Assembly: GCA_030693065.1 (NCBI GenBank)
Contig: JAUYBL010000010.1
Span: 1-64,000 of the forward strand
DNA from: Methylococcaceae bacterium
Lineage (GTDB): Bacteria > Pseudomonadota > Gammaproteobacteria > Methylococcales > Methylomonadaceae
DNA: 64,000 bases
Direction of reading: 5' to 3'
The translations under genes and the position numbers were made by a program. Positions within the stretch are counted from its first letter, which is position 1. The number at the start of each line of letters is the position of its first letter. Under the pieces are notes generated by a model. That model saw only the letters and a list, made by a program, of their open reading frames with translations, made no database searches and was not told the DNA's origin. Shown in pieces: positions 1-64,000 of this stretch.

Positions 1-504
1 GGCGCCGGCATGGTTCATCGCTTCAAAGGCCATACCACCGGTGATGCTGCCATCGCCGATAATGGCGACCATTTGTTTGTCTTCGCCTTTTAATGACGAG
101 GCAATCGCCATACCCAAGGCGGCACTGATGGAGGTACTGGAATGACCAACGCCAAACGCATCGTATTCGCTCTCGGCACGACTAGGGAACGCCGACACGC
201 CATCTTTGGTACGGATGGTAGTCATGCGCTCTTTGCGGCCGGTTAAAATCTTATGCGGATAGGCTTGATGGCCGACATCCCAAACCAACTGATCAGACGG
301 CGTATTGAACACGTAATGCAAGGCGATGGTTAATTCCACCGTGCCCAACCCGGCCGCAAAATGCCCCCCGGAAATACTTACCGTGTGCGTCAGATACTCC
401 CGCAACTCCTGCGCTAAGGGCTTAAGCTGGTCTTTGCTTAGCTTGCGTAGGTCGGCGGGGGCGTTGATAGTGCTTAAAATGGGGTAAGTACCTAGGGTAT
501 TCAT
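1..504 (-). CDS. dxs: 1-deoxy-D-xylulose-5-phosphate synthase, N-terminal part
   Basis: This is the first 168 codons of DXS, which condenses pyruvate and glyceraldehyde 3-phosphate in the first step of the MEP isoprenoid pathway. The window edge cuts the rest. The reading starts [20 protein letters not shown], and the thiamine-diphosphate region [18 protein letters not shown] lies at the cut edge. [19 protein letters not shown] and [16 protein letters not shown] are strongly DXS-like. It lies 98 bp downstream of ispA on the same strand, in the usual xseB-ispA-dxs order, so it is probably co-transcribed. Confidence 0.95.
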
Positions 505-602
505 TTTTTGGTTGATTCCTTTACGCGGCGCAGTTTTGAAGCCGTTTTTTTTAAAAAGCTGCGCGATTATCCAGCTTCATTTCTTAGTAAGCAAGTTGGT
601 AA

Positions 603-1499
603 TTAATGATTGCGCTGAATAATGTAAAGCGACAAATCTCGCAGCAAATCAGCTTCGGGACCGAAAATACTGAGGCTTTCCAACGCATGTTCATGAAGTT
701 CAAGGGCTTTTTGCTTAGCTCCGGCAAGACCCAATAACGCCGGATAAGTCGGTTTATTATTGTCTTTATCTTTACCTTGAGTTTTCCCCAACGTCGCTGT
801 ATCACTTTCTTCGTCAAGAATATCGTCTTGCACTTGGAAAGATAAACCGATGCATTTAGCGTAGTGATCCAGTTTTTTAGCAACCACCGGATCAATATCG
901 GCTTTGGCTAAAGTTGCCATATTCACACTTGCTCGAATCAACGCACCAGTTTTGTGAATGTGCATATTTTCCAACTCAGGCAAAGTCAATTGAGACCCCA
1001 CCGACTCCAGGTCAATCGCTTGCCCACCCACCATACCTTGCGAACCACTGGCTCGAGTCAACGCAGTAATCATTTTTAATCTGGCTTCTGCGCTGGCGTT
1101 GATGCTCGGATCATGGGCCAGCACTTCGAAAGCCAAGGCTTGTAGTGCATCACCAGCCAAAATAGCGGTTGCCTCGTCAAACGCGACATGACATGTTGGC
1201 TTGCCGCGTCTTAAATCATCATCATCCATTGCAGGCAGATCGTCATGAATCAACGAGTAAACATGTATAAATTCCACTGCACAAGCCGGGCCGTCCAATA
1301 GTTCCGGAGCGATTCCCAAAGCTACCCCAGTGCTGTAGGTCAACATCGGGCGCATCCGCTTACCGCCATTAAGTACGCTATAACGCATAGCTCGGTGCAA
1401 CTTTTGCGGCAACACCTTTTCACTAGGTAGACGTTCTTCTAAAGCCGCTTCAACGCGGGTTTGACAAAAATCAAGATACTCTTTTAATGCATTACTCAT
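603..1499 (-). CDS. ispA: Farnesyl diphosphate synthase (geranyltranstransferase)
   Basis: This 298-aa short-chain trans-prenyl synthase adds isopentenyl diphosphate to DMAPP and GPP to make farnesyl diphosphate. The first aspartate-rich motif reads [14 protein letters not shown] (about residues 86-99) and the second reads [12 protein letters not shown] (about 220-231). Length is normal for IspA. Its start overlaps the end of xseB by 8 bp, which fixes the start and suggests translational coupling. dxs follows on the same strand. Confidence 0.96.
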
Positions 1500-1725
1500 C
1501 GGTAAAGGGCTCCAAGGTTTGAGTGCCGTTTTTTTCCAAAAGAATTTGAACTTTCTGCTCCGCTTCCTGCAGGGCTTTTTGACAGGTTCGAGTGAGATTC
1601 ACTCCTCGCTCAAAGGAAATTAATGATTCTTCCAGAGAAATATCGCCTTGTTCAAGCTGAGCTACCAACTGTTCAAGTTCGGCAAGAGCATCTTCAAACT
1701 GGATTGCGATTTTTTTTTTCGGCAT
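1492..1725 (-). CDS. xseB: Exodeoxyribonuclease VII small subunit
   Basis: This is a 77-aa small subunit of ExoVII, which with XseA degrades single-stranded DNA to oligonucleotides. The family pattern [19 protein letters not shown] followed by [19 protein letters not shown] and an acidic C-terminus is clear. It is first in the xseB-ispA-dxs group. A TATAAT sequence on the minus strand at 1767-1772 is a possible -10 element, but no convincing -35 was seen. Confidence 0.94.
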
Positions 1726-1912
1726 GTGATGGTTTAGTGGTGCAGTGTCAAAATTATCGACTGCGCATTATATATGAAATCAAGTGCCTAATGCCCGCGA
1801 AGTCCGCCACTTTATCTCAAGGTTAACAATCCGTTAAAAAAGACGCCCCATCAAAAATCTTGTACAAAGAATAGATTAAAGAGTCTTTGTTCAATTATTG
1901 TACAGATATATA

Positions 1913-1941
1913 TTGACAATAATTTAAGCTAGAAGTATGTT
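1913..1941 (+). promoter_or_regulatory. Sigma-70 promoter of candidate small RNA
   Basis: There is a perfect TTGACA at 1913-1918, a 17-bp spacer and TATGTT at 1936-1941. No open reading frame starts between here and the terminator at 2012-2049. Just upstream, TTGTACA occurs twice (1860-1866 and 1898-1904), and 1860-1870 pairs with 1884-1894 with one mismatch, a possible operator. Confidence 0.6.
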
Positions 1942-1947
1942 AACACC

Positions 1948-2049
1948 CGACACTTTTAATTACTGGCAAGATCAATTTTGTATCCTTTTGCACTAATGAA
2001 TCCTCCTCTATACCCCCGTCTAATCAGTACTTTGGATGGGGGTCTTTTT
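1948..2049 (+). ncRNA. Candidate ~100-nt small RNA
   Basis: This is inferred from a good sigma-70 promoter (1913-1941) followed about 70 bp later by an intrinsic terminator (2012-2049), with no credible ORF between them. The predicted RNA has an unstructured A/U-rich body with a CCTCCTC stretch at 2002-2008, complementary to Shine-Dalgarno-type GAGG. An Hfq-type antisense RNA is possible. The alternative is a 5' leader of the gene at 2070 with an attenuator. No known family was recognised. Confidence 0.4.
2012..2049 (+). terminator. Intrinsic terminator
   Basis: ACCCCCGTC at 2012-2020 pairs with GATGGGGGT at 2035-2043 (one G-T pair, 14-nt loop), followed by a T run at 2045-2049. It ends the candidate small RNA 20 bp before the next start codon. 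Confidence 0.65.
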
Positions 2050-2069
2050 AAACTGACAGAGAGTACAAA

Positions 2070-2489
2070 ATGACATCAATTATTTTGCAGGGATTAAAAG
2101 CAATAATCACAGCTAACTTTTATGTCTCAGTATTAGTACTGGTAGTAGGTAGCGGATTTTGCATCTCCCCGACCTACTCATATTTTGAGTTTAACGAGGA
2201 ATTGTTTGGCGAAATGAGCAACAACCTCAGATTGATCATGCTGTATTTAGGTATTACCGAGCTAATCGTTTGTGCTTATTGCTTTCTCACTCAAAGGATT
2301 CAATTTTTTATCCCTGTTGGATTTTTTTTAATCCTAATGATTGGCTCGATAAAGTTTTACGGCGAAGTTAATAATGTCGAAGTTGACGAAAATTTCCCGC
2401 TTTTCTTTCTCTACACTGGCATATCGCATGTTGTTTTTGGCAGCCTGGCAGAAATTAAACAGCGTATTAACACTCCCAATAAACAATAG
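2070..2489 (+). CDS. Small integral membrane protein of unknown function
   Basis: This 139-aa protein has four hydrophobic segments: about residues 15-33 (FYVSVLVLVVGSGFCI), 53-72 (LIMLYLGITELIVCAYCFL), 77-97 and 108-125. It resembles the four-helix DUF4345-like layout, but the family was not established. An AGAG-rich stretch about 10 bp upstream may serve as the ribosome site. It sits 38 bp before the lipocalin gene on the same strand, so the two may be co-transcribed. Confidence 0.6.
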   Translation: MTSIILQGLKAIITANFYVSVLVLVVGSGFCISPTYSYFEFNEELFGEMSNNLRLIMLYLGITELIVCAYCFLTQRIQFFIPVGFFLILMIGSIKFYGEVNNVEVDENFPLFFLYTGISHVVFGSLAEIKQRINTPNKQ

Positions 2490-2527
2490 GGTAATTGTTA
2501 AACACCCTGCTTACCTAGGACATGACA

Positions 2528-3040
2528 ATGAAACGGTTGATTGCATTATTTATAGTTTTTTTAGCCAATTGCACTGGCATTCCCGAAGGCTTAAAGCCAA
2601 TAGAAGATTTCGACATCAACCGTTACACAGGCACATGGTATGAAATTGCAAGATTAGATAATCGTTTTGAGAAAGGCCTGGAAAAGATTTCCGCGACTTA
2701 TCAGCTTCTTGATGATGGTGGGGTTGATGTAATAAATAAAGGCTGGAACGAACAAACTGGCGAATGGAAACAGGTGGAAGGCAAGGCGTATTTTATCGAC
2801 AAACCGACTATCGGGAGGCTTAAAGTCTCATTTTTTGGCCCTTTTTATGGGGGCTACAACATCATAGACCTGGACAAAAAAGATTACAGTTATGCATTGG
2901 TCACTGGACCTGATAAATCCTATTTATGGATATTATCTAAAACCAAACACCTACCCGAAGAAACCCAAATCTCTTTGATTAATAAAGCAAAAGCCTTGGG
3001 TTTTACAACTGAAGACCTTATATTCGTTAAACAAGATTAA
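2528..3040 (+). CDS. blc: Outer-membrane lipocalin (Blc-type lipoprotein)
   Basis: This is a 170-aa bacterial lipocalin, normally anchored to the outer membrane and binding fatty acids or lysophospholipids. A lipoprotein signal MKRLIALFIVFLANC ends in the lipobox LANC. The lipocalin GxW motif is YTGTWYEIAR, and the later signatures (YALVTGPDKSYLWILSKT) follow. Two ATGs exist (2522 and 2528). AGGA at 2517-2520 is 7 bp from the second, so 2528 is preferred. It follows the membrane-protein gene in one probable transcript. Confidence 0.88.
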   Translation: MKRLIALFIVFLANCTGIPEGLKPIEDFDINRYTGTWYEIARLDNRFEKGLEKISATYQLLDDGGVDVINKGWNEQTGEWKQVEGKAYFIDKPTIGRLKVSFFGPFYGGYNIIDLDKKDYSYALVTGPDKSYLWILSKTKHLPEETQISLINKAKALGFTTEDLIFVKQD

Positions 3041-3094
3041 CGCACCAATTATTTATAAAGACCAATTTTTGTCTATGTTTTGTATAAGAATTGT

Positions 3095-3123
3095 TTGACA
3101 AGATTTAATTATAGGTCTATTGT
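3095..3123 (+). promoter_or_regulatory. Putative sigma-70 promoter of the sigma-factor gene
   Basis: TTGACA at 3095-3100, 17-bp spacer, TATTGT at 3118-3123. A second TTGACA at 3123-3128 has no good -10 partner. This lies 115 bp upstream of the sigma-factor start. Confidence 0.45.
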
Positions 3124-3237
3124 TGACAAAAATAGTATGCTGTTTCCTAAACAAGTAAATAACGCCTCGTTAACATCCTTGTCGGCAACAGAATTCAACA
3201 TCTCTAGGTTACGCAAAAAATTTGAGGGATTAATGTT

Positions 3238-4617
3238 ATGGCTACTGTAAATGCACCATTGGCAGCAAAAGAAACTAATTTGCTGATCGATAACGACGTA
3301 GATTCAACGCTGCTAATGAAAGCGCAAGAGCCTATTGTTTCCAATGAAAACAGTAATTTCCGAATTGCTGAAAACCTTGCCCTTGACAAAAGTAACTTGG
3401 TCAAAGCATTGACTAGGCTTCCTGTCTCAGCGCTGTGGCTTGTCCAAAAATATCAAGAAAATGCCGACACGATTGAATACGATGAGATTGATGATGCCTC
3501 TTTCGAACTTGATCCAACTATTGAGCAAATTAAAAGCTTGGTTTTACTAGCAAGCAAAGCTTATCGCAGCGGCCAAAGTCAACATCTTGACTACATCATC
3601 GCAATTGAAAAACTGACCGCAACATTACAAGGATTTAAATACACTTTTGATGACTTGGTAGAACTTACCGACCTAGTTGTGTTTGCGTATCATCGTCGCC
3701 AGCTTAACTCATCATGGAATCATCACTCCGGCTCAATTGAAAAACGCCTACAAGGCTTACATAAACGAAATCTGGACAAATTCTCTCCATTATTTGAAGC
3801 CATCGATAGTAACGAGCTTGATGTCAACTTTGCGTTTTTACCTATTGAATTGATGTCCAATGCAGTCATCGATGTAGTTACTGCAGAACAGAATTGGTTA
3901 ATAGCCAGAAAAAAACTAGCCGCTGCCAACACCCGGCTGGTGCTATTTATTGCCAATCAATATAAAGGTGGCTTTCTTGATTTTGACGACCTGGTACAAG
4001 AGGGACAAACCGGCTTATTAAAAGCGGTTGACCGATACAACCACGAGTTAGGTTTTCAATTTTCTACTTATGCCGGGTATTGGATAAGACAAGCTATTTC
4101 TCGGGCACTCACTCGTTCTGAACGCGTTGTGCGTCTCCCATTCGGGCAAATGGCCAACATCAATAAAGTTTATCGTGCTAAAGATGAGCTGTTAACAAAA
4201 ACCGGTAGAGAGCCTAATCGTGCAGAACTAGCCGAATACACCGATCTGTCGCTGGAAGAAATAAACAACATCTTATCTATTTCACAAACAGCAATGTCCT
4301 TTGATGGAGAATCTGACGATGAAGAGCAATCCTTTGGCCCAGCAGATTTTTTAGAACAACAAGTATTTACGCCCGCTTTCGGCACCATCGCTGAAAAAGA
4401 ATTGGAAGAAATCCTTAACGGTGCCATTGAAACCTTAGATACCCGTGAAGCAAAAGTCATTCGTAGTCACTTTGGTGTTAACTGCGATTGTGAAATGACA
4501 CTACAAGAAATTGGTAACGAATTGCATCTGACCAGAGAACGGGTCAGACAAATTCAGGTAGCGGCGCTCAATAAAATCAGACGCAGTTTTGGTGAGCAAT
4601 TATTGAGTTTTTTATGA
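3238..4617 (+). CDS. RpoD-related sigma-70 family factor with divergent N-terminus
   Basis: This 459-aa alternative sigma factor recruits RNA polymerase to promoters. Core region 2 is clear (DFDDLVQEGQTGLLKAVDRY, then FQFSTYAGYWIRQAISRAL, about residues 240-285). Region 3 follows (VVRLPFGQMANINKVYRAK). Region 4.2 is TLQEIGNELHLTRERVRQIQ (about 422-441). The first ~210 residues replace the usual RpoD regions 1.1 and non-conserved insert with sequence I do not recognise. A region-1.2-like patch (LPVSALWLVQKYQ) precedes it. It is too short for RpoD (~600 aa) and longer than RpoS (~330 aa). It is probably a group 2-like factor. ftsH follows 97 bp downstream. Confidence 0.85.
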   Translation: MATVNAPLAAKETNLLIDNDVDSTLLMKAQEPIVSNENSNFRIAENLALDKSNLVKALTRLPVSALWLVQKYQENADTIEYDEIDDASFELDPTIEQIKSLVLLASKAYRSGQSQHLDYIIAIEKLTATLQGFKYTFDDLVELTDLVVFAYHRRQLNSSWNHHSGSIEKRLQGLHKRNLDKFSPLFEAIDSNELDVNFAFLPIELMSNAVIDVVTAEQNWLIARKKLAAANTRLVLFIANQYKGGFLDFDDLVQEGQTGLLKAVDRYNHELGFQFSTYAGYWIRQAISRALTRSERVVRLPFGQMANINKVYRAKDELLTKTGREPNRAELAEYTDLSLEEINNILSISQTAMSFDGESDDEEQSFGPADFLEQQVFTPAFGTIAEKELEEILNGAIETLDTREAKVIRSHFGVNCDCEMTLQEIGNELHLTRERVRQIQVAALNKIRRSFGEQLLSFL

Positions 4618-4714
4618 CAAGTGGTTATGTAAAACAAAGCCATACTGGCCTATAGTTTGGGACTTGTATGTTAATTAATAATTGGCTTCCGATAAGCGTT
4701 CAGGAGATAAAACC

Positions 4715-6646
4715 ATGAAAAAATACTTTTTTAATGCGCTGCTGCTAGGAGTAGTCCTGGTCGGTGGTTACCTTATATATGAGCGAGTTAATAGCACGCC
4801 ACCGATGCAGGAATCCCTAGCTTATTCGGATTTTATTGACAAGGTTAAACACGGCCAAGTTGATCGCGTAGAAATATCCGGCCAAATGATCAAAGTCCGC
4901 ACCTCGGACGGTCAAAATCTTGAAACATTTAACCCAGGCGACCCGCACATTATTGATGATTTATTAACCAATAATGTGCAAATCAGAACCCTGCCGCCAG
5001 AGCAAGAGTCATTTTTTATGCGGGCTTTCATGTCATGGTTCCCAATGATCGTGTTGATCGGCGTTTGGATATTCTTCATGCGCAAAATGCAACCTGGTGG
5101 CACTGGCAATAGCTTTGGCAAAAGCAAAGCCAAAATGCTTGAAGAAGACAAACTGACCGTTAAATTTGTTGATGTCGCAGGCTGTGAAGAAGCCAAAGAA
5201 GAAGTGACAGAATTAGTGGACTTTTTAAGAGCACCACAAAAATTCCAACAATTGGGCGGCAAAATTCCCCAAGGCATATTGATGGTTGGCCCTCCAGGCA
5301 CAGGTAAAACTCTGCTGGCAAGAGCCATTGCTGGAGAAGCAGGCGTTAAGTTTTTCACCATCTCCGGCTCAGACTTCGTCGAAATGTTTGTTGGTGTCGG
5401 TGCATCAAGAGTTAGAGATATGTTTGCACAAGCCAAAGAGCATGCTCCTTGCATCATATTCATAGACGAAATTGATGCTGTTGGTCGCCAACGTGGCGGT
5501 GCTGGTGTTGGTGGCGGTAATGATGAACGCGAACAAACTCTTAATCAGTTATTGGTTGAAATGGATGGTTTTAACGGTAACGAAGGCGTGATCGTGATCG
5601 CCGCTACTAACCGTGCCGATGTTCTCGACAAAGCCTTATTAAGACCCGGACGTTTTGATAGGCAAGTTACCGTGGGCCTCCCCGATGTTCGTGGTCGTGA
5701 ACAAATTCTTAACGTGCATCTTAAGAAAGTTCCATTGGCTGCCGACGTTGAAGCCAAATATATCGCTAGAGGTACACCAGGATTTTCAGGTGCAGAATTA
5801 GCCAATGTAGTCAACGAAGCAGCATTGTTCGCCGCTCGCGGTAACAAAAAAGAAGTCACGATGAATGACTTGGAAAAAGCCAAGGATAAAATCCTGATGG
5901 GCGCAGAAAAACGCACCATGGTAATGTCCGAAGAAGATAAATTACTGACTGCATATCATGAAGCTGGACATTGCATCGTTGGTCAACTGTCACCTGATCA
6001 CGATGCTGTTTATAAAGTAAGCATCATGCCCAGAGGTAGAGCATTGGGAATTACCATGTTTTTACCTGAACACGATCAATACAGCGCCAGCAAACGTAAA
6101 TTGGAAAGCCAGATTGCCAGCCTGTTTGGCGGAAGGATTGCCGAGCTGATGATTTACGGTGGCGATCGTGTTACTACCGGTGCCTCTAACGACATCGAAC
6201 GCGCTACTGAACTGGCTCGCAACATGGTTACTCGCTGGGGCTTCTCTGACAAGTTGGGTCCGCTGGTGTATGGCGAAGAACACGGCCAGCCATTCATGGG
6301 CTACCCAGGTTCACAAGGCGCCACCGTATCAAGCAATGTTGCTCACCAAATTGATGATGAAATACGAGCAGTGATAGATAAAAACTACCAACGCGCTGAA
6401 ACCATTCTACAAGAACACATTGAGATTCTTCATAAAATGGCTGATGCATTGATGAGATGGGAAACCATTGATAAAGACCAAATAAATGACCTTATGTCAG
6501 GTAGAGAGCCCAGACCGCCTAAAGACGATAACGTTACCAATGACAGTAACGCCGCTGGACCTACCCAACCAAGTAATAGAATGCAGACCAAGATTGATAA
6601 AAAAGCAATCAATTCCAACGTGAATAGGCCTGCTGGACAAGTTTGA
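4715..6646 (+). CDS. ftsH: ATP-dependent zinc metalloprotease FtsH
   Basis: This is a 643-aa membrane-anchored AAA protease that degrades misfolded membrane proteins and short-lived regulators. Two membrane segments (about residues 5-23 and 102-121) flank a periplasmic part. Walker A GPPGTGKT is near residue 192, Walker [12 protein letters not shown] follows, then the second region of homology. The zinc site HEAGH is near residue 415. The start at 4715 is chosen because CAGGAG precedes it at 4701-4706, rather than the weaker upstream TTG. A strong terminator follows. Confidence 0.97.
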
Positions 6647-6667
6647 GGTGCGCTCACTTCACTCCAT

Positions 6668-6694
6668 GGGGGGGATTTAATCCCCCCTTTTTTT
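6668..6694 (+). terminator. Intrinsic terminator after ftsH
   Basis: A G-rich arm (GGGGGGA, 6669-6675) pairs with TCCCCCC (6681-6687) across a 5-nt loop, then seven Ts follow. It starts 21 bp after the ftsH stop codon. Confidence 0.85.
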
Positions 6695-6834
6695 ATCCTC
6701 GTACTCCCCATTAAAACTACTTGTTAGCGGATCAAAAATACACCAACAACTTGCTTGGTAGATGTTTTGAACTTGTCATGACAATTTATAAAATCTACCA
6801 AATAGCTAAAGCTGAATTAATATTTGGTGAATGT

Positions 6835-8007
6835 CTAAGTCCGGTGGCATTGCTTAAGTAAATATTTTGCGGTCGGATGCTTCGGGTCAATTGTAATAAT
6901 GGTGTTTAAATCAGCCTTTGCATTGCCAGTATTGCCTATTTGGCAATCTGAAAACGCCCGCTTATAGAGTAAATCAGTGTTGCGTGGATCGTTTTTTAGC
7001 GCCGCCGAAAAATCTGTTATCGCCTCCGGATACTGCTTTGCCTCCAGATAGATTGCACCGCTTTTGGTATGCGCCAACGTGGAATATGTCTCAGATTTTA
7101 TGACCAGCCCATAGTGTTCAATAGCTTTCTGTTTATTGCCTAATCCGGCATAAGTTTGACCAAGATTGTAATGCGCTTCAGGCTCATCAAACACTTTTGC
7201 GGCCGGTAAGCCTTTTTTGATGAATTCCTTATAAATTACCGCATCGGCCTTATTACCATAAGCCACAACAGCCTCATAAGCATCTCTTGCTTGCACAAGA
7301 TTATTTTGGGCAAAATACTGTTCAGCCAAGTAAGACAGAACTCTCGGCCAATATAAAGTATCAGCATTTTTTTCAGAGCTATTACTATCGATGCGTTGTT
7401 TAAGATAATTCGTTGCTTCTGGTACATGCCCCAACATTACCAGCACCATCGCTTTGTAATAGGTGGTTGCAGAATAATTATGTGGAGCATCAAACTTTTC
7501 TGCCGCTCTGATAAAATTCAGTGCTTCGTTTGTTTCGCCTATACCAGCTGCTGAAACCGCATGTGTTAATTAAGCTTGGGGCAAAATGTATTGCTCAAGG
7601 CTAATCAGATAGTCGGGAAGCTTCTGATTATTAAGAACTTTCGATGTTAATTGGTAAGCTTCAGCGTATTTTTTTTTGGTATTAAGCAGTCGGGCATAAG
7701 TCAAAATCTTGAACAGGTTGTAAGGCTTGGTAATGACAATTTCTTTTTGAATAAACGTCTCTGCCCCACTGCTATTACCCGGTTTAATATACAAAAATTC
7801 AGCGGTCAGATAATCCGCATAAACTTTAAGTACCGTTTCCTCCTCCCGCGACATGTTGCCAGCTTTTTTTTCGCCGTCAGGTTGTTTAGCAACAGCGGCT
7901 TGACCTTGATTTTTAGTGTTACCAGCAAGCTTATCTTGCGCGCAGCCCTCCAGTTGGCTTATTTGCAATAACGCACATAGCGTGACGAACATTTTTTTAT
8001 TGGACAT
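6835..8007 (-). pseudogene. TPR lipoprotein interrupted by an in-frame stop
   Basis: One reading frame runs from ATG at 8007 to the stop at 6835 (390 codons), broken only by TAA at 7570-7572. The N-terminal part (residues 1-145) has a lipoprotein signal ending LEGC. The part after the stop continues in the same frame with tetratricopeptide repeats (for example YNLGQTYAGLGNKQKAIEHY, then YLEAKQYPEAITDFSAALK). The stop could come from CAA to TAA. It is the last gene of the protease-phosphatase-kinase operon, 6 bp after the kinase. Either the operon has lost this gene, the stop is read through, or two fragments are made. A downstream ATG at 7449 could start the second part. Confidence 0.8.
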
Positions 8008-8013
8008 CCTAAT

Positions 8014-9540
8014 TTACCTGTTTCTGGGGATATAGCGATCATATCGTTCTGGAGGTGGCGCAAGGTCGACGTTATCAGAGTTATCTGAATATACTTTCTT
8101 GGTTTTTTTAACTGCCTTGGGGGGCGCAGCTTGATTCGCTTGCAAAGATGTCTCGCTTGTTAATTGCGCAGCTTTTACTGCAGCAGAACTCCCTACAAGT
8201 TCTGATAATTTCTTCTTTGCATCAACAGATCCTTGTGCAGCGGCCTTTTGAAACCACTCTATTGCCTTAGCTTCATTTTTATCCACTCCTCTACCCAGCG
8301 CATAAGCAGCGCCTAAGCCATTTTGGCCGGTTGCATCGCCTTGTGAGGCCGATTTTTCAAACATCGCCAGCGCTGTCGCATAATCTTGTTTTATACCCGT
8401 GCCATTGAAATACATTCTGCCCAGATAAGCCTGAGCGCGAGCATCACCTTTATCTGCCGCATTTTGTAACAGCATCAGTTGGTCTTGTGGGATTGTTGCG
8501 GGCAAAGTATCAATTGAAATTTTAAGAAGTGCTGCTAATGAAGTCGTATTTTTTTGTTGCGTTAACAAAGACGGACTCCCCGGAAAATCCACCCATTGCC
8601 GAACAGCAACGCCACTGCCCGCAATTAGCAACACGCCCATCACCACAACTACATGGTAATCCTGACAAAACTTAACAGCTCGATTAGGTATCAGCTTGCG
8701 AATTTCTGGTTTCCGCTTGGACTTTATGTCTTGAATTGCCAAGCAATCACGCAAAGCCACAATAAATTCCTGCGCATCGACAAAGCGCATTTCCGGTTTC
8801 TTCTGCAGCGCTTTCAGCACCAGTTTTTCTAAAGGTGCTGGAATGGACTTGTCGATACTGCGCAAACTTTTCGGTTTGTCTTCGATAACAGCCTTAACCA
8901 AGCCGTATTCAGTATCGTGTTGAAATGGCGTTTGACCCGTCAACATTTCATACAAGACAATCCCGACCGCATAAATATCGGATCGCGCATCGACTTCCTT
9001 ACTTTGATGCTGTTCAGGAGACATATAGCCAGGTGTGCCAATGCTGTGCTTAGTGCGGGCAAGACGGGCTGTTTGCAAAATTCTGGCGATACCAAAATCG
9101 AGCAGCTTGAGGGTGTTTTGGCCATTAACAATGATATTGGCCGGTTTTATATCGCGGTGAATCACATTCGATTGATGCGCATGCGCCAAGCCTTCCAGCA
9201 CCTGGATCCCATACTGTACGGCATCACGCCAAGGCAGGTGACCATGTTGCTGAATAATGCTATCCAGAGTTTCTCCCGGCACAAATTCCATCGCCATGTA
9301 GTATTGATCATCCACACGACCAAAATTGTAGACCGTCGCTATATGGCTATGATTTAAACGCCCCAGCGCAATTGCTTCCGACCTAAAACGTTCGACAATA
9401 TCCTCGCGTCGGCTTAATTCCGGACGTAGCATTTTGATGGCCACTTCCCGCTCCAGCATGGTGTCGATGCCTTTGTAAACCTCACCCATGCCGCCTTCGC
9501 CTATTTTCTCGACGATTTTATAGTTATCGATACGTTCCAT
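8014..9540 (-). CDS. Transmembrane Ser/Thr protein kinase with Sel1 repeats
   Basis: This 508-aa Hanks-type kinase has its catalytic domain at about residues 7-270: glycine loop GEGGMGEVY, lysine in VAIK (36), HRDIKPAN (Asp130), DFG (148-150) and GTPGYMSPE. One membrane segment follows (about 296-313). The outer part has at least two Sel1-like repeats (AQAYLGRMYFNGTGIKQDY, GQNGLGAAYALGRGVDKNE). It sits 3 bp downstream of the PP2C phosphatase gene, so the pair probably adds and removes phosphate on a shared target. The FHA domain two genes upstream in the operon is the obvious candidate reader. Confidence 0.93.
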   Translation of the reverse strand: MERIDNYKIVEKIGEGGMGEVYKGIDTMLEREVAIKMLRPELSRREDIVERFRSEAIALGRLNHSHIATVYNFGRVDDQYYMAMEFVPGETLDSIIQQHGHLPWRDAVQYGIQVLEGLAHAHQSNVIHRDIKPANIIVNGQNTLKLLDFGIARILQTARLARTKHSIGTPGYMSPEQHQSKEVDARSDIYAVGIVLYEMLTGQTPFQHDTEYGLVKAVIEDKPKSLRSIDKSIPAPLEKLVLKALQKKPEMRFVDAQEFIVALRDCLAIQDIKSKRKPEIRKLIPNRAVKFCQDYHVVVVMGVLLIAGSGVAVRQWVDFPGSPSLLTQQKNTTSLAALLKISIDTLPATIPQDQLMLLQNAADKGDARAQAYLGRMYFNGTGIKQDYATALAMFEKSASQGDATGQNGLGAAYALGRGVDKNEAKAIEWFQKAAAQGSVDAKKKLSELVGSSAAVKAAQLTSETSLQANQAAPPKAVKKTKKVYSDNSDNVDLAPPPERYDRYIPRNR

Positions 9541-9543
9541 TTT

Positions 9544-10380
9544 TTATGCCCGTGTGATCGGAATGTTTTTAGCAGACGTGGTTGATTGCAGCACTTTTAC
9601 AACCAGTACGGAAATGTTGTCGTGCCCGCCGCGGGAGTTTGCCAGCTGTATCAGCAGCTCACAGGCTTTCTGGGCGGTATGCTCGACCAGTGCTTGCTGC
9701 ATTTCAGTGGAGTTGATCAGATCATGCAAACCATCGGAACAAAGCAAAAAACAATCACCGATTTTGATTGGCAGCGGCTTATTGGAGCTATCCACGTCAA
9801 CATTAGGATATGTGCCAATCGCTCGAGTAATAACGTTTTTGTCGGGATGGCTAACGGCCGCCTCGGCAGTGATTAAGCCTTGCTTCAACATTTCAGCGAC
9901 GACAGTGTGATCCTTGGATAACTGACGACATTCCCCTGCCCTAAGCAAATACAAACGACTGTCGCCGACGAAAGCATAGCAAGCCACGCCCTGAGTAATC
10001 GCTAAACTCACCAGCGTCGTGCCCATGCCTTGCAGTGCAGCAGAACCTTGCGCTTGGTTATAAATAGCGCTATTAACCCTGTTGAAATAGCGTTTTAATT
10101 CCTTAGCGCTAAGCACATGTTGCTCACCATTACCGTAGTCTTGCAAAATCAGCTCCACCGCCAACCGACTCGCCACTTCGCCGCCCTGATGCCCGCCCAT
10201 GCCATCAGCAACAATAGCCAGTACCGTCTTGTTATCAGCAGACTTGCTATAACCTACCTGATCCTGATTGCTATCGCGCTGCCTGCCCACATCCGAGAGC
10301 GCACCAATTTCCAGGCAATACTCATCAAGCGCTTGTTGGGCAAATACACTTTGCACAAGCTGCTGCCAAAAATATGTCAT
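9544..10380 (-). CDS. PP2C-family protein phosphatase
   Basis: This 278-aa metal-dependent Ser/Thr phosphatase shows the PP2C motifs in order: DVGRQRDSNQDQ, VADGMGGHQGGEVAS, FVGDSRLYLLR, LLCSDGLHDL and GGHDNISVLVV. The aspartates for the metal pair are present. No membrane segment was seen, so it should be cytoplasmic. It is 8 bp downstream of the FHA/protease gene and 3 bp upstream of the kinase, an arrangement seen in PpkA/PppA/Fha phospho-switches. It likely reverses the kinase. Confidence 0.94.
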   Translation of the reverse strand: MTYFWQQLVQSVFAQQALDEYCLEIGALSDVGRQRDSNQDQVGYSKSADNKTVLAIVADGMGGHQGGEVASRLAVELILQDYGNGEQHVLSAKELKRYFNRVNSAIYNQAQGSAALQGMGTTLVSLAITQGVACYAFVGDSRLYLLRAGECRQLSKDHTVVAEMLKQGLITAEAAVSHPDKNVITRAIGTYPNVDVDSSNKPLPIKIGDCFLLCSDGLHDLINSTEMQQALVEHTAQKACELLIQLANSRGGHDNISVLVVKVLQSTTSAKNIPITRA

Positions 10381-10388
10381 CAGCCGGC

Positions 10389-12533
10389 CTATTTAATTGC
10401 CGTGATGTCCATCAACTCGCGGCCATATTTGATAGGTACCGCAAAACTGATTTGAATACCCGATTGGTCGGACATCCCGTAAGTAAATAAGCCTATTACC
10501 TGGCCTTTATCGTTAAACACCGGACCGCCGCTGTTACCGCTGCCGGTCGCATTTACGGTTAATTGATAGACATTGCCCATGCTGCTGAACAGCTCACTGA
10601 CTGATGCCGAGTCGGCTTTGTCGGCAGCGCTAAGCACTTTGCCGATATTGCCGGTAGTTACCGTTAGCGCCGGTACACTGCGTATTTCACCATCGCCACC
10701 GGGATCTTGCGCTTTCATTTTTGCGACAATTTCAGGTGAAATGCCGGGGTAACCCATGACGGTGATGCTATCGCCGGGAGACACCGCTGCATCGGTATTG
10801 AGCTGAACCGGCTGCAAAGTTTGAGGTAAGTCGATTTTAATCATCGCGACATCAGCCACATCAGAGACCCTTACTAAATGTGCGGGGATTCTTAGGCCGG
10901 TATTGGGGAACGTGACTTCCAGATAATCATTACGGCCCTCAACAATTTTGCCGTACAAAGGTTTTTGACCAAGCATTTTGGTTTTTGAAGGAATCCATTG
11001 ATTCAACGAGGCGAGATAGGCGCTGTTGGTTTTCTCATCGAAAACTTTATATTCCGGTTTGGAACAAGCCGCATCATTACAATCCACCAAAATACCCGGC
11101 AGTTGAAAATTACGGCTTTGCGCATGCCAATTGGCCGCAACATGCCGGTTAGTCAAAATAAAACCATTTTCATGAGCGACAAAACCCGAGCCTCTATGTG
11201 AACTACCAATAGCAATGCCGTTGCTTGCATCAATATCCAGAAAAGGCTCAACCACGCCATTATGCTGAATATACCAAGGCATCTTTGGCGTAATGCATTT
11301 GCCTTGTTTTACAAAACATTCGTTGCGTTGAAACACCTGTTTGCCGGTCGCGGTATGTATTAATTTCCAGCTGGCTTCAATCAATACGCTGCTATTGCCG
11401 TATTGTTTGAAAATGTCCGCGGCTGATAAGACTGGATTTTCTTTATTCTGCGGCGGCGGTAATGGTTGAGATTGAGCGACTAACTGTGGGGCTGGTTGTG
11501 TTTCGATACTGTTTTGATAACCGGAATAAGCCAGTATCAAACACACACCACCCAAAACTCCTGCACCAATATTGATAACTTTCTTGCGTGTCGCGCTTTC
11601 AGACGCAGTGATCATGGCTTCTACTGTGTCTTTTGAAGGCGCGGCATGAATAACGCGCGTTGCCGGAGCGTTATTTTCTACGATTCTGGTAAGTTTTAAC
11701 GGTTTAGGATCCAGGTCGAAGATAAATTGCGGCCCACCTTTGCCCAATTGGACTTTATCGCCAACACTAAGTTCGGTAGTTGAGGAGATTTTACTGTTAT
11801 TGACAAACGTGCCATTGCGGCTGCCTAAGTCAGTTAATAGAAACTGTTTGCCGTCTTTAACGTCTATTTTGCAATGGATTCTACTGACCAAGTCATCTTG
11901 TTCCGGATCAAAAATCACCTGGCAAACATCATCACGCCCAAAATTTATTTCAGTATCAGACACCTCTATTATTTCTGTTTGATTAGCTTTTGAACCTAAC
12001 TGGTGGTTTAGTATTATTTTTTGCATGGCTAAAGTGTTGTTGGTTGAATAGAAAGGTATTAATAACTCAAGGTTTTCTAAAATATCGCTTAACTGGCTGA
12101 CCGCAATAACATCGACGCCTGTTTCAGCCAACCTGGCAATTACCGGGAGATTGTTAACCGGCCGCTCCATGCCATCGACGTCTATATAGTTATTCGAGAT
12201 AAAAAATAGGCCTTTTTTATCTCCCAACTGGCCGGATTGTTTTTGCTCTAAAACAAATTGCAGTTTTTCAGGTAGCTTAGCGACAGCCTCAATCGTAATG
12301 TTATTGCCTACTCCGCCCAACGCAGCGGAAGCAATAATATCTAGTTCACCAACTCTATCGCGCAACAACAGTGCTAATGCCAGCCCAAGTTCAGCGCTAC
12401 TACCTTCGCATTTTCCCGAGCAATACAGACGTTGGTTATTCAACCAATCAACGTCCCGGCCTTGCTCGGCCAGTAGCCTACGGACGGAGTCAATGGCTCT
12501 AAATCCGGTTGCAGACAGACCCAATACTTGCAA
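10389..12533 (-). CDS. Lon-like domain + FHA + transmembrane + trypsin-like protease
   Basis: This 714-aa multidomain protein opens with a domain (1-160) that resembles the Lon/S16 proteolytic fold: GSSAELGLALALLL around Ser46 and LPEKLQFVLE around Lys90. An FHA phospho-threonine reader follows (about 187-270; GRDD, SRIHC, LGSRNGTFVNN). A membrane segment is near 319-339. A trypsin-like domain has the triad His464 (TNRHV), Asp561 (DVADVAMI) and Ser668 (GSGNSGGP), placing the protease outside the cytoplasmic membrane. The start is uncertain: TTG at 12533 has no clear ribosome site, and a TGA lies in frame 24 bp upstream. It heads the operon with phosphatase and kinase. A 14-bp repeat lies 46 bp upstream. 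Confidence 0.8.
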   Translation of the reverse strand: MQVLGLSATGFRAIDSVRRLLAEQGRDVDWLNNQRLYCSGKCEGSSAELGLALALLLRDRVGELDIIASAALGGVGNNITIEAVAKLPEKLQFVLEQKQSGQLGDKKGLFFISNNYIDVDGMERPVNNLPVIARLAETGVDVIAVSQLSDILENLELLIPFYSTNNTLAMQKIILNHQLGSKANQTEIIEVSDTEINFGRDDVCQVIFDPEQDDLVSRIHCKIDVKDGKQFLLTDLGSRNGTFVNNSKISSTTELSVGDKVQLGKGGPQFIFDLDPKPLKLTRIVENNAPATRVIHAAPSKDTVEAMITASESATRKKVINIGAGVLGGVCLILAYSGYQNSIETQPAPQLVAQSQPLPPPQNKENPVLSAADIFKQYGNSSVLIEASWKLIHTATGKQVFQRNECFVKQGKCITPKMPWYIQHNGVVEPFLDIDASNGIAIGSSHRGSGFVAHENGFILTNRHVAANWHAQSRNFQLPGILVDCNDAACSKPEYKVFDEKTNSAYLASLNQWIPSKTKMLGQKPLYGKIVEGRNDYLEVTFPNTGLRIPAHLVRVSDVADVAMIKIDLPQTLQPVQLNTDAAVSPGDSITVMGYPGISPEIVAKMKAQDPGGDGEIRSVPALTVTTGNIGKVLSAADKADSASVSELFSSMGNVYQLTVNATGSGNSGGPVFNDKGQVIGLFTYGMSDQSGIQISFAVPIKYGRELMDITAIK

Positions 12534-12578
12534 AGTATCGCTAATTGACGATCAGCGTAACTGCTGGCAATTAATGAT

Positions 12579-12592
12579 TCGAGATAGAAAAT
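12579..12592 (-). repeat. Shared 14-bp upstream element, copy 1
   Basis: The sequence TCGAGATAGAAAAT (plus strand) is identical at 12579, 19879 and 20844. Read on the minus strand, it lies 46 bp upstream of the FHA/protease start. It may be an operator or part of a promoter, or the core of a short repeat. Copies 1 and 3 share a further AC-CTG just beyond. Confidence 0.55.
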
Positions 12593-12706
12593 AACTCTGA
12601 AGCGAGATGACACTGCTGTTTGGTGTTTTAAATACTGTTTTTCCTGCGAAACCAAGAAGCGCGGTCTACTGATCAGCATGACTACTGGAAAGGCTTTGTG
12701 GATTAG

Positions 12707-13018
12707 TTATTTTTGCCAAGTTTTTTCACAACGCTTGCAATAGTAAGAAGCCTTTGCATTATCCGGCCTTGAACTAAAAACACTGTATTTCCAGCTTTTG
12801 CAGCTCGGGCAAGTACGGGCCTTGTTAACGATAAAGTAAAAAGGCACTGTCAACACGCAGATAATGATTGTGTAGATAAATAACGCAAATAGATCTCGAA
12901 AAAAACTGATGAGAATTGCTATTCCGATCAGCATAGGCAACACCATTAAATGATGCAGCACTAAGTCGTTGTATTTATTAGCTATATTTAAAAGGTATTT
13001 CACTAGATTTTGTTTCAT
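12707..13018 (-). CDS. Small membrane protein with C-terminal zinc ribbon
   Basis: This 103-aa protein starts at MKQNLVKYLL. AAGGAG seven bases upstream fixes this start over a longer frame from 13087. Two adjacent hydrophobic segments (about 24-40 and 45-63) are followed by CPSC and CKRC pairs, a probable zinc ribbon. It starts 78 bp after the RHS protein on the same strand, the position where RHS immunity proteins are usually found. An immunity role is therefore possible but unproven. Confidence 0.6.
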   Translation of the reverse strand: MKQNLVKYLLNIANKYNDLVLHHLMVLPMLIGIAILISFFRDLFALFIYTIIICVLTVPFYFIVNKARTCPSCKSWKYSVFSSRPDNAKASYYCKRCEKTWQK

Positions 13019-13044
13019 CAAAAGTCTCCTTATCGTTGAATTTG

Positions 13045-13077
13045 GTAAGTCGGGCATAAAAATCATGCCCGACCTAC
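13045..13077. repeat. Short palindromic intergenic repeat
   Basis: GTAAGTCGGGCAT at 13045-13057 pairs with ATGCCCGACCTAC at 13065-13077 with one mismatch, around a 7-nt loop. It sits between the RHS gene and the small membrane gene. It is REP-like and could also weaken transcription from one gene into the next. Confidence 0.6.
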
Positions 13078-13095
13078 ATGACTGCAAGACTATTT

Positions 13096-15882
13096 TTAGC
13101 GTCTAAAGTTTGGATACGGTAGCGGGAGAGGTTTGGAAGATGTAAACCTGTTGTACCCCCCAGGATCGTTATTATTCCAATCTTGAGTCCAAGGAACCAC
13201 TGTTGAGTAGGTATATCCATCAATTGGTACTCGAGTAAACATATCTGTTTCCCTTCCCGTCATTCCTGATACAAACGTCCTTCCGTCGTTAGGGTAACCA
13301 ACGAATTTATTTGCGCCGAACACAGGATTTGTTCCCAATTCATCAGCAACAAGTTGAGCGTAAGATGCCCCACCACTTTTTGTGGCTGAGCCAACGTTAC
13401 ATCCCGATAATTGAACCATTGAACTTGGTCGATATTGTGGCAATGCTCGAATCATATCGGCCATTTTTTTAGGCGTAATGATATTTCCTTGTGCATCTTC
13501 CATGCCCCAAGGCGCGCCATGTCCAGCGACAGTAATAACGTTCCAATTTGACTGCATCCTAGAAGCACCCGGATAAATCCCGTTTGTTTGATTAGGAAGA
13601 ATAATATTTGCAGCGAGTCCTAATGGATCGAATGAACTAACCGGATTCCCCCCCACATACCCATAAGTATTCAATCCGCCATTCAAACCAATCGGATCGC
13701 TCTGAATATAACGCCCAATCGCCGGGTCGTAATCCCTGAAGCCGTTGTAATGCAGGCCGGTGGATTGGTCGAAATACTGGCCTGGAAAACGCAGGTTGTA
13801 GCTAAAGGCTTTGCCGTCTTGATCCGGGTCTTCATTCGCTAAGGTGGCACCAAATGCCTCGCTATCCCAACGCCAGACTACTTTACCTAGCTCATCCGCA
13901 ATCGTTCTGGGGGCGTTGAGATGGTCGGCATAAACAAAGTAATTTTTAGCTTCAACCATTACCGCCACCGGCATATCGCCTAACCAAACGGTTTCTTGGA
14001 TAGGTGTGCCCTGTTGGTTGTATTCGCCGATTAAATGCCCTGCTTCGTCATAGACAAAGTAAGTGCCGGATTGGACATATTTGCTCGGATTAATACGCAT
14101 GTCAGCCATTTTGGTTTGGGTGCATGCGGCATCGGCGGCGGTGATTTTATTGTCATGATTACAATCAGCAGCGAGATTAACCGGCGCACTGCCCTGAGTC
14201 ATCAACACGATCAAACGCAGATCGGTGGCATTCAACGTGCCGTCCTGATTAGCATCGCCTGATCTATCGACAGTACTGCCTTTGACTTTGCCAACACGTT
14301 GTCCCAAGCCATTAATCAGATACTGTTCCGCTCCAAAACCGCCGGAAGCCTTAATCAAGCGACCTCTATCGTCATACGTGAAGCTGTTGGCGCCATCGCT
14401 GATGACATTACCGGCATCGTCATAGCGGTAGTTTTTTGCCGGTGCGGCATTTTTGCTAATACCCAATAAGCGATTGCTCTCAGTATCCAGCGTAAAAGCC
14501 TCAGTATTACCTCCCGCGGTCTTATTGGTGCGATTACCGTTGGCATCATAGCTGTAGTCGATTTGTGTGCTTGGCGTACTAAAGCCGATCAGCCGACTTA
14601 ACGCATCGTAAGTGAAGTTTTGATCATGGTTCATGTCGGTATCTTGATACCCAGTGATTTGACCCGCCGCATCAATATTCAATTGCCGCGAACGATCACC
14701 CAGATCATAGGCGATCATGCGTCCATCTAAATTAAACTCACGCGTAGTTTTAATGCCGTTACCAAACAGCCAATCCGCAGGCAATCCAAACGGTTGATAA
14801 TGAATTCCGCTGACTAATATTTTGCCATTAGCATCTAACGCCGTTACTAAGCCATTTGTGTAAGTCAGCTGCACTACTTTCCCGGATGGGTAAGTCATGG
14901 CAGTTAAGCGACCACTGCCATCGTAAGCGTAGCGCGTGATAAGGCTGAGCGGCCCGACGCTGAAGGTTTTGCTGGTAACACGACCATGGCTGTCATACGT
15001 CCAGCGCGTACCTCCGGAGGTATCGCCCATTTGCGTTAGATGTCCGATGCCATTAGCGCCTTGATCGTAAAAAAAGCTTATCGATTGATCACCGTAGTGC
15101 AGCGTCTTGGCACGATTAAGCGCGTCATAATTGAAATCGCCTTGCTTACCTCGCGCATCAATGTTCGATATTTTGTTACCGGCACTATCAAAACTGCTTT
15201 GGCTGGTGCCGGTATCGGGGCTAGTGATAGCCAGTTGATTACCGAATCCATCGTAACTGTATTGCGTTTTGTGAGTTAACGGATCAGTTACCGACAGCAG
15301 ATTGTCATTGGCATCGTAAGTGGTTTGAGTGCTTGTTCCGGCGGCATCGACACTTTTTGCCAAGCGGTTGAGTGCGTCATAACTCCAGGAGATTTTGTTA
15401 TTCAGTGGATTGGTTAAGGCAACCGGATTGTCGTTGTCGTCATAAAAATAAGCAGCCGTTTGACCTTCTGCACCCACCATAGTCGCTAGACGATTCAGGC
15501 TATCAAAGGTATTGCTCAAGGTTTGCGTCAATTTTGCTTCGGGATCATAAACCGACTGCTTAAGGCGATTGCCGTTAGCATCCAGCGTGTAGTCGATGTG
15601 ATTACCTGATTGATCGGTAATTTTTAGTAAACGATGTGCAGCATCATAACTAAAGGCAACAACACTGCCGTCCGGAGCAATGGTTTTGGTGACTTGGCCT
15701 ACCGCATCATAGGTGTATTTAGTCACTTCATTACCCACTTGCTTAGAGAGCAAGCGGCCACGCGCATCATAAGCCAATTTGCTCACCAATCCGTTGGCAT
15801 CCTTAACACTTAACGGCAAGCCATTAGCGTCATAAGCGGTAATCTGCGTAACATGTCCTAACGCGTCGGTAATAGACTGCAA
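13096..15882 (-). CDS. RHS/YD-repeat protein, 5'-truncated, with caspase-fold-like C-terminal tip
   Basis: The frame is open from 15954 to 13096 (about 950 codons), but only a TTG at 15882 could serve as a start. The usual N-terminal region is absent, so this looks like an RHS cassette cut at its 5' end. Many YD repeats (YDANGL, YDARGRLL, YDAVGQV) fill most of the length. The RHS core end reads RFPGQYFDQSTGLHYNGFRDYDPAIGRYIQSDPIGLNGG (shown here only as family hallmark positions near 13690-13800). The variable tip after DPLGL has VAGHG (His codon 13519-13521) and LSGCNVG (Cys 13399-13401), a His-Gly/Cys pattern of clan CD peptidases. A dockerin-like insert lies at about 14080-14275. Confidence 0.75.
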   Translation of the reverse strand: MQSITDALGHVTQITAYDANGLPLSVKDANGLVSKLAYDARGRLLSKQVGNEVTKYTYDAVGQVTKTIAPDGSVVAFSYDAAHRLLKITDQSGNHIDYTLDANGNRLKQSVYDPEAKLTQTLSNTFDSLNRLATMVGAEGQTAAYFYDDNDNPVALTNPLNNKISWSYDALNRLAKSVDAAGTSTQTTYDANDNLLSVTDPLTHKTQYSYDGFGNQLAITSPDTGTSQSSFDSAGNKISNIDARGKQGDFNYDALNRAKTLHYGDQSISFFYDQGANGIGHLTQMGDTSGGTRWTYDSHGRVTSKTFSVGPLSLITRYAYDGSGRLTAMTYPSGKVVQLTYTNGLVTALDANGKILVSGIHYQPFGLPADWLFGNGIKTTREFNLDGRMIAYDLGDRSRQLNIDAAGQITGYQDTDMNHDQNFTYDALSRLIGFSTPSTQIDYSYDANGNRTNKTAGGNTEAFTLDTESNRLLGISKNAAPAKNYRYDDAGNVISDGANSFTYDDRGRLIKASGGFGAEQYLINGLGQRVGKVKGSTVDRSGDANQDGTLNATDLRLIVLMTQGSAPVNLAADCNHDNKITAADAACTQTKMADMRINPSKYVQSGTYFVYDEAGHLIGEYNQQGTPIQETVWLGDMPVAVMVEAKNYFVYADHLNAPRTIADELGKVVWRWDSEAFGATLANEDPDQDGKAFSYNLRFPGQYFDQSTGLHYNGFRDYDPAIGRYIQSDPIGLNGGLNTYGYVGGNPVSSFDPLGLAANIILPNQTNGIYPGASRMQSNWNVITVAGHGAPWGMEDAQGNIITPKKMADMIRALPQYRPSSMVQLSGCNVGSATKSGGASYAQLVADELGTNPVFGANKFVGYPNDGRTFVSGMTGRETDMFTRVPIDGYTYSTVVPWTQDWNNNDPGGYNRFTSSKPLPLPYPNFRR

Positions 15883-15923
15883 GCCGCCCTTGGCGTCATA
15901 AGCAAACTGCGTGACGTCGTTGA

Positions 15924-15962
15924 CAACAGAGATTCGGGGACGCGCAGCGCATAGTTAGTCAT
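15924..15962 (-). pseudogene. Antitoxin remnant (first ~12 codons)
   Basis: ATG at 15962 overlaps the PIN-toxin stop (TGATG) and begins MTNYALRVPESLL, a common start of ribbon-helix-helix/HicB-like antitoxins partnered with PIN toxins. After about 12 codons the resemblance ends. The same DNA then reads as RHS repeat in another frame, so a recombination joint lies near 15925. Confidence 0.5.
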
Positions 15963-16330
15963 CAGGTATTCTCCTCTTGCAGTTGGCCCAAAAAATCGAC
16001 TGGGGTCAACACCGGCAGTCGAAAATGGCTGGCGGGAACAAAATCAGCAGTATTCAAGGTGACCAGCACTTCGGCACGGCCGTTTAATGCGGTTTCCAGT
16101 ACCATCTCATCAGCTGGGTCACGTAAATGTGGTCACCAAAGGTAATGCAGGTTTACGGGTTCAATAAATAACGACAGTGCGTCCAGGAAGGCATAAGTCG
16201 TGGTCGCAGTACGTCCGCTGACAGCTAGTTATTCCGGGCGCTTCAGCACGGCTTCGTATTCCAGCATCAGCGGTGCTGACGCCAGTGCTGTAAATTGACC
16301 GTTTTTATAGTACCAATACAGGGCAATAGC
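15962..16330 (-). pseudogene. PIN-domain toxin, decayed
   Basis: One frame reads as the body and end of a PIN-family toxin (an RNase of type II toxin-antitoxin systems): FTALASAPLMLEYEAVLKRPE, FLDALSLFIEPVNLHYLW, LRDPADEMVLETALNGRAEV, LVTLNTADF. Two in-frame stops break it, TAA at 16229-16231 and TGA at 16133-16135, each one base from a likely sense codon (CAA, CGA). A third stop at 16331-16333 marks the lost N-terminal part. The DNTNVLVSAL-type start is not found upstream. It is followed at once by the antitoxin remnant. Confidence 0.75.
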
Positions 16331-16546
16331 TCAGGGTAGTCATTAACATTTATGTAGTCAAAAACCCCATAACAGCCATCGTCACCAGAGATCAAAGCAT
16401 AGTGTAATCAAGTGTAATGAATGACTGAATATATCTGCCAACAGCTACTGAGCATGAAAATACGGAATTGCGAGGAACTAGATATTGCCGAACTATACCT
16501 GCATGCAAGCCTAACCTGCATGCAGGTGGTCACGGTGTTTTAAAAA
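16331..16546. other. Intergenic stretch, no gene recognised
   Basis: No ORF with family resemblance was seen. The expected N-terminal codons of the PIN toxin are not recognisable here in any frame. CTGCATGCA occurs twice (about 16499 and 16516), the second within the palindrome CCTGCATGCAGG. Confidence 0.4.
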
Positions 16547-16972
16547 TCAATTAAAAATTATTTTACCGCTAGATTGGCATTGTAAGATTGCAGCGTTCCA
16601 TTCCACACCGTCAGTCATCCTTTGCTTGAAGCAGCTGATGCGTTCATCGGCATTGCTGGTGCCTGCGCACAAACTAACAGCATTTTTCCACTCCCACTTA
16701 TCATTGCTACCCCACTTGACATTACCGGTCATAACTTTGTGAAAACACTCCCCTGGCTCTTTAGGAGCGCTGGTGCCTTTACACAAGGTTTCGATGTTAG
16801 CAGAATCCCAATGGTTTTGACCGTCATAATTCCAGGATATTTTGTCTTGAACATGCTTGGAACATGCAACTTCGTGCTCATCGGCCAAAACATTTTGACT
16901 TATCGGAACAACCAAAAATAACCCTAACAAAGATAGATTCTTTACTAATTTCTTTGAATGTATAGTGCGCAT
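16547..16972 (-). CDS. Secreted protein with three Cys/Trp repeats, unknown function
   Basis: This 141-aa protein has a signal peptide (about residues 1-30, ending SQNVLADEH). The mature part consists of about three tandem repeats of ~38 aa. Each has a Cys near the start, a Trp in the middle (KISWNYDG, NVKWGSND, GVEWNAAI), an A-x-LC pattern (ANIETLCKGT, AVSLCAGT, AAILQC), and a spacer. Cysteines probably form disulfides in the periplasm. I do not recognise the family. It stands alone between the toxin remnant and the three-gene operon. Confidence 0.65.
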   Translation of the reverse strand: MRTIHSKKLVKNLSLLGLFLVVPISQNVLADEHEVACSKHVQDKISWNYDGQNHWDSANIETLCKGTSAPKEPGECFHKVMTGNVKWGSNDKWEWKNAVSLCAGTSNADERISCFKQRMTDGVEWNAAILQCQSSGKIIFN

Positions 16973-17235
16973 TTCCTTTCCTCAAATGTAATTATTATTG
17001 AAATTTCAAACGTATTACCACTTAAAGTTACCCAGCATAAAAGGCTTGTCAATTGAATATAATTTTTAAGAAATTTAATGATGCGGGAAGTTCAATAGCG
17101 TGAGTTACTTGCGGTTGAGTTTTAGTTATAAAAACCAGGGTGGGAAGATTACTAACTTGACCGGTCTGAAAACATTGATAAACCCAATATCAAAATACTT
17201 CTATTTAGTCTATTCCATTGCAGCTCAATAAATAA

Positions 17236-17763
17236 TCACAGCCACAAGACCTCAGCAACACTGCCACACTGAAAAGGCCTGATGTTTACCGCCTTCAACT
17301 GTTGTATTGCATCGTGAGTTAACTTGGTTTCAGTCGATAAAATCAACGGCACTTGGTATTCCTGCCAACCTAGCGCTATGACAGCGGCCAGCTTTTGCGG
17401 CCAATAACCGGTGTCTGTTAACGGAAAATCAGGGCTATTGGCTATGTTGGCAGACACGATTAAACGCTGGTAATTACAACTAGCCCGGCCGATTAAGCTA
17501 ATTAGCAATAGCCCCAGTGCCGCGCTTTCCGGGTTGGTAATGGGGGGCTGGGAGTTAGCGCAATAAATTGTGCTAACCCCCGTGTTCAAACGAAATTCCT
17601 GCAACAGTTGCTTGGCCTTAATAATACCGGACGCTAGGCCTGCGCCTGTTAAGCCTGAAAAAATATCATCGGTTTTCGGCCCTTGCGGTTGCAGATAAAG
17701 CTCTAACATTTCGCCTATGGCTTGCTCTGCTACAAGCAAGGGAATAAACACCTGTTTGATCAT
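17236..17763 (-). CDS. Stand-alone Lon(S16)-like domain protein
   Basis: This 175-aa protein aligns by eye with the N-terminus of the FHA/protease at 10389-12533. GLTGAGLASG matches GLSATGFRAI. PESAALGLLLISL (Ser80) matches GSSAELGLALALL (Ser46). YWPQKLAAVIA (Lys124) matches KLPEKLQFVLE (Lys90). The C-terminus VAEVLWL matches the end of that domain. The order fits the Lon proteolytic domain (DGPSAG, then GGxKEKLLAA), but the first, catalytic Lys is Pro in both, so peptidase activity is doubtful. It is the third gene of an operon, with a 4-bp overlap to the one before. Confidence 0.6.
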   Translation of the reverse strand: MIKQVFIPLLVAEQAIGEMLELYLQPQGPKTDDIFSGLTGAGLASGIIKAKQLLQEFRLNTGVSTIYCANSQPPITNPESAALGLLLISLIGRASCNYQRLIVSANIANSPDFPLTDTGYWPQKLAAVIALGWQEYQVPLILSTETKLTHDAIQQLKAVNIRPFQCGSVAEVLWL

Positions 17764-18278
17764 AAAACGTTGATGATAATACGCGTATCCGGGCTAAAAA
17801 ATAACAGGCTACTATCGGCGTCCACGGCAACTAGCGCTTCGCCTTCTGCCATATCATCCAAGGCGATGTCTACTTTATAGTGCTTGGCCAAGGCATTACA
17901 GGTGATCTGCAACTGCTTATGCGCATACTCTTCTATCGCTAAGCCCAAAGCTTCGGCTTTGACGTGGATTTGTGCTTCGGTTCTGGCAATACTTAAGCGG
18001 AATTTGCTGTCATCGCTTTCCAGGGTAATGTGCTCAATCAGCTTGCCGTCAGAGGCCGCGCGGCGAGTGATGTAGCTAATGGCAATTGGTGTCGCTGCTG
18101 AGTCAATCTCATCCGTCAGTACACGGCTGCACCACTTTTGGATAGATTCATGCGCCAGCCGTTCAGGTAAGGCATCATAAACGGCATCAACCTCTGCCTC
18201 AGTCACTGGCAATTCCCAATCGATATTATTAATGCGACTTTGGGCTACTCGCCACAAGTGTTTGTGCTTATTGGTCAT
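17760..18278 (-). CDS. Unrecognised protein, middle gene of three-gene operon
   Basis: This 172-aa soluble protein has no signal or membrane segment. It is mixed alpha/beta by appearance, with an acidic middle and a strongly hydrophobic C-terminal strand (SSLLFFSPDTRIIINVL). Overlaps of 11 bp with the upstream gene and 4 bp with the downstream gene suggest coupled translation and a shared complex. No family was recognised. Confidence 0.65.
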   Translation of the reverse strand: MTNKHKHLWRVAQSRINNIDWELPVTEAEVDAVYDALPERLAHESIQKWCSRVLTDEIDSAATPIAISYITRRAASDGKLIEHITLESDDSKFRLSIARTEAQIHVKAEALGLAIEEYAHKQLQITCNALAKHYKVDIALDDMAEGEALVAVDADSSLLFFSPDTRIIINVL

Positions 18279-19797
18279 CTTGGTCTCCAGCTAACTGTTT
18301 GGTGATAATTGCGACTAACTCATCGCGCAATCTTATAAGTAATTGTTGATCTGATATGGCCGCGTAACCGAGCTGGGGATGGGCTTTTATGACTTGTTTA
18401 AGATCAGAGTTTTTTAACAAATACAGCGCTTGTTTGCCGTGTAAACCGGCATTTTCAATATCATCATTGATGAATTTCCAGGTGTACTCAGTCACAGGAT
18501 TAAATAATCCTGGATACACATCAGGCAGATTTAATAAGGTTTCCGCATCGTCTTGGTCTAGCGCAGGTTCCGATGCAAATGAGGCTTGCGCACTTTCGCC
18601 AAGGTTGATGGCGTTATAAATATCTTCGGTTTTTTTACAGCTCATATTAATTATGCTGATGAGTTTATTATCGGACTCTGCAATGTTTTCATCATCGTTA
18701 AATACCACAGCGGCTTTTACAAATACCGTATAGAACTGGTAGCACTGCTCAGCTGTTTCAAAGCCCGCATAGGTTTTACTGGGCTTTTTAGCGCCTATTT
18801 TGGGCATGGCTTTTAATTCATTAAATGTTGTTTTAAAGCACGTTGCTTCATCCCATGCCGCCAAGGTTTTAAACGCACTGCGTTCGACTGTCTTAACGTT
18901 TTTGATTAATTTTGCTAGTTGCCGTAACTCTTGATCAGCAAACTTAAGGACGACTTTTTCTTCATCATCGTATTGATGCAGCCATTTTTTAGGGTCCAAT
19001 CCGCAGGAGACTAATAAGCCGTAACGGGCATTTAAAGCATCAATCACGCCTTTTAAACGTTCCGCTGAATTTGGTTCGCCGGTTATTTTGCTGCGTCGCA
19101 AAAAGTCTTGGGGCTTGATAGGTGCAGGAATAGCAGTAAATACATCAGCCAGCGTTAACTCTTCGGGCACATACAGCAAGTTGTCATTAACTGTCAGGCA
19201 ATACGGGCCAAACTCGGCTAATCGACTGGCGGAAACCTTGCTGTAGTTGTCGCCCAGTTTTTTACGTTGTCCGCTTAAACTATCGGCAACCGGCTTAAAA
19301 AACATATCGACGGTATGTTCAGCGCGATTAAAAAATCGCTCGATAGCACTTTGCAGCCAGGCCGCATTCCAGCTTTGCTTTAGATAGCATTCCAGAAGCT
19401 GATGGATAGCGGTTGGCATTCTGCCCAGTCTATTAATTAACTGCGGGCGTTTAATCAATACTTCGTTAACGTAAAACACGGCTTCCGGGTTGACTTTAAA
19501 GGTCTGGCCTCCAGCGGTAATGGTCTTATCACTTTCCTCCCCGTCATGCCGCCAGTTGTTATAAAGCAGGTTGTCCTGATAATTCATTTTTTTGCTGAGT
19601 GTCAGAATGATTGCCAGCCAGATTTTTGTTTCCACAACTTGCCGCCGGTTAACATTGCTGTTGCTACTAAAACTTTGCACATTGCTTGCCGGTTGGGCAA
19701 AGTGAGTATTAATAATCTCGGTGATGTCATCGCTTAAATTACACAGCGCAGTACTTGTTTTTAAGTTATAGCTGCGGGTGTTTGGATTTTTATCCAT
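18268..19797 (-). CDS. Unrecognised 509-aa protein, first gene of three-gene operon
   Basis: This cytoplasmic-looking protein has no signal peptide or membrane segment and is mostly helical by composition (KLAKLIKNVKTVER, ELRQLAKLI). It begins with an N-terminal stretch rich in Ser and Asn. No enzyme motif was found. The start ATG at 19797 has AGGAG about 10 bp upstream. It heads an operon with the 172-aa and Lon-like proteins. A copy of the 14-bp element lies 82 bp upstream. Confidence 0.65.
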   Translation of the reverse strand: MDKNPNTRSYNLKTSTALCNLSDDITEIINTHFAQPASNVQSFSSNSNVNRRQVVETKIWLAIILTLSKKMNYQDNLLYNNWRHDGEESDKTITAGGQTFKVNPEAVFYVNEVLIKRPQLINRLGRMPTAIHQLLECYLKQSWNAAWLQSAIERFFNRAEHTVDMFFKPVADSLSGQRKKLGDNYSKVSASRLAEFGPYCLTVNDNLLYVPEELTLADVFTAIPAPIKPQDFLRRSKITGEPNSAERLKGVIDALNARYGLLVSCGLDPKKWLHQYDDEEKVVLKFADQELRQLAKLIKNVKTVERSAFKTLAAWDEATCFKTTFNELKAMPKIGAKKPSKTYAGFETAEQCYQFYTVFVKAAVVFNDDENIAESDNKLISIINMSCKKTEDIYNAINLGESAQASFASEPALDQDDAETLLNLPDVYPGLFNPVTEYTWKFINDDIENAGLHGKQALYLLKNSDLKQVIKAHPQLGYAAISDQQLLIRLRDELVAIITKQLAGDQDDQ

Positions 19798-19878
19798 GCT
19801 TGTTAAAGCTCCTGTTCATTTAGACTAATGGTCGTGGTTATTCTATGTTCTGAATAGTTTATTACCTCGTCTGTTTTA

Positions 19879-19892
19879 TCGAGATAGAAAAT
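19879..19892 (-). repeat. Shared 14-bp upstream element, copy 2
   Basis: Identical TCGAGATAGAAAAT (plus strand), 82 bp upstream of the 509-aa gene in the same orientation as the other copies. It sits between that start and the stop of the TPR gene. Confidence 0.55.
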
Positions 19893-19923
19893 GAGCTGGT
19901 AAAACTTGGAAGCACCCTACCCG

Positions 19924-20724
19924 CTAATGATTCAGCTCATTGCGCAGTTTTTGGATATAAGCCAATTCGTTACGAGACTTTTCATCGTTTTCGTTTTCTG
20001 CAAGGAGTTGCCGATAAATAGCTTCCGCCTCATCCAGTTGCCCCGTTTCTATCAACGCAATACCAATGGATCGATCAAGCCCCGCTTGCAGCATTGTTTT
20101 GACAGCGGGTTCCGTTAGCGACAGCCATTGCTTGCCGGATTTAAAGGTTATCAACGCTTGCTGCCAGTTTTTTTCACGTAGCAAAATTTGCCCTAATTCA
20201 AACAAATAAGTCGCATTAAAAGGCGATAACGCCAAGGCCTTGGTCAGATAGTATTTGGCCTCGCCCAACTGTCCCAGTTCAAATAATGCAAAGCCTTTGG
20301 CGTAATTGGCTTCTGCCCAGGTTTTGGAAATAACCAACACTTTTTCATGTTCCGTCGCGCCCTTCATTGCATACAACAAAGCCGCCTCACTACTGTGCGC
20401 AGAAAATATTTTAAAGTCGCTGCGGCTATATTTATCGTCAAAGTATTTCAAAATAGGATTGAAAGTTTCAGTAATAGCGCTGCTAGCTTGGTCCTCGCTT
20501 TTGATATGGCTTAAGCCGTCGACTATCGCGGACTGAAACCTTTGATCTAATTTAATGTCTTCTTTAGGTCTCACAATCGGCGTCATTTCCAACTTGCCGT
20601 TACGCGACATTGCCTGAATATCCATCGTGGCTAAGGCTTGCGTTGCCGTTACGGAATCTTCAGCCAACACTAGAGTGCTCGCTAAAAAAAATTGCGTCAT
20701 TAATATTAAAAATAAGGTTTTCAA
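19924..20724 (-). CDS. Secreted TPR protein
   Basis: This 266-aa protein has a signal peptide (MKTLFLILMTQFFLASTLVLA) and C-terminal tetratricopeptide repeats (about 135-255): AKGFALFELGQLGEAKYYLTK, FELGQILLREKNWQQALITF, IALIETGQLDEAEAIYRQLL. It is likely a periplasmic scaffold. It lies 126 bp upstream of the three-gene operon on the same strand. GAGGAGA about 7 bp before the start codon supports this start. The third copy of the 14-bp element lies 120 bp upstream. Confidence 0.75.
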   Translation of the reverse strand: MKTLFLILMTQFFLASTLVLAEDSVTATQALATMDIQAMSRNGKLEMTPIVRPKEDIKLDQRFQSAIVDGLSHIKSEDQASSAITETFNPILKYFDDKYSRSDFKIFSAHSSEAALLYAMKGATEHEKVLVISKTWAEANYAKGFALFELGQLGEAKYYLTKALALSPFNATYLFELGQILLREKNWQQALITFKSGKQWLSLTEPAVKTMLQAGLDRSIGIALIETGQLDEAEAIYRQLLAENENDEKSRNELAYIQKLRNELNH

Positions 20725-20843
20725 AATCTATCTCCTCGTCTAAATCATAAACCGGCAATGCGGCGGGATGACAAAAGGCCATCTGCGGTTTGATCGTTTT
20801 TTAACACTTGAAACCAGATGAATACCTCTTCTCAGCATTAACT

Positions 20844-20857
20844 TCGAGATAGAAAAT
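20844..20857 (-). repeat. Shared 14-bp upstream element, copy 3
   Basis: Identical TCGAGATAGAAAAT (plus strand), 120 bp upstream of the TPR gene and also within the divergent region before the helicase gene. Flanking bases after it (TACGCTG) resemble those of copy 1 (AACTCTG). Confidence 0.55.
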
Positions 20858-21040
20858 TACGCTGTCCAGATAGTTTTCGATTATTCGACAAAATCGCTTA
20901 ATAATTTCCTTAGCAACTATTATTCACTAGCTGATTGATATAACCCAGTGCCAGCGCTTAGACTTGGGCTGACAAAATCTGTGCTTCAATCACAATCCCT
21001 TGCACCCTTTTCAATACTCAATCAATTCTTTTGTCTAAAA

Positions 21041-24000
21041 ATGGCTCATCAACCCGACATTATCAGAGCCAAGTGCCTTTGCATCGATATTGAAACCGCT
21101 CGCGACGACCGTTTAAAGCTACGGGAAATCGGTGTCTATCGGCCTGACACCAATACCAGAGCGCACATCCCCGGTAAGGCGAGCAATCTTGTTGCCCAAC
21201 TGGATGCCATCACCGAAGGCGCGGCGTTTGTGCTGGGCCATAATGTCATTGCTTTTGATCAGCCTGCGTTGTTGGTATTGCATTCCGATTTAATGCTGCA
21301 TCGCTTGCCGTTGGTCGATACGCTGGAACTATCGCCGGTCGCTTTTCCGCAAAATCCGTATCACCGCTTGGTCAAAGATTACAAGTTGTGTAGCACAACG
21401 CGTAACGATCCAGTCCGTGATGCTGAACTGGCTTACGAGTTATTTCTGGATCAACGTGAGGCCTTAAGCCAACGGGTCTCAGAACAGCCAAATGAAGCAT
21501 TGTGCCTGCACTTTCTGCTGACACCGGAAAATGGCAAGGGTCTAGCCAATTTCTTTGCCACCTTACGGCGCGCGTTGCGTCCTTCTTTGCCCGAGGCACA
21601 AGCTGCGTGGCAACAAGTAACCGATGGTAAGGTTTGTAAAACAGGACAGCAGCGGGTGCTTAACGATTATCTTGCTAACCCACAATGGCATAAACCTTTG
21701 GCTTATGTGTTGGCTTGGCTGCGGGTATCTGGAGGCAATTCAGTGCTGCCGCCTTGGGTGAGTGCCAATTTTCCGAAAACGCGCGAGTTGATTGCAATTC
21801 TGCGCGATGTGCCGTGCAGCGATCCTGATTGTACTTGGTGCCAAGAACAGCACAATCTACTAGAACTGCTACCTCGCTATTTTCCGGGAATAACCCAATT
21901 TCGGCCAACACCGTCCACTGCCGACGGTAAATCATTGCAGCAAACCATTGTCGAATACGGCTTTGCAGGTACATCAATGCTGGCGATTTTACCGACCGGC
22001 GGCGGCAAATCCTTATGTTTTCAGCTTCCTGCCCTGGCCCGTTATTATCGCAACGGCAGTCTGACGGTAATTATTTCGCCGTTGCAATCGTTAATGAAGG
22101 ATCAGGTTGATAATCTGGAAGCGCGCGGCATCACCTGTGCAGGTTATCTCAACAGCCTACTCAATCCGCTGGAAAGACGCGTGATGCTGGACAAGTTGCG
22201 ACTGGGCGATTTGGGGTTGATCTTCGTTGCGCCGGAACAATTTCGCAGTACCGCTTTTACCAAAGCGCTTCAGCACCGAGAAATCGGCGCTTGGGTCTTT
22301 GACGAAGCGCATTGTTTGTCAAAATGGGGACACGATTTTCGCCCCGATTATTTATATGTGTCGAATTTCATCAAGAACCGACAAAAGAATAAGCCATCGC
22401 CAGTATTTTGTTTTACCGCCACCGCCAAACCGGATGTGGTAGAGGACATTGTCGAGCATTTTCATAAGCGTTTGGGTATCACCTTAGAATCTTTGTCCGG
22501 TGGCGTTCGCCGCGAGAATTTGCTTTACGAAGTCCATGCGGTACCTGCACAAGCAAAATATCCGGAAGTGCTGCGTTTACTAGAACACTCTTTGCGCGAC
22601 GAAGGCGGCGCCATCATATTTTGTGCCCGCCAGAAAACCGTGGAGGAAATGGCCGAGTTTTTAAAACAGGCAGGACTTGATTGCGGCTATTTTCATGGCG
22701 GTATGCCGCCGGAACAAAAGCGCCAAATGCAGGAAGCGTTTATTGCTGGTGAGTTGCGCGTTATCGCGGCGACCAATGCCTTTGGTATGGGCGTCGATAA
22801 AGCCGATGTGCGTTTAGTGGTGCATTTAGATACGCCGGGCTCGCTGGAAAACTATCTGCAAGAAGCGGGGCGCGCCGGACGCGACCAAGACCCAGCACGT
22901 TGCGTATTGCTTTATGACGATGCCGATCTGGATGTACAGTTTCGTTTGTTGCGCAATTCCCGGCTGACTCAGCACGACATTTACGCCATTTTAAAAGCGC
23001 TGCGCAGCATCGAGAAAAAAGACCGCAGCGAAGGTTCGGTGGTAGTCACAAGCGGCGAAATTCTGTTAGAAATTCCCGATAAACACGGCATTGATCCTGA
23101 TGCTAACGATGCTGATACCAAAGTCCGTATCGCCGTGGCTTGGCTGGAAGAAGCCCGTTTACTGGAACGCCAGGAAAATCATACCCGTTTATTTCCGGGC
23201 AGTTTACAGGTTGCCAGTATCGATGAAGCCAGAGCCTTCTTGGAGAAAAAATTAGGGACGAATAACGACATCGAGCCTTACATCACCCTGCTCTCGCAAT
23301 TGTTCTACAGCGAAGATGACGAAGGCATTAGTACCGATGATTTGATGCTGGCCACTGGTCGTAATTCCCTTGAAGTACAGAACATGTTACGCGATTTGGA
23401 CCGATTCAAACTGGTGTCAAACGACACTGAAATCGGCGTGACCTTATACCGTGATCCCGACACCACGGACCGACTGGAAGCTTTACGCAAATTGGAGGAT
23501 GCGTTAATCGCCAGTTTGCGCGAGGCTGCACCTGATGCCGATCAAGAACAATGGCAAATACTCAACGTTCGGCGGCTCTGCGATACCTTGCGCCGAGATG
23601 CCGGCGTTGAACTGGAACCCGACAAGTTGTCGCGACTACTGAAATCGTTTGCCGAGGCCTTTGGCGGTGGTACCGGTCAGCGCGGTTTTTTCGCGTTGCG
23701 CCCAGCCGGACAAGATAATCGCTACCTAAAATTACAACGTAGCTGGCTAGACATCGACATCATCCGCCACAAACGCATGCGGCTGGCACAGGCCCTGGTC
23801 AATTATTTTGTTACGCACCGGCAAGGCAATAATCTGCTGGTTACCTGTAAACAAGGCGATTTAGAAGCCGCCTTGCAAGCTGATTTGACCTTGCAAGATC
23901 TGGATGTGCGCGACTGGAATGTAGCGTTGGCGGCGGCATTGATTTATTTGGACACCAACGAAGTATTACATTTGGCGCGCGGCAAAGCGGTATTTCGTGC

Positions 24001-26200
24001 TGCGATGAGTATCCAGCTCAATGCCGACGCCAGACGCAGGCAATTCAAAAAATCCGATTACGCCGAGCTTGCTCTGCACTACAAAGACAAGATTATCCAG
24101 GTGCATGTGATGGCGGAATATGCTCGCTTGGCGCTGAGCAAGATTCAAGCGGCAATGGCGTTTATCGTCGATTATTTCGGCATGGACAGAGACGAGTTTG
24201 TGCATCGCTACTTCGCTGGTCGCCAGGATATTCTGGAAATGGCTACTACCGAGGTCGCGCATCGCCGCATTCTGACCGATCTACAAAACCCGGAACAACA
24301 AGCCATCGTGGCTGCGCCGCTGGAAGGCAGTCACTTGGTATTGGCAGGTCCTGGTTCAGGTAAAACCAAAATCATCGTGCATCGCGTCGCCTGGTTACTG
24401 CGTGAATGTATGGTGCCGCCGGAAGACATTATGGTGCTGTGCTACAACCGCTCGGCAACTATAGAAATTCGACGACGCTTATGGGCATTGGTCGGTGCCG
24501 ATGCTGCTGGCGTGACGGTGCAAACTCTGCATGGATTGGCATTGCGATTAACCGGCACCAGTTATGTAGTTGCCGCCGAACGCGGCGAAAGCGTCGACTT
24601 TTCAGAGGTAATTAAAACCGCCACAGCACAATTGAGAAAATCCGACCTCGGTGACGACATCGGCCCGGCTACTCAACGCGACCGTTTATTATCCGGCTTG
24701 CGCTATCTGCTGGTCGATGAATATCAGGATATCAACGCCGAACATTACGATCTGATTAGCGCATTGGCCGGACGTTCGCTAAATAGTGAGGAAGACAAGT
24801 TGTCATTGCTGGCAGTGGGTGATGACGATCAAAATATTTATGCTTTTGGCGGTGCTAATGTCCGTTTTATCAAACAGTTCAGCCACGATTATCAGGCCAA
24901 CACTTATTATCTAATCGAGAATTACCGCTCGACGACAAATATCATCAACTGCGCCAATCGAGTTATCGCTCCAGCACGGGAGCGCATGAAAACCGAACAC
25001 GCGATTAGAATCAATCATGCCCGACGCAACGTCGCGGATGGCGGCGATTTTACCGCATTGGACAGTTTGGCTCAAGGGCGAGTCCATATCATCGAATCAC
25101 CACCGCACATCTCCAGTGAGGTCCAAATCGCGCTCGCCGAGCTATCGAGACTGAATGCTTTGGAAAATTCAGGTCAACCAAGTCAATGGGGACGCTGCGC
25201 GGTAATTGCCAGACATTGGGATGCACTGGAACCGATGGCGGCATTATGTCGGCAACAAGGTATTCCGATGAAGCTAATGCGAGAAAAATCCCAACACAAT
25301 TTATACAACACGCGGGAAGGTCATCACCTACTGACACTGTTAAATAATCAGCGCCACAAAGCTCGGAAACTTCGAATCCTGTTACGCTGGGGATCGCTGT
25401 CACGTTGGTTCAGGGGCTGCTATGGACAAAGTGTTACCGATCTAATCAAGCACCCGTATCGTGCAATGTTGGCGCAATTTATTATCGAACTTGAGTCTGC
25501 GACACCGGGCAGCCAGCTAGTAATCACAGATGTGATCGACGCATTGTATGAATTTGGTTCCGGCTGCCAAGCTGCGGCTAGCGATAATCGTCATGCTCCG
25601 ATGTCGTTACTAACAGCACACAGCGCCAAAGGCTTGGAGTTCGATCATGTGCTGATTTTGGACGCGGGCGGCTGGCAGCAGAACAATGATGATGAGCGGC
25701 GCTTGTTTTATGTCGCAATGACCCGCGCCCGTAAAACGTTAACCTTATGCTCAAGGTTAGGCGGGCGACATGCATTTATCCGTGATTGCGAAGATCTCTG
25801 TCTTAAATCGCAACCCAATCTTAATTTAGAAAATAGCCAGTTGAATCAACGTATTTTAATCACTGACCAAGCCGATGTTGTGCTGTCATGGCCCGGCTAT
25901 TTTGCGCCGGATAAGCCTATTCATAAAGCCATAGCAAACCTGGAGTACGCTAATAAATTGATCTTACGCGTCAGAAGTGATGGTCAATCGGGTTGGGAAA
26001 TTGCCGATGCAAACGGTGTAACAGTAACAAGAATGGCGCAGGCATTTCAGCCGCCCAAAGGCGAAATCATCGCAGTGCAAGTTGCAGCGATTCTGGTAAG
26101 ACAAGCAAAACAAGGAAATTTAGAAAAATTGCGTTGCGCGAATTGGGAGCTGGTGTTGCCGGAGATTGTTTATTTGCCGGGCACGGCGGATGCTGGATAA
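21041..26200 (+). CDS. Exonuclease-RecQ-UvrD triple fusion helicase
   Basis: This giant 1719-aa protein has three parts. Residues about 8-170 are a DnaQ-like 3'-5' exonuclease (CIDIETARD, LGHNVIAFD, VRDAELAYELF). A RecQ helicase follows (PTGGGKSLCF near 318, VFDEAHCLSKWGHDFRP near 420, FTATAKPDV, QEAGRAGRD). A UvrD/Rep-type superfamily 1 helicase ends it (AGPGSGKT near 1104, VDEYQD near 1226, GDDDQNIYAFGGA, ENYRSTTNI, TAHSAKGLEFDHV, FYVAMTRARKT). It probably acts in DNA repair or defence. ATG 21041 is preferred because the exonuclease begins just after it; a GTG at 20948 is possible. A terminator follows. Confidence 0.9.
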   Translation: MAHQPDIIRAKCLCIDIETARDDRLKLREIGVYRPDTNTRAHIPGKASNLVAQLDAITEGAAFVLGHNVIAFDQPALLVLHSDLMLHRLPLVDTLELSPVAFPQNPYHRLVKDYKLCSTTRNDPVRDAELAYELFLDQREALSQRVSEQPNEALCLHFLLTPENGKGLANFFATLRRALRPSLPEAQAAWQQVTDGKVCKTGQQRVLNDYLANPQWHKPLAYVLAWLRVSGGNSVLPPWVSANFPKTRELIAILRDVPCSDPDCTWCQEQHNLLELLPRYFPGITQFRPTPSTADGKSLQQTIVEYGFAGTSMLAILPTGGGKSLCFQLPALARYYRNGSLTVIISPLQSLMKDQVDNLEARGITCAGYLNSLLNPLERRVMLDKLRLGDLGLIFVAPEQFRSTAFTKALQHREIGAWVFDEAHCLSKWGHDFRPDYLYVSNFIKNRQKNKPSPVFCFTATAKPDVVEDIVEHFHKRLGITLESLSGGVRRENLLYEVHAVPAQAKYPEVLRLLEHSLRDEGGAIIFCARQKTVEEMAEFLKQAGLDCGYFHGGMPPEQKRQMQEAFIAGELRVIAATNAFGMGVDKADVRLVVHLDTPGSLENYLQEAGRAGRDQDPARCVLLYDDADLDVQFRLLRNSRLTQHDIYAILKALRSIEKKDRSEGSVVVTSGEILLEIPDKHGIDPDANDADTKVRIAVAWLEEARLLERQENHTRLFPGSLQVASIDEARAFLEKKLGTNNDIEPYITLLSQLFYSEDDEGISTDDLMLATGRNSLEVQNMLRDLDRFKLVSNDTEIGVTLYRDPDTTDRLEALRKLEDALIASLREAAPDADQEQWQILNVRRLCDTLRRDAGVELEPDKLSRLLKSFAEAFGGGTGQRGFFALRPAGQDNRYLKLQRSWLDIDIIRHKRMRLAQALVNYFVTHRQGNNLLVTCKQGDLEAALQADLTLQDLDVRDWNVALAAALIYLDTNEVLHLARGKAVFRAAMSIQLNADARRRQFKKSDYAELALHYKDKIIQVHVMAEYARLALSKIQAAMAFIVDYFGMDRDEFVHRYFAGRQDILEMATTEVAHRRILTDLQNPEQQAIVAAPLEGSHLVLAGPGSGKTKIIVHRVAWLLRECMVPPEDIMVLCYNRSATIEIRRRLWALVGADAAGVTVQTLHGLALRLTGTSYVVAAERGESVDFSEVIKTATAQLRKSDLGDDIGPATQRDRLLSGLRYLLVDEYQDINAEHYDLISALAGRSLNSEEDKLSLLAVGDDDQNIYAFGGANVRFIKQFSHDYQANTYYLIENYRSTTNIINCANRVIAPARERMKTEHAIRINHARRNVADGGDFTALDSLAQGRVHIIESPPHISSEVQIALAELSRLNALENSGQPSQWGRCAVIARHWDALEPMAALCRQQGIPMKLMREKSQHNLYNTREGHHLLTLLNNQRHKARKLRILLRWGSLSRWFRGCYGQSVTDLIKHPYRAMLAQFIIELESATPGSQLVITDVIDALYEFGSGCQAAASDNRHAPMSLLTAHSAKGLEFDHVLILDAGGWQQNNDDERRLFYVAMTRARKTLTLCSRLGGRHAFIRDCEDLCLKSQPNLNLENSQLNQRILITDQADVVLSWPGYFAPDKPIHKAIANLEYANKLILRVRSDGQSGWEIADANGVTVTRMAQAFQPPKGEIIAVQVAAILVRQAKQGNLEKLRCANWELVLPEIVYLPGTADAG

Positions 26201-26223
26201 AGATCCAAAGAAGTTTTTTGGGC

Positions 26224-26255
26224 AAAAAAAACCGCCACAAGTGGCGGTTTTTTTT
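26224..26255. terminator. Bidirectional intrinsic terminator
   Basis: AACCGCCAC at 26230-26238 pairs with GTGGCGGTT at 26241-26249, with A-run and T-run flanks that serve both convergent genes (helicase and ompA). Confidence 0.85.
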
Positions 26256-26271
26256 CGAACGGCGGGAAAGC

Positions 26272-27333
26272 TTAGTTAGCTGACCAAACCAATTCAACAC
26301 GACGATTCAATTCACGACCTTCTTGAGTGCTGTTGTCAGCAACAGGAAGTTTTTCGCCATAGCCTCTTGCAGACAATCTGTTAGTGACACCTTTTTGTTT
26401 CAGGTAGTTAACAACTGATTGCGAACGGCGTTCTGACAATTTTTGGTTGTGCGAGTCAGAACCTTCACTGCTAGTGTGACCATGAACTTCGATGTCATTC
26501 TTTTGTGGGAAATTAATCAAGTTTTGTGCAACGCTATCTAGGATAGATTTTGCGTTTGGTGTCAATACTGCTGAATCAACCTTGAAATTAACACCTTTCA
26601 ATTCCAAGCTTACTGGGCAACCGTTAACATCAACTTTGGCGCCAGCAAGAGTGCCTGCACAAGCATCGTTACAATCATTAACGCCGTCGTTATCGCCATC
26701 CAGAGTTGAGCAGCTTGGTGCTGGAGCAACAACTGCTGCTGGAGTAACAGGCACATCAAGTTTTGGCGCTGCGTGGTGTTTTGCGCCCAATGGCACAACA
26801 AAACCAACGTTAACAACTAAATCATGGAATTCATCAGTGCCAGGTTGTAATTTGGCATTGAAGTTGTTGTTGTAACGATAACGAACGTCACTACGGATTA
26901 AGAAGTTGTCATGCAATTCGTAAGTAAAACCTGCACCCGCTTCACCGATAAAGCCTACGCCGCTGTCGCCATTGGTACTGCTGTTCATCGCACCTAAACC
27001 AAGTACGGTATACGGTGAGAATTTGTCACGGAAAATGAAGTATTGCGCATCAGCAGTACCACCGGTTAAATCCCAACGACCATTACGACCGCCGTCAGTG
27101 CTTAAACCTTGATAAAAACCTTTCAGTTCAACATTAAAATGTTCATTGATGATTTTACCAACGCCTAAACCGCCGCCCCAGCCGCCTTTCGCATCACGAT
27201 CGCCGCCTGGTTGGATAAAGCTGCCAAAAGGCGCAACGTACCATCTGTCATCTTGGAAATCACCGGCTTGAGCGGCTAAAGAAAGCATGCTTGTACTGGC
27301 GACTGCCAATGCAATTAAATGTTTTTTGATCAT
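26272..27333 (-). CDS. OmpA/OprF-family outer-membrane protein
   Basis: This 353-aa porin-like protein has a signal peptide (to about residue 23, LSLAAQAGDF) and a beta-barrel (about 25-180) ending near VVNVGFVVPLG. A short Ca-binding type 3 linker follows (LDGDNDGVNDCNDACAGT). The OmpA peptidoglycan-binding domain comes last (VHGHTSSEGSDSHNQKLSERRSQSVVNYL, shown by hallmark positions near 26390-26480). It links the outer membrane to the wall. GAGGACC precedes the start. Confidence 0.88.
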   Translation of the reverse strand: MIKKHLIALAVASTSMLSLAAQAGDFQDDRWYVAPFGSFIQPGGDRDAKGGWGGGLGVGKIINEHFNVELKGFYQGLSTDGGRNGRWDLTGGTADAQYFIFRDKFSPYTVLGLGAMNSSTNGDSGVGFIGEAGAGFTYELHDNFLIRSDVRYRYNNNFNAKLQPGTDEFHDLVVNVGFVVPLGAKHHAAPKLDVPVTPAAVVAPAPSCSTLDGDNDGVNDCNDACAGTLAGAKVDVNGCPVSLELKGVNFKVDSAVLTPNAKSILDSVAQNLINFPQKNDIEVHGHTSSEGSDSHNQKLSERRSQSVVNYLKQKGVTNRLSARGYGEKLPVADNSTQEGRELNRRVELVWSAN

Positions 27334-27684
27334 GTTAAGGTCCTCATGAGCGAAATAAAAATGGGAATGGGAAATCTACTTAAACTAATAACTTTCGACT
27401 CCCTACGGGGTTAGATTTTAATAGAAGTTACTGTTACAGCCTATTGATTTTTTTGACTATCCAGACATAACAGGGATCGTTTTTAACTGAAAAAAACCTA
27501 ATAGATTCCTAACAATACCCCCAATGCCTTGTATTTACTGGCATTAGAATTTTTACACGGCATTTGCTTTCATGCAACAAAAGGTTGTAAAGAAACCACG
27601 TATTTACAGTTAACCCAGGCACTACTTGCCGGATAAATCGCACAATAACTGACGCTAGAAGCAAAAAGACCTTAATTGCAGCGA
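27334..27684. other. Intergenic region upstream of the ompA-type gene
   Basis: No gene was seen in this 351-bp region between phoR and the ompA-type gene. It should hold the ompA promoter. A GGGGTTAG/CTCCCTACGG small hairpin at 27401-27416 and an AATGCC/GGCATT inverted repeat at 27521-27546 are the only structures noticed. No confident -35/-10 pair was found. Confidence 0.4.
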
Positions 27685-28962
27685 CTAATTACAAATCCTT
27701 TTGCTCGGAAAACGGCAACTAAAACTACTGCCTTTACTTAATTCACTGGTGATTTGCAATTTACCGTCATGGCGCATTAAGACATGTTTAACAATCGCCA
27801 GACCTAAGCCAGTGCCGCTGATTTTTTTATCGCGCTTAACTTCGGCTCGGTAAAATCGTTCGGTAATACGGGGTATGTCTGCAGAAGTAATACCTTCGCC
27901 AACATCAATAACATCGAGAACAACCTCAGTTTCCGAGCGGTACCAACTCACCTTAACAACCGCTTTTTCTGGTGAGTATTTCAAGGCATTCTCTATTAGA
28001 TTGGTAAAGGCACTACGCAATTCATGTTCATCACCCATGATATGAACATCAGTCAGCAACGTTAATTGAATGCGATTACCAATTTCCGCCAATGCATCAC
28101 CTTCGTTGCAAATTTGATTCAACAACGAAGGTACGTTTACGCACACTGTTTTTCTTTGTTGCGTCTCCAAGCGGGTTAATAGCAGCAGATCATCGACAAG
28201 ATGTTGCATGCGTTCGGTTTGTCCTTGCATTTGTTGTAAGGACGCGGTCAATAGCGGCGATTGGCCCTCGTCAATATCCTGCAAAGTTTCCAGATAACCT
28301 CTTAGCACCGTTAATGGCGTTCTAAGTTCATGCGAGACATTCGCAACAAAATCCTTGCGCATGTTTTCGATTATTCTGACTTGCGTGACATCCTTAGCAA
28401 GTAACAAACGTAAACCCGCACCATAGTTGACAATTCTGACTTCCAGCGTAATGCGTTTATTAACCGGTGAGGGTAAAAAAACCACTTCGCTATAATTTTT
28501 TACCCTTAAATATTCAATAAACTCCGGAAAACGAATCAGATTGGGAATGCGCTGCCCCCGGTCAGTTTGCTGTAAACCAAACACATCTCTTGCGGCTTTA
28601 TTGGTCCACTGAATTTCATCATTCTGCCCCAACACCACTGCCGCATCAGGCAGAGCTTCAGTGGATTGACGAAATTGATCGATTATTTTGCTTAGCTTTT
28701 TTTTACGACGTCGTTCATTTTTGCGGAGACGATAAACGTGGAAATAAATTTCCTCCCACACGCCTTTAATTTTCGGATATTTACCGCGGCCACCGGTTTT
28801 GATCCAATGTTCAAAACGGTTAATTTGATAAAGTTGGTAGATTAAGAAATAAAGTGCCAGCAACAACATTAACGGCAAAAATAAGCCGGTGGCTACACCG
28901 ACAATTGATACCACTAACAACAGTAGTAGTGCGTTAATTATCTCTTTTTGCCAAACTTCCAT
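27685..28962 (-). CDS. phoR: Phosphate-regulon sensor histidine kinase PhoR
   Basis: This 425-aa inner-membrane sensor phosphorylates PhoB under phosphate limitation. Two N-terminal membrane segments (about 10-45) are followed by a PAS-like domain (ALPDAAVVLGQNDEIQWTNKAA). The H-box is FVANVSHELRTPLTVLRGYLE. ATPase boxes are NLIENALKYSP and GTGLGLAIVKHVL. It lies 26 bp downstream of phoB, the usual phoB-phoR order. Confidence 0.95.
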   Translation of the reverse strand: MEVWQKEIINALLLLLVVSIVGVATGLFLPLMLLLALYFLIYQLYQINRFEHWIKTGGRGKYPKIKGVWEEIYFHVYRLRKNERRRKKKLSKIIDQFRQSTEALPDAAVVLGQNDEIQWTNKAARDVFGLQQTDRGQRIPNLIRFPEFIEYLRVKNYSEVVFLPSPVNKRITLEVRIVNYGAGLRLLLAKDVTQVRIIENMRKDFVANVSHELRTPLTVLRGYLETLQDIDEGQSPLLTASLQQMQGQTERMQHLVDDLLLLTRLETQQRKTVCVNVPSLLNQICNEGDALAEIGNRIQLTLLTDVHIMGDEHELRSAFTNLIENALKYSPEKAVVKVSWYRSETEVVLDVIDVGEGITSADIPRITERFYRAEVKRDKKISGTGLGLAIVKHVLMRHDGKLQITSELSKGSSFSCRFPSKRICN

Positions 28963-28988
28963 AATATTTATATCCCAGAAACAACATC

Positions 28989-29705
28989 CTAAGTGACGTC
29001 AACGGTAGAACCTAAATCCAACAATGAAAACCGATAGCCAAATCCTCTGACTGTTTGCACTAAATCTTCCCGGCCGTATTCGCCGAGAATTTTTCGTAAG
29101 CGTCGAATATGGACATCAACAGTACGCTCTTCAATATATACACTGCGTCCCCAGACCTGATCCAGCAACTGCGTGCGATTAAATACCTTATCAGGATGCG
29201 TCATAAAAAATTGCATCAGTCGAAACTCAGTCGGACTCACATCCAGCTGTTTATCCCCAATACTAAGCCGATGCTGTTCGCTATCCAATACCAAATCACC
29301 CAACGTAATGGAACCGTCACCTTGTATTTTACTGGTTCTACGCAGCACTGCACGAATACGTGCCACCAACTCTTTGGGAGAAAACGGCTTGGTCATATAG
29401 TCATCTGCACCGACTTCCAAGCCTCTGACTTTATCTTCTTCTTCGCCACGAGCGGTTAACAAAATAATTGGAATATCTTGGTATACCGGTTCTTTTTTGA
29501 GCCGTCTGGCCCATTCGACACCGCTAATCCCCGGTAACATCCAATCCAGAAGAATCAAATCCGGTACACATTCATCTAAAGCCACAGCCGCTGCCTGTGT
29601 ATCTTGTGCTGCCATTGCCTTAAAACCAGCCTGCTCCAGCACCATAACCAACATAGACCGAATAGCATCTTCATCTTCAACCACAAGAACATTAAAACTG
29701 GACAT
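28989..29705 (-). CDS. phoB: Phosphate-regulon response regulator PhoB
   Basis: This 238-aa OmpR-family regulator has a receiver with phospho-acceptor Asp in LILLDWMLPGISG and Lys in DDYMTKPFSPKEL. The C-terminal winged helix shows SPTEFRLMQFFMTHPDKVFNR and RTVDVHIRRLRK. It activates phosphate-starvation genes by binding Pho boxes. A Pho-box-like sequence 43 bp upstream suggests autoactivation. phoR follows. Confidence 0.96.
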   Translation of the reverse strand: MSSFNVLVVEDEDAIRSMLVMVLEQAGFKAMAAQDTQAAAVALDECVPDLILLDWMLPGISGVEWARRLKKEPVYQDIPIILLTARGEEEDKVRGLEVGADDYMTKPFSPKELVARIRAVLRRTSKIQGDGSITLGDLVLDSEQHRLSIGDKQLDVSPTEFRLMQFFMTHPDKVFNRTQLLDQVWGRSVYIEERTVDVHIRRLRKILGEYGREDLVQTVRGFGYRFSLLDLGSTVDVT

Positions 29706-29747
29706 AAATTCACCAAATAGAGAGACGGCGCATTTTAACAGTGTCCA

Positions 29748-29766
29748 TGTTACCTTTTTGTGACAG
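29748..29766 (-). promoter_or_regulatory. Pho box upstream of phoB
   Basis: On the minus strand the sequence reads CTGTCACAAAAAGGTAACA. The first half is a near-perfect CTGTCAT repeat and the second half is weaker. It is followed after 10 bp by TAAAAT, the spacing expected between PhoB sites and a -10 element. Confidence 0.6.
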
Positions 29767-29777
29767 CCAAATTACAA

Positions 29778-30266
29778 TCATTCAGCGTTTTTAAGTTGAT
29801 ACTGCTCAGCGATGGGGCTTTTAATTTTCAAACTATTATCAAACAACGCATTGCATTGCTCTTCCAAAACACCGCCAATTACCCTGCCCTGACGAAACGG
29901 CGTCTGCGCCATCACATCAACCGCGCGAATATTGATTTGCCACCAATTATGTTGCTGAAGATAAGGAATAGACGTTCCATAGTACACATTACCGATACCC
30001 GCCCAAACAATTGCACCTTGGCACATCGGACAAGGTTCTGCAGTGGTGTATAGATCGAATTCCTGCCAATCTGCTAAACGGTGAGTTTGTGCGCAATGGT
30101 TAATAGCGACTATCTCACCATGAAAAACAGGATTCATCGCGGACTGGTTAAAACCCTCCGCGACAATCTCGCCACTGTTTCGGTTAACTATCACTGCACC
30201 AAACGGTAAGTCAGGCACCTGCAATGCCAGTTCAATCGCCCGGCGCATATATTGTTCATGGTTCAT
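29778..30266 (-). CDS. Nucleoside/guanine deaminase, CDA superfamily
   Basis: This 162-aa zinc deaminase of the tRNA-adenosine/guanine deaminase group has zinc ligands His49 in FHGEIVAI (catalytic Glu51) and Cys79/Cys82 in EPCPMC. The HGE in place of HAE and the C-terminal extension favour guanine-deaminase-like enzymes over TadA, but the substrate cannot be settled from sequence by eye. Confidence 0.8.
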   Translation of the reverse strand: MNHEQYMRRAIELALQVPDLPFGAVIVNRNSGEIVAEGFNQSAMNPVFHGEIVAINHCAQTHRLADWQEFDLYTTAEPCPMCQGAIVWAGIGNVYYGTSIPYLQQHNWWQINIRAVDVMAQTPFRQGRVIGGVLEEQCNALFDNSLKIKSPIAEQYQLKNAE

Positions 30267-30413
30267 TTGAAAGCCCTTTTTGCCGCCTATTATCCTACAA
30301 AAAAACTGGACTCAGCTTTAGATTATCTGCATAGTTGCCCTGTGATACTAGGCCAGGAGCTGACCTGCTAGACATCACAACCATCTTAATAACTATAAAT
30401 TTGGAGACTATTC

Positions 30414-30833
30414 ATGAGTATATTAAAAGAATTTAAGGAATTTGCAGTCAAAGGCAATGCCGTTGATATGGCGGTAGGTATTATTATTGGCGCCGCGTTC
30501 GGCAAGATTATATCGTCGATGGTCGCAGACGTAATCATGCCGCCGATTGGCTTATTGGTTGGCGGTGTTGATTTCACTAAGCTGGCTGTCACGCTCAAAG
30601 AAGCTGAAGACAAAATACCGGCTGTCACTCTTAATTACGGAAATTTCATCCAAACAACTGTCGACTTTACCATCATTGCTTTCGCCATTTTTATGGTCGT
30701 TAAATTGCTCAACAAACTTAAAAAAGAGGAAGTAGCAGCTCCTGCGCCTGAGCCAGGTCCAAGCAAAGAAGAGTTATTGTTGACAGAAATCCGTGATTTA
30801 CTAAAAGAAAAAAATAAGCAAGACGCCAGTTAA
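30414..30833 (+). CDS. mscL: Large-conductance mechanosensitive channel
   Basis: This 139-aa MscL opens under membrane tension to release solutes on hypo-osmotic shock. Its N-terminus is [20 protein letters not shown] with the first membrane helix ([26 protein letters not shown] continues it). The second helix is at about 74-97 ([17 protein letters not shown]), with a charged C-terminal helix. Length is normal. It converges on clpB. GGAG precedes the start. Confidence 0.95.
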
Positions 30834-30911
30834 AATTAACGTCTTGCTCTGATTGCGGCCTCATATCACCGCAGTCAATGGGTATCGCGATATTTAGTTT
30901 CGGGATACCCA
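30819..30911. terminator. Convergent termination region, mscL/clpB
   Basis: Two inverted repeats lie between the converging genes: CAAGACG (30819) with CGTCTTG (30840), the first arm inside the mscL end, and TGGGTATC (30879) with GATACCCA (30904). Neither has a long T run, so termination is plausible but weak. Confidence 0.4.
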
Positions 30912-30917
30912 ATTAAA

Positions 30918-33494
30918 TCAAGCTTTTACAAACTCCATTTCACCATCAACCACATCCACCTTAATGGTGTCACCGGCGATAAAATTGCCTGCAAGTATTT
31001 CCTGTGCCAGAGGATTTTCCAACTGATGCTGAATGGCTCGCTTCATCGGCCTTGCGCCATACACCGGATCAAAACCAGCTTCACCCAATAAATCCAGGGC
31101 TTGATCGGTGATTACAAAACCAATATCACGCTCTGCTAAACGACCGCGCAGATAATCGATCTGAATTGCAGAAATCGCCCTAATTTGGCTGCGGCCCAGC
31201 GGATGAAATACCACCACATCATCAATACGATTAATAAACTCAGGCCGGAAATGTCTACTGACAACCGTCATCACCGCAGCCTTCATTTCGTCGTAATTGG
31301 CTTCTCCGGATAATTCCTGAATGCGGTCAGAACCCAGGTTGGATGTCATCACAATCACGGTATTTTTAAAATCAACCGTTCTGCCCTGCCCGTCGGTCAA
31401 ACGGCCGTCATCCAACACTTGCAATAAAACATTGAAAACATCCGGATGCGCTTTTTCAACCTCATCCATCAAAATCACCGAATACGGTTTGCGTCTTACC
31501 AACTCGGTCAAATAGCCGCCTTCCTCATATCCGACATAGCCGGGAGGCGCACCGATCAAACGCGCGACCGAATGTTTTTCCATGAATTCGGACATATCGA
31601 TACGCACCATGGCATCGGTAGTATCAAACATAAACTCAGCCAAGGCTTTGCACAATTCGGTTTTACCCACCCCGGTAGGTCCCAGAAACAAAAACGAACC
31701 ATTGGGACGGTTAGGATCAGACAACCCGGCTCTGGAACGGCGTATTGCATTACTTACCGCCTTCAGCGCCTCATCTTGCCCGATCACACGCTTCGCCAAT
31801 TGCTCTTCCATATGCAACAATTTGTCGCGTTCGCCTTCCATCATTTTCGACACCGGAATGCCGGTCCACTTCGACACCACTTCGGCAATTTCTTCTTCCG
31901 TAACTTTGTTGCGCAACAAGGTCATTTTTTGCGCTTCAACCGGAGTATCGCTGATAAGTTGTTTTTCCAGCGCAGGAATAATGCCGTACTGCAATTCAGA
32001 CATACGCGCCAAGTCATTGGTACGGCTGGCCGCTTCCAACTCGGTTTTGGCATGTTCCAATTTTTCTTTAATGGATGCCGAACCTTGTAAAGACGCTTTT
32101 TCCGCTTTCCAGATTTCTTCCAAATCGGAATATTCTTTTTCCAATTCTGAAATTTCTTCTTGCAAGATTTCCAAGCGTTTTTTAGATGCGGGGTCAGATT
32201 CTTTTTTCAACGCCACTTGCTCTATTTTCAGCTGAATCAAGCGCCGATATAGCTTGTCCATTTCTTCAGGCTTGGAATCGATTTCCATACGAATCCGGCT
32301 GGCGGCCTCATCAATTAAATCAATCGCTTTATCGGGCAATTGCCGGTCAGAAATGTAGCGATATGACAACTGAGCCGCTGCGACAATTGCCGGGTCAGTA
32401 ATATCAACGCCGTGATGTACCTCGTACTTTTCTTTTAAGCCGCGCAAAATGGCAATGGTGTCTTCGACACTGGGCTCATCGACCAATACTTTTTGAAAGC
32501 GTCGTTCTAATGCTGCATCTTTTTCGATATATTTACGATACTCGTCGAGCGTGGTCGCACCCACGCAGTGCAGCTCACCACGCGCCAATGCAGGCTTTAA
32601 CATATTACCGGCATCCATTGCACCTTCGGCCTTACCGGCGCCGACCATAGTATGCAATTCGTCGATAAACAGAATCACCTGGCCTTCTTGCTTAGCAAGA
32701 TCATTCAACACCGCTTTCAGGCGCTCTTCGAACTCGCCGCGAAACTTGGCCCCGGCAATCAACGCCGCCATGTCCAATGACAACACTTGTTTGCCTTTTA
32801 TCCCTTCGGGAACTTCGCCATTTACTATACGTTGCGCCAGCCCTTCGACAATTGCCGTTTTACCCACACCAGGTTCGCCGATTAACACCGGATTATTTTT
32901 GGTGCGACGCTGCAACACTTGAATGGTTCGGCGAATTTCATCATCGCGACCGATCACTGGATCAAGCTTGCCCTGTTCGGCACGTTCGGTGAGATTGATG
33001 GTGTATTTATTTAAGGCTTGGCGTTGGTCTTCGGCATTGGCGTCATCAACCGCCTGGCCGCCGCGCATCGCATCGATGGCTTGCTCTACTTGTTGCTTGT
33101 TAACACCGGCTTTCTTCAACGTGTCTTGCAACAAGCCTTTTTCTTCAAACACCGCCAGCAAAAACAACTCGCTAGAGATAAATTTGTCATTGCGTTTTTG
33201 CGCCAGTTTGTCGGTTAAATTTAACAGTCTCGACAATTCGTTGGAGATTTGCACATCGCCACCCGATCCACTCACCGTGGCAATGCGGCCAAGTTCTTTG
33301 GTCAAATCGGTGCGCAACGCACTGGTATTCACACCCAGTTGCGTCAGCAATGGTTTAACGCTACCGCCTTCTTGGTCCAGCAACGCAAGCATGGTGTGTA
33401 CCGGCTCAATAAATTGATGATCTTTGCCTAAAGCCAAGCTTTGCGCATCAGCCAATGCTGCTTGGAACTTGCTGGTTAATTTATCCATCCGCAT
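30918..33494 (-). CDS. clpB: ATP-dependent disaggregase ClpB
   Basis: This 858-aa Hsp100 chaperone works with DnaK to dissolve protein aggregates. N-domain repeats are followed by first AAA module Walker A GEPGVGKT, a coiled-coil middle domain (about 405-525, heptad-rich), and second module [14 protein letters not shown] with the C-terminal arginine finger region. Start [11 protein letters not shown] is typical and has GAGGT upstream. A strong heat-shock promoter precedes it. Confidence 0.97.
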
Positions 33495-33530
33495 AGGTTT
33501 ACCTCGGGTTTTGTATTTAAGTTACTGTCA

Positions 33531-33559
33531 ACATTGGGACCGACTAGGGCTATTTCAAG
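33531..33559 (-). promoter_or_regulatory. Sigma-32 (RpoH) promoter of clpB
   Basis: On the minus strand CTTGAAA (33553-33559) is followed by 14 bp and CCCAATGT (33531-33538), close to the sigma-32 consensus CTTGAAA-N13/14-CCCCATNT. It lies 37 bp upstream of the clpB start. Confidence 0.75.
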
Positions 33560-33804
33560 CCAACCTTACAATCATCAAGCTTAAATAGATCCTGCTATCC
33601 ATCAGTCGACAAAACTGACATAAATTGCTGCTAACAATAAGATGAATCTGTGATGCGTTTATTAGTTGAATTTACGTGCGAATAAGCTCAGCTTTAGAGC
33701 CATTACCATCAATTATGAGGTTCTACAGCCAAAAACAGCAGAAAGGCTAAACCGGTGATTTAAACCTTTTGATGGGAAATTAACTACCCCAATAAGTTAG
33801 TAGG
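33560..33804. other. Intergenic region between clpB and phnP
   Basis: No gene was recognised between the clpB promoter and the phnP stop at 33805. A small GCTCAGCTTTAGAGC-type inverted repeat near 33688-33702 is the only structure noticed. Confidence 0.4.
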
Positions 33805-34614
33805 CTACAGCACTGCATTCAGGCAGTTCATATCTATACGATCTTTATCTCTGACGACTTCGATGTTATCCGGCAGCTCATCGGCATGTTCATTAAGCCA
33901 ATTATCCAAGTGATGACCAATATGCGTCAGGAGCATTTTTTTCGGCTGAATATCGGCAAAAATAGCCAACGCAAGATTGATGTCATTATGATTTCTAGGT
34001 GGCTGATTCATGGGGGGAAAGGAGCAATCCAGCACCATTAAATCGGGCTTCCAATAGTGTAAAAAAGCCTTGGTTTTTCTAGGTAAACCCACTGTGTCAG
34101 TCAGATAAGCCAATTTACCGGACGCATGTTCAAAACAGTAACCCAAGGTTATTTTAGAGTGCACCAAGGGTACCGGCGTCACTTGTAACCCGGCTAACTC
34201 AAAGGTGTCGAAGGGTAATAAGCTCCTGAAATCCAGAATGCCATGGTTTTTATGTAAATCCCCCAAGCCTTCTGTGTCATCAGGGCCATAAACAGGTAAC
34301 GACTGTCCCACGCCCCAACGCAAAGGAAACAAACCCTGCACATGGTCGGGGTGATAATGTGTCAACAGTATGCTATGCAAGGTACCGTTTGGAAAACGGT
34401 ATTTCAAATCCGGCAAACCGGCATCAAGCAGGATTTTATGCGGTCCAACCTCTAACAATGCGGAACAGGGCTCACGCCGGAAGTTGATATTAAAGGCCGC
34501 TTTTACGCAAATCTCGCACATGCAGCCATGCACAGGCACACCCGGCGCATTGCCGGTACCCAAAAATCTTATATTCAACGTTTCTCGGCCTTCAATACGC
34601 TCAATTGGATCCAT
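33805..34614 (-). CDS. phnP: Phosphoribosyl cyclic phosphodiesterase PhnP
   Basis: This 269-aa metallo-beta-lactamase-fold enzyme hydrolyses 5-phosphoribosyl 1,2-cyclic phosphate, the C-P lyase product. The metal motif THYHPDHVQGL and downstream His (LVHSKIT, DTVG, THIGHH) are present, as are the CMCEICVKA Cys pairs of the family. ATG 34614 with AGGTG upstream is chosen. It overlaps the phnN end by 14 bp. Last gene of the phosphonate operon. Confidence 0.92.
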   Translation of the reverse strand: MDPIERIEGRETLNIRFLGTGNAPGVPVHGCMCEICVKAAFNINFRREPCSALLEVGPHKILLDAGLPDLKYRFPNGTLHSILLTHYHPDHVQGLFPLRWGVGQSLPVYGPDDTEGLGDLHKNHGILDFRSLLPFDTFELAGLQVTPVPLVHSKITLGYCFEHASGKLAYLTDTVGLPRKTKAFLHYWKPDLMVLDCSFPPMNQPPRNHNDINLALAIFADIQPKKMLLTHIGHHLDNWLNEHADELPDNIEVVRDKDRIDMNCLNAVL

Positions 34615-35176
34615 TAACACCTGATTGTGTTGTCATTAATAAGTTGATAAAGGCCGCCCCGCTTTCATCCAACCGGCCATCGTTATCCAACAACGTAACA
34701 TTAGGATGACAAATGCGGTTAAACAATGTCGCCCGTTCCAGGCGGCGCTCAATTTCAGCATCGGTTTCCCGTTGTCTGTTCTTAAGACGTTCTCGCAATA
34801 CTTGAGTTGATGTTCTGATTAGAATTACCACTAGACCAGGCTCTTTTTTCAATGCTATAGGCAAATACTCGCGGGAACCGTTGATGACGACATTAAACCC
34901 TTGCGCTAACCAAAAGTTGATTTCCTTGCCGATACCATAACGAAGGCCGTGACTGTCCCATTGCATGGCAAAAAAACCCTGCCTTTCCTTAGCTGCAAAT
35001 TCCGCTTCGCTTAAGTAGATATGGTTTTCACCCACCAACTCCGGTTGCCGAGTGATATAGCGATGCGCAAATATTATTTTTTCCCGCTCGCTAAGCTGCG
35101 CTCGGGCATATTGCATCAGCGTATCTTTACCCGAACCGGATGGACCGATCACATAAAACAAGCGTCCCTGAGACAT
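34601..35176 (-). CDS. phnN: Ribose 1,5-bisphosphate phosphokinase PhnN
   Basis: This 191-aa guanylate-kinase-like enzyme phosphorylates ribose 1,5-bisphosphate to PRPP, ending phosphonate ribose salvage. The P-loop is IGPSGSGKDTLMQYA. Start MSQGRLF at 35176 overlaps the phnM stop (TAATG). A longer frame to 35224 would run inside phnM and is not preferred. Confidence 0.93.
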   Translation of the reverse strand: MSQGRLFYVIGPSGSGKDTLMQYARAQLSEREKIIFAHRYITRQPELVGENHIYLSEAEFAAKERQGFFAMQWDSHGLRYGIGKEINFWLAQGFNVVINGSREYLPIALKKEPGLVVILIRTSTQVLRERLKNRQRETDAEIERRLERATLFNRICHPNVTLLDNDGRLDESGAAFINLLMTTQSGVNGSN

Positions 35177-36327
35177 TACGCGCCTCCGTAAAGCGCTTGA
35201 TATACAGGCTGGCCGTTTACCCAAGTTTGTCTGGTTTGTGGATAAGCCTCTACAAAATCAACGCATACCAGATCAGCGCGTTTGCCCACGGCAATTTCAC
35301 CGCGATCAGCCAAGCCCAATGCCTGGGCAGGATTCAGGCTGACCAGTTGCACCGCTTCGGGCAAACTCAACACGCCGCGCTGCTCCAGCAAAAATACCGC
35401 CGCTAATAAACTAGCCGGAGCATAATCCGAGCACAAACAACTGGCTACGCCGTGTTCTATCGCATCCTGCGCCTTCATGGAGCCGCTTTGGCTTTTGCCG
35501 CGGAGGATATTCGGCGCGCCCATGATGGTGCGCATACCATGTTCGATAGCGTAGCGGGCGGTTTCCAGATTGATCGGAAATTCGCTGATATGTACGCCTA
35601 GCGCCTTGATTTCCGCTACCTTATCCGGGCAGTCGTCGTCGTGGCTGGCGACATGGACGTTTTTGGCGTGTGCATGGGCTATCAATTGTTTGACACGGAT
35701 TTGCGCGGCTTCCGCCTGGGCTAGTTTGTCATCAATGATGGCTTGCGTTTCAGCTGCGGTTTTTTGATAACTTTTTTGCAAGTAATCTTGATAAGCGCGC
35801 ATGTCCTTGAACTGGCCTTGTCCGGGGGTGTGATCCATGATCGACAGTAAATGCACACTGTCTTCATCCAACAATTCCAGCAACACCGGCAAGGCGGTGG
35901 GGTCGGTGATTTCATAACGGGTGTGGACGCGGTTATCGACCAGACCTTTGCCGTTAAAGGCGTGAATAGCGCGGACGATGTCAGCCGCCATAGCATTATT
36001 GCGCAGCCCCAATTCGGCATTGGCGAATGATAATGAGTGAAATACCGTGGTAATGCCCGCCGCAGCGTTGCGCTTGTCGGCCTGGGCAATGGCGAATTCC
36101 AATGGAAAATGCACATTAGGGCGAGGTTCGATGTCTTTTTCCAAGGCATCGGCATGCAGATCGATCATGCCGGGGAGCAAATAACGATTGCCTAAATCGA
36201 TGCTTTGCGCCGCTTTGACGGCACTGGGATTGATAGCGGTGATTTGGCCGTCTTCGATTAGCAGGCTGGCCTGGTCCATTACCTGGTCGGCTAAAACCAG
36301 GCGCGCGTTGGTAATGTGATATTGCAT
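35176..36327 (-). CDS. phnM: Alpha-D-ribose 1-methylphosphonate 5-triphosphate diphosphatase PhnM
   Basis: This 383-aa amidohydrolase removes pyrophosphate from the ribose-phosphonate triphosphate intermediate. Metal motifs are GMIDLHADALEKD near the start and a later HASHDDD (VHVASHDDDCPDKVAE) plus CSDYAP. The start ATG 36327 follows a short AGGAG. It lies between phnL (104 bp upstream, with a palindromic repeat between) and phnN (overlap). Confidence 0.94.
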   Translation of the reverse strand: MQYHITNARLVLADQVMDQASLLIEDGQITAINPSAVKAAQSIDLGNRYLLPGMIDLHADALEKDIEPRPNVHFPLEFAIAQADKRNAAAGITTVFHSLSFANAELGLRNNAMAADIVRAIHAFNGKGLVDNRVHTRYEITDPTALPVLLELLDEDSVHLLSIMDHTPGQGQFKDMRAYQDYLQKSYQKTAAETQAIIDDKLAQAEAAQIRVKQLIAHAHAKNVHVASHDDDCPDKVAEIKALGVHISEFPINLETARYAIEHGMRTIMGAPNILRGKSQSGSMKAQDAIEHGVASCLCSDYAPASLLAAVFLLEQRGVLSLPEAVQLVSLNPAQALGLADRGEIAVGKRADLVCVDFVEAYPQTRQTWVNGQPVYQALYGGA

Positions 36328-36351
36328 TAAAACTCCTAAAATTCATTTTTT

Positions 36352-36431
36352 GTAGGATGTGCTGAGGTACGAAGCGCATCAGACGGCGATTTGTCGGGAA
36401 AGATGCGCCTCCTATCGTCAGCACATCCTAC
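36352..36431. repeat. Palindromic intergenic repeat, type A
   Basis: The ends GTAGGATGTGCTGA and TCAGCACATCCTAC are perfect 14-bp inverted repeats, with an inner arm GATGCGC/GCGCATC-type pairing. It lies between phnL and phnM. A close relative is at 62811-62882, so this is a dispersed REP-like element. Confidence 0.8.
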
Positions 36432-36435
36432 GGTT

Positions 36436-37140
36436 CTAGACATTCACAACCGGCACCATCAACTCCACCACTTCATCCGCCATGCGCTTAACCAAATCGG
36501 CATGGTGAAAAATTGCCAGCATTCCGGTGCCTTGCTCTTTTTTACGCTGAATCAAGTTCACCACGCGGTCGGTGGTTTTGGCGTCCAAACTGGCGGTGGG
36601 TTCGTCCAGCAGCAACAAACGCGGAGAGGCAATCAGCCCGCGCGCCAGATTGACCCGTTGTTTCTCGCCGCCGGAAAAGGTGGCGGGCGGCACTTCCCAT
36701 AAGCGTTCCGGGATGTTCAGTTCCGCCAATAACTCCGCCGCTCGCGCCCGACCTTCCTGCTTGTCTACGCCTTGCCGATATAAAGGCATCGCCACCACAT
36801 CCAGGGTTTTTTGCCGAGGTAAGGTGTGTAAAAACTGGGTGACAAAGCCGATTTCTTCGCGGCGCAATTCCAGAATCTGGTGCTCCAAGGCCAGCGCCAA
36901 ATCCAGGGTTACACCGGCCGCCGTTTCATACAACAGCCGTCCGCTGCTGGGTAGATAGGTGCGGTAAATGCTTTTTAGTACCGATGATTTACCCGCGCCG
37001 GTAGGGCCGATTAATGCGGTCAGTTTGCCCGCATAGACCGTCAGATTAACCTGCGACGACGACGGAATGACTTTGTTTTGCTCATGCAGAAAAAAAGTCT
37101 TGGACAGGTTTTCGACGCTCAATAAGGGTTTTCTAGTCAT
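36436..37140 (-). CDS. phnL: C-P lyase ABC-type protein PhnL
   Basis: This 234-aa ABC ATPase-like subunit of the C-P lyase system shows Walker A IGPTGAGKSSVLKSIYR, signature FSGGEKQRVNLARGL and Walker B LLLLDEPTASLD. It lies 11 bp downstream of phnK, and a palindromic repeat follows. Confidence 0.94.
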   Translation of the reverse strand: MTRKPLLSVENLSKTFFLHEQNKVIPSSSQVNLTVYAGKLTALIGPTGAGKSSVLKSIYRTYLPSSGRLLYETAAGVTLDLALALEHQILELRREEIGFVTQFLHTLPRQKTLDVVAMPLYRQGVDKQEGRARAAELLAELNIPERLWEVPPATFSGGEKQRVNLARGLIASPRLLLLDEPTASLDAKTTDRVVNLIQRKKEQGTGMLAIFHHADLVKRMADEVVELMVPVVNV

Positions 37141-37151
37141 TGTCTTGCTCC

Positions 37152-37982
37152 TTATAGCGCCGAAGCGACCAGTTGTTGAGTATAGGCGTGTTGCGGGTCT
37201 TCCAGAATCTGGTCGGTCAGCCCCCTTTCAATTACGCGTCCGTATTTCATCACCAAGGTGCGCCCAGCCAAAAGCCGGATCACGCCCAAATCGTGGGTGA
37301 CCACAATCATTGCGGTGTTCAGTTCCGACTGGATTTCCAGAATCAAATCCAGAATTTTTGCCTGCACCGATAAATCCAGACCGGTGGTGACTTCATCCAG
37401 AAGCAGCAACGGCGGTCGGGTTGCCAGTGCTTTGGCGATTTGCACCCGTTGCTGCATGCCGCCGGAAAAGTTTTTCGGTAGTTCGTCCATGCGTTCGGTC
37501 AACACCTCGGTACGCGCCAGCAATTCACGGGCACGTTCGCGAATCTCGCTGTAGTTCATCACCTGGCTCATCAATAAGCGCTCGGCGATATTGCCGCCCG
37601 CCGAGATGTCGAAATTCAGTCCCAGATTGGGATTTTGATAAACCATGCCGAAACGGTGATTGCGCAGGCTGCGGCGTTGTGCTGGATTCAGCTTGAATAA
37701 AGGCTTTTGTCCGCTGTCGTCAAAAAAAGTGGCGCTGCCGCCGACCGGCATTTGGTCAAAATACAGGCATTTGACCGCCGTCGATTTACCGCTGCCGGAC
37801 TCGCCCATAATCCCTAAAATCTCACCTTTGTATAAATCGAAACTCAAATCGTGCAAGGCGACAATACTGCCGCAATGCGGGCAGATATTGGTTTCAAAGT
37901 CCGGACCGGTGCTGGCAAAGCACAAATCACAGCCCGGCCCGTACACTTGCGACAGGCCCTTTACTTCCAGAATCTTATCCAT
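37152..37982 (-). CDS. phnK: C-P lyase ABC-type protein PhnK with four-Cys insert
   Basis: This 276-aa ABC protein of the C-P lyase core complex has Walker A GESGSGKSTAVKCLY, signature FSGGMQQRVQIAKAL and Walker B LLLLDEVTTGLDL. Near the N-terminus (about residues 18-39) are CDLC and CPHC pairs, a likely zinc site inserted before the usual first strand region. It overlaps phnJ by 8 bp. Confidence 0.94.
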   Translation of the reverse strand: MDKILEVKGLSQVYGPGCDLCFASTGPDFETNICPHCGSIVALHDLSFDLYKGEILGIMGESGSGKSTAVKCLYFDQMPVGGSATFFDDSGQKPLFKLNPAQRRSLRNHRFGMVYQNPNLGLNFDISAGGNIAERLLMSQVMNYSEIRERARELLARTEVLTERMDELPKNFSGGMQQRVQIAKALATRPPLLLLDEVTTGLDLSVQAKILDLILEIQSELNTAMIVVTHDLGVIRLLAGRTLVMKYGRVIERGLTDQILEDPQHAYTQQLVASAL

Positions 37983-38832
37983 GCGCTAACTCCTGCTGTT
38001 GCTCGCAATAATCGCTGTCGGAACATTGGTAAACCCGCGCGCCTTGTTCATCGATAAACTCATCCAAAAAACTTGTCTTAGAACCGCACAGCTTGCAGGC
38101 TCTGCGCTCGCCGTGGCTGTCGGTAAAATCCTCAATGCGGAACGGTACATCATCGAACGCCAAAGGCTCGGCCAAACAATGCGGCGGTACCGCGTAGATC
38201 TTTTTCTCCCGCCCCGCGCCGAACAGAATCAAGGCTTCGGAATGATTCAGCCTGGGTACGTCGTAACGCGGTATCGGCGACGGGTCTATGATGTAATGGC
38301 CGTTGATGCGGGTCGGGTAACGGTGGGAAATGGTGATTTCATCGAATTTGACGATGTCTTCGTACAACTTCACCAACAACCGCGAATAATCAGCCTCGCC
38401 GTGCATGATCTTGCGCTTGTCCTCGCTGGGTTCGACAATCACCAGCGCATCCGGATACGGTACTTGCAGCACCAGAATCTGGTCGGCGCGTAGCGGCTGT
38501 TCCGGAATGCGATGGCGGGATTGAATCAGCGTCGCTTCTTGCAAACGGGTGGTGGTATCAATGCCGGGGCAAGTCATTTCAATGAATTTGCGCAAATTGA
38601 CGGCGTTGACCGAATCATCCGAGCCTTGGTCGATGACTTTCAAGGTGTCATCGGCGCCGATCAAAGCCAGCGTCAATTGCAAACCGCCCGTACCAAAGCC
38701 GCGTCCCATCGGCATTTCCCGTGAGGAATAAGGCACCTGATAACCGGGTATACAAATGGCTTTAATCACGCTGCGACGGATTTCGCGCTTGGCGTATTCG
38801 TCCAGAAAGGCGAAATTGATGCCGTTACTCAT
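37975..38832 (-). CDS. phnJ: C-P lyase radical-SAM catalytic subunit PhnJ
   Basis: This 285-aa subunit cleaves the carbon-phosphorus bond. The four cysteines in the PhnJ order are at the C-terminus, ACKLCGSK then YQCSDSDYC. The start MSNGINFAFLDEY at 38832 overlaps the phnI stop by 8 bp. The longer frame to 39072 would read through phnI and is not used. Confidence 0.95.
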   Translation of the reverse strand: MSNGINFAFLDEYAKREIRRSVIKAICIPGYQVPYSSREMPMGRGFGTGGLQLTLALIGADDTLKVIDQGSDDSVNAVNLRKFIEMTCPGIDTTTRLQEATLIQSRHRIPEQPLRADQILVLQVPYPDALVIVEPSEDKRKIMHGEADYSRLLVKLYEDIVKFDEITISHRYPTRINGHYIIDPSPIPRYDVPRLNHSEALILFGAGREKKIYAVPPHCLAEPLAFDDVPFRIEDFTDSHGERRACKLCGSKTSFLDEFIDEQGARVYQCSDSDYCEQQQELAHG

Positions 38833-39931
38833 GACCGGCCTCCTGTTTTTGTTGGGTGGTTCTGAGTCGGTCCATGTCCGACTGGAAGGTGACGTAATGC
38901 GGCATTTTGTAGTGCGAGGCAAAGCCCATCGAGTCGATGCCGTCCACATGCAGCAATACAAACTCCGGGTCTTCCGATGGGTTTTCCGCGCCGTCCTGCA
39001 TGCCTTTTTGCAAGGCTCTATCCAGAATCGCCATGGAAATCGCTTTGACCTCGTTATGGCCGAAGCACGCACCGTAACCTAAGGTAAAGGTCGGCACTGA
39101 TTTATTGTCGTCGCCCTGATACATGGCGACTACTTCGCATTCGGTCATCAATACTTCACCTACTTCGGTTAATTCACCGCTAATTGGATGCGGCAGCATG
39201 ACCGGTAAATAACCCACTCGCAGTTCCGCCACGGTCGGATGCACATCGCCGTAACCGCGCATGTTGGAATAAGCAATCGCCAATAACGAGCCGGTTTCGC
39301 CGCGTGCCATGGTGGCTAAAGCTGCCGAACGCGGCACTGGAAAAATCAGCGGTTCGCGGGTAATGTCAAACGGCTGTTCACGCGCGGCTTGATTGACCTG
39401 CGGCAACAAACCTTCGGCGCGCAGACTGTCCAGCACTTTCGGGAAGGAATCCGCCCCCGACTGTTGTGGCAAACCGGCCAACAACGTTTTAGCGATGGCT
39501 TGAAACTGCTCGGGACTTTCGTTGAGCAAGTCCATGCGCAAAAGGCGCAAGGCATAATCGGTGGTCGGCCCCAACATTTGCCCGCCGGGAATATCCTTGA
39601 ACGATGCGGAAATCCGTCGAATCAGCCGCATGTTACTGGTGTCATGCACCGGCGTTTCCAGCAAGCGCGGTTTGGTGGAACGGTAGGCGCGCAAGGCAAA
39701 ACTGGCTTCCAATGTATCACCCAAACTTTGCTTGATCGCCAGTGATGCGAGTTGCGGATGGTACAAACCGCCTTCCGACAAGATACGGCTGTGTAAGAAA
39801 TAAAGCTGTTTTTCGATGGTGTCGGTATCTAACGGCCTCGCGGACTCGCCTTGGCGAGTGCGCAATAATTCCAATGCATCGGCGGCGCCGTCAATAGCTC
39901 GGCCACCGCCTTTAATGGCAACATAACCCAT
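38825..39931 (-). CDS. phnI: C-P lyase core subunit PhnI
   Basis: This 368-aa subunit attaches the phosphonate to ATP ribose, displacing adenine, together with PhnG/H/L. It starts MGYVAIKGGGRAIDGA, the family hallmark, and has FGHNEVKAISMAILDRAL near the C-terminus. It meets phnH with a one-base overlap and phnJ with 8 bp. Confidence 0.95.
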   Translation of the reverse strand: MGYVAIKGGGRAIDGAADALELLRTRQGESARPLDTDTIEKQLYFLHSRILSEGGLYHPQLASLAIKQSLGDTLEASFALRAYRSTKPRLLETPVHDTSNMRLIRRISASFKDIPGGQMLGPTTDYALRLLRMDLLNESPEQFQAIAKTLLAGLPQQSGADSFPKVLDSLRAEGLLPQVNQAAREQPFDITREPLIFPVPRSAALATMARGETGSLLAIAYSNMRGYGDVHPTVAELRVGYLPVMLPHPISGELTEVGEVLMTECEVVAMYQGDDNKSVPTFTLGYGACFGHNEVKAISMAILDRALQKGMQDGAENPSEDPEFVLLHVDGIDSMGFASHYKMPHYVTFQSDMDRLRTTQQKQEAGHE

Positions 39932-40476
39932 TAGTCGATCTCCTTGATAAGTGTGGTCCTGGGCAAGGCTAAAATGCCTTCCGCGCTGGTCAACAACAGG
40001 TCTACACCTAGAGGGAAGGCACTATTCCAGTGTCTGCGACGCGTAAACCAGGATTTGTTTAGACCTTGCGGGGCGATCTGGATGGCGTGTTGAATGCCGG
40101 GACCAGTCAGTTGATAGTGGCTGTCGCCGCCGCTCAAGGCATCGAGTGTCAGCACCAAGGTGGCACCGTGTTCGGGACTGGCCAGGGTGCCTAAGTTCGG
40201 TTCAAAATCCACCGCTCGTGAGCCTTCACAAACAATAAAAGCTGCCTGCTCCGGGGCGGCAGACTTAATCTGCAAGCGCAGCCAATCGCTATTGTCGAGC
40301 AGTTGATGCGGGTCGGACAGACTACTTTCGCCATCAACCAAGGTAGCAAGTACAGCTATTGCACTGTGACTATTTGATACAGGCAAGACATTGATTTGTC
40401 CCGGTCTGGAATAAGCGTCTACCAAACAGCGGAAAGTAGCTTGTTGAAATTCAGGTTGCCAAATCACATCAATCAT
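39931..40476 (-). CDS. phnH: C-P lyase core subunit PhnH
   Basis: This 181-aa subunit of the PhnGHIJ core shows FRCLVDAYSRPGQIN and GPGIQ motifs of the family. ATG 40476 is used: the phnG stop is at 40469, so the two overlap 8 bp. The longer frame to 40506 starts inside phnG. Confidence 0.92.
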   Translation of the reverse strand: MIDVIWQPEFQQATFRCLVDAYSRPGQINVLPVSNSHSAIAVLATLVDGESSLSDPHQLLDNSDWLRLQIKSAAPEQAAFIVCEGSRAVDFEPNLGTLASPEHGATLVLTLDALSGGDSHYQLTGPGIQHAIQIAPQGLNKSWFTRRRHWNSAFPLGVDLLLTSAEGILALPRTTLIKEID

Positions 40477-40930
40477 CGTCCTGCTCCGTTGCGTTAAGTA
40501 AGGCAAAATCCACTCGAGTTTTCGCCAGCATGGCCTTGCGCAGTTGCTGTTCTTGAGTCAGTGCGGCCATGCCGATTTCCACCAGCTGATAAAGCGCCTG
40601 CCAGCCGGGTAATTGATACGCCAATATCGCGTCACACACGGCCAATGCCTCAATCTTGTCTTGGTCGTCGTCCATCAGTTGCGCGGCGCCCTGGTATTCC
40701 TGCTGGTCTTCGGTACGGATGCTGACCCAGGCACTCGCCAGCGGAATTTCGCCCAAAAAGTACGGATCATTAAAAGCGCTGTCGCGTAATTGCAGCATCC
40801 CTAAGCCGGTTTGCGGCAATTGCACCGGGGTAATGGTCCAGCGGGTAGTCATCTCATTGAGTACCGCCGTGAGTTGTTTTGTGGACTGGGTGGCCAAGGC
40901 CCGTGGCCAGTCGTGTCGTTTGATTTGCAT
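40469..40930 (-). CDS. phnG: C-P lyase core subunit PhnG
   Basis: This 153-aa subunit of the PhnGHIJ core shows the family patterns LPQTGLGMLQLRDSAFNDPY, FYLGEIPLASAWVS-like and GAAQLMDDDQDKIEALAVCDA. It starts with a one-base overlap to the second phnE. Confidence 0.92.
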   Translation of the reverse strand: MQIKRHDWPRALATQSTKQLTAVLNEMTTRWTITPVQLPQTGLGMLQLRDSAFNDPYFLGEIPLASAWVSIRTEDQQEYQGAAQLMDDDQDKIEALAVCDAILAYQLPGWQALYQLVEIGMAALTQEQQLRKAMLAKTRVDFALLNATEQDDD

Positions 40931-41709
40931 TAGTTCAAGACCTTTCTAATCCAGGATGACAGGTTGTCGATCACGATAATCGTGAGCAAAATAATGATGA
41001 TCAGTGCTGAAGCTTGGTTGTATTTAAACAGGCGTAAGGCGTCATGCAATTCCAAACCGATGCCGCCCGCGCCGACCAGGCCCAGCACCGCCGCCATGCG
41101 CACGTTGCGATCGAAAATGTACAACACGTTGCCCACCGATTCTCTGAGCATCGAAGGCCAGGCGGCAAACACAATTTTTTGGGTAAAACCGGCACCGACC
41201 GCCGATAGGGCTTCGTATTTACCGGCGGGTACCCGCTCCATGTTTTCCGCAAAAAACTTTCCCAAAAAACCAGCAGTATGTACCGCCAGCGCCAATACAC
41301 CGGGTAGCGGCCCCAAACCCATGGAGCTGACGAAAATCAACGCCAGCAGTAAATCAGGCATGGCGCGCATGAAGTTGAGTAACTCTCTAGCAATGCGATA
41401 GATAAACGGATTGGGTGTCAGTTGCCGTGCTGCATACGGTGCTATCGTTGCAGCCATAATAAAAGCTAAGGTTGTCCCCCAAAATGCAGTCACCAAGGTT
41501 TGAATCATAAGATGTAGATAACTAGACATGTTTGATAAATTAGGCGCACCGTAACGACTCAGATACTCTCCCATGTCTGCAATGCCATAGACTAAATCCT
41601 GAAAAGCAACGTCTAAATCCCAGATAATCAGCCACAACAAGGCTAGTGCCAGCGATAGCCATAACGGAAACAAATTATGCGGTCTGGACGGGAGAGTTTT
41701 AATGGACAT
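40930..41709 (-). CDS. phnE: Phosphonate ABC transporter permease PhnE, second copy
   Basis: This 259-aa inner-membrane permease has six hydrophobic segments and the EAA-type loop (GKYEALSAVGAGFTQKIVFAAWP). It overlaps the first phnE copy by 11 bp. Two distinct PhnE subunits probably form a heterodimer with PhnC and PhnD for uptake. Confidence 0.92.
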   Translation of the reverse strand: MSIKTLPSRPHNLFPLWLSLALALLWLIIWDLDVAFQDLVYGIADMGEYLSRYGAPNLSNMSSYLHLMIQTLVTAFWGTTLAFIMAATIAPYAARQLTPNPFIYRIARELLNFMRAMPDLLLALIFVSSMGLGPLPGVLALAVHTAGFLGKFFAENMERVPAGKYEALSAVGAGFTQKIVFAAWPSMLRESVGNVLYIFDRNVRMAAVLGLVGAGGIGLELHDALRLFKYNQASALIIIILLTIIVIDNLSSWIRKVLN

Positions 41710-42514
41710 TGAGTATGCCTCCTAAGGCTTTCTGCCTAAATACATCAGACAGTCTGTCTAATAGCGTGACCAGTGCATAAATGGATAAAGCGATCATACC
41801 GATGCGCTCGTAATTGAATAAGCGCATGGACATCACCATGTCATAACCGATACCACCGGCGCCGACTAGACCTAAAATGGAGGCCGCGCGCAGATTGTGA
41901 TCGAGAATGTACAGCAGTGAACCGATGAAATCCGGCACCGCCTGCGGCAGCATGGCGTACAAAATGCTTTGAAATTTAGTGCAGCCAGTCGACTCAAGGC
42001 CTTCAATGGCTTTGGCATCCACTACTTCGATGCTTTCAGCGATAAATTTGCCCATAAATCCTACGGTAACCAGTGATAACGCCATAATCCCAGGTAACGG
42101 CCCTAGCCCCAATGCCGAGACAAATACTAACGCCCACACCAACTCCGGCAGCGCGCGAATAAAGCTGAGTAAATCGCGGGTGATGCGGAAAATAATCGGG
42201 TGTGGACTGGCATTTTTTGCTGCCAAAACACCTAGCGGCATAGACAACAGTATCGCCAACGCGGTGGCAAGCAAGGTCATTTCGACAGTTTCCAGCATTT
42301 TTTTAGCCAGCTGCGGTACATAGTGCCAATCAGGCATCACCCATAAATTCTTGGTAAAATCGAGCATGCGCGGTATGGCATAAAATATTTTGTTGTATGA
42401 CATATCCACTGTCGAAGCAGTCAAAAGCAGCACCGCCAGCGGCACTAACACACTCAATACTGCGATAAGCGGTGGTTTGCCGTTAGGTGTAGGCCAATAC
42501 CAACTCAGCATCAT
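41699..42514 (-). CDS. phnE: Phosphonate ABC transporter permease PhnE, first copy
   Basis: This 271-aa permease starts [15 protein letters not shown] at 42514, with GGAG seven bases upstream. It has multiple membrane helices and the permease loop AIEGLESTGCTKFQSILYAMLP. It overlaps the phnC end by 32 bp and the second phnE start by 11 bp. Confidence 0.92.
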   Translation of the reverse strand: MMLSWYWPTPNGKPPLIAVLSVLVPLAVLLLTASTVDMSYNKIFYAIPRMLDFTKNLWVMPDWHYVPQLAKKMLETVEMTLLATALAILLSMPLGVLAAKNASPHPIIFRITRDLLSFIRALPELVWALVFVSALGLGPLPGIMALSLVTVGFMGKFIAESIEVVDAKAIEGLESTGCTKFQSILYAMLPQAVPDFIGSLLYILDHNLRAASILGLVGAGGIGYDMVMSMRLFNYERIGMIALSIYALVTLLDRLSDVFRQKALGGILNVH

Positions 42515-43262
42515 GACTTGTCTCCTCGTAAGTGGTGCCATAGATTTCAGCCTGCTTGGCCTTAGTTAATTGCTCAGGGCTACCGTCAAAAACTAATGAG
42601 CCTGCATTCAAGGCAATGATGCGGTCAGCAAATTGTTTGGCGTATTCGACCTGATGCAGATTGACAATGACGGTAATGCCTTTTTCGCTGCAAATTTTTC
42701 GCAGCAATTTAAGGACCTCTTCGCTGGATTTGGGATCAAGGCTGGCAATCGGCTCATCAGCCAGGATCAGTTTGGGTTGTTGTGCCAAGGCACGGGCAAT
42801 GCCCACCCGTTGTTGCTGGCCGCCGGAAAGCTTGTCGGCACGACTCCAGGCCTTGTCGAGCAAATCCACTTCCCGTAGCGCAGCTTCGGCAATCTGATAA
42901 TCCGTTTTGGGAAACAGGTAAAACAAACTGCTTAGCCAACTGTGTTCCGCCAGACGGCCGACCAACACATTGGTCATTACGTTCAGTCGATCCACCAGAT
43001 TAAACTGTTGAAACACCATGCCGACATGGGCGCGGATTTTGCGGTAGTTTTTTTTATTCAGGGTAACGCCATCAATGGTAATCTCGCCTTGCGTGGCGGG
43101 ATCAAGAGCATTCATGGCTCTAAGCAATGTCGATTTACCGGCACCGCTAGGACCCAGCACGGCAATGAATTGGCCGGCCTGGATGTCCAAATTGATGTTT
43201 TTCAGTGCGCAATAACCATTAGGATAGGTTTTATGCACAGCTGTTAGTGAGATGTAAGCCAT
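42483..43262 (-). CDS. phnC: Phosphonate ABC transporter ATP-binding protein PhnC
   Basis: This 259-aa ATPase starts [16 protein letters not shown] at 43262. Walker A is [14 protein letters not shown], signature [15 protein letters not shown], Walker [14 protein letters not shown]. The longer frame to 43355 runs into a palindromic repeat and is not used. Confidence 0.95.
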
Positions 43263-43283
43263 AAGGATTTTCCCTTGATCGAG

Positions 43284-43354
43284 CATAGGATGGGCTAAGC
43301 AACGCGCAGCCCATCGTTTGAGTAATGGGCTTCCTTTCGTCAGCCCATCCTGCA
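43284..43354. repeat. Palindromic intergenic repeat, type B
   Basis: GCATAGGATGGGCTAA near 43284 pairs with the end near 43340-43354 (CAGCCCATCCTGC), with inner GCCCAT/ATGGGC arms. It lies between phnD and phnC and is related in pattern, but not sequence-identical, to the type A repeats. Confidence 0.7.
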
Positions 43355-43355
43355 T

Positions 43356-44225
43356 TTACTTAAGCATGTCTTCGCGCAACAAACCCAGCTCAGCGACCAA
43401 ATCACGTATTTTTTGATAATCGGCGGGAGTGACGGCATCGTATTTGGCTAAATCACCGTAACCGGTCACTTTGATGTCGTTATGCGCATGTAAAATTGCC
43501 TCGCGAATCTGGGCTTTGGTGGCTTCCGGTAAGTCTTTGCGATAGGCCATCGGTGAACCAGGCAATGGATCGGAATACAGCAACACCCGGTTGGATTCTT
43601 TGCTGATCAGGCCTTTGCTCAGCATTTTGTCGTAAGTGATGTCGTTGTCGGCGGCGGCATCGACGGATTTGTTTTTAACGGCCATTTCGGCCGCATCATG
43701 TGAGCCGGCATAGGTAAATTGGCCAAAAAATTCTTTAGGCATTTGCCCGGTGGCCTGTTTAACCAGATACGTCGGAATCAAGCCGCCGGATGTCGACGCT
43801 GGATCGACAAAGGCCACGCTTTTGCCTTTCAGATCGGCGATGGTTTTAACGTCGGAACCTTCCGGCACCACAAACAAGGAACGGTAGGTAGACAAGCCGG
43901 TATCGGCGCGCACACCGACGGCAAAGGCTTCAGCATTGGCCTCTTTCTCGGCCAGCACATAAGACAGAGGCCCAAACCAGGCAATATCCACCCGACCTTT
44001 TTTCATGCCTTCGATAACACCGGCATAATCGGTGGCGGTAAAGACTTTAACGGGCTCGCCGGTTTTGGCTTCCAGATATTGGCGCATGGGCTCGAATTTC
44101 TGGATCATTTCTTCGTTGTTTTCAGCCGGAATCAGCCCCATCACCAAGCCTTTGGCTTCGGCGATGGTTTGTATGCCGGACAACACCAGTAAAGCAGCAA
44201 TGAATTTTAGTTGTTTCAATTTCAT
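43356..44225 (-). CDS. phnD: Phosphonate ABC transporter substrate-binding protein PhnD
   Basis: This 289-aa periplasmic binding protein has a signal peptide (MKLKQLKFIAALLVLSGIQTIAEA) and the family patterns LVMGLIPAENNEEMIQKFEPM, DIAWFGPLSYVLA and GKSVAFVDPASTSGGL. Start 44225 is chosen. The longer frame begins with VHPSTSSGRTV, which is the palindromic repeat translated. Confidence 0.94.
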   Translation of the reverse strand: MKLKQLKFIAALLVLSGIQTIAEAKGLVMGLIPAENNEEMIQKFEPMRQYLEAKTGEPVKVFTATDYAGVIEGMKKGRVDIAWFGPLSYVLAEKEANAEAFAVGVRADTGLSTYRSLFVVPEGSDVKTIADLKGKSVAFVDPASTSGGLIPTYLVKQATGQMPKEFFGQFTYAGSHDAAEMAVKNKSVDAAADNDITYDKMLSKGLISKESNRVLLYSDPLPGSPMAYRKDLPEATKAQIREAILHAHNDIKVTGYGDLAKYDAVTPADYQKIRDLVAELGLLREDMLK

Positions 44226-44290
44226 CTGATTTTCCTTAAGTTTAAAAAAAGTGGTTACCAATTTAAGGCGGGACACTCTATAAGGCTTAA

Positions 44291-44361
44291 CCGTTCGTCC
44301 TGAGCTTGTCGAAGGATGGACGGTTAAGCCGCTCATGGTTCGACAAGCTCACCACGAACGG
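44291..44361. repeat. Palindromic intergenic repeat, type C
   Basis: CCGTTCGTCCTGAGCTTGTCGAA at 44291-44313 and TTCGACAAGCTCACCACGAACGG at 44339-44361 are imperfect inverted repeats (one or two mismatches). It lies between phnF and phnD. The GAGCTTGTCGAA core is widespread in bacterial intergenic repeats. Confidence 0.8.
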
Positions 44362-44420
44362 CTCTTGTGCCCTTTAGGGTATAACCTGTGCTGTCCCACC
44401 TTAAGTTGATAGTCAAAAAA

Positions 44421-45143
44421 TTATTCAATATTGATGGAGATTTGTGCGCGATCAGCTCTAAACCGCGCTAATGAATATTCAATCGGTTTTTGTGTCTTAA
44501 CATCGACATTTACGGTTTTCACCCTTAGTACCGGTAAGTGCCTGGGCATAGCCAGCAACAAACCATCTTCATCTAAGGGCAAGGTAGCGCTTACCGTGCT
44601 GCCCAAGCGGACCGGTTTCAGCCCCATGTTTTTGAAGAACGCGTGCAATGAACCGGTTTCATAATCCCTGATGCCCTCGCCCAGGCGGGCAATTGGCAAA
44701 TAGTGGGAGATCACACAAAACGGTTTATCATCGACTTTGCGCAAGGTTTCCAGCCATAACACCGCATCGCCTTCGGCAATTTGCAGCATCTTAGCCACAT
44801 TGCCTTTGGCTTTGATTTCCAGTTTTCTCAGCAAGCGCGAATCGCTGGTTTTACCCAGCGCTTCCAGATTTTCAGTAAAGCGACTGTGTTTACCGATGGC
44901 ATAATCCACCGGCGCATCCAGTACAAAAACCCCTTTGCCATGTACCCGTTCCACTAAACCCAAACTCACCAGCTCATCGATGCCCCGTCGTAAAGTGTGC
45001 CGGTTGACCGAAAAGCGATCTGCCAGCTCTTGTTCCGAAGGCAGGCAGTCACCAGCTTGGTAATGCTGCTGAATATCCTGCTGCAGCGTTTCAGCGATTT
45101 GCCTAAATATGGGTTTACCTTGTTTTCTGTCTAACATACTCAT
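44421..45143 (-). CDS. phnF: GntR/HutC-family regulator PhnF
   Basis: This 240-aa repressor has an N-terminal winged helix (LPSEQELADRFSVNRHTLRRG) and a UTRA ligand domain (GDAVLWLETLRKVDDKPFC). It probably represses the phn operon until phosphonate or a ligand binds. It is the first gene of the operon. A Pho-box-like site lies 47 bp upstream and a TATCTATAT element overlaps its start region. Confidence 0.9.
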   Translation of the reverse strand: MSMLDRKQGKPIFRQIAETLQQDIQQHYQAGDCLPSEQELADRFSVNRHTLRRGIDELVSLGLVERVHGKGVFVLDAPVDYAIGKHSRFTENLEALGKTSDSRLLRKLEIKAKGNVAKMLQIAEGDAVLWLETLRKVDDKPFCVISHYLPIARLGEGIRDYETGSLHAFFKNMGLKPVRLGSTVSATLPLDEDGLLLAMPRHLPVLRVKTVNVDVKTQKPIEYSLARFRADRAQISINIE

Positions 45144-45159
45144 CTATACATATCTATAT
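45142..45159. promoter_or_regulatory. Possible PhnF operator near phnF start
   Basis: ATCTATACATATCTATAT overlaps the phnF start. Its TATCTATAT (45151-45159) recurs at 46861-46869 upstream of the porin. A short A/T inverted-repeat style fits GntR/HutC operators. Evidence is one shared 9-mer and position only. Confidence 0.3.
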
Positions 45160-45190
45160 GACTTGAATGAGCCTATCGTAGCGTCTCAAT

Positions 45191-45211
45191 ATGACAAATG
45201 TATGACGGACA
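45191..45211 (-). promoter_or_regulatory. Pho box upstream of phnF
   Basis: On the minus strand, CCGTCATACATTTGTCATA holds two GTCAT repeats in 11-bp register, close to the Pho box CTGTCAT-N4-CTGTCAT. TACGAT, a possible -10, follows about 9 bp later. This places the phn operon under PhoB. Confidence 0.65.
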
Positions 45212-45239
45212 GAAAATTTCGCTTTAAAGCGTTGCGTCT

Positions 45240-46718
45240 TTAAAAGTTGACTTGTACTCGAGCATTAAGACCATCCTCGGAATTAAGCGATTTTCCGTTG
45301 GAAATGATGGCTTGATTGAAATCGGAACGGATGTAGTTAGTCAGAATTCGAACCTGTGGATTGATAACCCATTTAAGTCCAAGAGTGTAAGCATCCGCTT
45401 GATTAGCAAAGCCGTTTGACAGTCTACCGGTGCCAACTGCGTTATCGGCTTTAAAGTCTGAGGCATCCATATGACTGAATCTAAAGGCCAATTCCCAAGC
45501 GCCCCAACCACCTTTCATATCAAAATTACGCGTGGGGACAATATCGCCGAACGCATTCTGCTTACCAAAGAAATTGGCGTATTTTTCCCCGGTAATCAAC
45601 CAATTTGCAGACACATAAAAAGCATCAATGTCACGATTAAAACGTTGCCCCGAGACTTTACCGTCGAAATTATTATTAACATATTCCCCCACCAGCTTTA
45701 CTGGACCATGCGCTAATACGGTGGTTGCGCCGATACGCGATAGGTCAACACTAGGATCGGTAAAGCTATCCGCTTGAAAGAATTTAAGGCTGTTAGTTTC
45801 GGTGACAGCTCTTAACTGGTAATTAGCATCTCCAGGTTTGGTGGGCTGTTGCCCAAAGCTACCGGAAACACCAAAATGGTAGATACTGTCTTTATGCCCC
45901 AAGATAGGAGCGGCGTTATAGGAGAGATGCCCGAGAAAATCTTTGCCATCGACATCGCTGGTTTCATCAATGCCGGTGCTTTTTAAGCCGGCGTTGTTAC
46001 GCAAACCGCCATTAACCACACCTAAGCCGTAGTACAACCCTTGAGTCGGGTTGCCATGTAACATCGCACCGCGATCCAGGCCGGGAATAAACTGCATCGC
46101 TATAGACCGCTCCATAAAATCAATGTTACGCGAGGAGGTTGATTCATTGACGCTGAACGGAAAACGGTATTGACCGAATTTAAATTGCGCCTCATCCCAT
46201 AAATGCGCATTTATTTCTGCCCATACCAACTGTGGCGAACCTTGGAAAGAGCCGACTATCAAATACTCCCAGTTTTTATAGAGCTTACCCTGGGCATAAA
46301 GATAAGCACGGCGTATATCGAATCTATCTGCCGTTGCATCAGTATTGTTAAGAGTATTGTAAGAGTCCGCCTGAATCCGGCCATGGATCTCCATGCTGTG
46401 CTCACCATCATCGGTTTCCATTTTGAAGCCATTTTTAAACGTTAAACTGGCTGGAGCACCCTTGGCTGCTTTAGCCTTTTTTTCCTCAGGCGTCAGTGGT
46501 TTTTCTTTTTTGACGGGCTGTTCACCGGCGGCTGATAGTCTCAGTGCGCCATAAGCCTTCGAGTCGATAGCACCACTTTCATATAGCGCATCAATCAGTT
46601 TGATCATGGTGCCTTGATCAGAGGTATCCGGCTTTTTATCTTCAGCCAGAACTGGCGAAATTGCGAGTGAGCCTGCCATTGCCACACCTACGGCCGCTGC
46701 GATTTGTTTTTTTATCAA
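45240..46718 (-). CDS. Phosphate-selective porin (OprO/OprP-like)
   Basis: This 492-aa outer-membrane porin has a signal peptide (MIKKQIAAAVGVAMAGSLAISPVLA), a short coiled linker rich in Lys and Ala, then the O/P porin barrel (SLTFKNGFKMETDDGEHSMEIHGRIQ-type start through a C-terminal aromatic strand LNARVQVNF). It probably admits phosphate or phosphonate. It lies 96 bp upstream of phnF on the same strand. Confidence 0.85.
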   Translation of the reverse strand: MIKKQIAAAVGVAMAGSLAISPVLAEDKKPDTSDQGTMIKLIDALYESGAIDSKAYGALRLSAAGEQPVKKEKPLTPEEKKAKAAKGAPASLTFKNGFKMETDDGEHSMEIHGRIQADSYNTLNNTDATADRFDIRRAYLYAQGKLYKNWEYLIVGSFQGSPQLVWAEINAHLWDEAQFKFGQYRFPFSVNESTSSRNIDFMERSIAMQFIPGLDRGAMLHGNPTQGLYYGLGVVNGGLRNNAGLKSTGIDETSDVDGKDFLGHLSYNAAPILGHKDSIYHFGVSGSFGQQPTKPGDANYQLRAVTETNSLKFFQADSFTDPSVDLSRIGATTVLAHGPVKLVGEYVNNNFDGKVSGQRFNRDIDAFYVSANWLITGEKYANFFGKQNAFGDIVPTRNFDMKGGWGAWELAFRFSHMDASDFKADNAVGTGRLSNGFANQADAYTLGLKWVINPQVRILTNYIRSDFNQAIISNGKSLNSEDGLNARVQVNF

Positions 46719-46774
46719 CTGTTATCTCCCGTGAATTTAGTTAGGGCCGCCAGAAAATCTCTAAAAATTGCTTG

Positions 46775-46808
46775 CCATAACGCTACAGTAAATTTTTTAG
46801 CGTTATGG
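46775..46808 (-). promoter_or_regulatory. Stem-loop in porin 5' leader
   Basis: CCATAACGCT at 46775-46784 pairs perfectly with AGCGTTATGG at 46799-46808 across a 14-nt loop, about 60-90 bp before the porin start. There is no T run on the coding side, so it is more likely a leader structure or an operator than a terminator. Confidence 0.45.
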
Positions 46809-46869
46809 AAAGACAGAACATGTGTTTTTTTTAAAGTCTCTTTTAACGGCATCGCCAAGTTATCTATAT

Positions 46870-46887
46870 AACTAGATATATCTAGTT
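46870..46887. promoter_or_regulatory. Perfect 18-bp palindrome upstream of porin
   Basis: AACTAGATATATCTAGTT is a perfect palindrome. It lies just downstream of the possible -10 (TATATT on the minus strand, 46895-46900), where a repressor such as PhnF could block transcription. TATCTATAT adjoins it at 46861. Confidence 0.45.
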
Positions 46888-46909
46888 GCAGCGAAATATA
46901 CGCACGCTT

Positions 46910-46927
46910 CATGACAAATCAGTTAAA
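46910..46927 (-). promoter_or_regulatory. Weak Pho-box-like site upstream of porin
   Basis: On the minus strand TTTAACTGATTTGTCATG has one good half (TGTCATG) and one poor half, with TATATT about 9 bp further on. Spacing matches the phoB and phnF sites. Confidence 0.35.
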
Positions 46928-47224
46928 TTTATATTAAGGTTTGATGACAAAAACAAAAAAGATGGCTTGCGTTAATTGTCCACAGAAAATGTTTAACGCT
47001 TTTGAATTAAAGGCTTGTTAAAACAATAAGATAGAAATTATGAGTTTGTTGTTTATACACAACAGAAGCATTTTTAGAAAACACGCGTAACAGAGAAGGC
47101 GTTGGAGGGGATGTAAATAATTCCGATACCAGCATGGAATACTGGCTTTAAATCTTGGAATGCTAGTTAATGCATTCAGCGTGTGTCGCGGCGATACACT
47201 GTCGTGAAACCGCCACCTTAAAAT

Positions 47225-48886
47225 CTATCTACGCGTCTGCGTCCGCCACAAATTAACAATGTCTTCGACATCCAGATCATCCGGACCTTCGCGCCAGCTG
47301 GTGAAATAATCGACATCGTTACTTTTGGGTTCTGGGCTGGGCCGATAAATCTGTACTCGGGTCGGCAATGGCGCAGCCTCACCAAGCACCAAGGCTTCAC
47401 CCCGGCCCAGTGAACTTAATATATCGGTTAAATCACCTTCAGCTTCCGGCACTAAGCCTCTGATATAAGCTTGATCGTCCGGGTTGGAAGTGCGCAGACA
47501 AATAAACGAACTGCATTGCGACAGCATGGTTTCCGATAATTCGGTAGGCCGTTGACTAACCACGCCAATAGACACACCGTATTTACGACCTTCTTTAGCG
47601 ATGCGTTCCATCATTTTTTTGGTGCCTTCAAACTGCCCGCCTTTTTCTCTGGGAATATAGGCATGCGCTTCTTCGCAGATTAAGGTAATGGGAAATTCAC
47701 GGCGGCGCGGGTTCCAATAATTAAATTCGTAAGCTAATCGGCCGACTTGTGCCGATATTGCCGGCCTAACATCAGTCGGCACTGCACTTAAATCAACGAC
47801 GGTGATATTGGCTTTTTTATCGCCCAGACCAACAAACTGGCGTAATAAACTCGCCATGCTATCCGAGGTGTTACGTACTTTCGGCTTGAGCAAAAAGTCG
47901 TATCGCACATCGTTAAAGCGGCTTTGCATTCTGATTAAAAACTCATCAAATTGTCCGAATAATGCGCCGTGCGTTTTGCCGAAGTCTTTTCTTTCTTCGT
48001 TGGCAGCTTTGAACTGCATGTACAACTCAGCCAGCGAAAAATAGATTGGGGTATCAATAGATACCGTAGCTAAACCAATATCCTTGGCTTCCTTGCGTTT
48101 AAGTTGCTGCAAAACCTCACGCATGTAGGACATTTGCAGCGTTGCGCCGCTATCGCTTCTGTCGATAAATAAATCGACCAGTTCCGCGTAAGTCATCATC
48201 CAATACGGCATTTCCATTTCCATGGCATCGATATAATTGACCTGATCTTCAGAAAATGCCGAATGCAGTGTGCCGTTGTCATCCTTCCAGCAATATTCAC
48301 CATGCAAATCCAGCATGATGATATGGCTCTTGGGCATGGCTTTGATGGTGTTTTGAATAATACTGGTGACCGTCCATGATTTACCGGAACCCGACTGTCC
48401 GACAATGGCAAAATGCCGCCCGAATAGTGCCCGAGGATCCAAGCTTAAATGATAATCCTTATGGGAAGACAACTGCCCTATGAAAAAATTGTAATCCCTA
48501 AATTTTGAGAAAATTGCATTAATTTCTTCCATGCCCACCATAAAGACGTTGGCGCCCGGTGTTGGATAATGGCGTATACCTCGAATAAAACTACCATCTT
48601 CCTGAATTTCGCCAACTGCAATTAGGGCAATAAAACGATCGGTGTTACGGCGGTCTCCTGGATAAAAACGATCATGTCCCCAAGTCTTTTGTACCAATGC
48701 TAACACTGCAATGTTAGCTTGACGTATGACCACATAAGAACCGATTTGGCCGGCCAGAATTTCTTCATCGCCTACTTTTATCAACGGCGTTTCAGTTGCA
48801 TGTTCTTCGGAAATCCTGGCAATCATGCCATCGCCACGCACCTCGGACACGTAACCGAGCAGAATTTTGGATTGTTGTTCAGACAT
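47225..48886 (-). CDS. HerA-type ATPase/DNA translocase
   Basis: This 553-aa DUF87/HerA-family ATPase has a HAS-barrel-type N-terminus (about 1-100), Walker A VGQSGSGKSWT (163-172) and Walker B ITLICEEAHAY (about 400). The C-terminal part has RKYGVSIGVVSQRPTELSE and SSLGRGEALVL. HerA usually pairs with the nuclease NurA in DNA end processing, but no NurA or other partner is adjacent here. Confidence 0.85.
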   Translation of the reverse strand: MSEQQSKILLGYVSEVRGDGMIARISEEHATETPLIKVGDEEILAGQIGSYVVIRQANIAVLALVQKTWGHDRFYPGDRRNTDRFIALIAVGEIQEDGSFIRGIRHYPTPGANVFMVGMEEINAIFSKFRDYNFFIGQLSSHKDYHLSLDPRALFGRHFAIVGQSGSGKSWTVTSIIQNTIKAMPKSHIIMLDLHGEYCWKDDNGTLHSAFSEDQVNYIDAMEMEMPYWMMTYAELVDLFIDRSDSGATLQMSYMREVLQQLKRKEAKDIGLATVSIDTPIYFSLAELYMQFKAANEERKDFGKTHGALFGQFDEFLIRMQSRFNDVRYDFLLKPKVRNTSDSMASLLRQFVGLGDKKANITVVDLSAVPTDVRPAISAQVGRLAYEFNYWNPRRREFPITLICEEAHAYIPREKGGQFEGTKKMMERIAKEGRKYGVSIGVVSQRPTELSETMLSQCSSFICLRTSNPDDQAYIRGLVPEAEGDLTDILSSLGRGEALVLGEAAPLPTRVQIYRPSPEPKSNDVDYFTSWREGPDDLDVEDIVNLWRTQTRR

Positions 48887-48951
48887 GAGTTGGTCCCAGC
48901 AGATGCAAAGCTACAAGCGTAGACCAGTTTTAGTGCCTTGTAGGTACTAAC

Positions 48952-49179
48952 TTACTCGCTCTCCACCCATTCATAAAGCTCTGTTAAGGTCGGATCGCAT
49001 TGGCAGCAGGTGGTGCCGCAAGATGTGGTCATGGGCATTTTGCGCACTTTGCCTTTGCTGATCCATTTGCCCAGCATGCCTCTGAGGGCATCGGCATCCA
49101 TGTTGAAATGATTAACTAAATCCTTCAACGCCACTTTGCGCTGTTGTTTGAGATAGTCCCGCAAATCCGACAAGATCAT
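48952..49179 (-). CDS. feoC: FeoC-like protein
   Basis: This 75-aa winged-helix protein with a Cys-rich C-terminal part (TTSCGTTCCQCDP) is typical of FeoC, which accompanies ferrous iron transport and may carry an Fe-S site. Start 49179 overlaps the feoB stop (ATGA). Last gene of feoABC. Confidence 0.85.
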   Translation of the reverse strand: MILSDLRDYLKQQRKVALKDLVNHFNMDADALRGMLGKWISKGKVRKMPMTTSCGTTCCQCDPTLTELYEWVESE

Positions 49180-51488
49180 GGCGCAACCTCCTGGCGTGGT
49201 TTTATCACTATATTTCTGCCGCTTAGCCACAGACCAAGTAGCGTCAGCATAAACACAGCAATCAAGCTGCCAATCCAGGCTAAGGAATACTCAGGGTGCT
49301 GAGCAAAAGTCATACTTTGATAAAAAACGGTTGCCGTCAGGTAGGCAATGCCGGTCGTCCAGCACACTACGAAAACTGTCCAGCCAGCATTAGTCTCACG
49401 ATAAATAGCCGCGGTTGCGGCCACGCAAGGCGCATACAACAAAATGAACAACAGATAAGCAAACGCGCCCGCCTTACCATCGAAACTGCTGCGCATCGCA
49501 GTGTAGGTATCGGTGTTGATTTCTTGTTCGCTGACCGCGGCATCAACACTCAAGCCTAGTGGATCAAGAAGTCTGTCGGCAACGGCAGCTAAATTTTCAG
49601 GAATGCTCAAACAAGCATCTAATAATGCTTGCTGCAGATTGAACGCTGCTTCTTCGGCTGCATTGGCGTCAGACGTTGCCATTTGACTGTATAAGGCATC
49701 CAGAGTCCCCACCACAGCTTCTTTAGCTAATACTCCGGTAAAAATACCCACGGTTGCGGGCCAATTATCGTTGGCAATGCCCATCGGTTTAAAGGCTGGT
49801 GTTAAATGGCGACCGATCTCGCTGAGTACGGATTTATTGGTATTTTGTTGACCAAAGCTACCATCAGTCCCCAATGCATTTAGAAAATTTAATACCAAGA
49901 CCATCGGCACAATCACCTTACCGGCATTGACGATAAACGATTTAAGCCGATCCCAAGTTCTAAGGAACACGCCTTGGACCGTCGGCAAATGATATGCAGG
50001 TAATTCCATGATAAAGGGCGATGTTTCACCTTTAAATAAGGTGTGACGCATAATCAGACCAGTAAACACCGCCACGGCTATACCTAATAAATACAAACCG
50101 AATACCAGATTTTGCCCGCCTACCGGAAAAAATGCCGCCGCAAACAGTGCATACACCGGCAATCGTGCTCCGCAGGACATAAACGGATTCATTAAATTAG
50201 TCAGTATTCGGTCGCGCTGATTTTCCAAAGTCCTAGTTGCCATGATCGCGGGCACATTGCAGCCAAAGCCGACGATCATCGGCACGAAGGATTTGCCCGG
50301 CAAACCGATCATGCGCATAAATCTGTCCATCACAAACGCAGCTCGGGCCATGTAGCCGGAATCTTCCAGCGCCGATAAAAACATGAATAAAAAACCAACA
50401 ATCGGAATAAACGTTGCTACCACTTGGATGCCGCCGCCGACGCCTTGGGTAATCAATACCACCAGCCATTCCGGTAAATTCAGCCCAGTTAATACCAGCG
50501 CCAAGCCATCGACCAATAAAGCGCCGACCGCTTGGTCGAAAAAGTCCACAAACGCGCTGCCGATGTTGATGGTGAACATAAACATCGCATACATCACCAG
50601 TAAAAAAATCGGAATGCCTAAAAATCGATTGAGTACAACATTGTCGATTTTCTCGGTAATATGCCGACTGACTTCATTGATTTTGCAGACAGAGGCTTGA
50701 GTGAGTTGGTTGACAAAACCATAGCGCGCATCGGCGGCCAATATGTCAATTTCGTCATCAGTCTCCGACTCTACCTGGCGTTGCAGTTCGGCCACTTTAG
50801 GCAACAATGTCAGCCCAGCGATCTGCCGCGCAAGCGTGTCATCTTCCAGCAAACGCATAGCTAACCAACGCGGATCGCAGGGCTGTTGCAACGAGGCTTG
50901 TGCGACTAAAGGTAAAAGCTTGTCGATAGCCTGCTCTAAGGCTGGCACGTAGGGAATAGCTACGGTAGGAATGGGTTTACTGAGCACCGCTTGGCTGACC
51001 GCTGTTTTTAATGCCGCCAGGCCATTGCCGGTAGCCGCTGAAATTGCCACTACCGGGCAACCCAGTTGTTCAGCCAAAAAATCCGTATCGATTTTAATAC
51101 CGCGTTGTTTAACGGCATCCATCATGTTGAGCACCAACAGCATCGGCACTCGCATTTCAATCAGCTGCGATGTTAAGTAAAGATTTCGCTCAATGTTGGA
51201 GGCATCAAGAATGTTGATCACTAAATCCGCCTGCCGCGAGGCGACAAAATCCCTAGCGACTTTTTCATCCAGCGAGACCTGATCATCAGCCGCTTCTAAG
51301 GAATAAGTACCGGGCAAATCGACCAACTCGATACGCTGATTAGCAAACGTATATTCGCCGGTCTTTTTTTCCACCGTCACGCCCGGCCAATTACCGACGT
51401 GCTGGCGGGAACCGGTTAACACATTAAACAGCGTGGTTTTACCGCAATTGGGATTGCCGACAACGCCGACGATAAAGGTAGTGGTCAT
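49176..51488 (-). CDS. feoB: Ferrous iron transporter FeoB
   Basis: This 770-aa protein has a GTPase domain (GNPNCGKT at 11-18, DLPGTYSL) and a membrane domain with many helices, including the gate repeats (GCNVPAIMATRTLENQRDR, ARLPVYALF). It imports Fe2+ across the inner membrane. It overlaps feoA by 4 bp and feoC by 4 bp. Confidence 0.97.
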   Translation of the reverse strand: MTTTFIVGVVGNPNCGKTTLFNVLTGSRQHVGNWPGVTVEKKTGEYTFANQRIELVDLPGTYSLEAADDQVSLDEKVARDFVASRQADLVINILDASNIERNLYLTSQLIEMRVPMLLVLNMMDAVKQRGIKIDTDFLAEQLGCPVVAISAATGNGLAALKTAVSQAVLSKPIPTVAIPYVPALEQAIDKLLPLVAQASLQQPCDPRWLAMRLLEDDTLARQIAGLTLLPKVAELQRQVESETDDEIDILAADARYGFVNQLTQASVCKINEVSRHITEKIDNVVLNRFLGIPIFLLVMYAMFMFTINIGSAFVDFFDQAVGALLVDGLALVLTGLNLPEWLVVLITQGVGGGIQVVATFIPIVGFLFMFLSALEDSGYMARAAFVMDRFMRMIGLPGKSFVPMIVGFGCNVPAIMATRTLENQRDRILTNLMNPFMSCGARLPVYALFAAAFFPVGGQNLVFGLYLLGIAVAVFTGLIMRHTLFKGETSPFIMELPAYHLPTVQGVFLRTWDRLKSFIVNAGKVIVPMVLVLNFLNALGTDGSFGQQNTNKSVLSEIGRHLTPAFKPMGIANDNWPATVGIFTGVLAKEAVVGTLDALYSQMATSDANAAEEAAFNLQQALLDACLSIPENLAAVADRLLDPLGLSVDAAVSEQEINTDTYTAMRSSFDGKAGAFAYLLFILLYAPCVAATAAIYRETNAGWTVFVVCWTTGIAYLTATVFYQSMTFAQHPEYSLAWIGSLIAVFMLTLLGLWLSGRNIVIKPRQEVAP

Positions 51489-51721
51489 GACAGTTTCTCT
51501 ACCAGCACCACAGACGCTTCGTCTTTACGCAGCGTTAACGAAAAGCCGCGCAATTTAATCTCTACAGGATCGCCCATCGGCGCAAAACGGGTAATGCTAA
51601 ATTCAATGCCTGGCGTTAAACCCATTGCCAGCAAACGTTTACGATAGGCTTTACCGGATTGATCAAAACCTATCACTTTACCGATATTACCTACCGCCAG
51701 ATTTTTTAAACTTGTTGTCAT
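51485..51721 (-). CDS. feoA: FeoA
   Basis: This 78-aa SH3-like cytoplasmic protein regulates or assists FeoB. It shows NLAVGNIGKVIGFD and the LTPGIEFSITRFAPMGDPVEI pattern. Start 51721 is chosen by family length. First gene of feoABC, with a Fur box 34 bp upstream. Confidence 0.93.
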   Translation of the reverse strand: MTTSLKNLAVGNIGKVIGFDQSGKAYRKRLLAMGLTPGIEFSITRFAPMGDPVEIKLRGFSLTLRKDEASVVLVEKLS

Positions 51722-51755
51722 TTGTGCAACCTTGGTATGAACCGATAAGTTCTTA

Positions 51756-51774
51756 ATCAAGAATAATTCTCATT
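51756..51774. promoter_or_regulatory. Fur box upstream of feoA
   Basis: ATCAAGAATAATTCTCATT is close to the 19-bp Fur consensus and sits 35 bp before the feoA start. It probably represses feoABC under iron-replete conditions; it may also affect the divergent receptor gene 162 bp away. Confidence 0.65.
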
Positions 51775-51935
51775 AAGTCGACTATATCACCCTGTGCTCA
51801 GCTAAGCGAAATATTTTCTTTTCAGCGCTGTAATTCACAAATCCAGTTTAAGGAATTTTTCCTTTTAACCCCGCATTCATAGAGACTGCACCGCATTTTC
51901 GTTACCATGCCAGCTTTTTGAAATTCTGGATTGTC

Positions 51936-54248
51936 ATGAAAAAACTTGTTTACACCACTCTTGGGCTATGTAGCCTGACTGCGGTCAATATTGCAGTGGC
52001 TAAAGATGAACCCTTAGATTTAGGCGTTATGAATGTTATATCTACCAGCCCCTTGGATGGCCGCGGTGTTGATGCAAATAAACTGCCTGGTAACATCCAA
52101 ACCGTAACTGCCGAAAAACTGCAAAAAGCTCAAAGTATTTCCCTGGCCGATTACATCAACCAGTATTTAGGCAGTGTTTCTATCAATGAAGCGCAAAATA
52201 ACCCGCTACAACCTGATATTTACTATCGTGGTTTTGTTGCCTCACCGTTATTGGGCATGCCGCAAGGCTTATCCACCTATGTTAACGGCGTGCGTTTTAA
52301 TGAGCCGTTTGGCGACACCGTCAATTGGGATTTAATTCCTGAAGGCGCGATTGATTCAATGGCCTTATATGGCGGCTCCAACCCGGTTTATGGTTTAAAC
52401 AGTTTAGGTGGCGCAATCTCGGTTAAAACCAAAACCGGCTTTTCCGCTCCGGGACACCAAATCGAAGTCTATGGCGGCTCTTGGGACCGACATTCAGAAG
52501 AATTAACCAGCGGCTGGAACAATGGCACGTGGGGCTATTTTTTAGACCTGAACCACTTTGAAGAAGATGGCTGGCGGAACTTCTCACCGACTAAAGCAGA
52601 GCGGGCGTTCGGCACCTTGAGCTGGCGTGGCGACAAAGGCTCACTGGATTTGACCCTGGCCGCCAATGACAATGACATGCGCGGCAATGGTGCCACACCG
52701 GAAACCATGCTGAGACAAGAAGGCAGAAAATCAGTATTTACCCATCCTGATCAAACTATCACCCGGATGTTCTTTTCGGAATTGGCCGGGAGCTACGATG
52801 TAACTGACGATATTGAAGTCAGCGGTAATGCTTACTTCAGGCAAAATCGTGTCAAGTCTTTTAATGGAGATACCAGTGATTACGGACCTTGCGTTGTTGA
52901 CCCGACAGAGCTTTGTGAAAGTCCAGGCCCTAATGAAGAAGAAGCAGCAGTGATAGGCAATTTACCCAACGATATTACTGGGCTAGATGCCACCAACAAT
53001 ACCAGCCAAACCAACATGCGCGGCCGTGGTGGCTCGTTACAATCCGTATTTGCGCAAGACTTGTTCAAACACAAAAATAACCTGACCGTTGGCACGAGCT
53101 ACGACTATTCCTCGGTACACTTTAATGCAGATACCGAATTGGCTTCTTTAACCGATAATCGTGGCACTATCGGCAGCGGCATATTAGTTAATGAGCCCCG
53201 TGTACGTCTCACCACCAACACCTCCGCAGTCGGTGTGTTTTTAAGTGACAGCTTTTCCATCACCGACGACTTAACTGCCACCGTCGCGGGTCGTTACAAC
53301 TACATTCACATGAATTTGATCGACAAATACGGTACTGAACTGAATGGCTCGCACACTTTTGAGCGTTTAAATCCATCCGCAGGTTTAACCTACAACATTT
53401 TTGATAACTTAACTGTATTCGGCAATTACAGCGAATCTACGCGCGCGCCCTCACCGATGGAATTAAGCTGTGCCGATCCTGCAGCACCGTGCAAACTCCC
53501 CAACTCCTTCACTGCCGATCCTCCTTTAGAGCAAGTAGTTGCGAAGACCTGGGAAGGTGGCTTTAGAGGCGATTTAAATAATGCTGTAGGCAAAGGTGAT
53601 TTGAAATGGAATTTAGGCTATTTCCACACCATGAATACTAACGATATTATTTTTCGTCGTGACTTGAACAGCGGCTTGATCAGCCAAGGCTTTTTTCAAA
53701 ATGTCGGCAAAACGCGCCGCTATGGTATAGAAGCGGGCACGCAGATCAATTATCCGCAATTGTTCAGCAGCATCGACGATTGGCATTTTTCAACCAATTA
53801 CACTTATTTGAACGCGCGCTTCTTGAGCGGCTTTGATAGCTTGGACCCTCTTGATCATGATCAAATTGCACGGGTTGACCAAGGCGACAAAATCCCCGGC
53901 ATTCCTGAGCATATTTTTAAGGCAACTATTGGCGTGGACTTGTGGCAGAAACTCTCTTTGGCTTTAGATGGCCGCTACAGCGGCGATCAAGTCTTTAGAG
54001 GCGATGAAGCTAACAACAACCCTAAACTATCCGGTTACTGGGTGTTTAATGCCCGAGCTGAATACAAATTCACCGAAAACGTCGCGTTATTTGGCAAGCT
54101 CGACAACATTTTCGACAACAACTACAACTCGTTTGGCGTCTATGGCGACGCCAGCAGCATACCGGGCAACTTCGGCACTGGTAACGATAGATTCGTATCA
54201 CCTGGCATGCCTAGGGCCGGCTGGCTGGGCGTTCGTCTAAGCATGTAA
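51936..54248 (+). CDS. TonB-dependent outer-membrane receptor
   Basis: This 770-aa receptor starts MKKLVYTTLGLCSLTAVNIAVA (signal peptide). A plug domain follows (DGRGVDANKLPGNIQTVTAEKL, SLGGAISVKTKTGF-type), then a 22-strand barrel ending in an aromatic C-terminus (RAGWLGVRLSM). It takes up a ligand using TonB energy. Being divergent from feo suggests, but does not prove, an iron ligand. ATG 51936 is chosen over an upstream TTG because the signal peptide starts there. Confidence 0.9.
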   Translation: MKKLVYTTLGLCSLTAVNIAVAKDEPLDLGVMNVISTSPLDGRGVDANKLPGNIQTVTAEKLQKAQSISLADYINQYLGSVSINEAQNNPLQPDIYYRGFVASPLLGMPQGLSTYVNGVRFNEPFGDTVNWDLIPEGAIDSMALYGGSNPVYGLNSLGGAISVKTKTGFSAPGHQIEVYGGSWDRHSEELTSGWNNGTWGYFLDLNHFEEDGWRNFSPTKAERAFGTLSWRGDKGSLDLTLAANDNDMRGNGATPETMLRQEGRKSVFTHPDQTITRMFFSELAGSYDVTDDIEVSGNAYFRQNRVKSFNGDTSDYGPCVVDPTELCESPGPNEEEAAVIGNLPNDITGLDATNNTSQTNMRGRGGSLQSVFAQDLFKHKNNLTVGTSYDYSSVHFNADTELASLTDNRGTIGSGILVNEPRVRLTTNTSAVGVFLSDSFSITDDLTATVAGRYNYIHMNLIDKYGTELNGSHTFERLNPSAGLTYNIFDNLTVFGNYSESTRAPSPMELSCADPAAPCKLPNSFTADPPLEQVVAKTWEGGFRGDLNNAVGKGDLKWNLGYFHTMNTNDIIFRRDLNSGLISQGFFQNVGKTRRYGIEAGTQINYPQLFSSIDDWHFSTNYTYLNARFLSGFDSLDPLDHDQIARVDQGDKIPGIPEHIFKATIGVDLWQKLSLALDGRYSGDQVFRGDEANNNPKLSGYWVFNARAEYKFTENVALFGKLDNIFDNNYNSFGVYGDASSIPGNFGTGNDRFVSPGMPRAGWLGVRLSM

Positions 54249-54270
54249 TTCAAAAGCAGTTCGAAAACAA

Positions 54271-54300
54271 AAATGGCGACTTAATAGTCGCCATTTTTTT
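54271..54300 (+). terminator. Intrinsic terminator after the TonB receptor
   Basis: AAATGGCGAC (54271-54280) pairs with GTCGCCATTT (54287-54296), followed by Ts. It lies 22 bp after the stop codon. Confidence 0.85.
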
Positions 54301-54332
54301 GAGTTTTTTACAAAATAAATTTTCTTGCGGGC

Positions 54333-54494
54333 AATAAAAAGCCCGCATAAAGCGGGCATCTTGAGCACTTATTATTATTATTGAAAGTACATTGTGTACA
54401 AACCCAAGCAGAACAACTTCCTATTTTATTATTATTGTTATTAGCCCTAGGGCTATCCCTCCTCCCGGCCGAAACGGCCTACTCCGTAAAGTGC
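54333..54494 (-). ncRNA. Candidate ~160-nt small RNA
   Basis: Inferred on the minus strand from promoter TGGACA (54523-54528), 16-bp spacer, TATAGA (54501-54506), and a terminator GCCCGC (54352-54357) with GCGGGC (54341-54346) followed by U-rich TTTTTATT. Two hairpins lie between (GGCCG-tttt-CGGCC at 54467-54479 and AGCCCTAGGGCT at 54443-54454). Single-stranded A/U triplet runs (AATAATAATAA) could bind Hfq. No convincing ORF on either strand. Confidence 0.45.
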
Positions 54495-54683
54495 GGGCAT
54501 TCTATATCAGCAAAAATGTTGATGTCCATCAAAAAAAACGCATTTTCTAAAACAGCCAAATAATTTATATAAAATACATATAAAACAGTAGCTTAAACAA
54601 ATTAAGACAATACTAATATGTAAAATACCCGGCACCGTTTGCGGTTTTGTTCAGTTGACATTCAGTTAAGCTCTGCTAGCAAC

Positions 54684-56141
54684 TCACCGACTCCGCATTT
54701 CTTCTTCTTGCTTGTCCAAAAAGAACCTTAGCCGCTCGTTTAGAATGGAAGACAACTGAAAATTTAAGCCCTTAGATTTTTGCGCTAGCCTGATTTGCAA
54801 AATAGCGTCTTTGGTTTGCCCAATCGCGTAGTAGTAATCAGCAAGATATCGATGTGATTCAGCAGGTTGCCCCAGATCACCATACACTTGTGCCATCAGT
54901 TGCGTATAGATGGGTTGCTGCTGAATGCTGGCAGGCAATGACAACAAAGTCTTCCTGGCAAGTTCAGGATTACCGGTTTTAAGTAGTGCGTTGATATATT
55001 CCAACTTGATCGCATCATTCGCTGGAAATTGCGCGACTAATTTTTTGTATCTGGTTAATGCTCCTGGATAATCTCGGGCCTCTAAAGAGGTACGCGCCAA
55101 TGCTGCGACATAATGTTGCTGATTTGGAAATTCTTTTGCCAATTGTTGAAAAGTGTTTTCTGCATCTTTGAACTTTTGCATATTCAATGCAATCAAACCC
55201 AAACCATAACGCGCGACAGCACGTTGTTCAACAGTGCCTTGATCCAATCTGGCTTGGAAATACTTTTGGACATCAGCACTATCGGGCGATGCCATTACCC
55301 GCAGTTTTGCTTGAATGAGCAGAAAATCCAGGGAATCAGGGTATTGCTTATAAGGATAATTTTCTGCGCGTCCACGCGTATCGGAAATCCGCGCGGCCGT
55401 TACCGGGTGAGTTCTTAAAAACTCAGGAATATTTTGCCCGTAATAACGAGTTGCTTGCTGTAGCCGCTCAAAAAAAGTCGGCATGCTGCGCGGATCAAAT
55501 TGCGACGCAGCCAACGTTTGCATACCGACGCGATCAGCTTCCAATTCATTATCGCGGGTAAAATCAATTTGAAACTGCACACTACCGGCCTGAATCGCCA
55601 TAATCGCAGCTTGCCCCATCGCTGGCGATTGCGTGCCAAGTAAAATAGCCGCCAACGTAGCCGCCATCGTTGGAATTGACAATCGCCCTTGAGCTTCGGC
55701 TGCACGGTATAAATGTCGCTGAGTGACATGGGCAATTTCGTGAGCCATCACTGAAGCCAATTCGCTTTCGGCCTCAGTAGTGACGATAAGACCGGAATTA
55801 ACCCCAATGTAGCCACCCGGCCCCGCGAACGCATTAATGTTATTTTCTAATACAACAAAAAAATGAAACGGATAGCCTGGCGTATCGCTGTGTGCGGTCA
55901 GTTTTTCGCCAATAGTTTGGATATATTGCTGGATTTCAGCATCCTGATTGATAGTGACCTGTCTATGTAAGCTGCGAAAAAAAAATTCTCCAAATTCTTT
56001 TTCTTCTTGTGGACTGATTAGCGTACCGGAAGAATCCCCCATATCAGGCAAATCGATTTTTTCGATTTCAACGGCCTGAGTATATATAGACAAGGTACCC
56101 AGGCTTAACGCCAAGGCGATAACAGAAGCTTTAAGTTTCAT
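54684..56141 (-). CDS. bepA: M48 periplasmic metalloprotease with TPR (BepA/YfgC)
   Basis: This 485-aa zinc protease/chaperone works in outer-membrane protein assembly quality control. A signal peptide (to about residue 22), the M48 motif VMAHEIAHVT (zinc His134 and His138) and third ligand in NELEADRVG (about 199-205) are present. TPR repeats fill about 280-460. Length matches E. coli BepA (487 aa). Confidence 0.93.
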   Translation of the reverse strand: MKLKASVIALALSLGTLSIYTQAVEIEKIDLPDMGDSSGTLISPQEEKEFGEFFFRSLHRQVTINQDAEIQQYIQTIGEKLTAHSDTPGYPFHFFVVLENNINAFAGPGGYIGVNSGLIVTTEAESELASVMAHEIAHVTQRHLYRAAEAQGRLSIPTMAATLAAILLGTQSPAMGQAAIMAIQAGSVQFQIDFTRDNELEADRVGMQTLAASQFDPRSMPTFFERLQQATRYYGQNIPEFLRTHPVTAARISDTRGRAENYPYKQYPDSLDFLLIQAKLRVMASPDSADVQKYFQARLDQGTVEQRAVARYGLGLIALNMQKFKDAENTFQQLAKEFPNQQHYVAALARTSLEARDYPGALTRYKKLVAQFPANDAIKLEYINALLKTGNPELARKTLLSLPASIQQQPIYTQLMAQVYGDLGQPAESHRYLADYYYAIGQTKDAILQIRLAQKSKGLNFQLSSILNERLRFFLDKQEEEMRSR

Positions 56142-56262
56142 TGGATAAATTGGTAACCGGCCCGATACAAAAACTTGGATTTAATTGTTAATAAGTTTTA
56201 GAGCCATTTAATACAAAAGTCTCTAAAAATTGCACTGAAACAAGTTCAGTTCAAGCGATGAA

Positions 56263-57039
56263 CTATTTAGTGTTTTCAGAAGGCTTAGCAGAAATCGCCT
56301 GACTCAGCCTTCGTGCTTCTGCTTGCATGGCATTGACTTGATTAGGCTCAAGTTGCCACACCAAGCTATCTCTTGCCGAGGCTGCTTCTCCAACTCCCTG
56401 TGCAGCTGCCAAATTAAACCAAAGATAAGCGCGAGCTCTATCTACATCGACGCCAATGCCTGCTCTATATAACTGCCCATAGCTGTATTGGGCCTGTGGA
56501 TGGCCTTGCTGAGCCGCTTGTTCAAGCCAATGAAAGGATGCTTTATAGTCTTGCAACACGCCACGCCCTTCTTGTAAGGCTAAGCCAAAACGATATTGGC
56601 CTTCAGCACTGCCATGGTTTGCAGCTTTTTCAAACCAACTTGCCGCTTCTTTAGGACTTTTGACAACACCATCCCCGATCACATAACGCAACCCCATTTG
56701 CAACTCAGTCGCGCCATCTTCTTTAACCGGCTCAATGTTATCTGTACTTATTTGCTTGGCTTCAGCAGACGTTTCAGCAGTAAATCTATCGGCAGTTAGC
56801 AACCATAAAATACTTAATACAAGGATTGGCCCAACCAATACTGTATAGACAACAACCTTTAACGGTGAGACTTCCCAATACCTTAAATGACATGCTCGGC
56901 ATCGATAAGGTCTATAGGCCAATTTATGCAAGAAACTATCTCTTGAATGCAAAATTGACTTACGCACTTCACGAGCTGAGCACCTTGGACAAATTTGCAC
57001 ATCACCTGCAATTTCATGTTCTTCGTTCTGTTTACTCAT
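56263..57039 (-). CDS. Zinc-ribbon, transmembrane, Sel1-repeat protein
   Basis: This 258-aa protein has an N-terminal zinc-ribbon (CPRC, then CRAC about 28 residues later), one membrane helix (about 60-84, VVVYTVLVGPILVLSILWLL), and a Sel1 repeat domain (about 110-240) with repeats such as EGQYRFGLALQEGRGVLQDY and PQAQYSYGQLYRAGIGVDVD. Function unknown; it resembles the Sel1 part of the kinase at 8014-9540. It is divergent from aceE. Confidence 0.75.
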   Translation of the reverse strand: MSKQNEEHEIAGDVQICPRCSAREVRKSILHSRDSFLHKLAYRPYRCRACHLRYWEVSPLKVVVYTVLVGPILVLSILWLLTADRFTAETSAEAKQISTDNIEPVKEDGATELQMGLRYVIGDGVVKSPKEAASWFEKAANHGSAEGQYRFGLALQEGRGVLQDYKASFHWLEQAAQQGHPQAQYSYGQLYRAGIGVDVDRARAYLWFNLAAAQGVGEAASARDSLVWQLEPNQVNAMQAEARRLSQAISAKPSENTK

Positions 57040-57368
57040 GCACCCTTAGGCCTTGTTTAACAATCAAAATTTTCAATACGTATTTTTTAATTTGAAACGA
57101 AAAGCACTTTACCGCTGGTAAAATACAGATACAACTCAAATATTTCGTGCAGCAATTCTATAGAGAATTTCAACCCAAGCCAAAACGGGGGTGCCTAGCG
57201 GAATCGATTTTGTTTATACTATGCAGCACCAGCACGTTCCTGATCTTTCCTCATCACCGCTGTTTTCGGGTGGCATTGCCAGACCGATGAATACTAATAA
57301 AAATTCACAGCGTAATACCACAGTTTTTATACTTTTAGCCATACAAACTCGTCTCGTAGGATCAAATA
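57040..57368. other. Divergent intergenic region upstream of aceE
   Basis: This 329-bp region holds the aceE promoter. A perfect 15-bp palindrome TTTACCGCTGGTAAA lies at 57108-57122, overlapping a TAAAAT at 57119-57124. The small frame at 57191-57379 has no family resemblance and overlaps the aceE start, so it is not called. Confidence 0.4.
57108..57122. promoter_or_regulatory. Palindromic site upstream of aceE
   Basis: TTTACC-GCT-GGTAAA is a perfect inverted repeat about 250 bp upstream of aceE. It could be an operator for a dimeric regulator, but it does not match the PdhR box. Confidence 0.35.
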
Positions 57369-60047
57369 ATGACCAATAGTTTAATTTCAGAAAGTACCGG
57401 ACAACCGGACATAGACCCTGCTGAAACCAGGGAATGGGTAGAAGCTCTGCAAGCCGTTTTAGAGCAAGATGGTAGTGAACGCGCGCACTTTCTTATTGAG
57501 CAGTTGGTAGCAGTGACTCGTCACTCCGGCTTCGACATACCGTTTAGCGCCAACACGGCTTATATCAATACCATTCCTGTAGCCCAGCAAGCCCAGTTTC
57601 CTGGCAACTTTACTATCGAGCACAAAATCCGCGCCTATGTACGCTGGAACGCGATGATGATGGTATTAAGAGCCAATAAGAACACCAACGTTGGCGGACA
57701 TATCGCAAGTTTTGCTTCTGCCGCAGTCTTATATGATGTCGGCTTTAACCATTTTTGGCATGCACCGTCAGAAGCGCATGACGGTGATCTGCTGTTCATG
57801 CAAGGTCACTCCGCCCCAGGTGATTATGCCCGTTCATTCTTATTAGGACGTTTAACCGACCAACAAATGGACAGTTTCCGCCAGGAAGTTGATGGTAACG
57901 GCCTATCGTCTTACCCGCATCCTTGGTTGATGCCGGACTATTGGCAATTTCCAACCGTATCAATGGGCCTAGGCCCGATTATGGCGATCTATCAAGCCCG
58001 CTTTATGCGCTATCTACAAGACCGTGGCTTTGCCACCACCTCAGGTCGCAAAGTATGGGCATTTCTTGGTGATGGTGAAACTGATGAGCCGGAATCACTC
58101 GGCGCTATCAGCATGGCCGGTCGTGAAAAACTGGATAACCTCATTTTCGTCGTCAACTGTAACTTGCAACGTCTTGATGGCCCAGTGCGTGGCAACGGTA
58201 AAATCATCCAAGAATTGGAAAGTGCTTTCCGTGGTGCTGGCTGGAATGTCATCAAGGTCATTTGGGGACATCGCTGGGATGCGCTACTGGCGAGAGATAC
58301 AGAAGGTCTGTTGGTCAAACGCATGATGGATTGCGTCGATGGCGACTTCCAAACCTTTAAAGCCAAAGACGGCGCCTATGTTAGAGAATTTTTCTTTAAC
58401 ACCCCAGAACTTAAAGCAATGGTTGCCGACTGGTCTGATCGGGATATTTGGGAGCTTAACCGTGGCGGTCATGATGCGACTAAAGTCTTCGCAGCCTTCC
58501 ATTCGGCCGTTAATCATGAAGGGCAACCCTCAGTCATTTTAGCCAAAACTATTAAAGGTTACGGCATGGGCGAGTCTGGGCAAGCCCAGAATATTACTCA
58601 TCAACAGAAAAAAATGAGCACGGAATCATTAAGCCGCTTCCGTGACCGTTACGAACTGCCGATTAAAGATGACGAGTTATATAGCCTGCCTTATCTGACC
58701 TTCCCTGAAGGCTCCAAAGAACTGACTTATATGCAACAACACCGTAGCAATCTGGGCGGCAATTTGCCAAGCAGAAGAGCCAAGTCTTATGCACTGGATG
58801 TTCCGGTTTTAAATGATTTCAAAGCATTGCTTGAAGCTAGCGGCGAAGGTCGTGAAATTTCAACTACCATGGCGTTCGTACGCTTGCTAAACATCCTTAC
58901 CAAAGACAAAAATATCGGCAAACGCATCGTGCCTATCGTGCCGGATGAATCCCGAACTTTTGGTATGGAAGGCATGTTCAGACAGCTGGGTATATGGTCG
59001 CAAGTCGGCCAGTTATATACTCCGCAAGATGCCGATCAATTGATGTTTTACAAAGAAGACAAGCACGGTCAAGTCTTGCAAGAAGGTATCAATGAAGCCG
59101 GCGGCTTGTGTGACTGGATTGCCGCAGGCACGTCTTATTCCACACACAATGTGCCGATGATTCCGTTCTTCATCTATTACTCCATGTTCGGATTCCAACG
59201 TATCGGCGACTTGATCTGGGCAGCGGCTGATCAACGTACCCGTGGTTTCTTAATGGGCGGCACCGCGGGCAGAACCACGTTAAATGGCGAAGGCTTGCAA
59301 CATGAAGACGGCCACAGTCATTTATTTTCTGCGACTGTCCCTAACTGTATTTCTTACGATCCGACTTATGCGTATGAATTGGCAGTGATCATTCAAGACG
59401 GCCTGCGTCGTATGTATGTTGAGCAGGAAGATGTGTTCTATTACATCACCGTAATGAACGAAAACTACGAACATCCTGCCATGCCAAAAGGTGTTGAACA
59501 AGACATCCTCAAGGGCATGTATAGCTATCGCCAAGGCGCCAAAAAGAAAGGTCCCCGCGTGCAACTCTTAGGTTCCGGCGTAATTTTCCGGGAAGTAGAA
59601 TTTGCCGCAGAATTATTACGCAATGATTGGGGGGTTGAATCTGATCTTTGGAGTTGCACCAGCTTCACCGAACTGGCCCGAGACGGACAGTCAATTGAAC
59701 GCTGGAATCGTTTGCATCCTACCGAAACAGCTAAAAAATCACATGTCGCCAACTCTTTAGACGGAGCGGCCGGTCCTGTGATTGCAGCAAGTGATTACAC
59801 CCGCGCTTTTGCAGAACAAATTCGAGCCTATATTTCAGCGCCTTACACCGTATTGGGTACCGATGGTTTTGGCCGCTCCGATACCCGGGAAAATCTGCGT
59901 CGCTTCTTTGAAGTCGACCGCTACCACGTCACTATCGCCGCCCTAAAAAGTCTGGCAGACCTTGGCCAGTTTGATGCGGCCAAAGTGGAAGTTGCCATTG
60001 CCAAATACGGCATCAACCCTGACGTAATTGCTCCTTGGTTAATCTAA
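57369..60047 (+). CDS. aceE: Pyruvate dehydrogenase E1 component, homodimeric type
   Basis: This 892-aa TPP-dependent enzyme decarboxylates pyruvate and acetylates E2. It shows HVGGHIASFASA-like (NVGGHIASFASAAVLYDVGF), the TPP motif GDGETDEPESLG...NCNLQRLDGPVRGN, and GGTAGRTTLNGEGLQHEDGHSH (near 59260-59320). Start MTNSLISEST follows an AGGA. It heads aceE-aceF-lpd. Confidence 0.97.
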   Translation: MTNSLISESTGQPDIDPAETREWVEALQAVLEQDGSERAHFLIEQLVAVTRHSGFDIPFSANTAYINTIPVAQQAQFPGNFTIEHKIRAYVRWNAMMMVLRANKNTNVGGHIASFASAAVLYDVGFNHFWHAPSEAHDGDLLFMQGHSAPGDYARSFLLGRLTDQQMDSFRQEVDGNGLSSYPHPWLMPDYWQFPTVSMGLGPIMAIYQARFMRYLQDRGFATTSGRKVWAFLGDGETDEPESLGAISMAGREKLDNLIFVVNCNLQRLDGPVRGNGKIIQELESAFRGAGWNVIKVIWGHRWDALLARDTEGLLVKRMMDCVDGDFQTFKAKDGAYVREFFFNTPELKAMVADWSDRDIWELNRGGHDATKVFAAFHSAVNHEGQPSVILAKTIKGYGMGESGQAQNITHQQKKMSTESLSRFRDRYELPIKDDELYSLPYLTFPEGSKELTYMQQHRSNLGGNLPSRRAKSYALDVPVLNDFKALLEASGEGREISTTMAFVRLLNILTKDKNIGKRIVPIVPDESRTFGMEGMFRQLGIWSQVGQLYTPQDADQLMFYKEDKHGQVLQEGINEAGGLCDWIAAGTSYSTHNVPMIPFFIYYSMFGFQRIGDLIWAAADQRTRGFLMGGTAGRTTLNGEGLQHEDGHSHLFSATVPNCISYDPTYAYELAVIIQDGLRRMYVEQEDVFYYITVMNENYEHPAMPKGVEQDILKGMYSYRQGAKKKGPRVQLLGSGVIFREVEFAAELLRNDWGVESDLWSCTSFTELARDGQSIERWNRLHPTETAKKSHVANSLDGAAGPVIAASDYTRAFAEQIRAYISAPYTVLGTDGFGRSDTRENLRRFFEVDRYHVTIAALKSLADLGQFDAAKVEVAIAKYGINPDVIAPWLI

Positions 60048-60059
60048 CGGATACTTAAC

Positions 60060-61358
60060 ATGGCTCTAATTGAAATTAAAGTTCCTGACGTCGGCACTGC
60101 CGAAGTCGATGTGGTCGATGTGCTGATTAAAGCGGGCGACATTATCGCTGCTGAACAAACGCTGGCAGTTCTGGAAACCGATAAAGCCAGCATGGACTTA
60201 CCGTCCAGTGCAGCGGGCACCGTACAAGAAGTGTTCATCAAAAAAGGCGATAAAGCGTCTGAAGGCACCTTGATCGCGACACTTCTGGTCAGTGACGAAG
60301 CGCCTGCAGCCCCTGAGACTGCGCAACCAGCAGCTCCAGCAAATACGACCGTTGCTGCTCAGGCACCTGTTGCAGTGCCTACCGCTCCAACGCCAAAACT
60401 TCCTGAACCTGCGCCTGTCTCACAAGGACAAGGACAATCACAGTCATCGGATACCGGCAAAGCCGCACATGCAACTCCGGCGGTGCGCTTGTTTGCTCGT
60501 GAATTAGGCGTTGACATCAGCGGTATCAAAACTGGAACTGGTCGTAAAGGTCGCATCCTGAAAGACGATGTTAAAAACTTCGTCAAAAAGGCGATGACCG
60601 AAGGCGTGAATCAAGTTGGCGGCAGCATTCCTTCCATACCTGCCGTTGATTTTTCTCAATTTGGTGACACTGAAGAACGTCAACTGAGCAAAATCAAACG
60701 CCTTACCGGCCAGAATTTAAGCCGCGTCTGGCTTAACCTACCTTTGGTGACGTACCACGAAGAAGCTGACATCACCGACCAGGAAGCCTTCCGCGTTGCC
60801 CTGAATGCTGAAAAAGCAGCAGGTGAAGTTAAAATCACCGGCCTGATTTTCATCATCAAAGCCTTGGTTGCAGCGATGCAGCAGTTTCCGCAATTTAATG
60901 CCTCTTTGTCTCCCGATGGTGAAAAGCTGATTTTGAAGAAATACTTCAACATTGGCATTGCCGTGGATACCCCGAATGGCTTGGTGGTACCTGTACTGCG
61001 CGACGTCAATAACAAAGGCATCAACGAAATCGCAGTTGAATTGGCAGAAAAGAGTGAAAAAGCCAGACTCGGCAAGCTGTCTCCAGCTGATATGCAAGGC
61101 GGCTGTTTAACCATTTCCAGCCTGGGCGGCATTGGTGGCACAGCCTTTACGCCAATTGTTAATGCACCGGAAGTCGCCATTCTCGGCGTCACCCGCGCAA
61201 AAATGCAACCGGTATGGAACGGCAAAGAATTTATCCCTCGACTAATGCTGCCGCTGGATCTGACTTACGATCACCGAGTGATTGATGGCGCAGAAGGCGC
61301 ACGCTTTATGGCGGTGGTTAAACAAAACTTAAGCGATATTCGCCGCCTATTACTTTAA
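60060..61358 (+). CDS. aceF: Pyruvate dehydrogenase E2, dihydrolipoamide acetyltransferase
   Basis: This 432-aa E2 has one lipoyl domain (lipoyl Lys in ETDKASMDLP), an Ala/Pro-rich linker, the E1/E3-binding domain (ATPAVRLFARELGVDISG) and the catalytic core ending DHRVIDGAEGARF (active His). E. coli E2 carries three lipoyl domains; here there is one. It lies 12 bp after aceE. Confidence 0.96.
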   Translation: MALIEIKVPDVGTAEVDVVDVLIKAGDIIAAEQTLAVLETDKASMDLPSSAAGTVQEVFIKKGDKASEGTLIATLLVSDEAPAAPETAQPAAPANTTVAAQAPVAVPTAPTPKLPEPAPVSQGQGQSQSSDTGKAAHATPAVRLFARELGVDISGIKTGTGRKGRILKDDVKNFVKKAMTEGVNQVGGSIPSIPAVDFSQFGDTEERQLSKIKRLTGQNLSRVWLNLPLVTYHEEADITDQEAFRVALNAEKAAGEVKITGLIFIIKALVAAMQQFPQFNASLSPDGEKLILKKYFNIGIAVDTPNGLVVPVLRDVNNKGINEIAVELAEKSEKARLGKLSPADMQGGCLTISSLGGIGGTAFTPIVNAPEVAILGVTRAKMQPVWNGKEFIPRLMLPLDLTYDHRVIDGAEGARFMAVVKQNLSDIRRLLL

Positions 61359-61369
61359 GGAGTAACACT

Positions 61370-62803
61370 ATGGAAGCAAAAACAGCGGTTGATGAATCTA
61401 CCATCCATGCCGAAGTAGTCGTTCTGGGCGGAGGCCCAGGCGGTTACACGGCCGCCTTTCGTGCTGCGGATTTAGGCAAACAAGTTGTGTTGATCGAACG
61501 TTATCCAGTCTTGGGTGGCGTCTGCCTTAATGTCGGCTGTATTCCGTCCAAGGCTTTATTGCACATGGCGCAAGTCATTCATGAATTGGATGATTTTGAA
61601 AAACACGGCATCAGTTACGGCAAACCCACTTTTGACATCGACAAAATTCGTTCCTGGAAAGAAAGCGTCAGCAAAGGCTTGAATGATGGCCTGGCCCGCT
61701 TGGTAAAACAGCGCAAAGTGACTTTGCTAACTGGAGTTGGTCAATTTACCTCCAGCAACAGCATTGAAGTCAAAAGTGACACAGAAACCAAAACTGTTAC
61801 CTTTGACCAAGCCATTATTGCAGCAGGTTCAACACCGACCAAAATCCCCAGTTTTCCGCATGATGACCCGCGTCTTTGGGATTCCACCGATGCACTGGAA
61901 CTCAAAACAATTCCTAAAAAATTGTTGATTGTTGGCGGTGGCATCATCGGTCTGGAAATGGCGACCGTTTATCATGCGTTGGGTTCTGAAATCAGCGTGG
62001 TTGAGTTGATGGAGCAAATTATTCCAGGTTGTGACAACGACTTGGTCACGCCGCTCTATCGTCACATTAAAAAGCAATATAAAAACATCTGGCTGAACAC
62101 CAAAGTGGCCGGCATTGAAGCACATAAAAAAGGCTTACAAATCAGCTTCGAGGGTAAAGACGCTCCTGCTTCGGAACAATACGATGCAGTCTTGGTTGCT
62201 GTCGGCCGAAGACCCAATGGCAAAAAAATCGCCGCCGAGCTGGCTGGTGTCAATGTTGATGAGGCGGGATTTATCAACGTCGACAAGCAACAACGTACAA
62301 ACGTTGCCCACATCTTTGCCATTGGCGACATCGTTGGCAACCCAATGCTTGCTCACAAAGCCGTGCATGAAGGCAAAGTAGCTGCAGAAGTGGCTGCTGG
62401 TCATAAATCTGCCTTTGACGCATTGACCATACCCTCAGTCGCCTATACCGACCCAGAAGTCGCATGGATGGGCTTGACTGAAAATCAGGCGGCTGAACAA
62501 GGCATTGCCTATGATAAAGCGGTATTCCCGTGGGCCGCCAGTGGTCGTTCATTAAGCATCGGCCGCAAAGAAGGCTTAACCAAAATAATCTGCGAAAAAG
62601 ACACCGGTAGAGTTCTTGGTGCCGGCATAGTCGGCACTAACGCCGGAGAATTAATTGGCGAAGCTGTGTTGGCGCTGGAAATGGGTGCTGATGCTGAAGA
62701 TATTGGTTTGACCATCCATCCGCATCCAACCTTGTCAGAAACTTTCGCTTTCGCAGCGGAAATGATTACCGGCACGATTACTGATCTGTACCTCAAAAAA
62801 TAA
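61370..62803 (+). CDS. lpd: Dihydrolipoamide dehydrogenase (E3)
   Basis: This 477-aa flavoprotein reoxidises the lipoyl group. FAD site VVVLGGGPGGYTAAFRAADLG, redox disulfide GGVCLNVGCIPSKALLH, NAD motif LLIVGGGIIGLEMATVYHALG and the active His/Glu region HPHPTLSE are all present. It lies 11 bp after aceF. A palindromic repeat follows. Confidence 0.97.
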   Translation: MEAKTAVDESTIHAEVVVLGGGPGGYTAAFRAADLGKQVVLIERYPVLGGVCLNVGCIPSKALLHMAQVIHELDDFEKHGISYGKPTFDIDKIRSWKESVSKGLNDGLARLVKQRKVTLLTGVGQFTSSNSIEVKSDTETKTVTFDQAIIAAGSTPTKIPSFPHDDPRLWDSTDALELKTIPKKLLIVGGGIIGLEMATVYHALGSEISVVELMEQIIPGCDNDLVTPLYRHIKKQYKNIWLNTKVAGIEAHKKGLQISFEGKDAPASEQYDAVLVAVGRRPNGKKIAAELAGVNVDEAGFINVDKQQRTNVAHIFAIGDIVGNPMLAHKAVHEGKVAAEVAAGHKSAFDALTIPSVAYTDPEVAWMGLTENQAAEQGIAYDKAVFPWAASGRSLSIGRKEGLTKIICEKDTGRVLGAGIVGTNAGELIGEAVLALEMGADAEDIGLTIHPHPTLSETFAFAAEMITGTITDLYLKK

Positions 62804-62810
62804 TCAGTCC

Positions 62811-62882
62811 GTAGGATGTGGTGAGGAAACGAAGCGCATCTGTCGAGAAATGATGCGCTTCACGCTGTTCAGCACATCCTAC
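62811..62882. repeat. Palindromic intergenic repeat, type A copy 2
   Basis: GTAGGATGTGGTGA at the left pairs with TTCAGCACATCCTAC at the right, with inner GAAGCGCATC/GATGCGCTTC arms. It is the same family as 36352-36431. It lies 8 bp after the lpd stop and may aid termination. Confidence 0.8.
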
Positions 62883-62931
62883 AGACTATTTATCTCGCAC
62901 GCTCAACAACCAACCGTAAGGCTCGGCGCTT

Positions 62932-63123
62932 ATGTTTCCAGAGTTTGGTCAAATCATCATCGTCGGCCTGATGATCGTAATTCCCATCGGCGTCATTTAT
63001 AACAAAGCCGGTTTTAATCCTGCCTGGGCTTTATTGGTGTTTTTGCCGGGCTTCGGTTTATTACTGATATTTTTGCAGCTTGGCCTGATGGATTGGCCCG
63101 CCCACAAAAATCATTCCGAGTAG
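62932..63123 (+). CDS. Mini membrane protein, first of a pair
   Basis: This 63-aa protein has two hydrophobic helices (IIIVGLMIVIPIGVIY and ALLVFLPGFGLLLIFLQLGL) flanking a conserved NKAGFNPAW loop, with a short charged tail. It is paired with the next gene, which has the same KAG-x-W layout. Function unknown. Confidence 0.6.
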   Translation: MFPEFGQIIIVGLMIVIPIGVIYNKAGFNPAWALLVFLPGFGLLLIFLQLGLMDWPAHKNHSE

Positions 63124-63126
63124 ACC

Positions 63127-63312
63127 ATGGAAATTATCTTAATCATCGCCTTAGGCGTGTTCATCTTATGGTTGGGCTCTAAAATACTGGACAAAGCCGG
63201 AATTCACCGAGGCTGGGTATTTTGCCTGTTGATTCCGGTCGTCAATATCATCATGATTTGGCTGTTTGCCTTTACCTACTGGCCTAACAGTAAACCGCAC
63301 AAACACTCCTAA
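63127..63312 (+). CDS. Mini membrane protein, second of a pair
   Basis: This 61-aa protein starts 4 bp after the previous stop. Its layout mirrors the first: a helix, DKAGIHRGW in place of NKAGFNPAW, a second helix (VFCLLIPVVNIIMIWLFAF), then WPNSKPHKHS against DWPAHKNHSE. It looks like a tandem duplicate. Function unknown; both may act as a pair in the membrane. Confidence 0.6.
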   Translation: MEIILIIALGVFILWLGSKILDKAGIHRGWVFCLLIPVVNIIMIWLFAFTYWPNSKPHKHS

Positions 63313-64000
63313 ACCACTAACCTCGGTACCGCAGACAGGAGTTTTTGGGTATAAGGATGTTGCGGCTGCCCGCAAACCTGCGCAGTTCCCCCCCGCTCGA
63401 CAATCTTGCCTTGATACATCACCACGGTCTGATCACTGAGATATTCCACCACGCCGATATTGTGAGTGATAAATAGCAAAGTCAGATTGCGTTGCTGGCG
63501 AATGTTCAGCAGCAACTGCAAAATCTCTGCCTGTACCGACACATCTAATGCACTGGTGATTTCGTCGCAAACGATAAATTCCGGGTTTAATGCCAGCGCT
63601 CGCGCCAAGCCAATTCGCTGACGTTGTCCGCCGGAAAATTCGTGCGGGTAACGCCACAGAAAATCCCGGTTAAGTTGCACACTTTCCATTAGCACACTTG
63701 CCAGTTCGATACGCTCTTCATGATTTGCGCCGATGCCATGGACTTTCATCGGTTCGGTCAACGTGGTTTCAACTAACAACCGCGGATTCAATGATGATTG
63801 CGGATCCTGGAAAGCAATCTGCATTTTTCGTCGCATTGGTCGTAATTCTCTAGCGGAAAGCCCGATCAGCTCCTGACCATCTATCTGAATACTGCCGGAA
63901 GTCGGCGGTTCCAATTGCAGTACCGCCCTCCCTAACGTGGTTTTGCCACAGCCAGACTCACCAACCAGTGCGACGATTTGGCCTTGCGGAACATCCAGCG
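63309..64000 (-). CDS. Oligopeptide-type ABC transporter ATPase, C-terminal part
   Basis: Visible 230 codons, continuing past the window edge. Walker A GESGCGKTTLGRAV, signature FSGGQRQRIGLARAL, Walker B FIVCDEITSALD, and the OppF/DppF-type C-terminal tail (QHPYTQKLLSAVPR). It is either a DppF/OppF protein or the second half of a two-domain YejF-like ATPase. Confidence 0.85.
   Translation of the reverse strand, partial: LDVPQGQIVALVGESGCGKTTLGRAVLQLEPPTSGSIQIDGQELIGLSARELRPMRRKMQIAFQDPQSSLNPRLLVETTLTEPMKVHGIGANHEERIELASVLMESVQLNRDFLWRYPHEFSGGQRQRIGLARALALNPEFIVCDEITSALDVSVQAEILQLLLNIRQQRNLTLLFITHNIGVVEYLSDQTVVMYQGKIVERGGTAQVCGQPQHPYTQKLLSAVPRLVV

Follow-up and report, generated by a model that had tools for sequence, protein, structure and literature searches.

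In this study, which was based on profile comparisons, structure prediction and genome scans starting from a 64,000-nucleotide stretch of contig JAUYBL010000010.1 of a Methylococcaceae bacterium (the window), we found that a small stand-alone protein, C, and the N-terminal domain of a multidomain protein, D, belong to two families whose common Lon-like (S16) proteolytic fold can be regarded as settled by the agreement of sequence profiles with predicted structures. The Ser-Lys dyad is complete in the D family, and the residues at the same positions in the C family fit a decaying, mostly pseudopeptidase copy. Both genes lie in a cassette, A-B-C-D(-E), which is rare and apparently undescribed, and which is carried by methane-oxidising and purple sulfur bacteria. 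The features concerned are collected in Table 1. The open reading frame that a sequence-only reading had picked out at 17236-17763 does exist; it lies on the minus strand, and the plus-strand frame over the same interval is riddled with stops. Genes A, B and C of the window are intact open reading frames, and those of B and C overlap by 4 nt (ATGA).

Table 1. Coordinates of the cassette and of its adjoining genes (window positions unless another locus is named)
Feature	Position	Strand	Details or basis
C, stand-alone Lon-like (S16-fold) protein	17236..17763	minus	ORF, 175 aa
C dyad-position residues	S80 codon 17524-17526; K124 codon 17392-17394	minus	
D, Lon-like + FHA + TM + trypsin	10389..12533	minus	714 aa, opens at TTG
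D N-terminal Lon-like domain, 5'-truncated	12060..12533	minus	profile and fold search with relative L049
D dyad-position residues	S46 codon 12396-12398; K90 codon 12264-12266	minus	
D FHA domain	11742..11945	minus	PF00498, E 7.7e-19, residues 197-264
D predicted single TM helix	11523..11579	minus	residues 319-337, Kyte-Doolittle scan; RKK precedes
D trypsin/HtrA-like domain (Trypsin_2)	10428..11213	minus	PF13365, E 2.7e-17
D 5'-end deletion junction	12522..12556	minus	blastn, window vs L032
A, 509-aa operon partner	18268..19797	minus	synteny
B, 172-aa operon partner	17760..18278	minus	synteny
PP2C phosphatase, downstream of D	9544..10380	minus	PF13672, E 4e-17; also in L027, L032
Ser/Thr kinase + Sel1 repeats, downstream of D	8014..9540	minus	PF00069, E 4.6e-59; also in L027, L032
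RHS-repeat protein between C and D	13096..15882	minus	PF05593, E 1.5e-62
Cassette of Thiocystis violacea DSM 207 (L050)	A 9758-11332, B 11354-11950, C 11984-12604, D 12604-13968		

The three pairs of segments that had been aligned by eye (GLTGAGLASG/GLSATGFRAI, PESAALGLL/GSSAELGLA and WPQKL/LPEKL) were found in the two proteins in the same order. An alignment of 16 D domains (A1) and one of 11 C proteins (A2), both drawn from Methylococcales relatives, matched each other across approximately 180 columns with an hhalign E of 9.7e-15, compared with values of 0.14-0.86 for unrelated operon proteins that were used as controls, and the resemblance is therefore beyond chance. In the maximum-likelihood tree a single branch, with a support of 100/99 and present in all of the bootstrap trees, parted C from D; the two families are separate clades of paralogous Lon-type domains. 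When A1 was compared with all of the PDB sequences, Lon proteases were the sole matches, with Archaeoglobus fulgidus LonB (1z0e) as the best (E 2.6e-4) and Methanocaldococcus jannaschii Lon (1xhk) as a weak one (E 0.13). Against comparison profiles that were built from sister genomes, A1 reached E 6e-5 for LonA and 5e-5 for the LonB-like profile (hhalign), well below the 0.14-0.86 of the unrelated operon controls. The C profile matched the Lon profiles weakly (E 0.03-0.06, hhalign) and had no Lon match among the PDB sequences; because of this weakness, the placement of C depends on its fold and on its homology to D.

The AlphaFold2 model of C, which was computed from an alignment of only six sequences, had a pLDDT of 86.5 and a pTM of 0.85, and all 50 of the PDB matches that were listed for it by Foldseek were Lon, RadA or ComM (best E 2e-5, prob 1.00). 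The D domain of a relative (L049), also modelled from only six sequences, had a pLDDT of 80.5 and a pTM of 0.84; its first 37 Foldseek matches were again Lon, RadA or ComM (best E 2.4e-6, prob 1.00), followed by a viral Ser/Lys-dyad protease at E 0.19 and then by noise. The Lon-like fold that had been proposed for both proteins thus received concordant answers from hhalign, the PDB search with the D profile and structure prediction with Foldseek, and the profile and structure check for an unrelated fold returned both domain families as Lon-like. One could still suppose that the by-eye alignment was due to chance and that the fold is an unrelated one, since no useful Pfam match covers the Lon-like part of either window protein (among 27 Lon-like domains none matched Lon_C and one matched ChlI, at E 0.014) and pairwise BLAST of window C against D gave nothing significant (best E 4.5). 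With profile, structure and motif evidence in concordance and both Foldseek searches refuting it, we give this supposition practically no weight.

With regard to the active site, the serine had been described as kept in both proteins, which is correct (S80 in C and S46 in D), and the catalytic lysine had been described as replaced by proline in both, which is not. The catalytic pairs of AfLonB (Ser509/Lys552), E. coli LonA (Ser679/Lys722) and BsLonBA (Ser445/Lys488) have a spacing of 43 (PMC9569914). In the AfLonB sequence, position +43 from the serine is the lysine of GGVTQK; its aligned counterpart in the LonA sequences is the second lysine of GGxKEK. The earlier assignment had taken the first; counting 43 from the serine leads to the second one and not to the position of the proline. 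In both window proteins the proline sits two residues ahead of the catalytic-position lysine, which is present as K124 and K90, respectively, with a Ser-Lys spacing of 44 in each (S80/K124 and S46/K90). In the comparison of the D profile with AfLonB, the D serine was aligned to Ser509 and the D lysine to that of GGVTQK.

The two families differed in how this pair was conserved. Serine and lysine were both kept in 19 of the 19 D domains. Six columns of A1 (16 rows) were invariant in all, and the dyad accounted for two of them (the chance that it falls among the invariant columns is 6.5e-4), while the domain was otherwise diverged, with a mean column identity of about 30%. Among the 13 C proteins, both dyad residues were found in two, window C and that of L026; the serine column held seven G, five S and one A, the lysine column seven K, three Q, two S and one L, and C is without the acidic-Gly motif ahead of the serine. 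The view of a degenerate, non-peptidase module consequently suits the C family and does not suit the D family. The same counts bear on our main rival explanation, according to which both domains form a non-catalytic Lon-like ring or scaffold that only oligomerises, with the output residing in the fused trypsin or STAND domains. It draws on the Lon-like domains of RadA and ComM among the nearest folds, on the Lon domain of BrxL, which has no dyad (PMC12839542), on the loss of most dyads from C and on the resemblance of the parts that are fused to D to effectors or sensors; however, a serine and a lysine that are invariant throughout such a diverged D family argue against it, and we consider it somewhat unlikely. 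It is more doubtful still that C is itself the active peptidase, so that in the window C would be the enzyme and D its decayed partner. Window C does retain S80 and K124 at a spacing of 44 and window D is truncated, but the missing acidic-Gly motif and the loss of serine, lysine or both in 11 of the 13 C proteins make such an arrangement improbable.

The modular use of the domain, which occurs both on its own and joined to FHA and trypsin, was borne out, and the relatives added fusions to nSTAND1, ABC_sub_bind-like and Sel1 parts. C, with a length of just 175 aa, has no AAA+ module. In the window, L032 and L027, D has the FHA-TM-trypsin form and adjoins the PP2C and Ser/Thr kinase genes. The D of L026 (1118 aa) carries nSTAND1 and an ABC_sub_bind-like part, that of L033 an ABC_sub_bind-like part below the Pfam cut-off, and a second D of L026 (393 aa) Sel1, while elsewhere D ends in a conserved C-terminal part (~190 aa) of no assigned family. 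A mutual relationship between this part and E was considered and was unsupported (hhalign E 0.62). In the trypsin domain of window D, the His of TNRHVA, the Asp of DVAMIKID and the Ser of GSGNSGGPV could be read directly, and its NCBIfam matches were of the HtrA type, below cut-off. A single TM helix was predicted in most of the D proteins (Kyte-Doolittle), between FHA and trypsin in the FHA-trypsin form; a simple hydropathy scan gave no clear helix after the Lon-like domain in L028, L029, L030, L036 and L101. Based on the RKK that precedes the helix and the positive-inside rule, the Lon-like and FHA domains would lie inside and the trypsin domain outside. None of the scanned D proteins had an AAA+ protease module, the nSTAND1 of one D being a different NTPase, and neither a SAVED or CARF domain in the scanned D proteins nor such a gene among the scanned cassette genes was detected.

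The window copy of D has lost its beginning. Compared with the congeneric L032, to which its DNA is 92% identical, positions 174-642 of L032 (about 470 bp) are gone and 35 bp (12522-12556) stand in their place (blastn), and with them the ATG and the first ~52 codons of the L032 D. Without its start codon and about 50 Lon-like codons, this copy may be non-functional, and the residues 1-160 to which the sequence-only reading had referred are those of a truncated domain.

In the relatives, the genes follow the order A (~400-610 aa), B (~180-215 aa), C and D, mostly then E, a small protein with a signal-peptide-like start, and they frequently overlap by a few bases. This order was kept in Methylococcales, in Thiocystis violacea DSM 207, whose cassette was located by scanning genomes with A, and in a second member of the Thiocystis order (L101). 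The A family carries a YGLLRSCGL-type motif; A, B and C had no curated match in Pfam, NCBIfam, PADLOC or PHROGs, and the A and B profiles had none among the PDB sequences. Fourteen of the 311 Methylococcales genomes scanned carry the cassette, as do three of 195 genomes of the Thiocystis order (Chromatiales), one of these being a remnant; in evenly drawn samples of the class (n = 369) and the phylum (n = 399), the window's own genome was the sole carrier. The cassettes of L040 and L100 are without C, which is thus dispensable in some of them. No description of the cassette was found in the literature searched, a body of papers that took in few behind subscription and no preprints.

Such a rare and patchy distribution could also suggest that the cassette serves in anti-phage defence or in self/non-self conflict, the Lon domain of D acting as a trigger of cell death or of a transcriptional alarm. 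A motor-less Lon domain acts in defence in CalpL, nSTAND1 is fused to one D, and caspase-like genes lie near the Thiocystis copy. However, A, B and C had no PADLOC match, no relatives of D or A turned up on plasmids, none of D on phages and none of A on viral contigs, and the kinase, the phosphatase and the secreted E equally suit envelope or stress signalling; we therefore regard a defence role as rather unlikely.

Several other features of these loci were observed. The RHS gene of the window does not belong to the cassette in the relatives; in L026, L034, L037, L050 and L101 it does not separate C from D. It contains a dockerin-like stretch, a 1.4-kb part of the ORF and the end upstream of it share 94% identity with a copy in the congeneric L033, and the whole gives the impression of a mobile or variable insertion. 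Upstream of it, the remains of a broken PIN-type toxin-like gene were seen by eye (15975-16300, minus), and 16547-16972 (minus) encodes a secreted-looking protein of 141 aa without a Pfam match, in which there are three related repeats, CSKHVQDKISW, CFHKVMTGNVKW and CFKQRMTDGVEW. A 1750-aa ORF at 20948-26200 on the plus strand combines DEAD/Helicase_C (RecQ-like) and UvrD helicase parts (Pfam) with an N-terminus that by eye resembles a DnaQ-type exonuclease. Among the relatives, small secreted-looking E proteins follow D at L037:7057-7551, L030:2947-3435 and L034:2068-2541; pairwise E-values go down to 1e-26 within one group, and the members that were scanned had no family match. An additional gene lies between C and D at L028:4348-5124 and L029:5228-6016, and that of L028 resembles Rpn-type nucleases/transposases, with a TIGR01784 match at E 2.3e-8 that falls below the cut-off. 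Of the C gene, a congeneric genome (G041; L031:8099-8393) retains only broken pieces, with stops and split matches. Near the Thiocystis cassette there are two caspase-domain genes (L050:1613-5953), one of them fused to FGE-sulfatase.

The dyad is invariant in D and decayed in C; together with the TM helix that tethers most D proteins and the swapping of partner modules, this pattern fits a peptidase role for D. From the sequences and by analogy with CalpL, we tentatively propose, at a little less than an even chance, that D is a membrane-anchored, motor-less Lon-type signalling peptidase, that C is its pseudopeptidase partner and that the two work in a CalpL-like manner. D would be a cytoplasmic Ser-Lys peptidase domain, mostly tethered by one TM helix and joined to a variable partner module; C, its soluble and mostly catalytically decayed sister, would probably join or gate the D assembly. 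The partner module would perceive a signal, which in the window may be a phosphopeptide that FHA recognises and that is under the control of the kinase and phosphatase encoded next door. This signal would assemble or unlock the Lon-like domain of D, which could then make a limited cut in a partner. The nearest candidates for that substrate are A or B, which is a guess because neither has a recognisable fold. Against this proposal speak the truncation of window D, the D proteins without a clear TM helix, the two C proteins that have the dyad and the two cassettes that have no C. In a broader interpretation of the same sequences, which we consider possible but put below the previous one, A-B-C-D-E would be a transmembrane signalling system that has so far gone undescribed. 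A Lon-type peptidase that needs no ATP would combine with its sister pseudopeptidase into a regulated, mixed complex at the inner membrane, and the modules for output or sensing would be exchangeable, namely FHA-trypsin under kinase/phosphatase control, STAND or a periplasmic binding-like domain. A membrane-tethered Lon-type peptidase that travels with a decaying sister and with two or three conserved genes of no known family would, if real, give S16 domains a further role in signalling; enzyme and pseudoenzyme would form a natural pair, the cleavage and trigger of which are open to direct tests.

The combination of FHA and trypsin in one chain, as in window D, has a counterpart in the FHA-FHA-Tryp protein NP_811686.1, for which no Lon-like domain is listed; among the S16 architectures considered from that survey there is no FHA fusion (PMC2605481). 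RadA, ComM and BrxL put a Lon-like fold to other uses, as C and D may do, but they are fused to an ATPase or helicase, and BrxL is without the dyad that D has. The Lon proteases of MEROPS family S16, LonA and LonB, are similar to C and D in fold, in the positions of serine and lysine and in their spacing (43 vs 44), and D resembles LonB in its acidic-Gly-x-Ser and ATG/MTG motifs. Unlike C and D, they carry the AAA+ module in their own chain; C is short and stands alone, D is fused to TM and effector parts, and the GG ahead of the catalytic lysine is mostly lost in C/D. Motor-less Lon domains are known from few settings. One is MtaLonC, a Lon-like protease without ATP-powered unfolding (PMC3391209), which is like D in having a Lon peptidase domain without an ATP motor, and whose structure 4fwg was among the structural matches of D; it keeps a large AAA-like N-terminal part that neither C nor D has. 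Another is CalpL, the Lon-SAVED protein of type III CRISPR systems, which cleaves CalpT and is the precedent for a signal-activated Lon domain (PMC12751052). The cassette is set apart from CalpL by description, as no SAVED or CARF domain and no CRISPR gene was seen among its scanned genes, most D proteins have a single TM helix and C is a putative pseudopeptidase partner; it shares with CalpL a motor-less Lon domain with a fused sensor, partner genes alongside and, if our proposal is right, the way of working.
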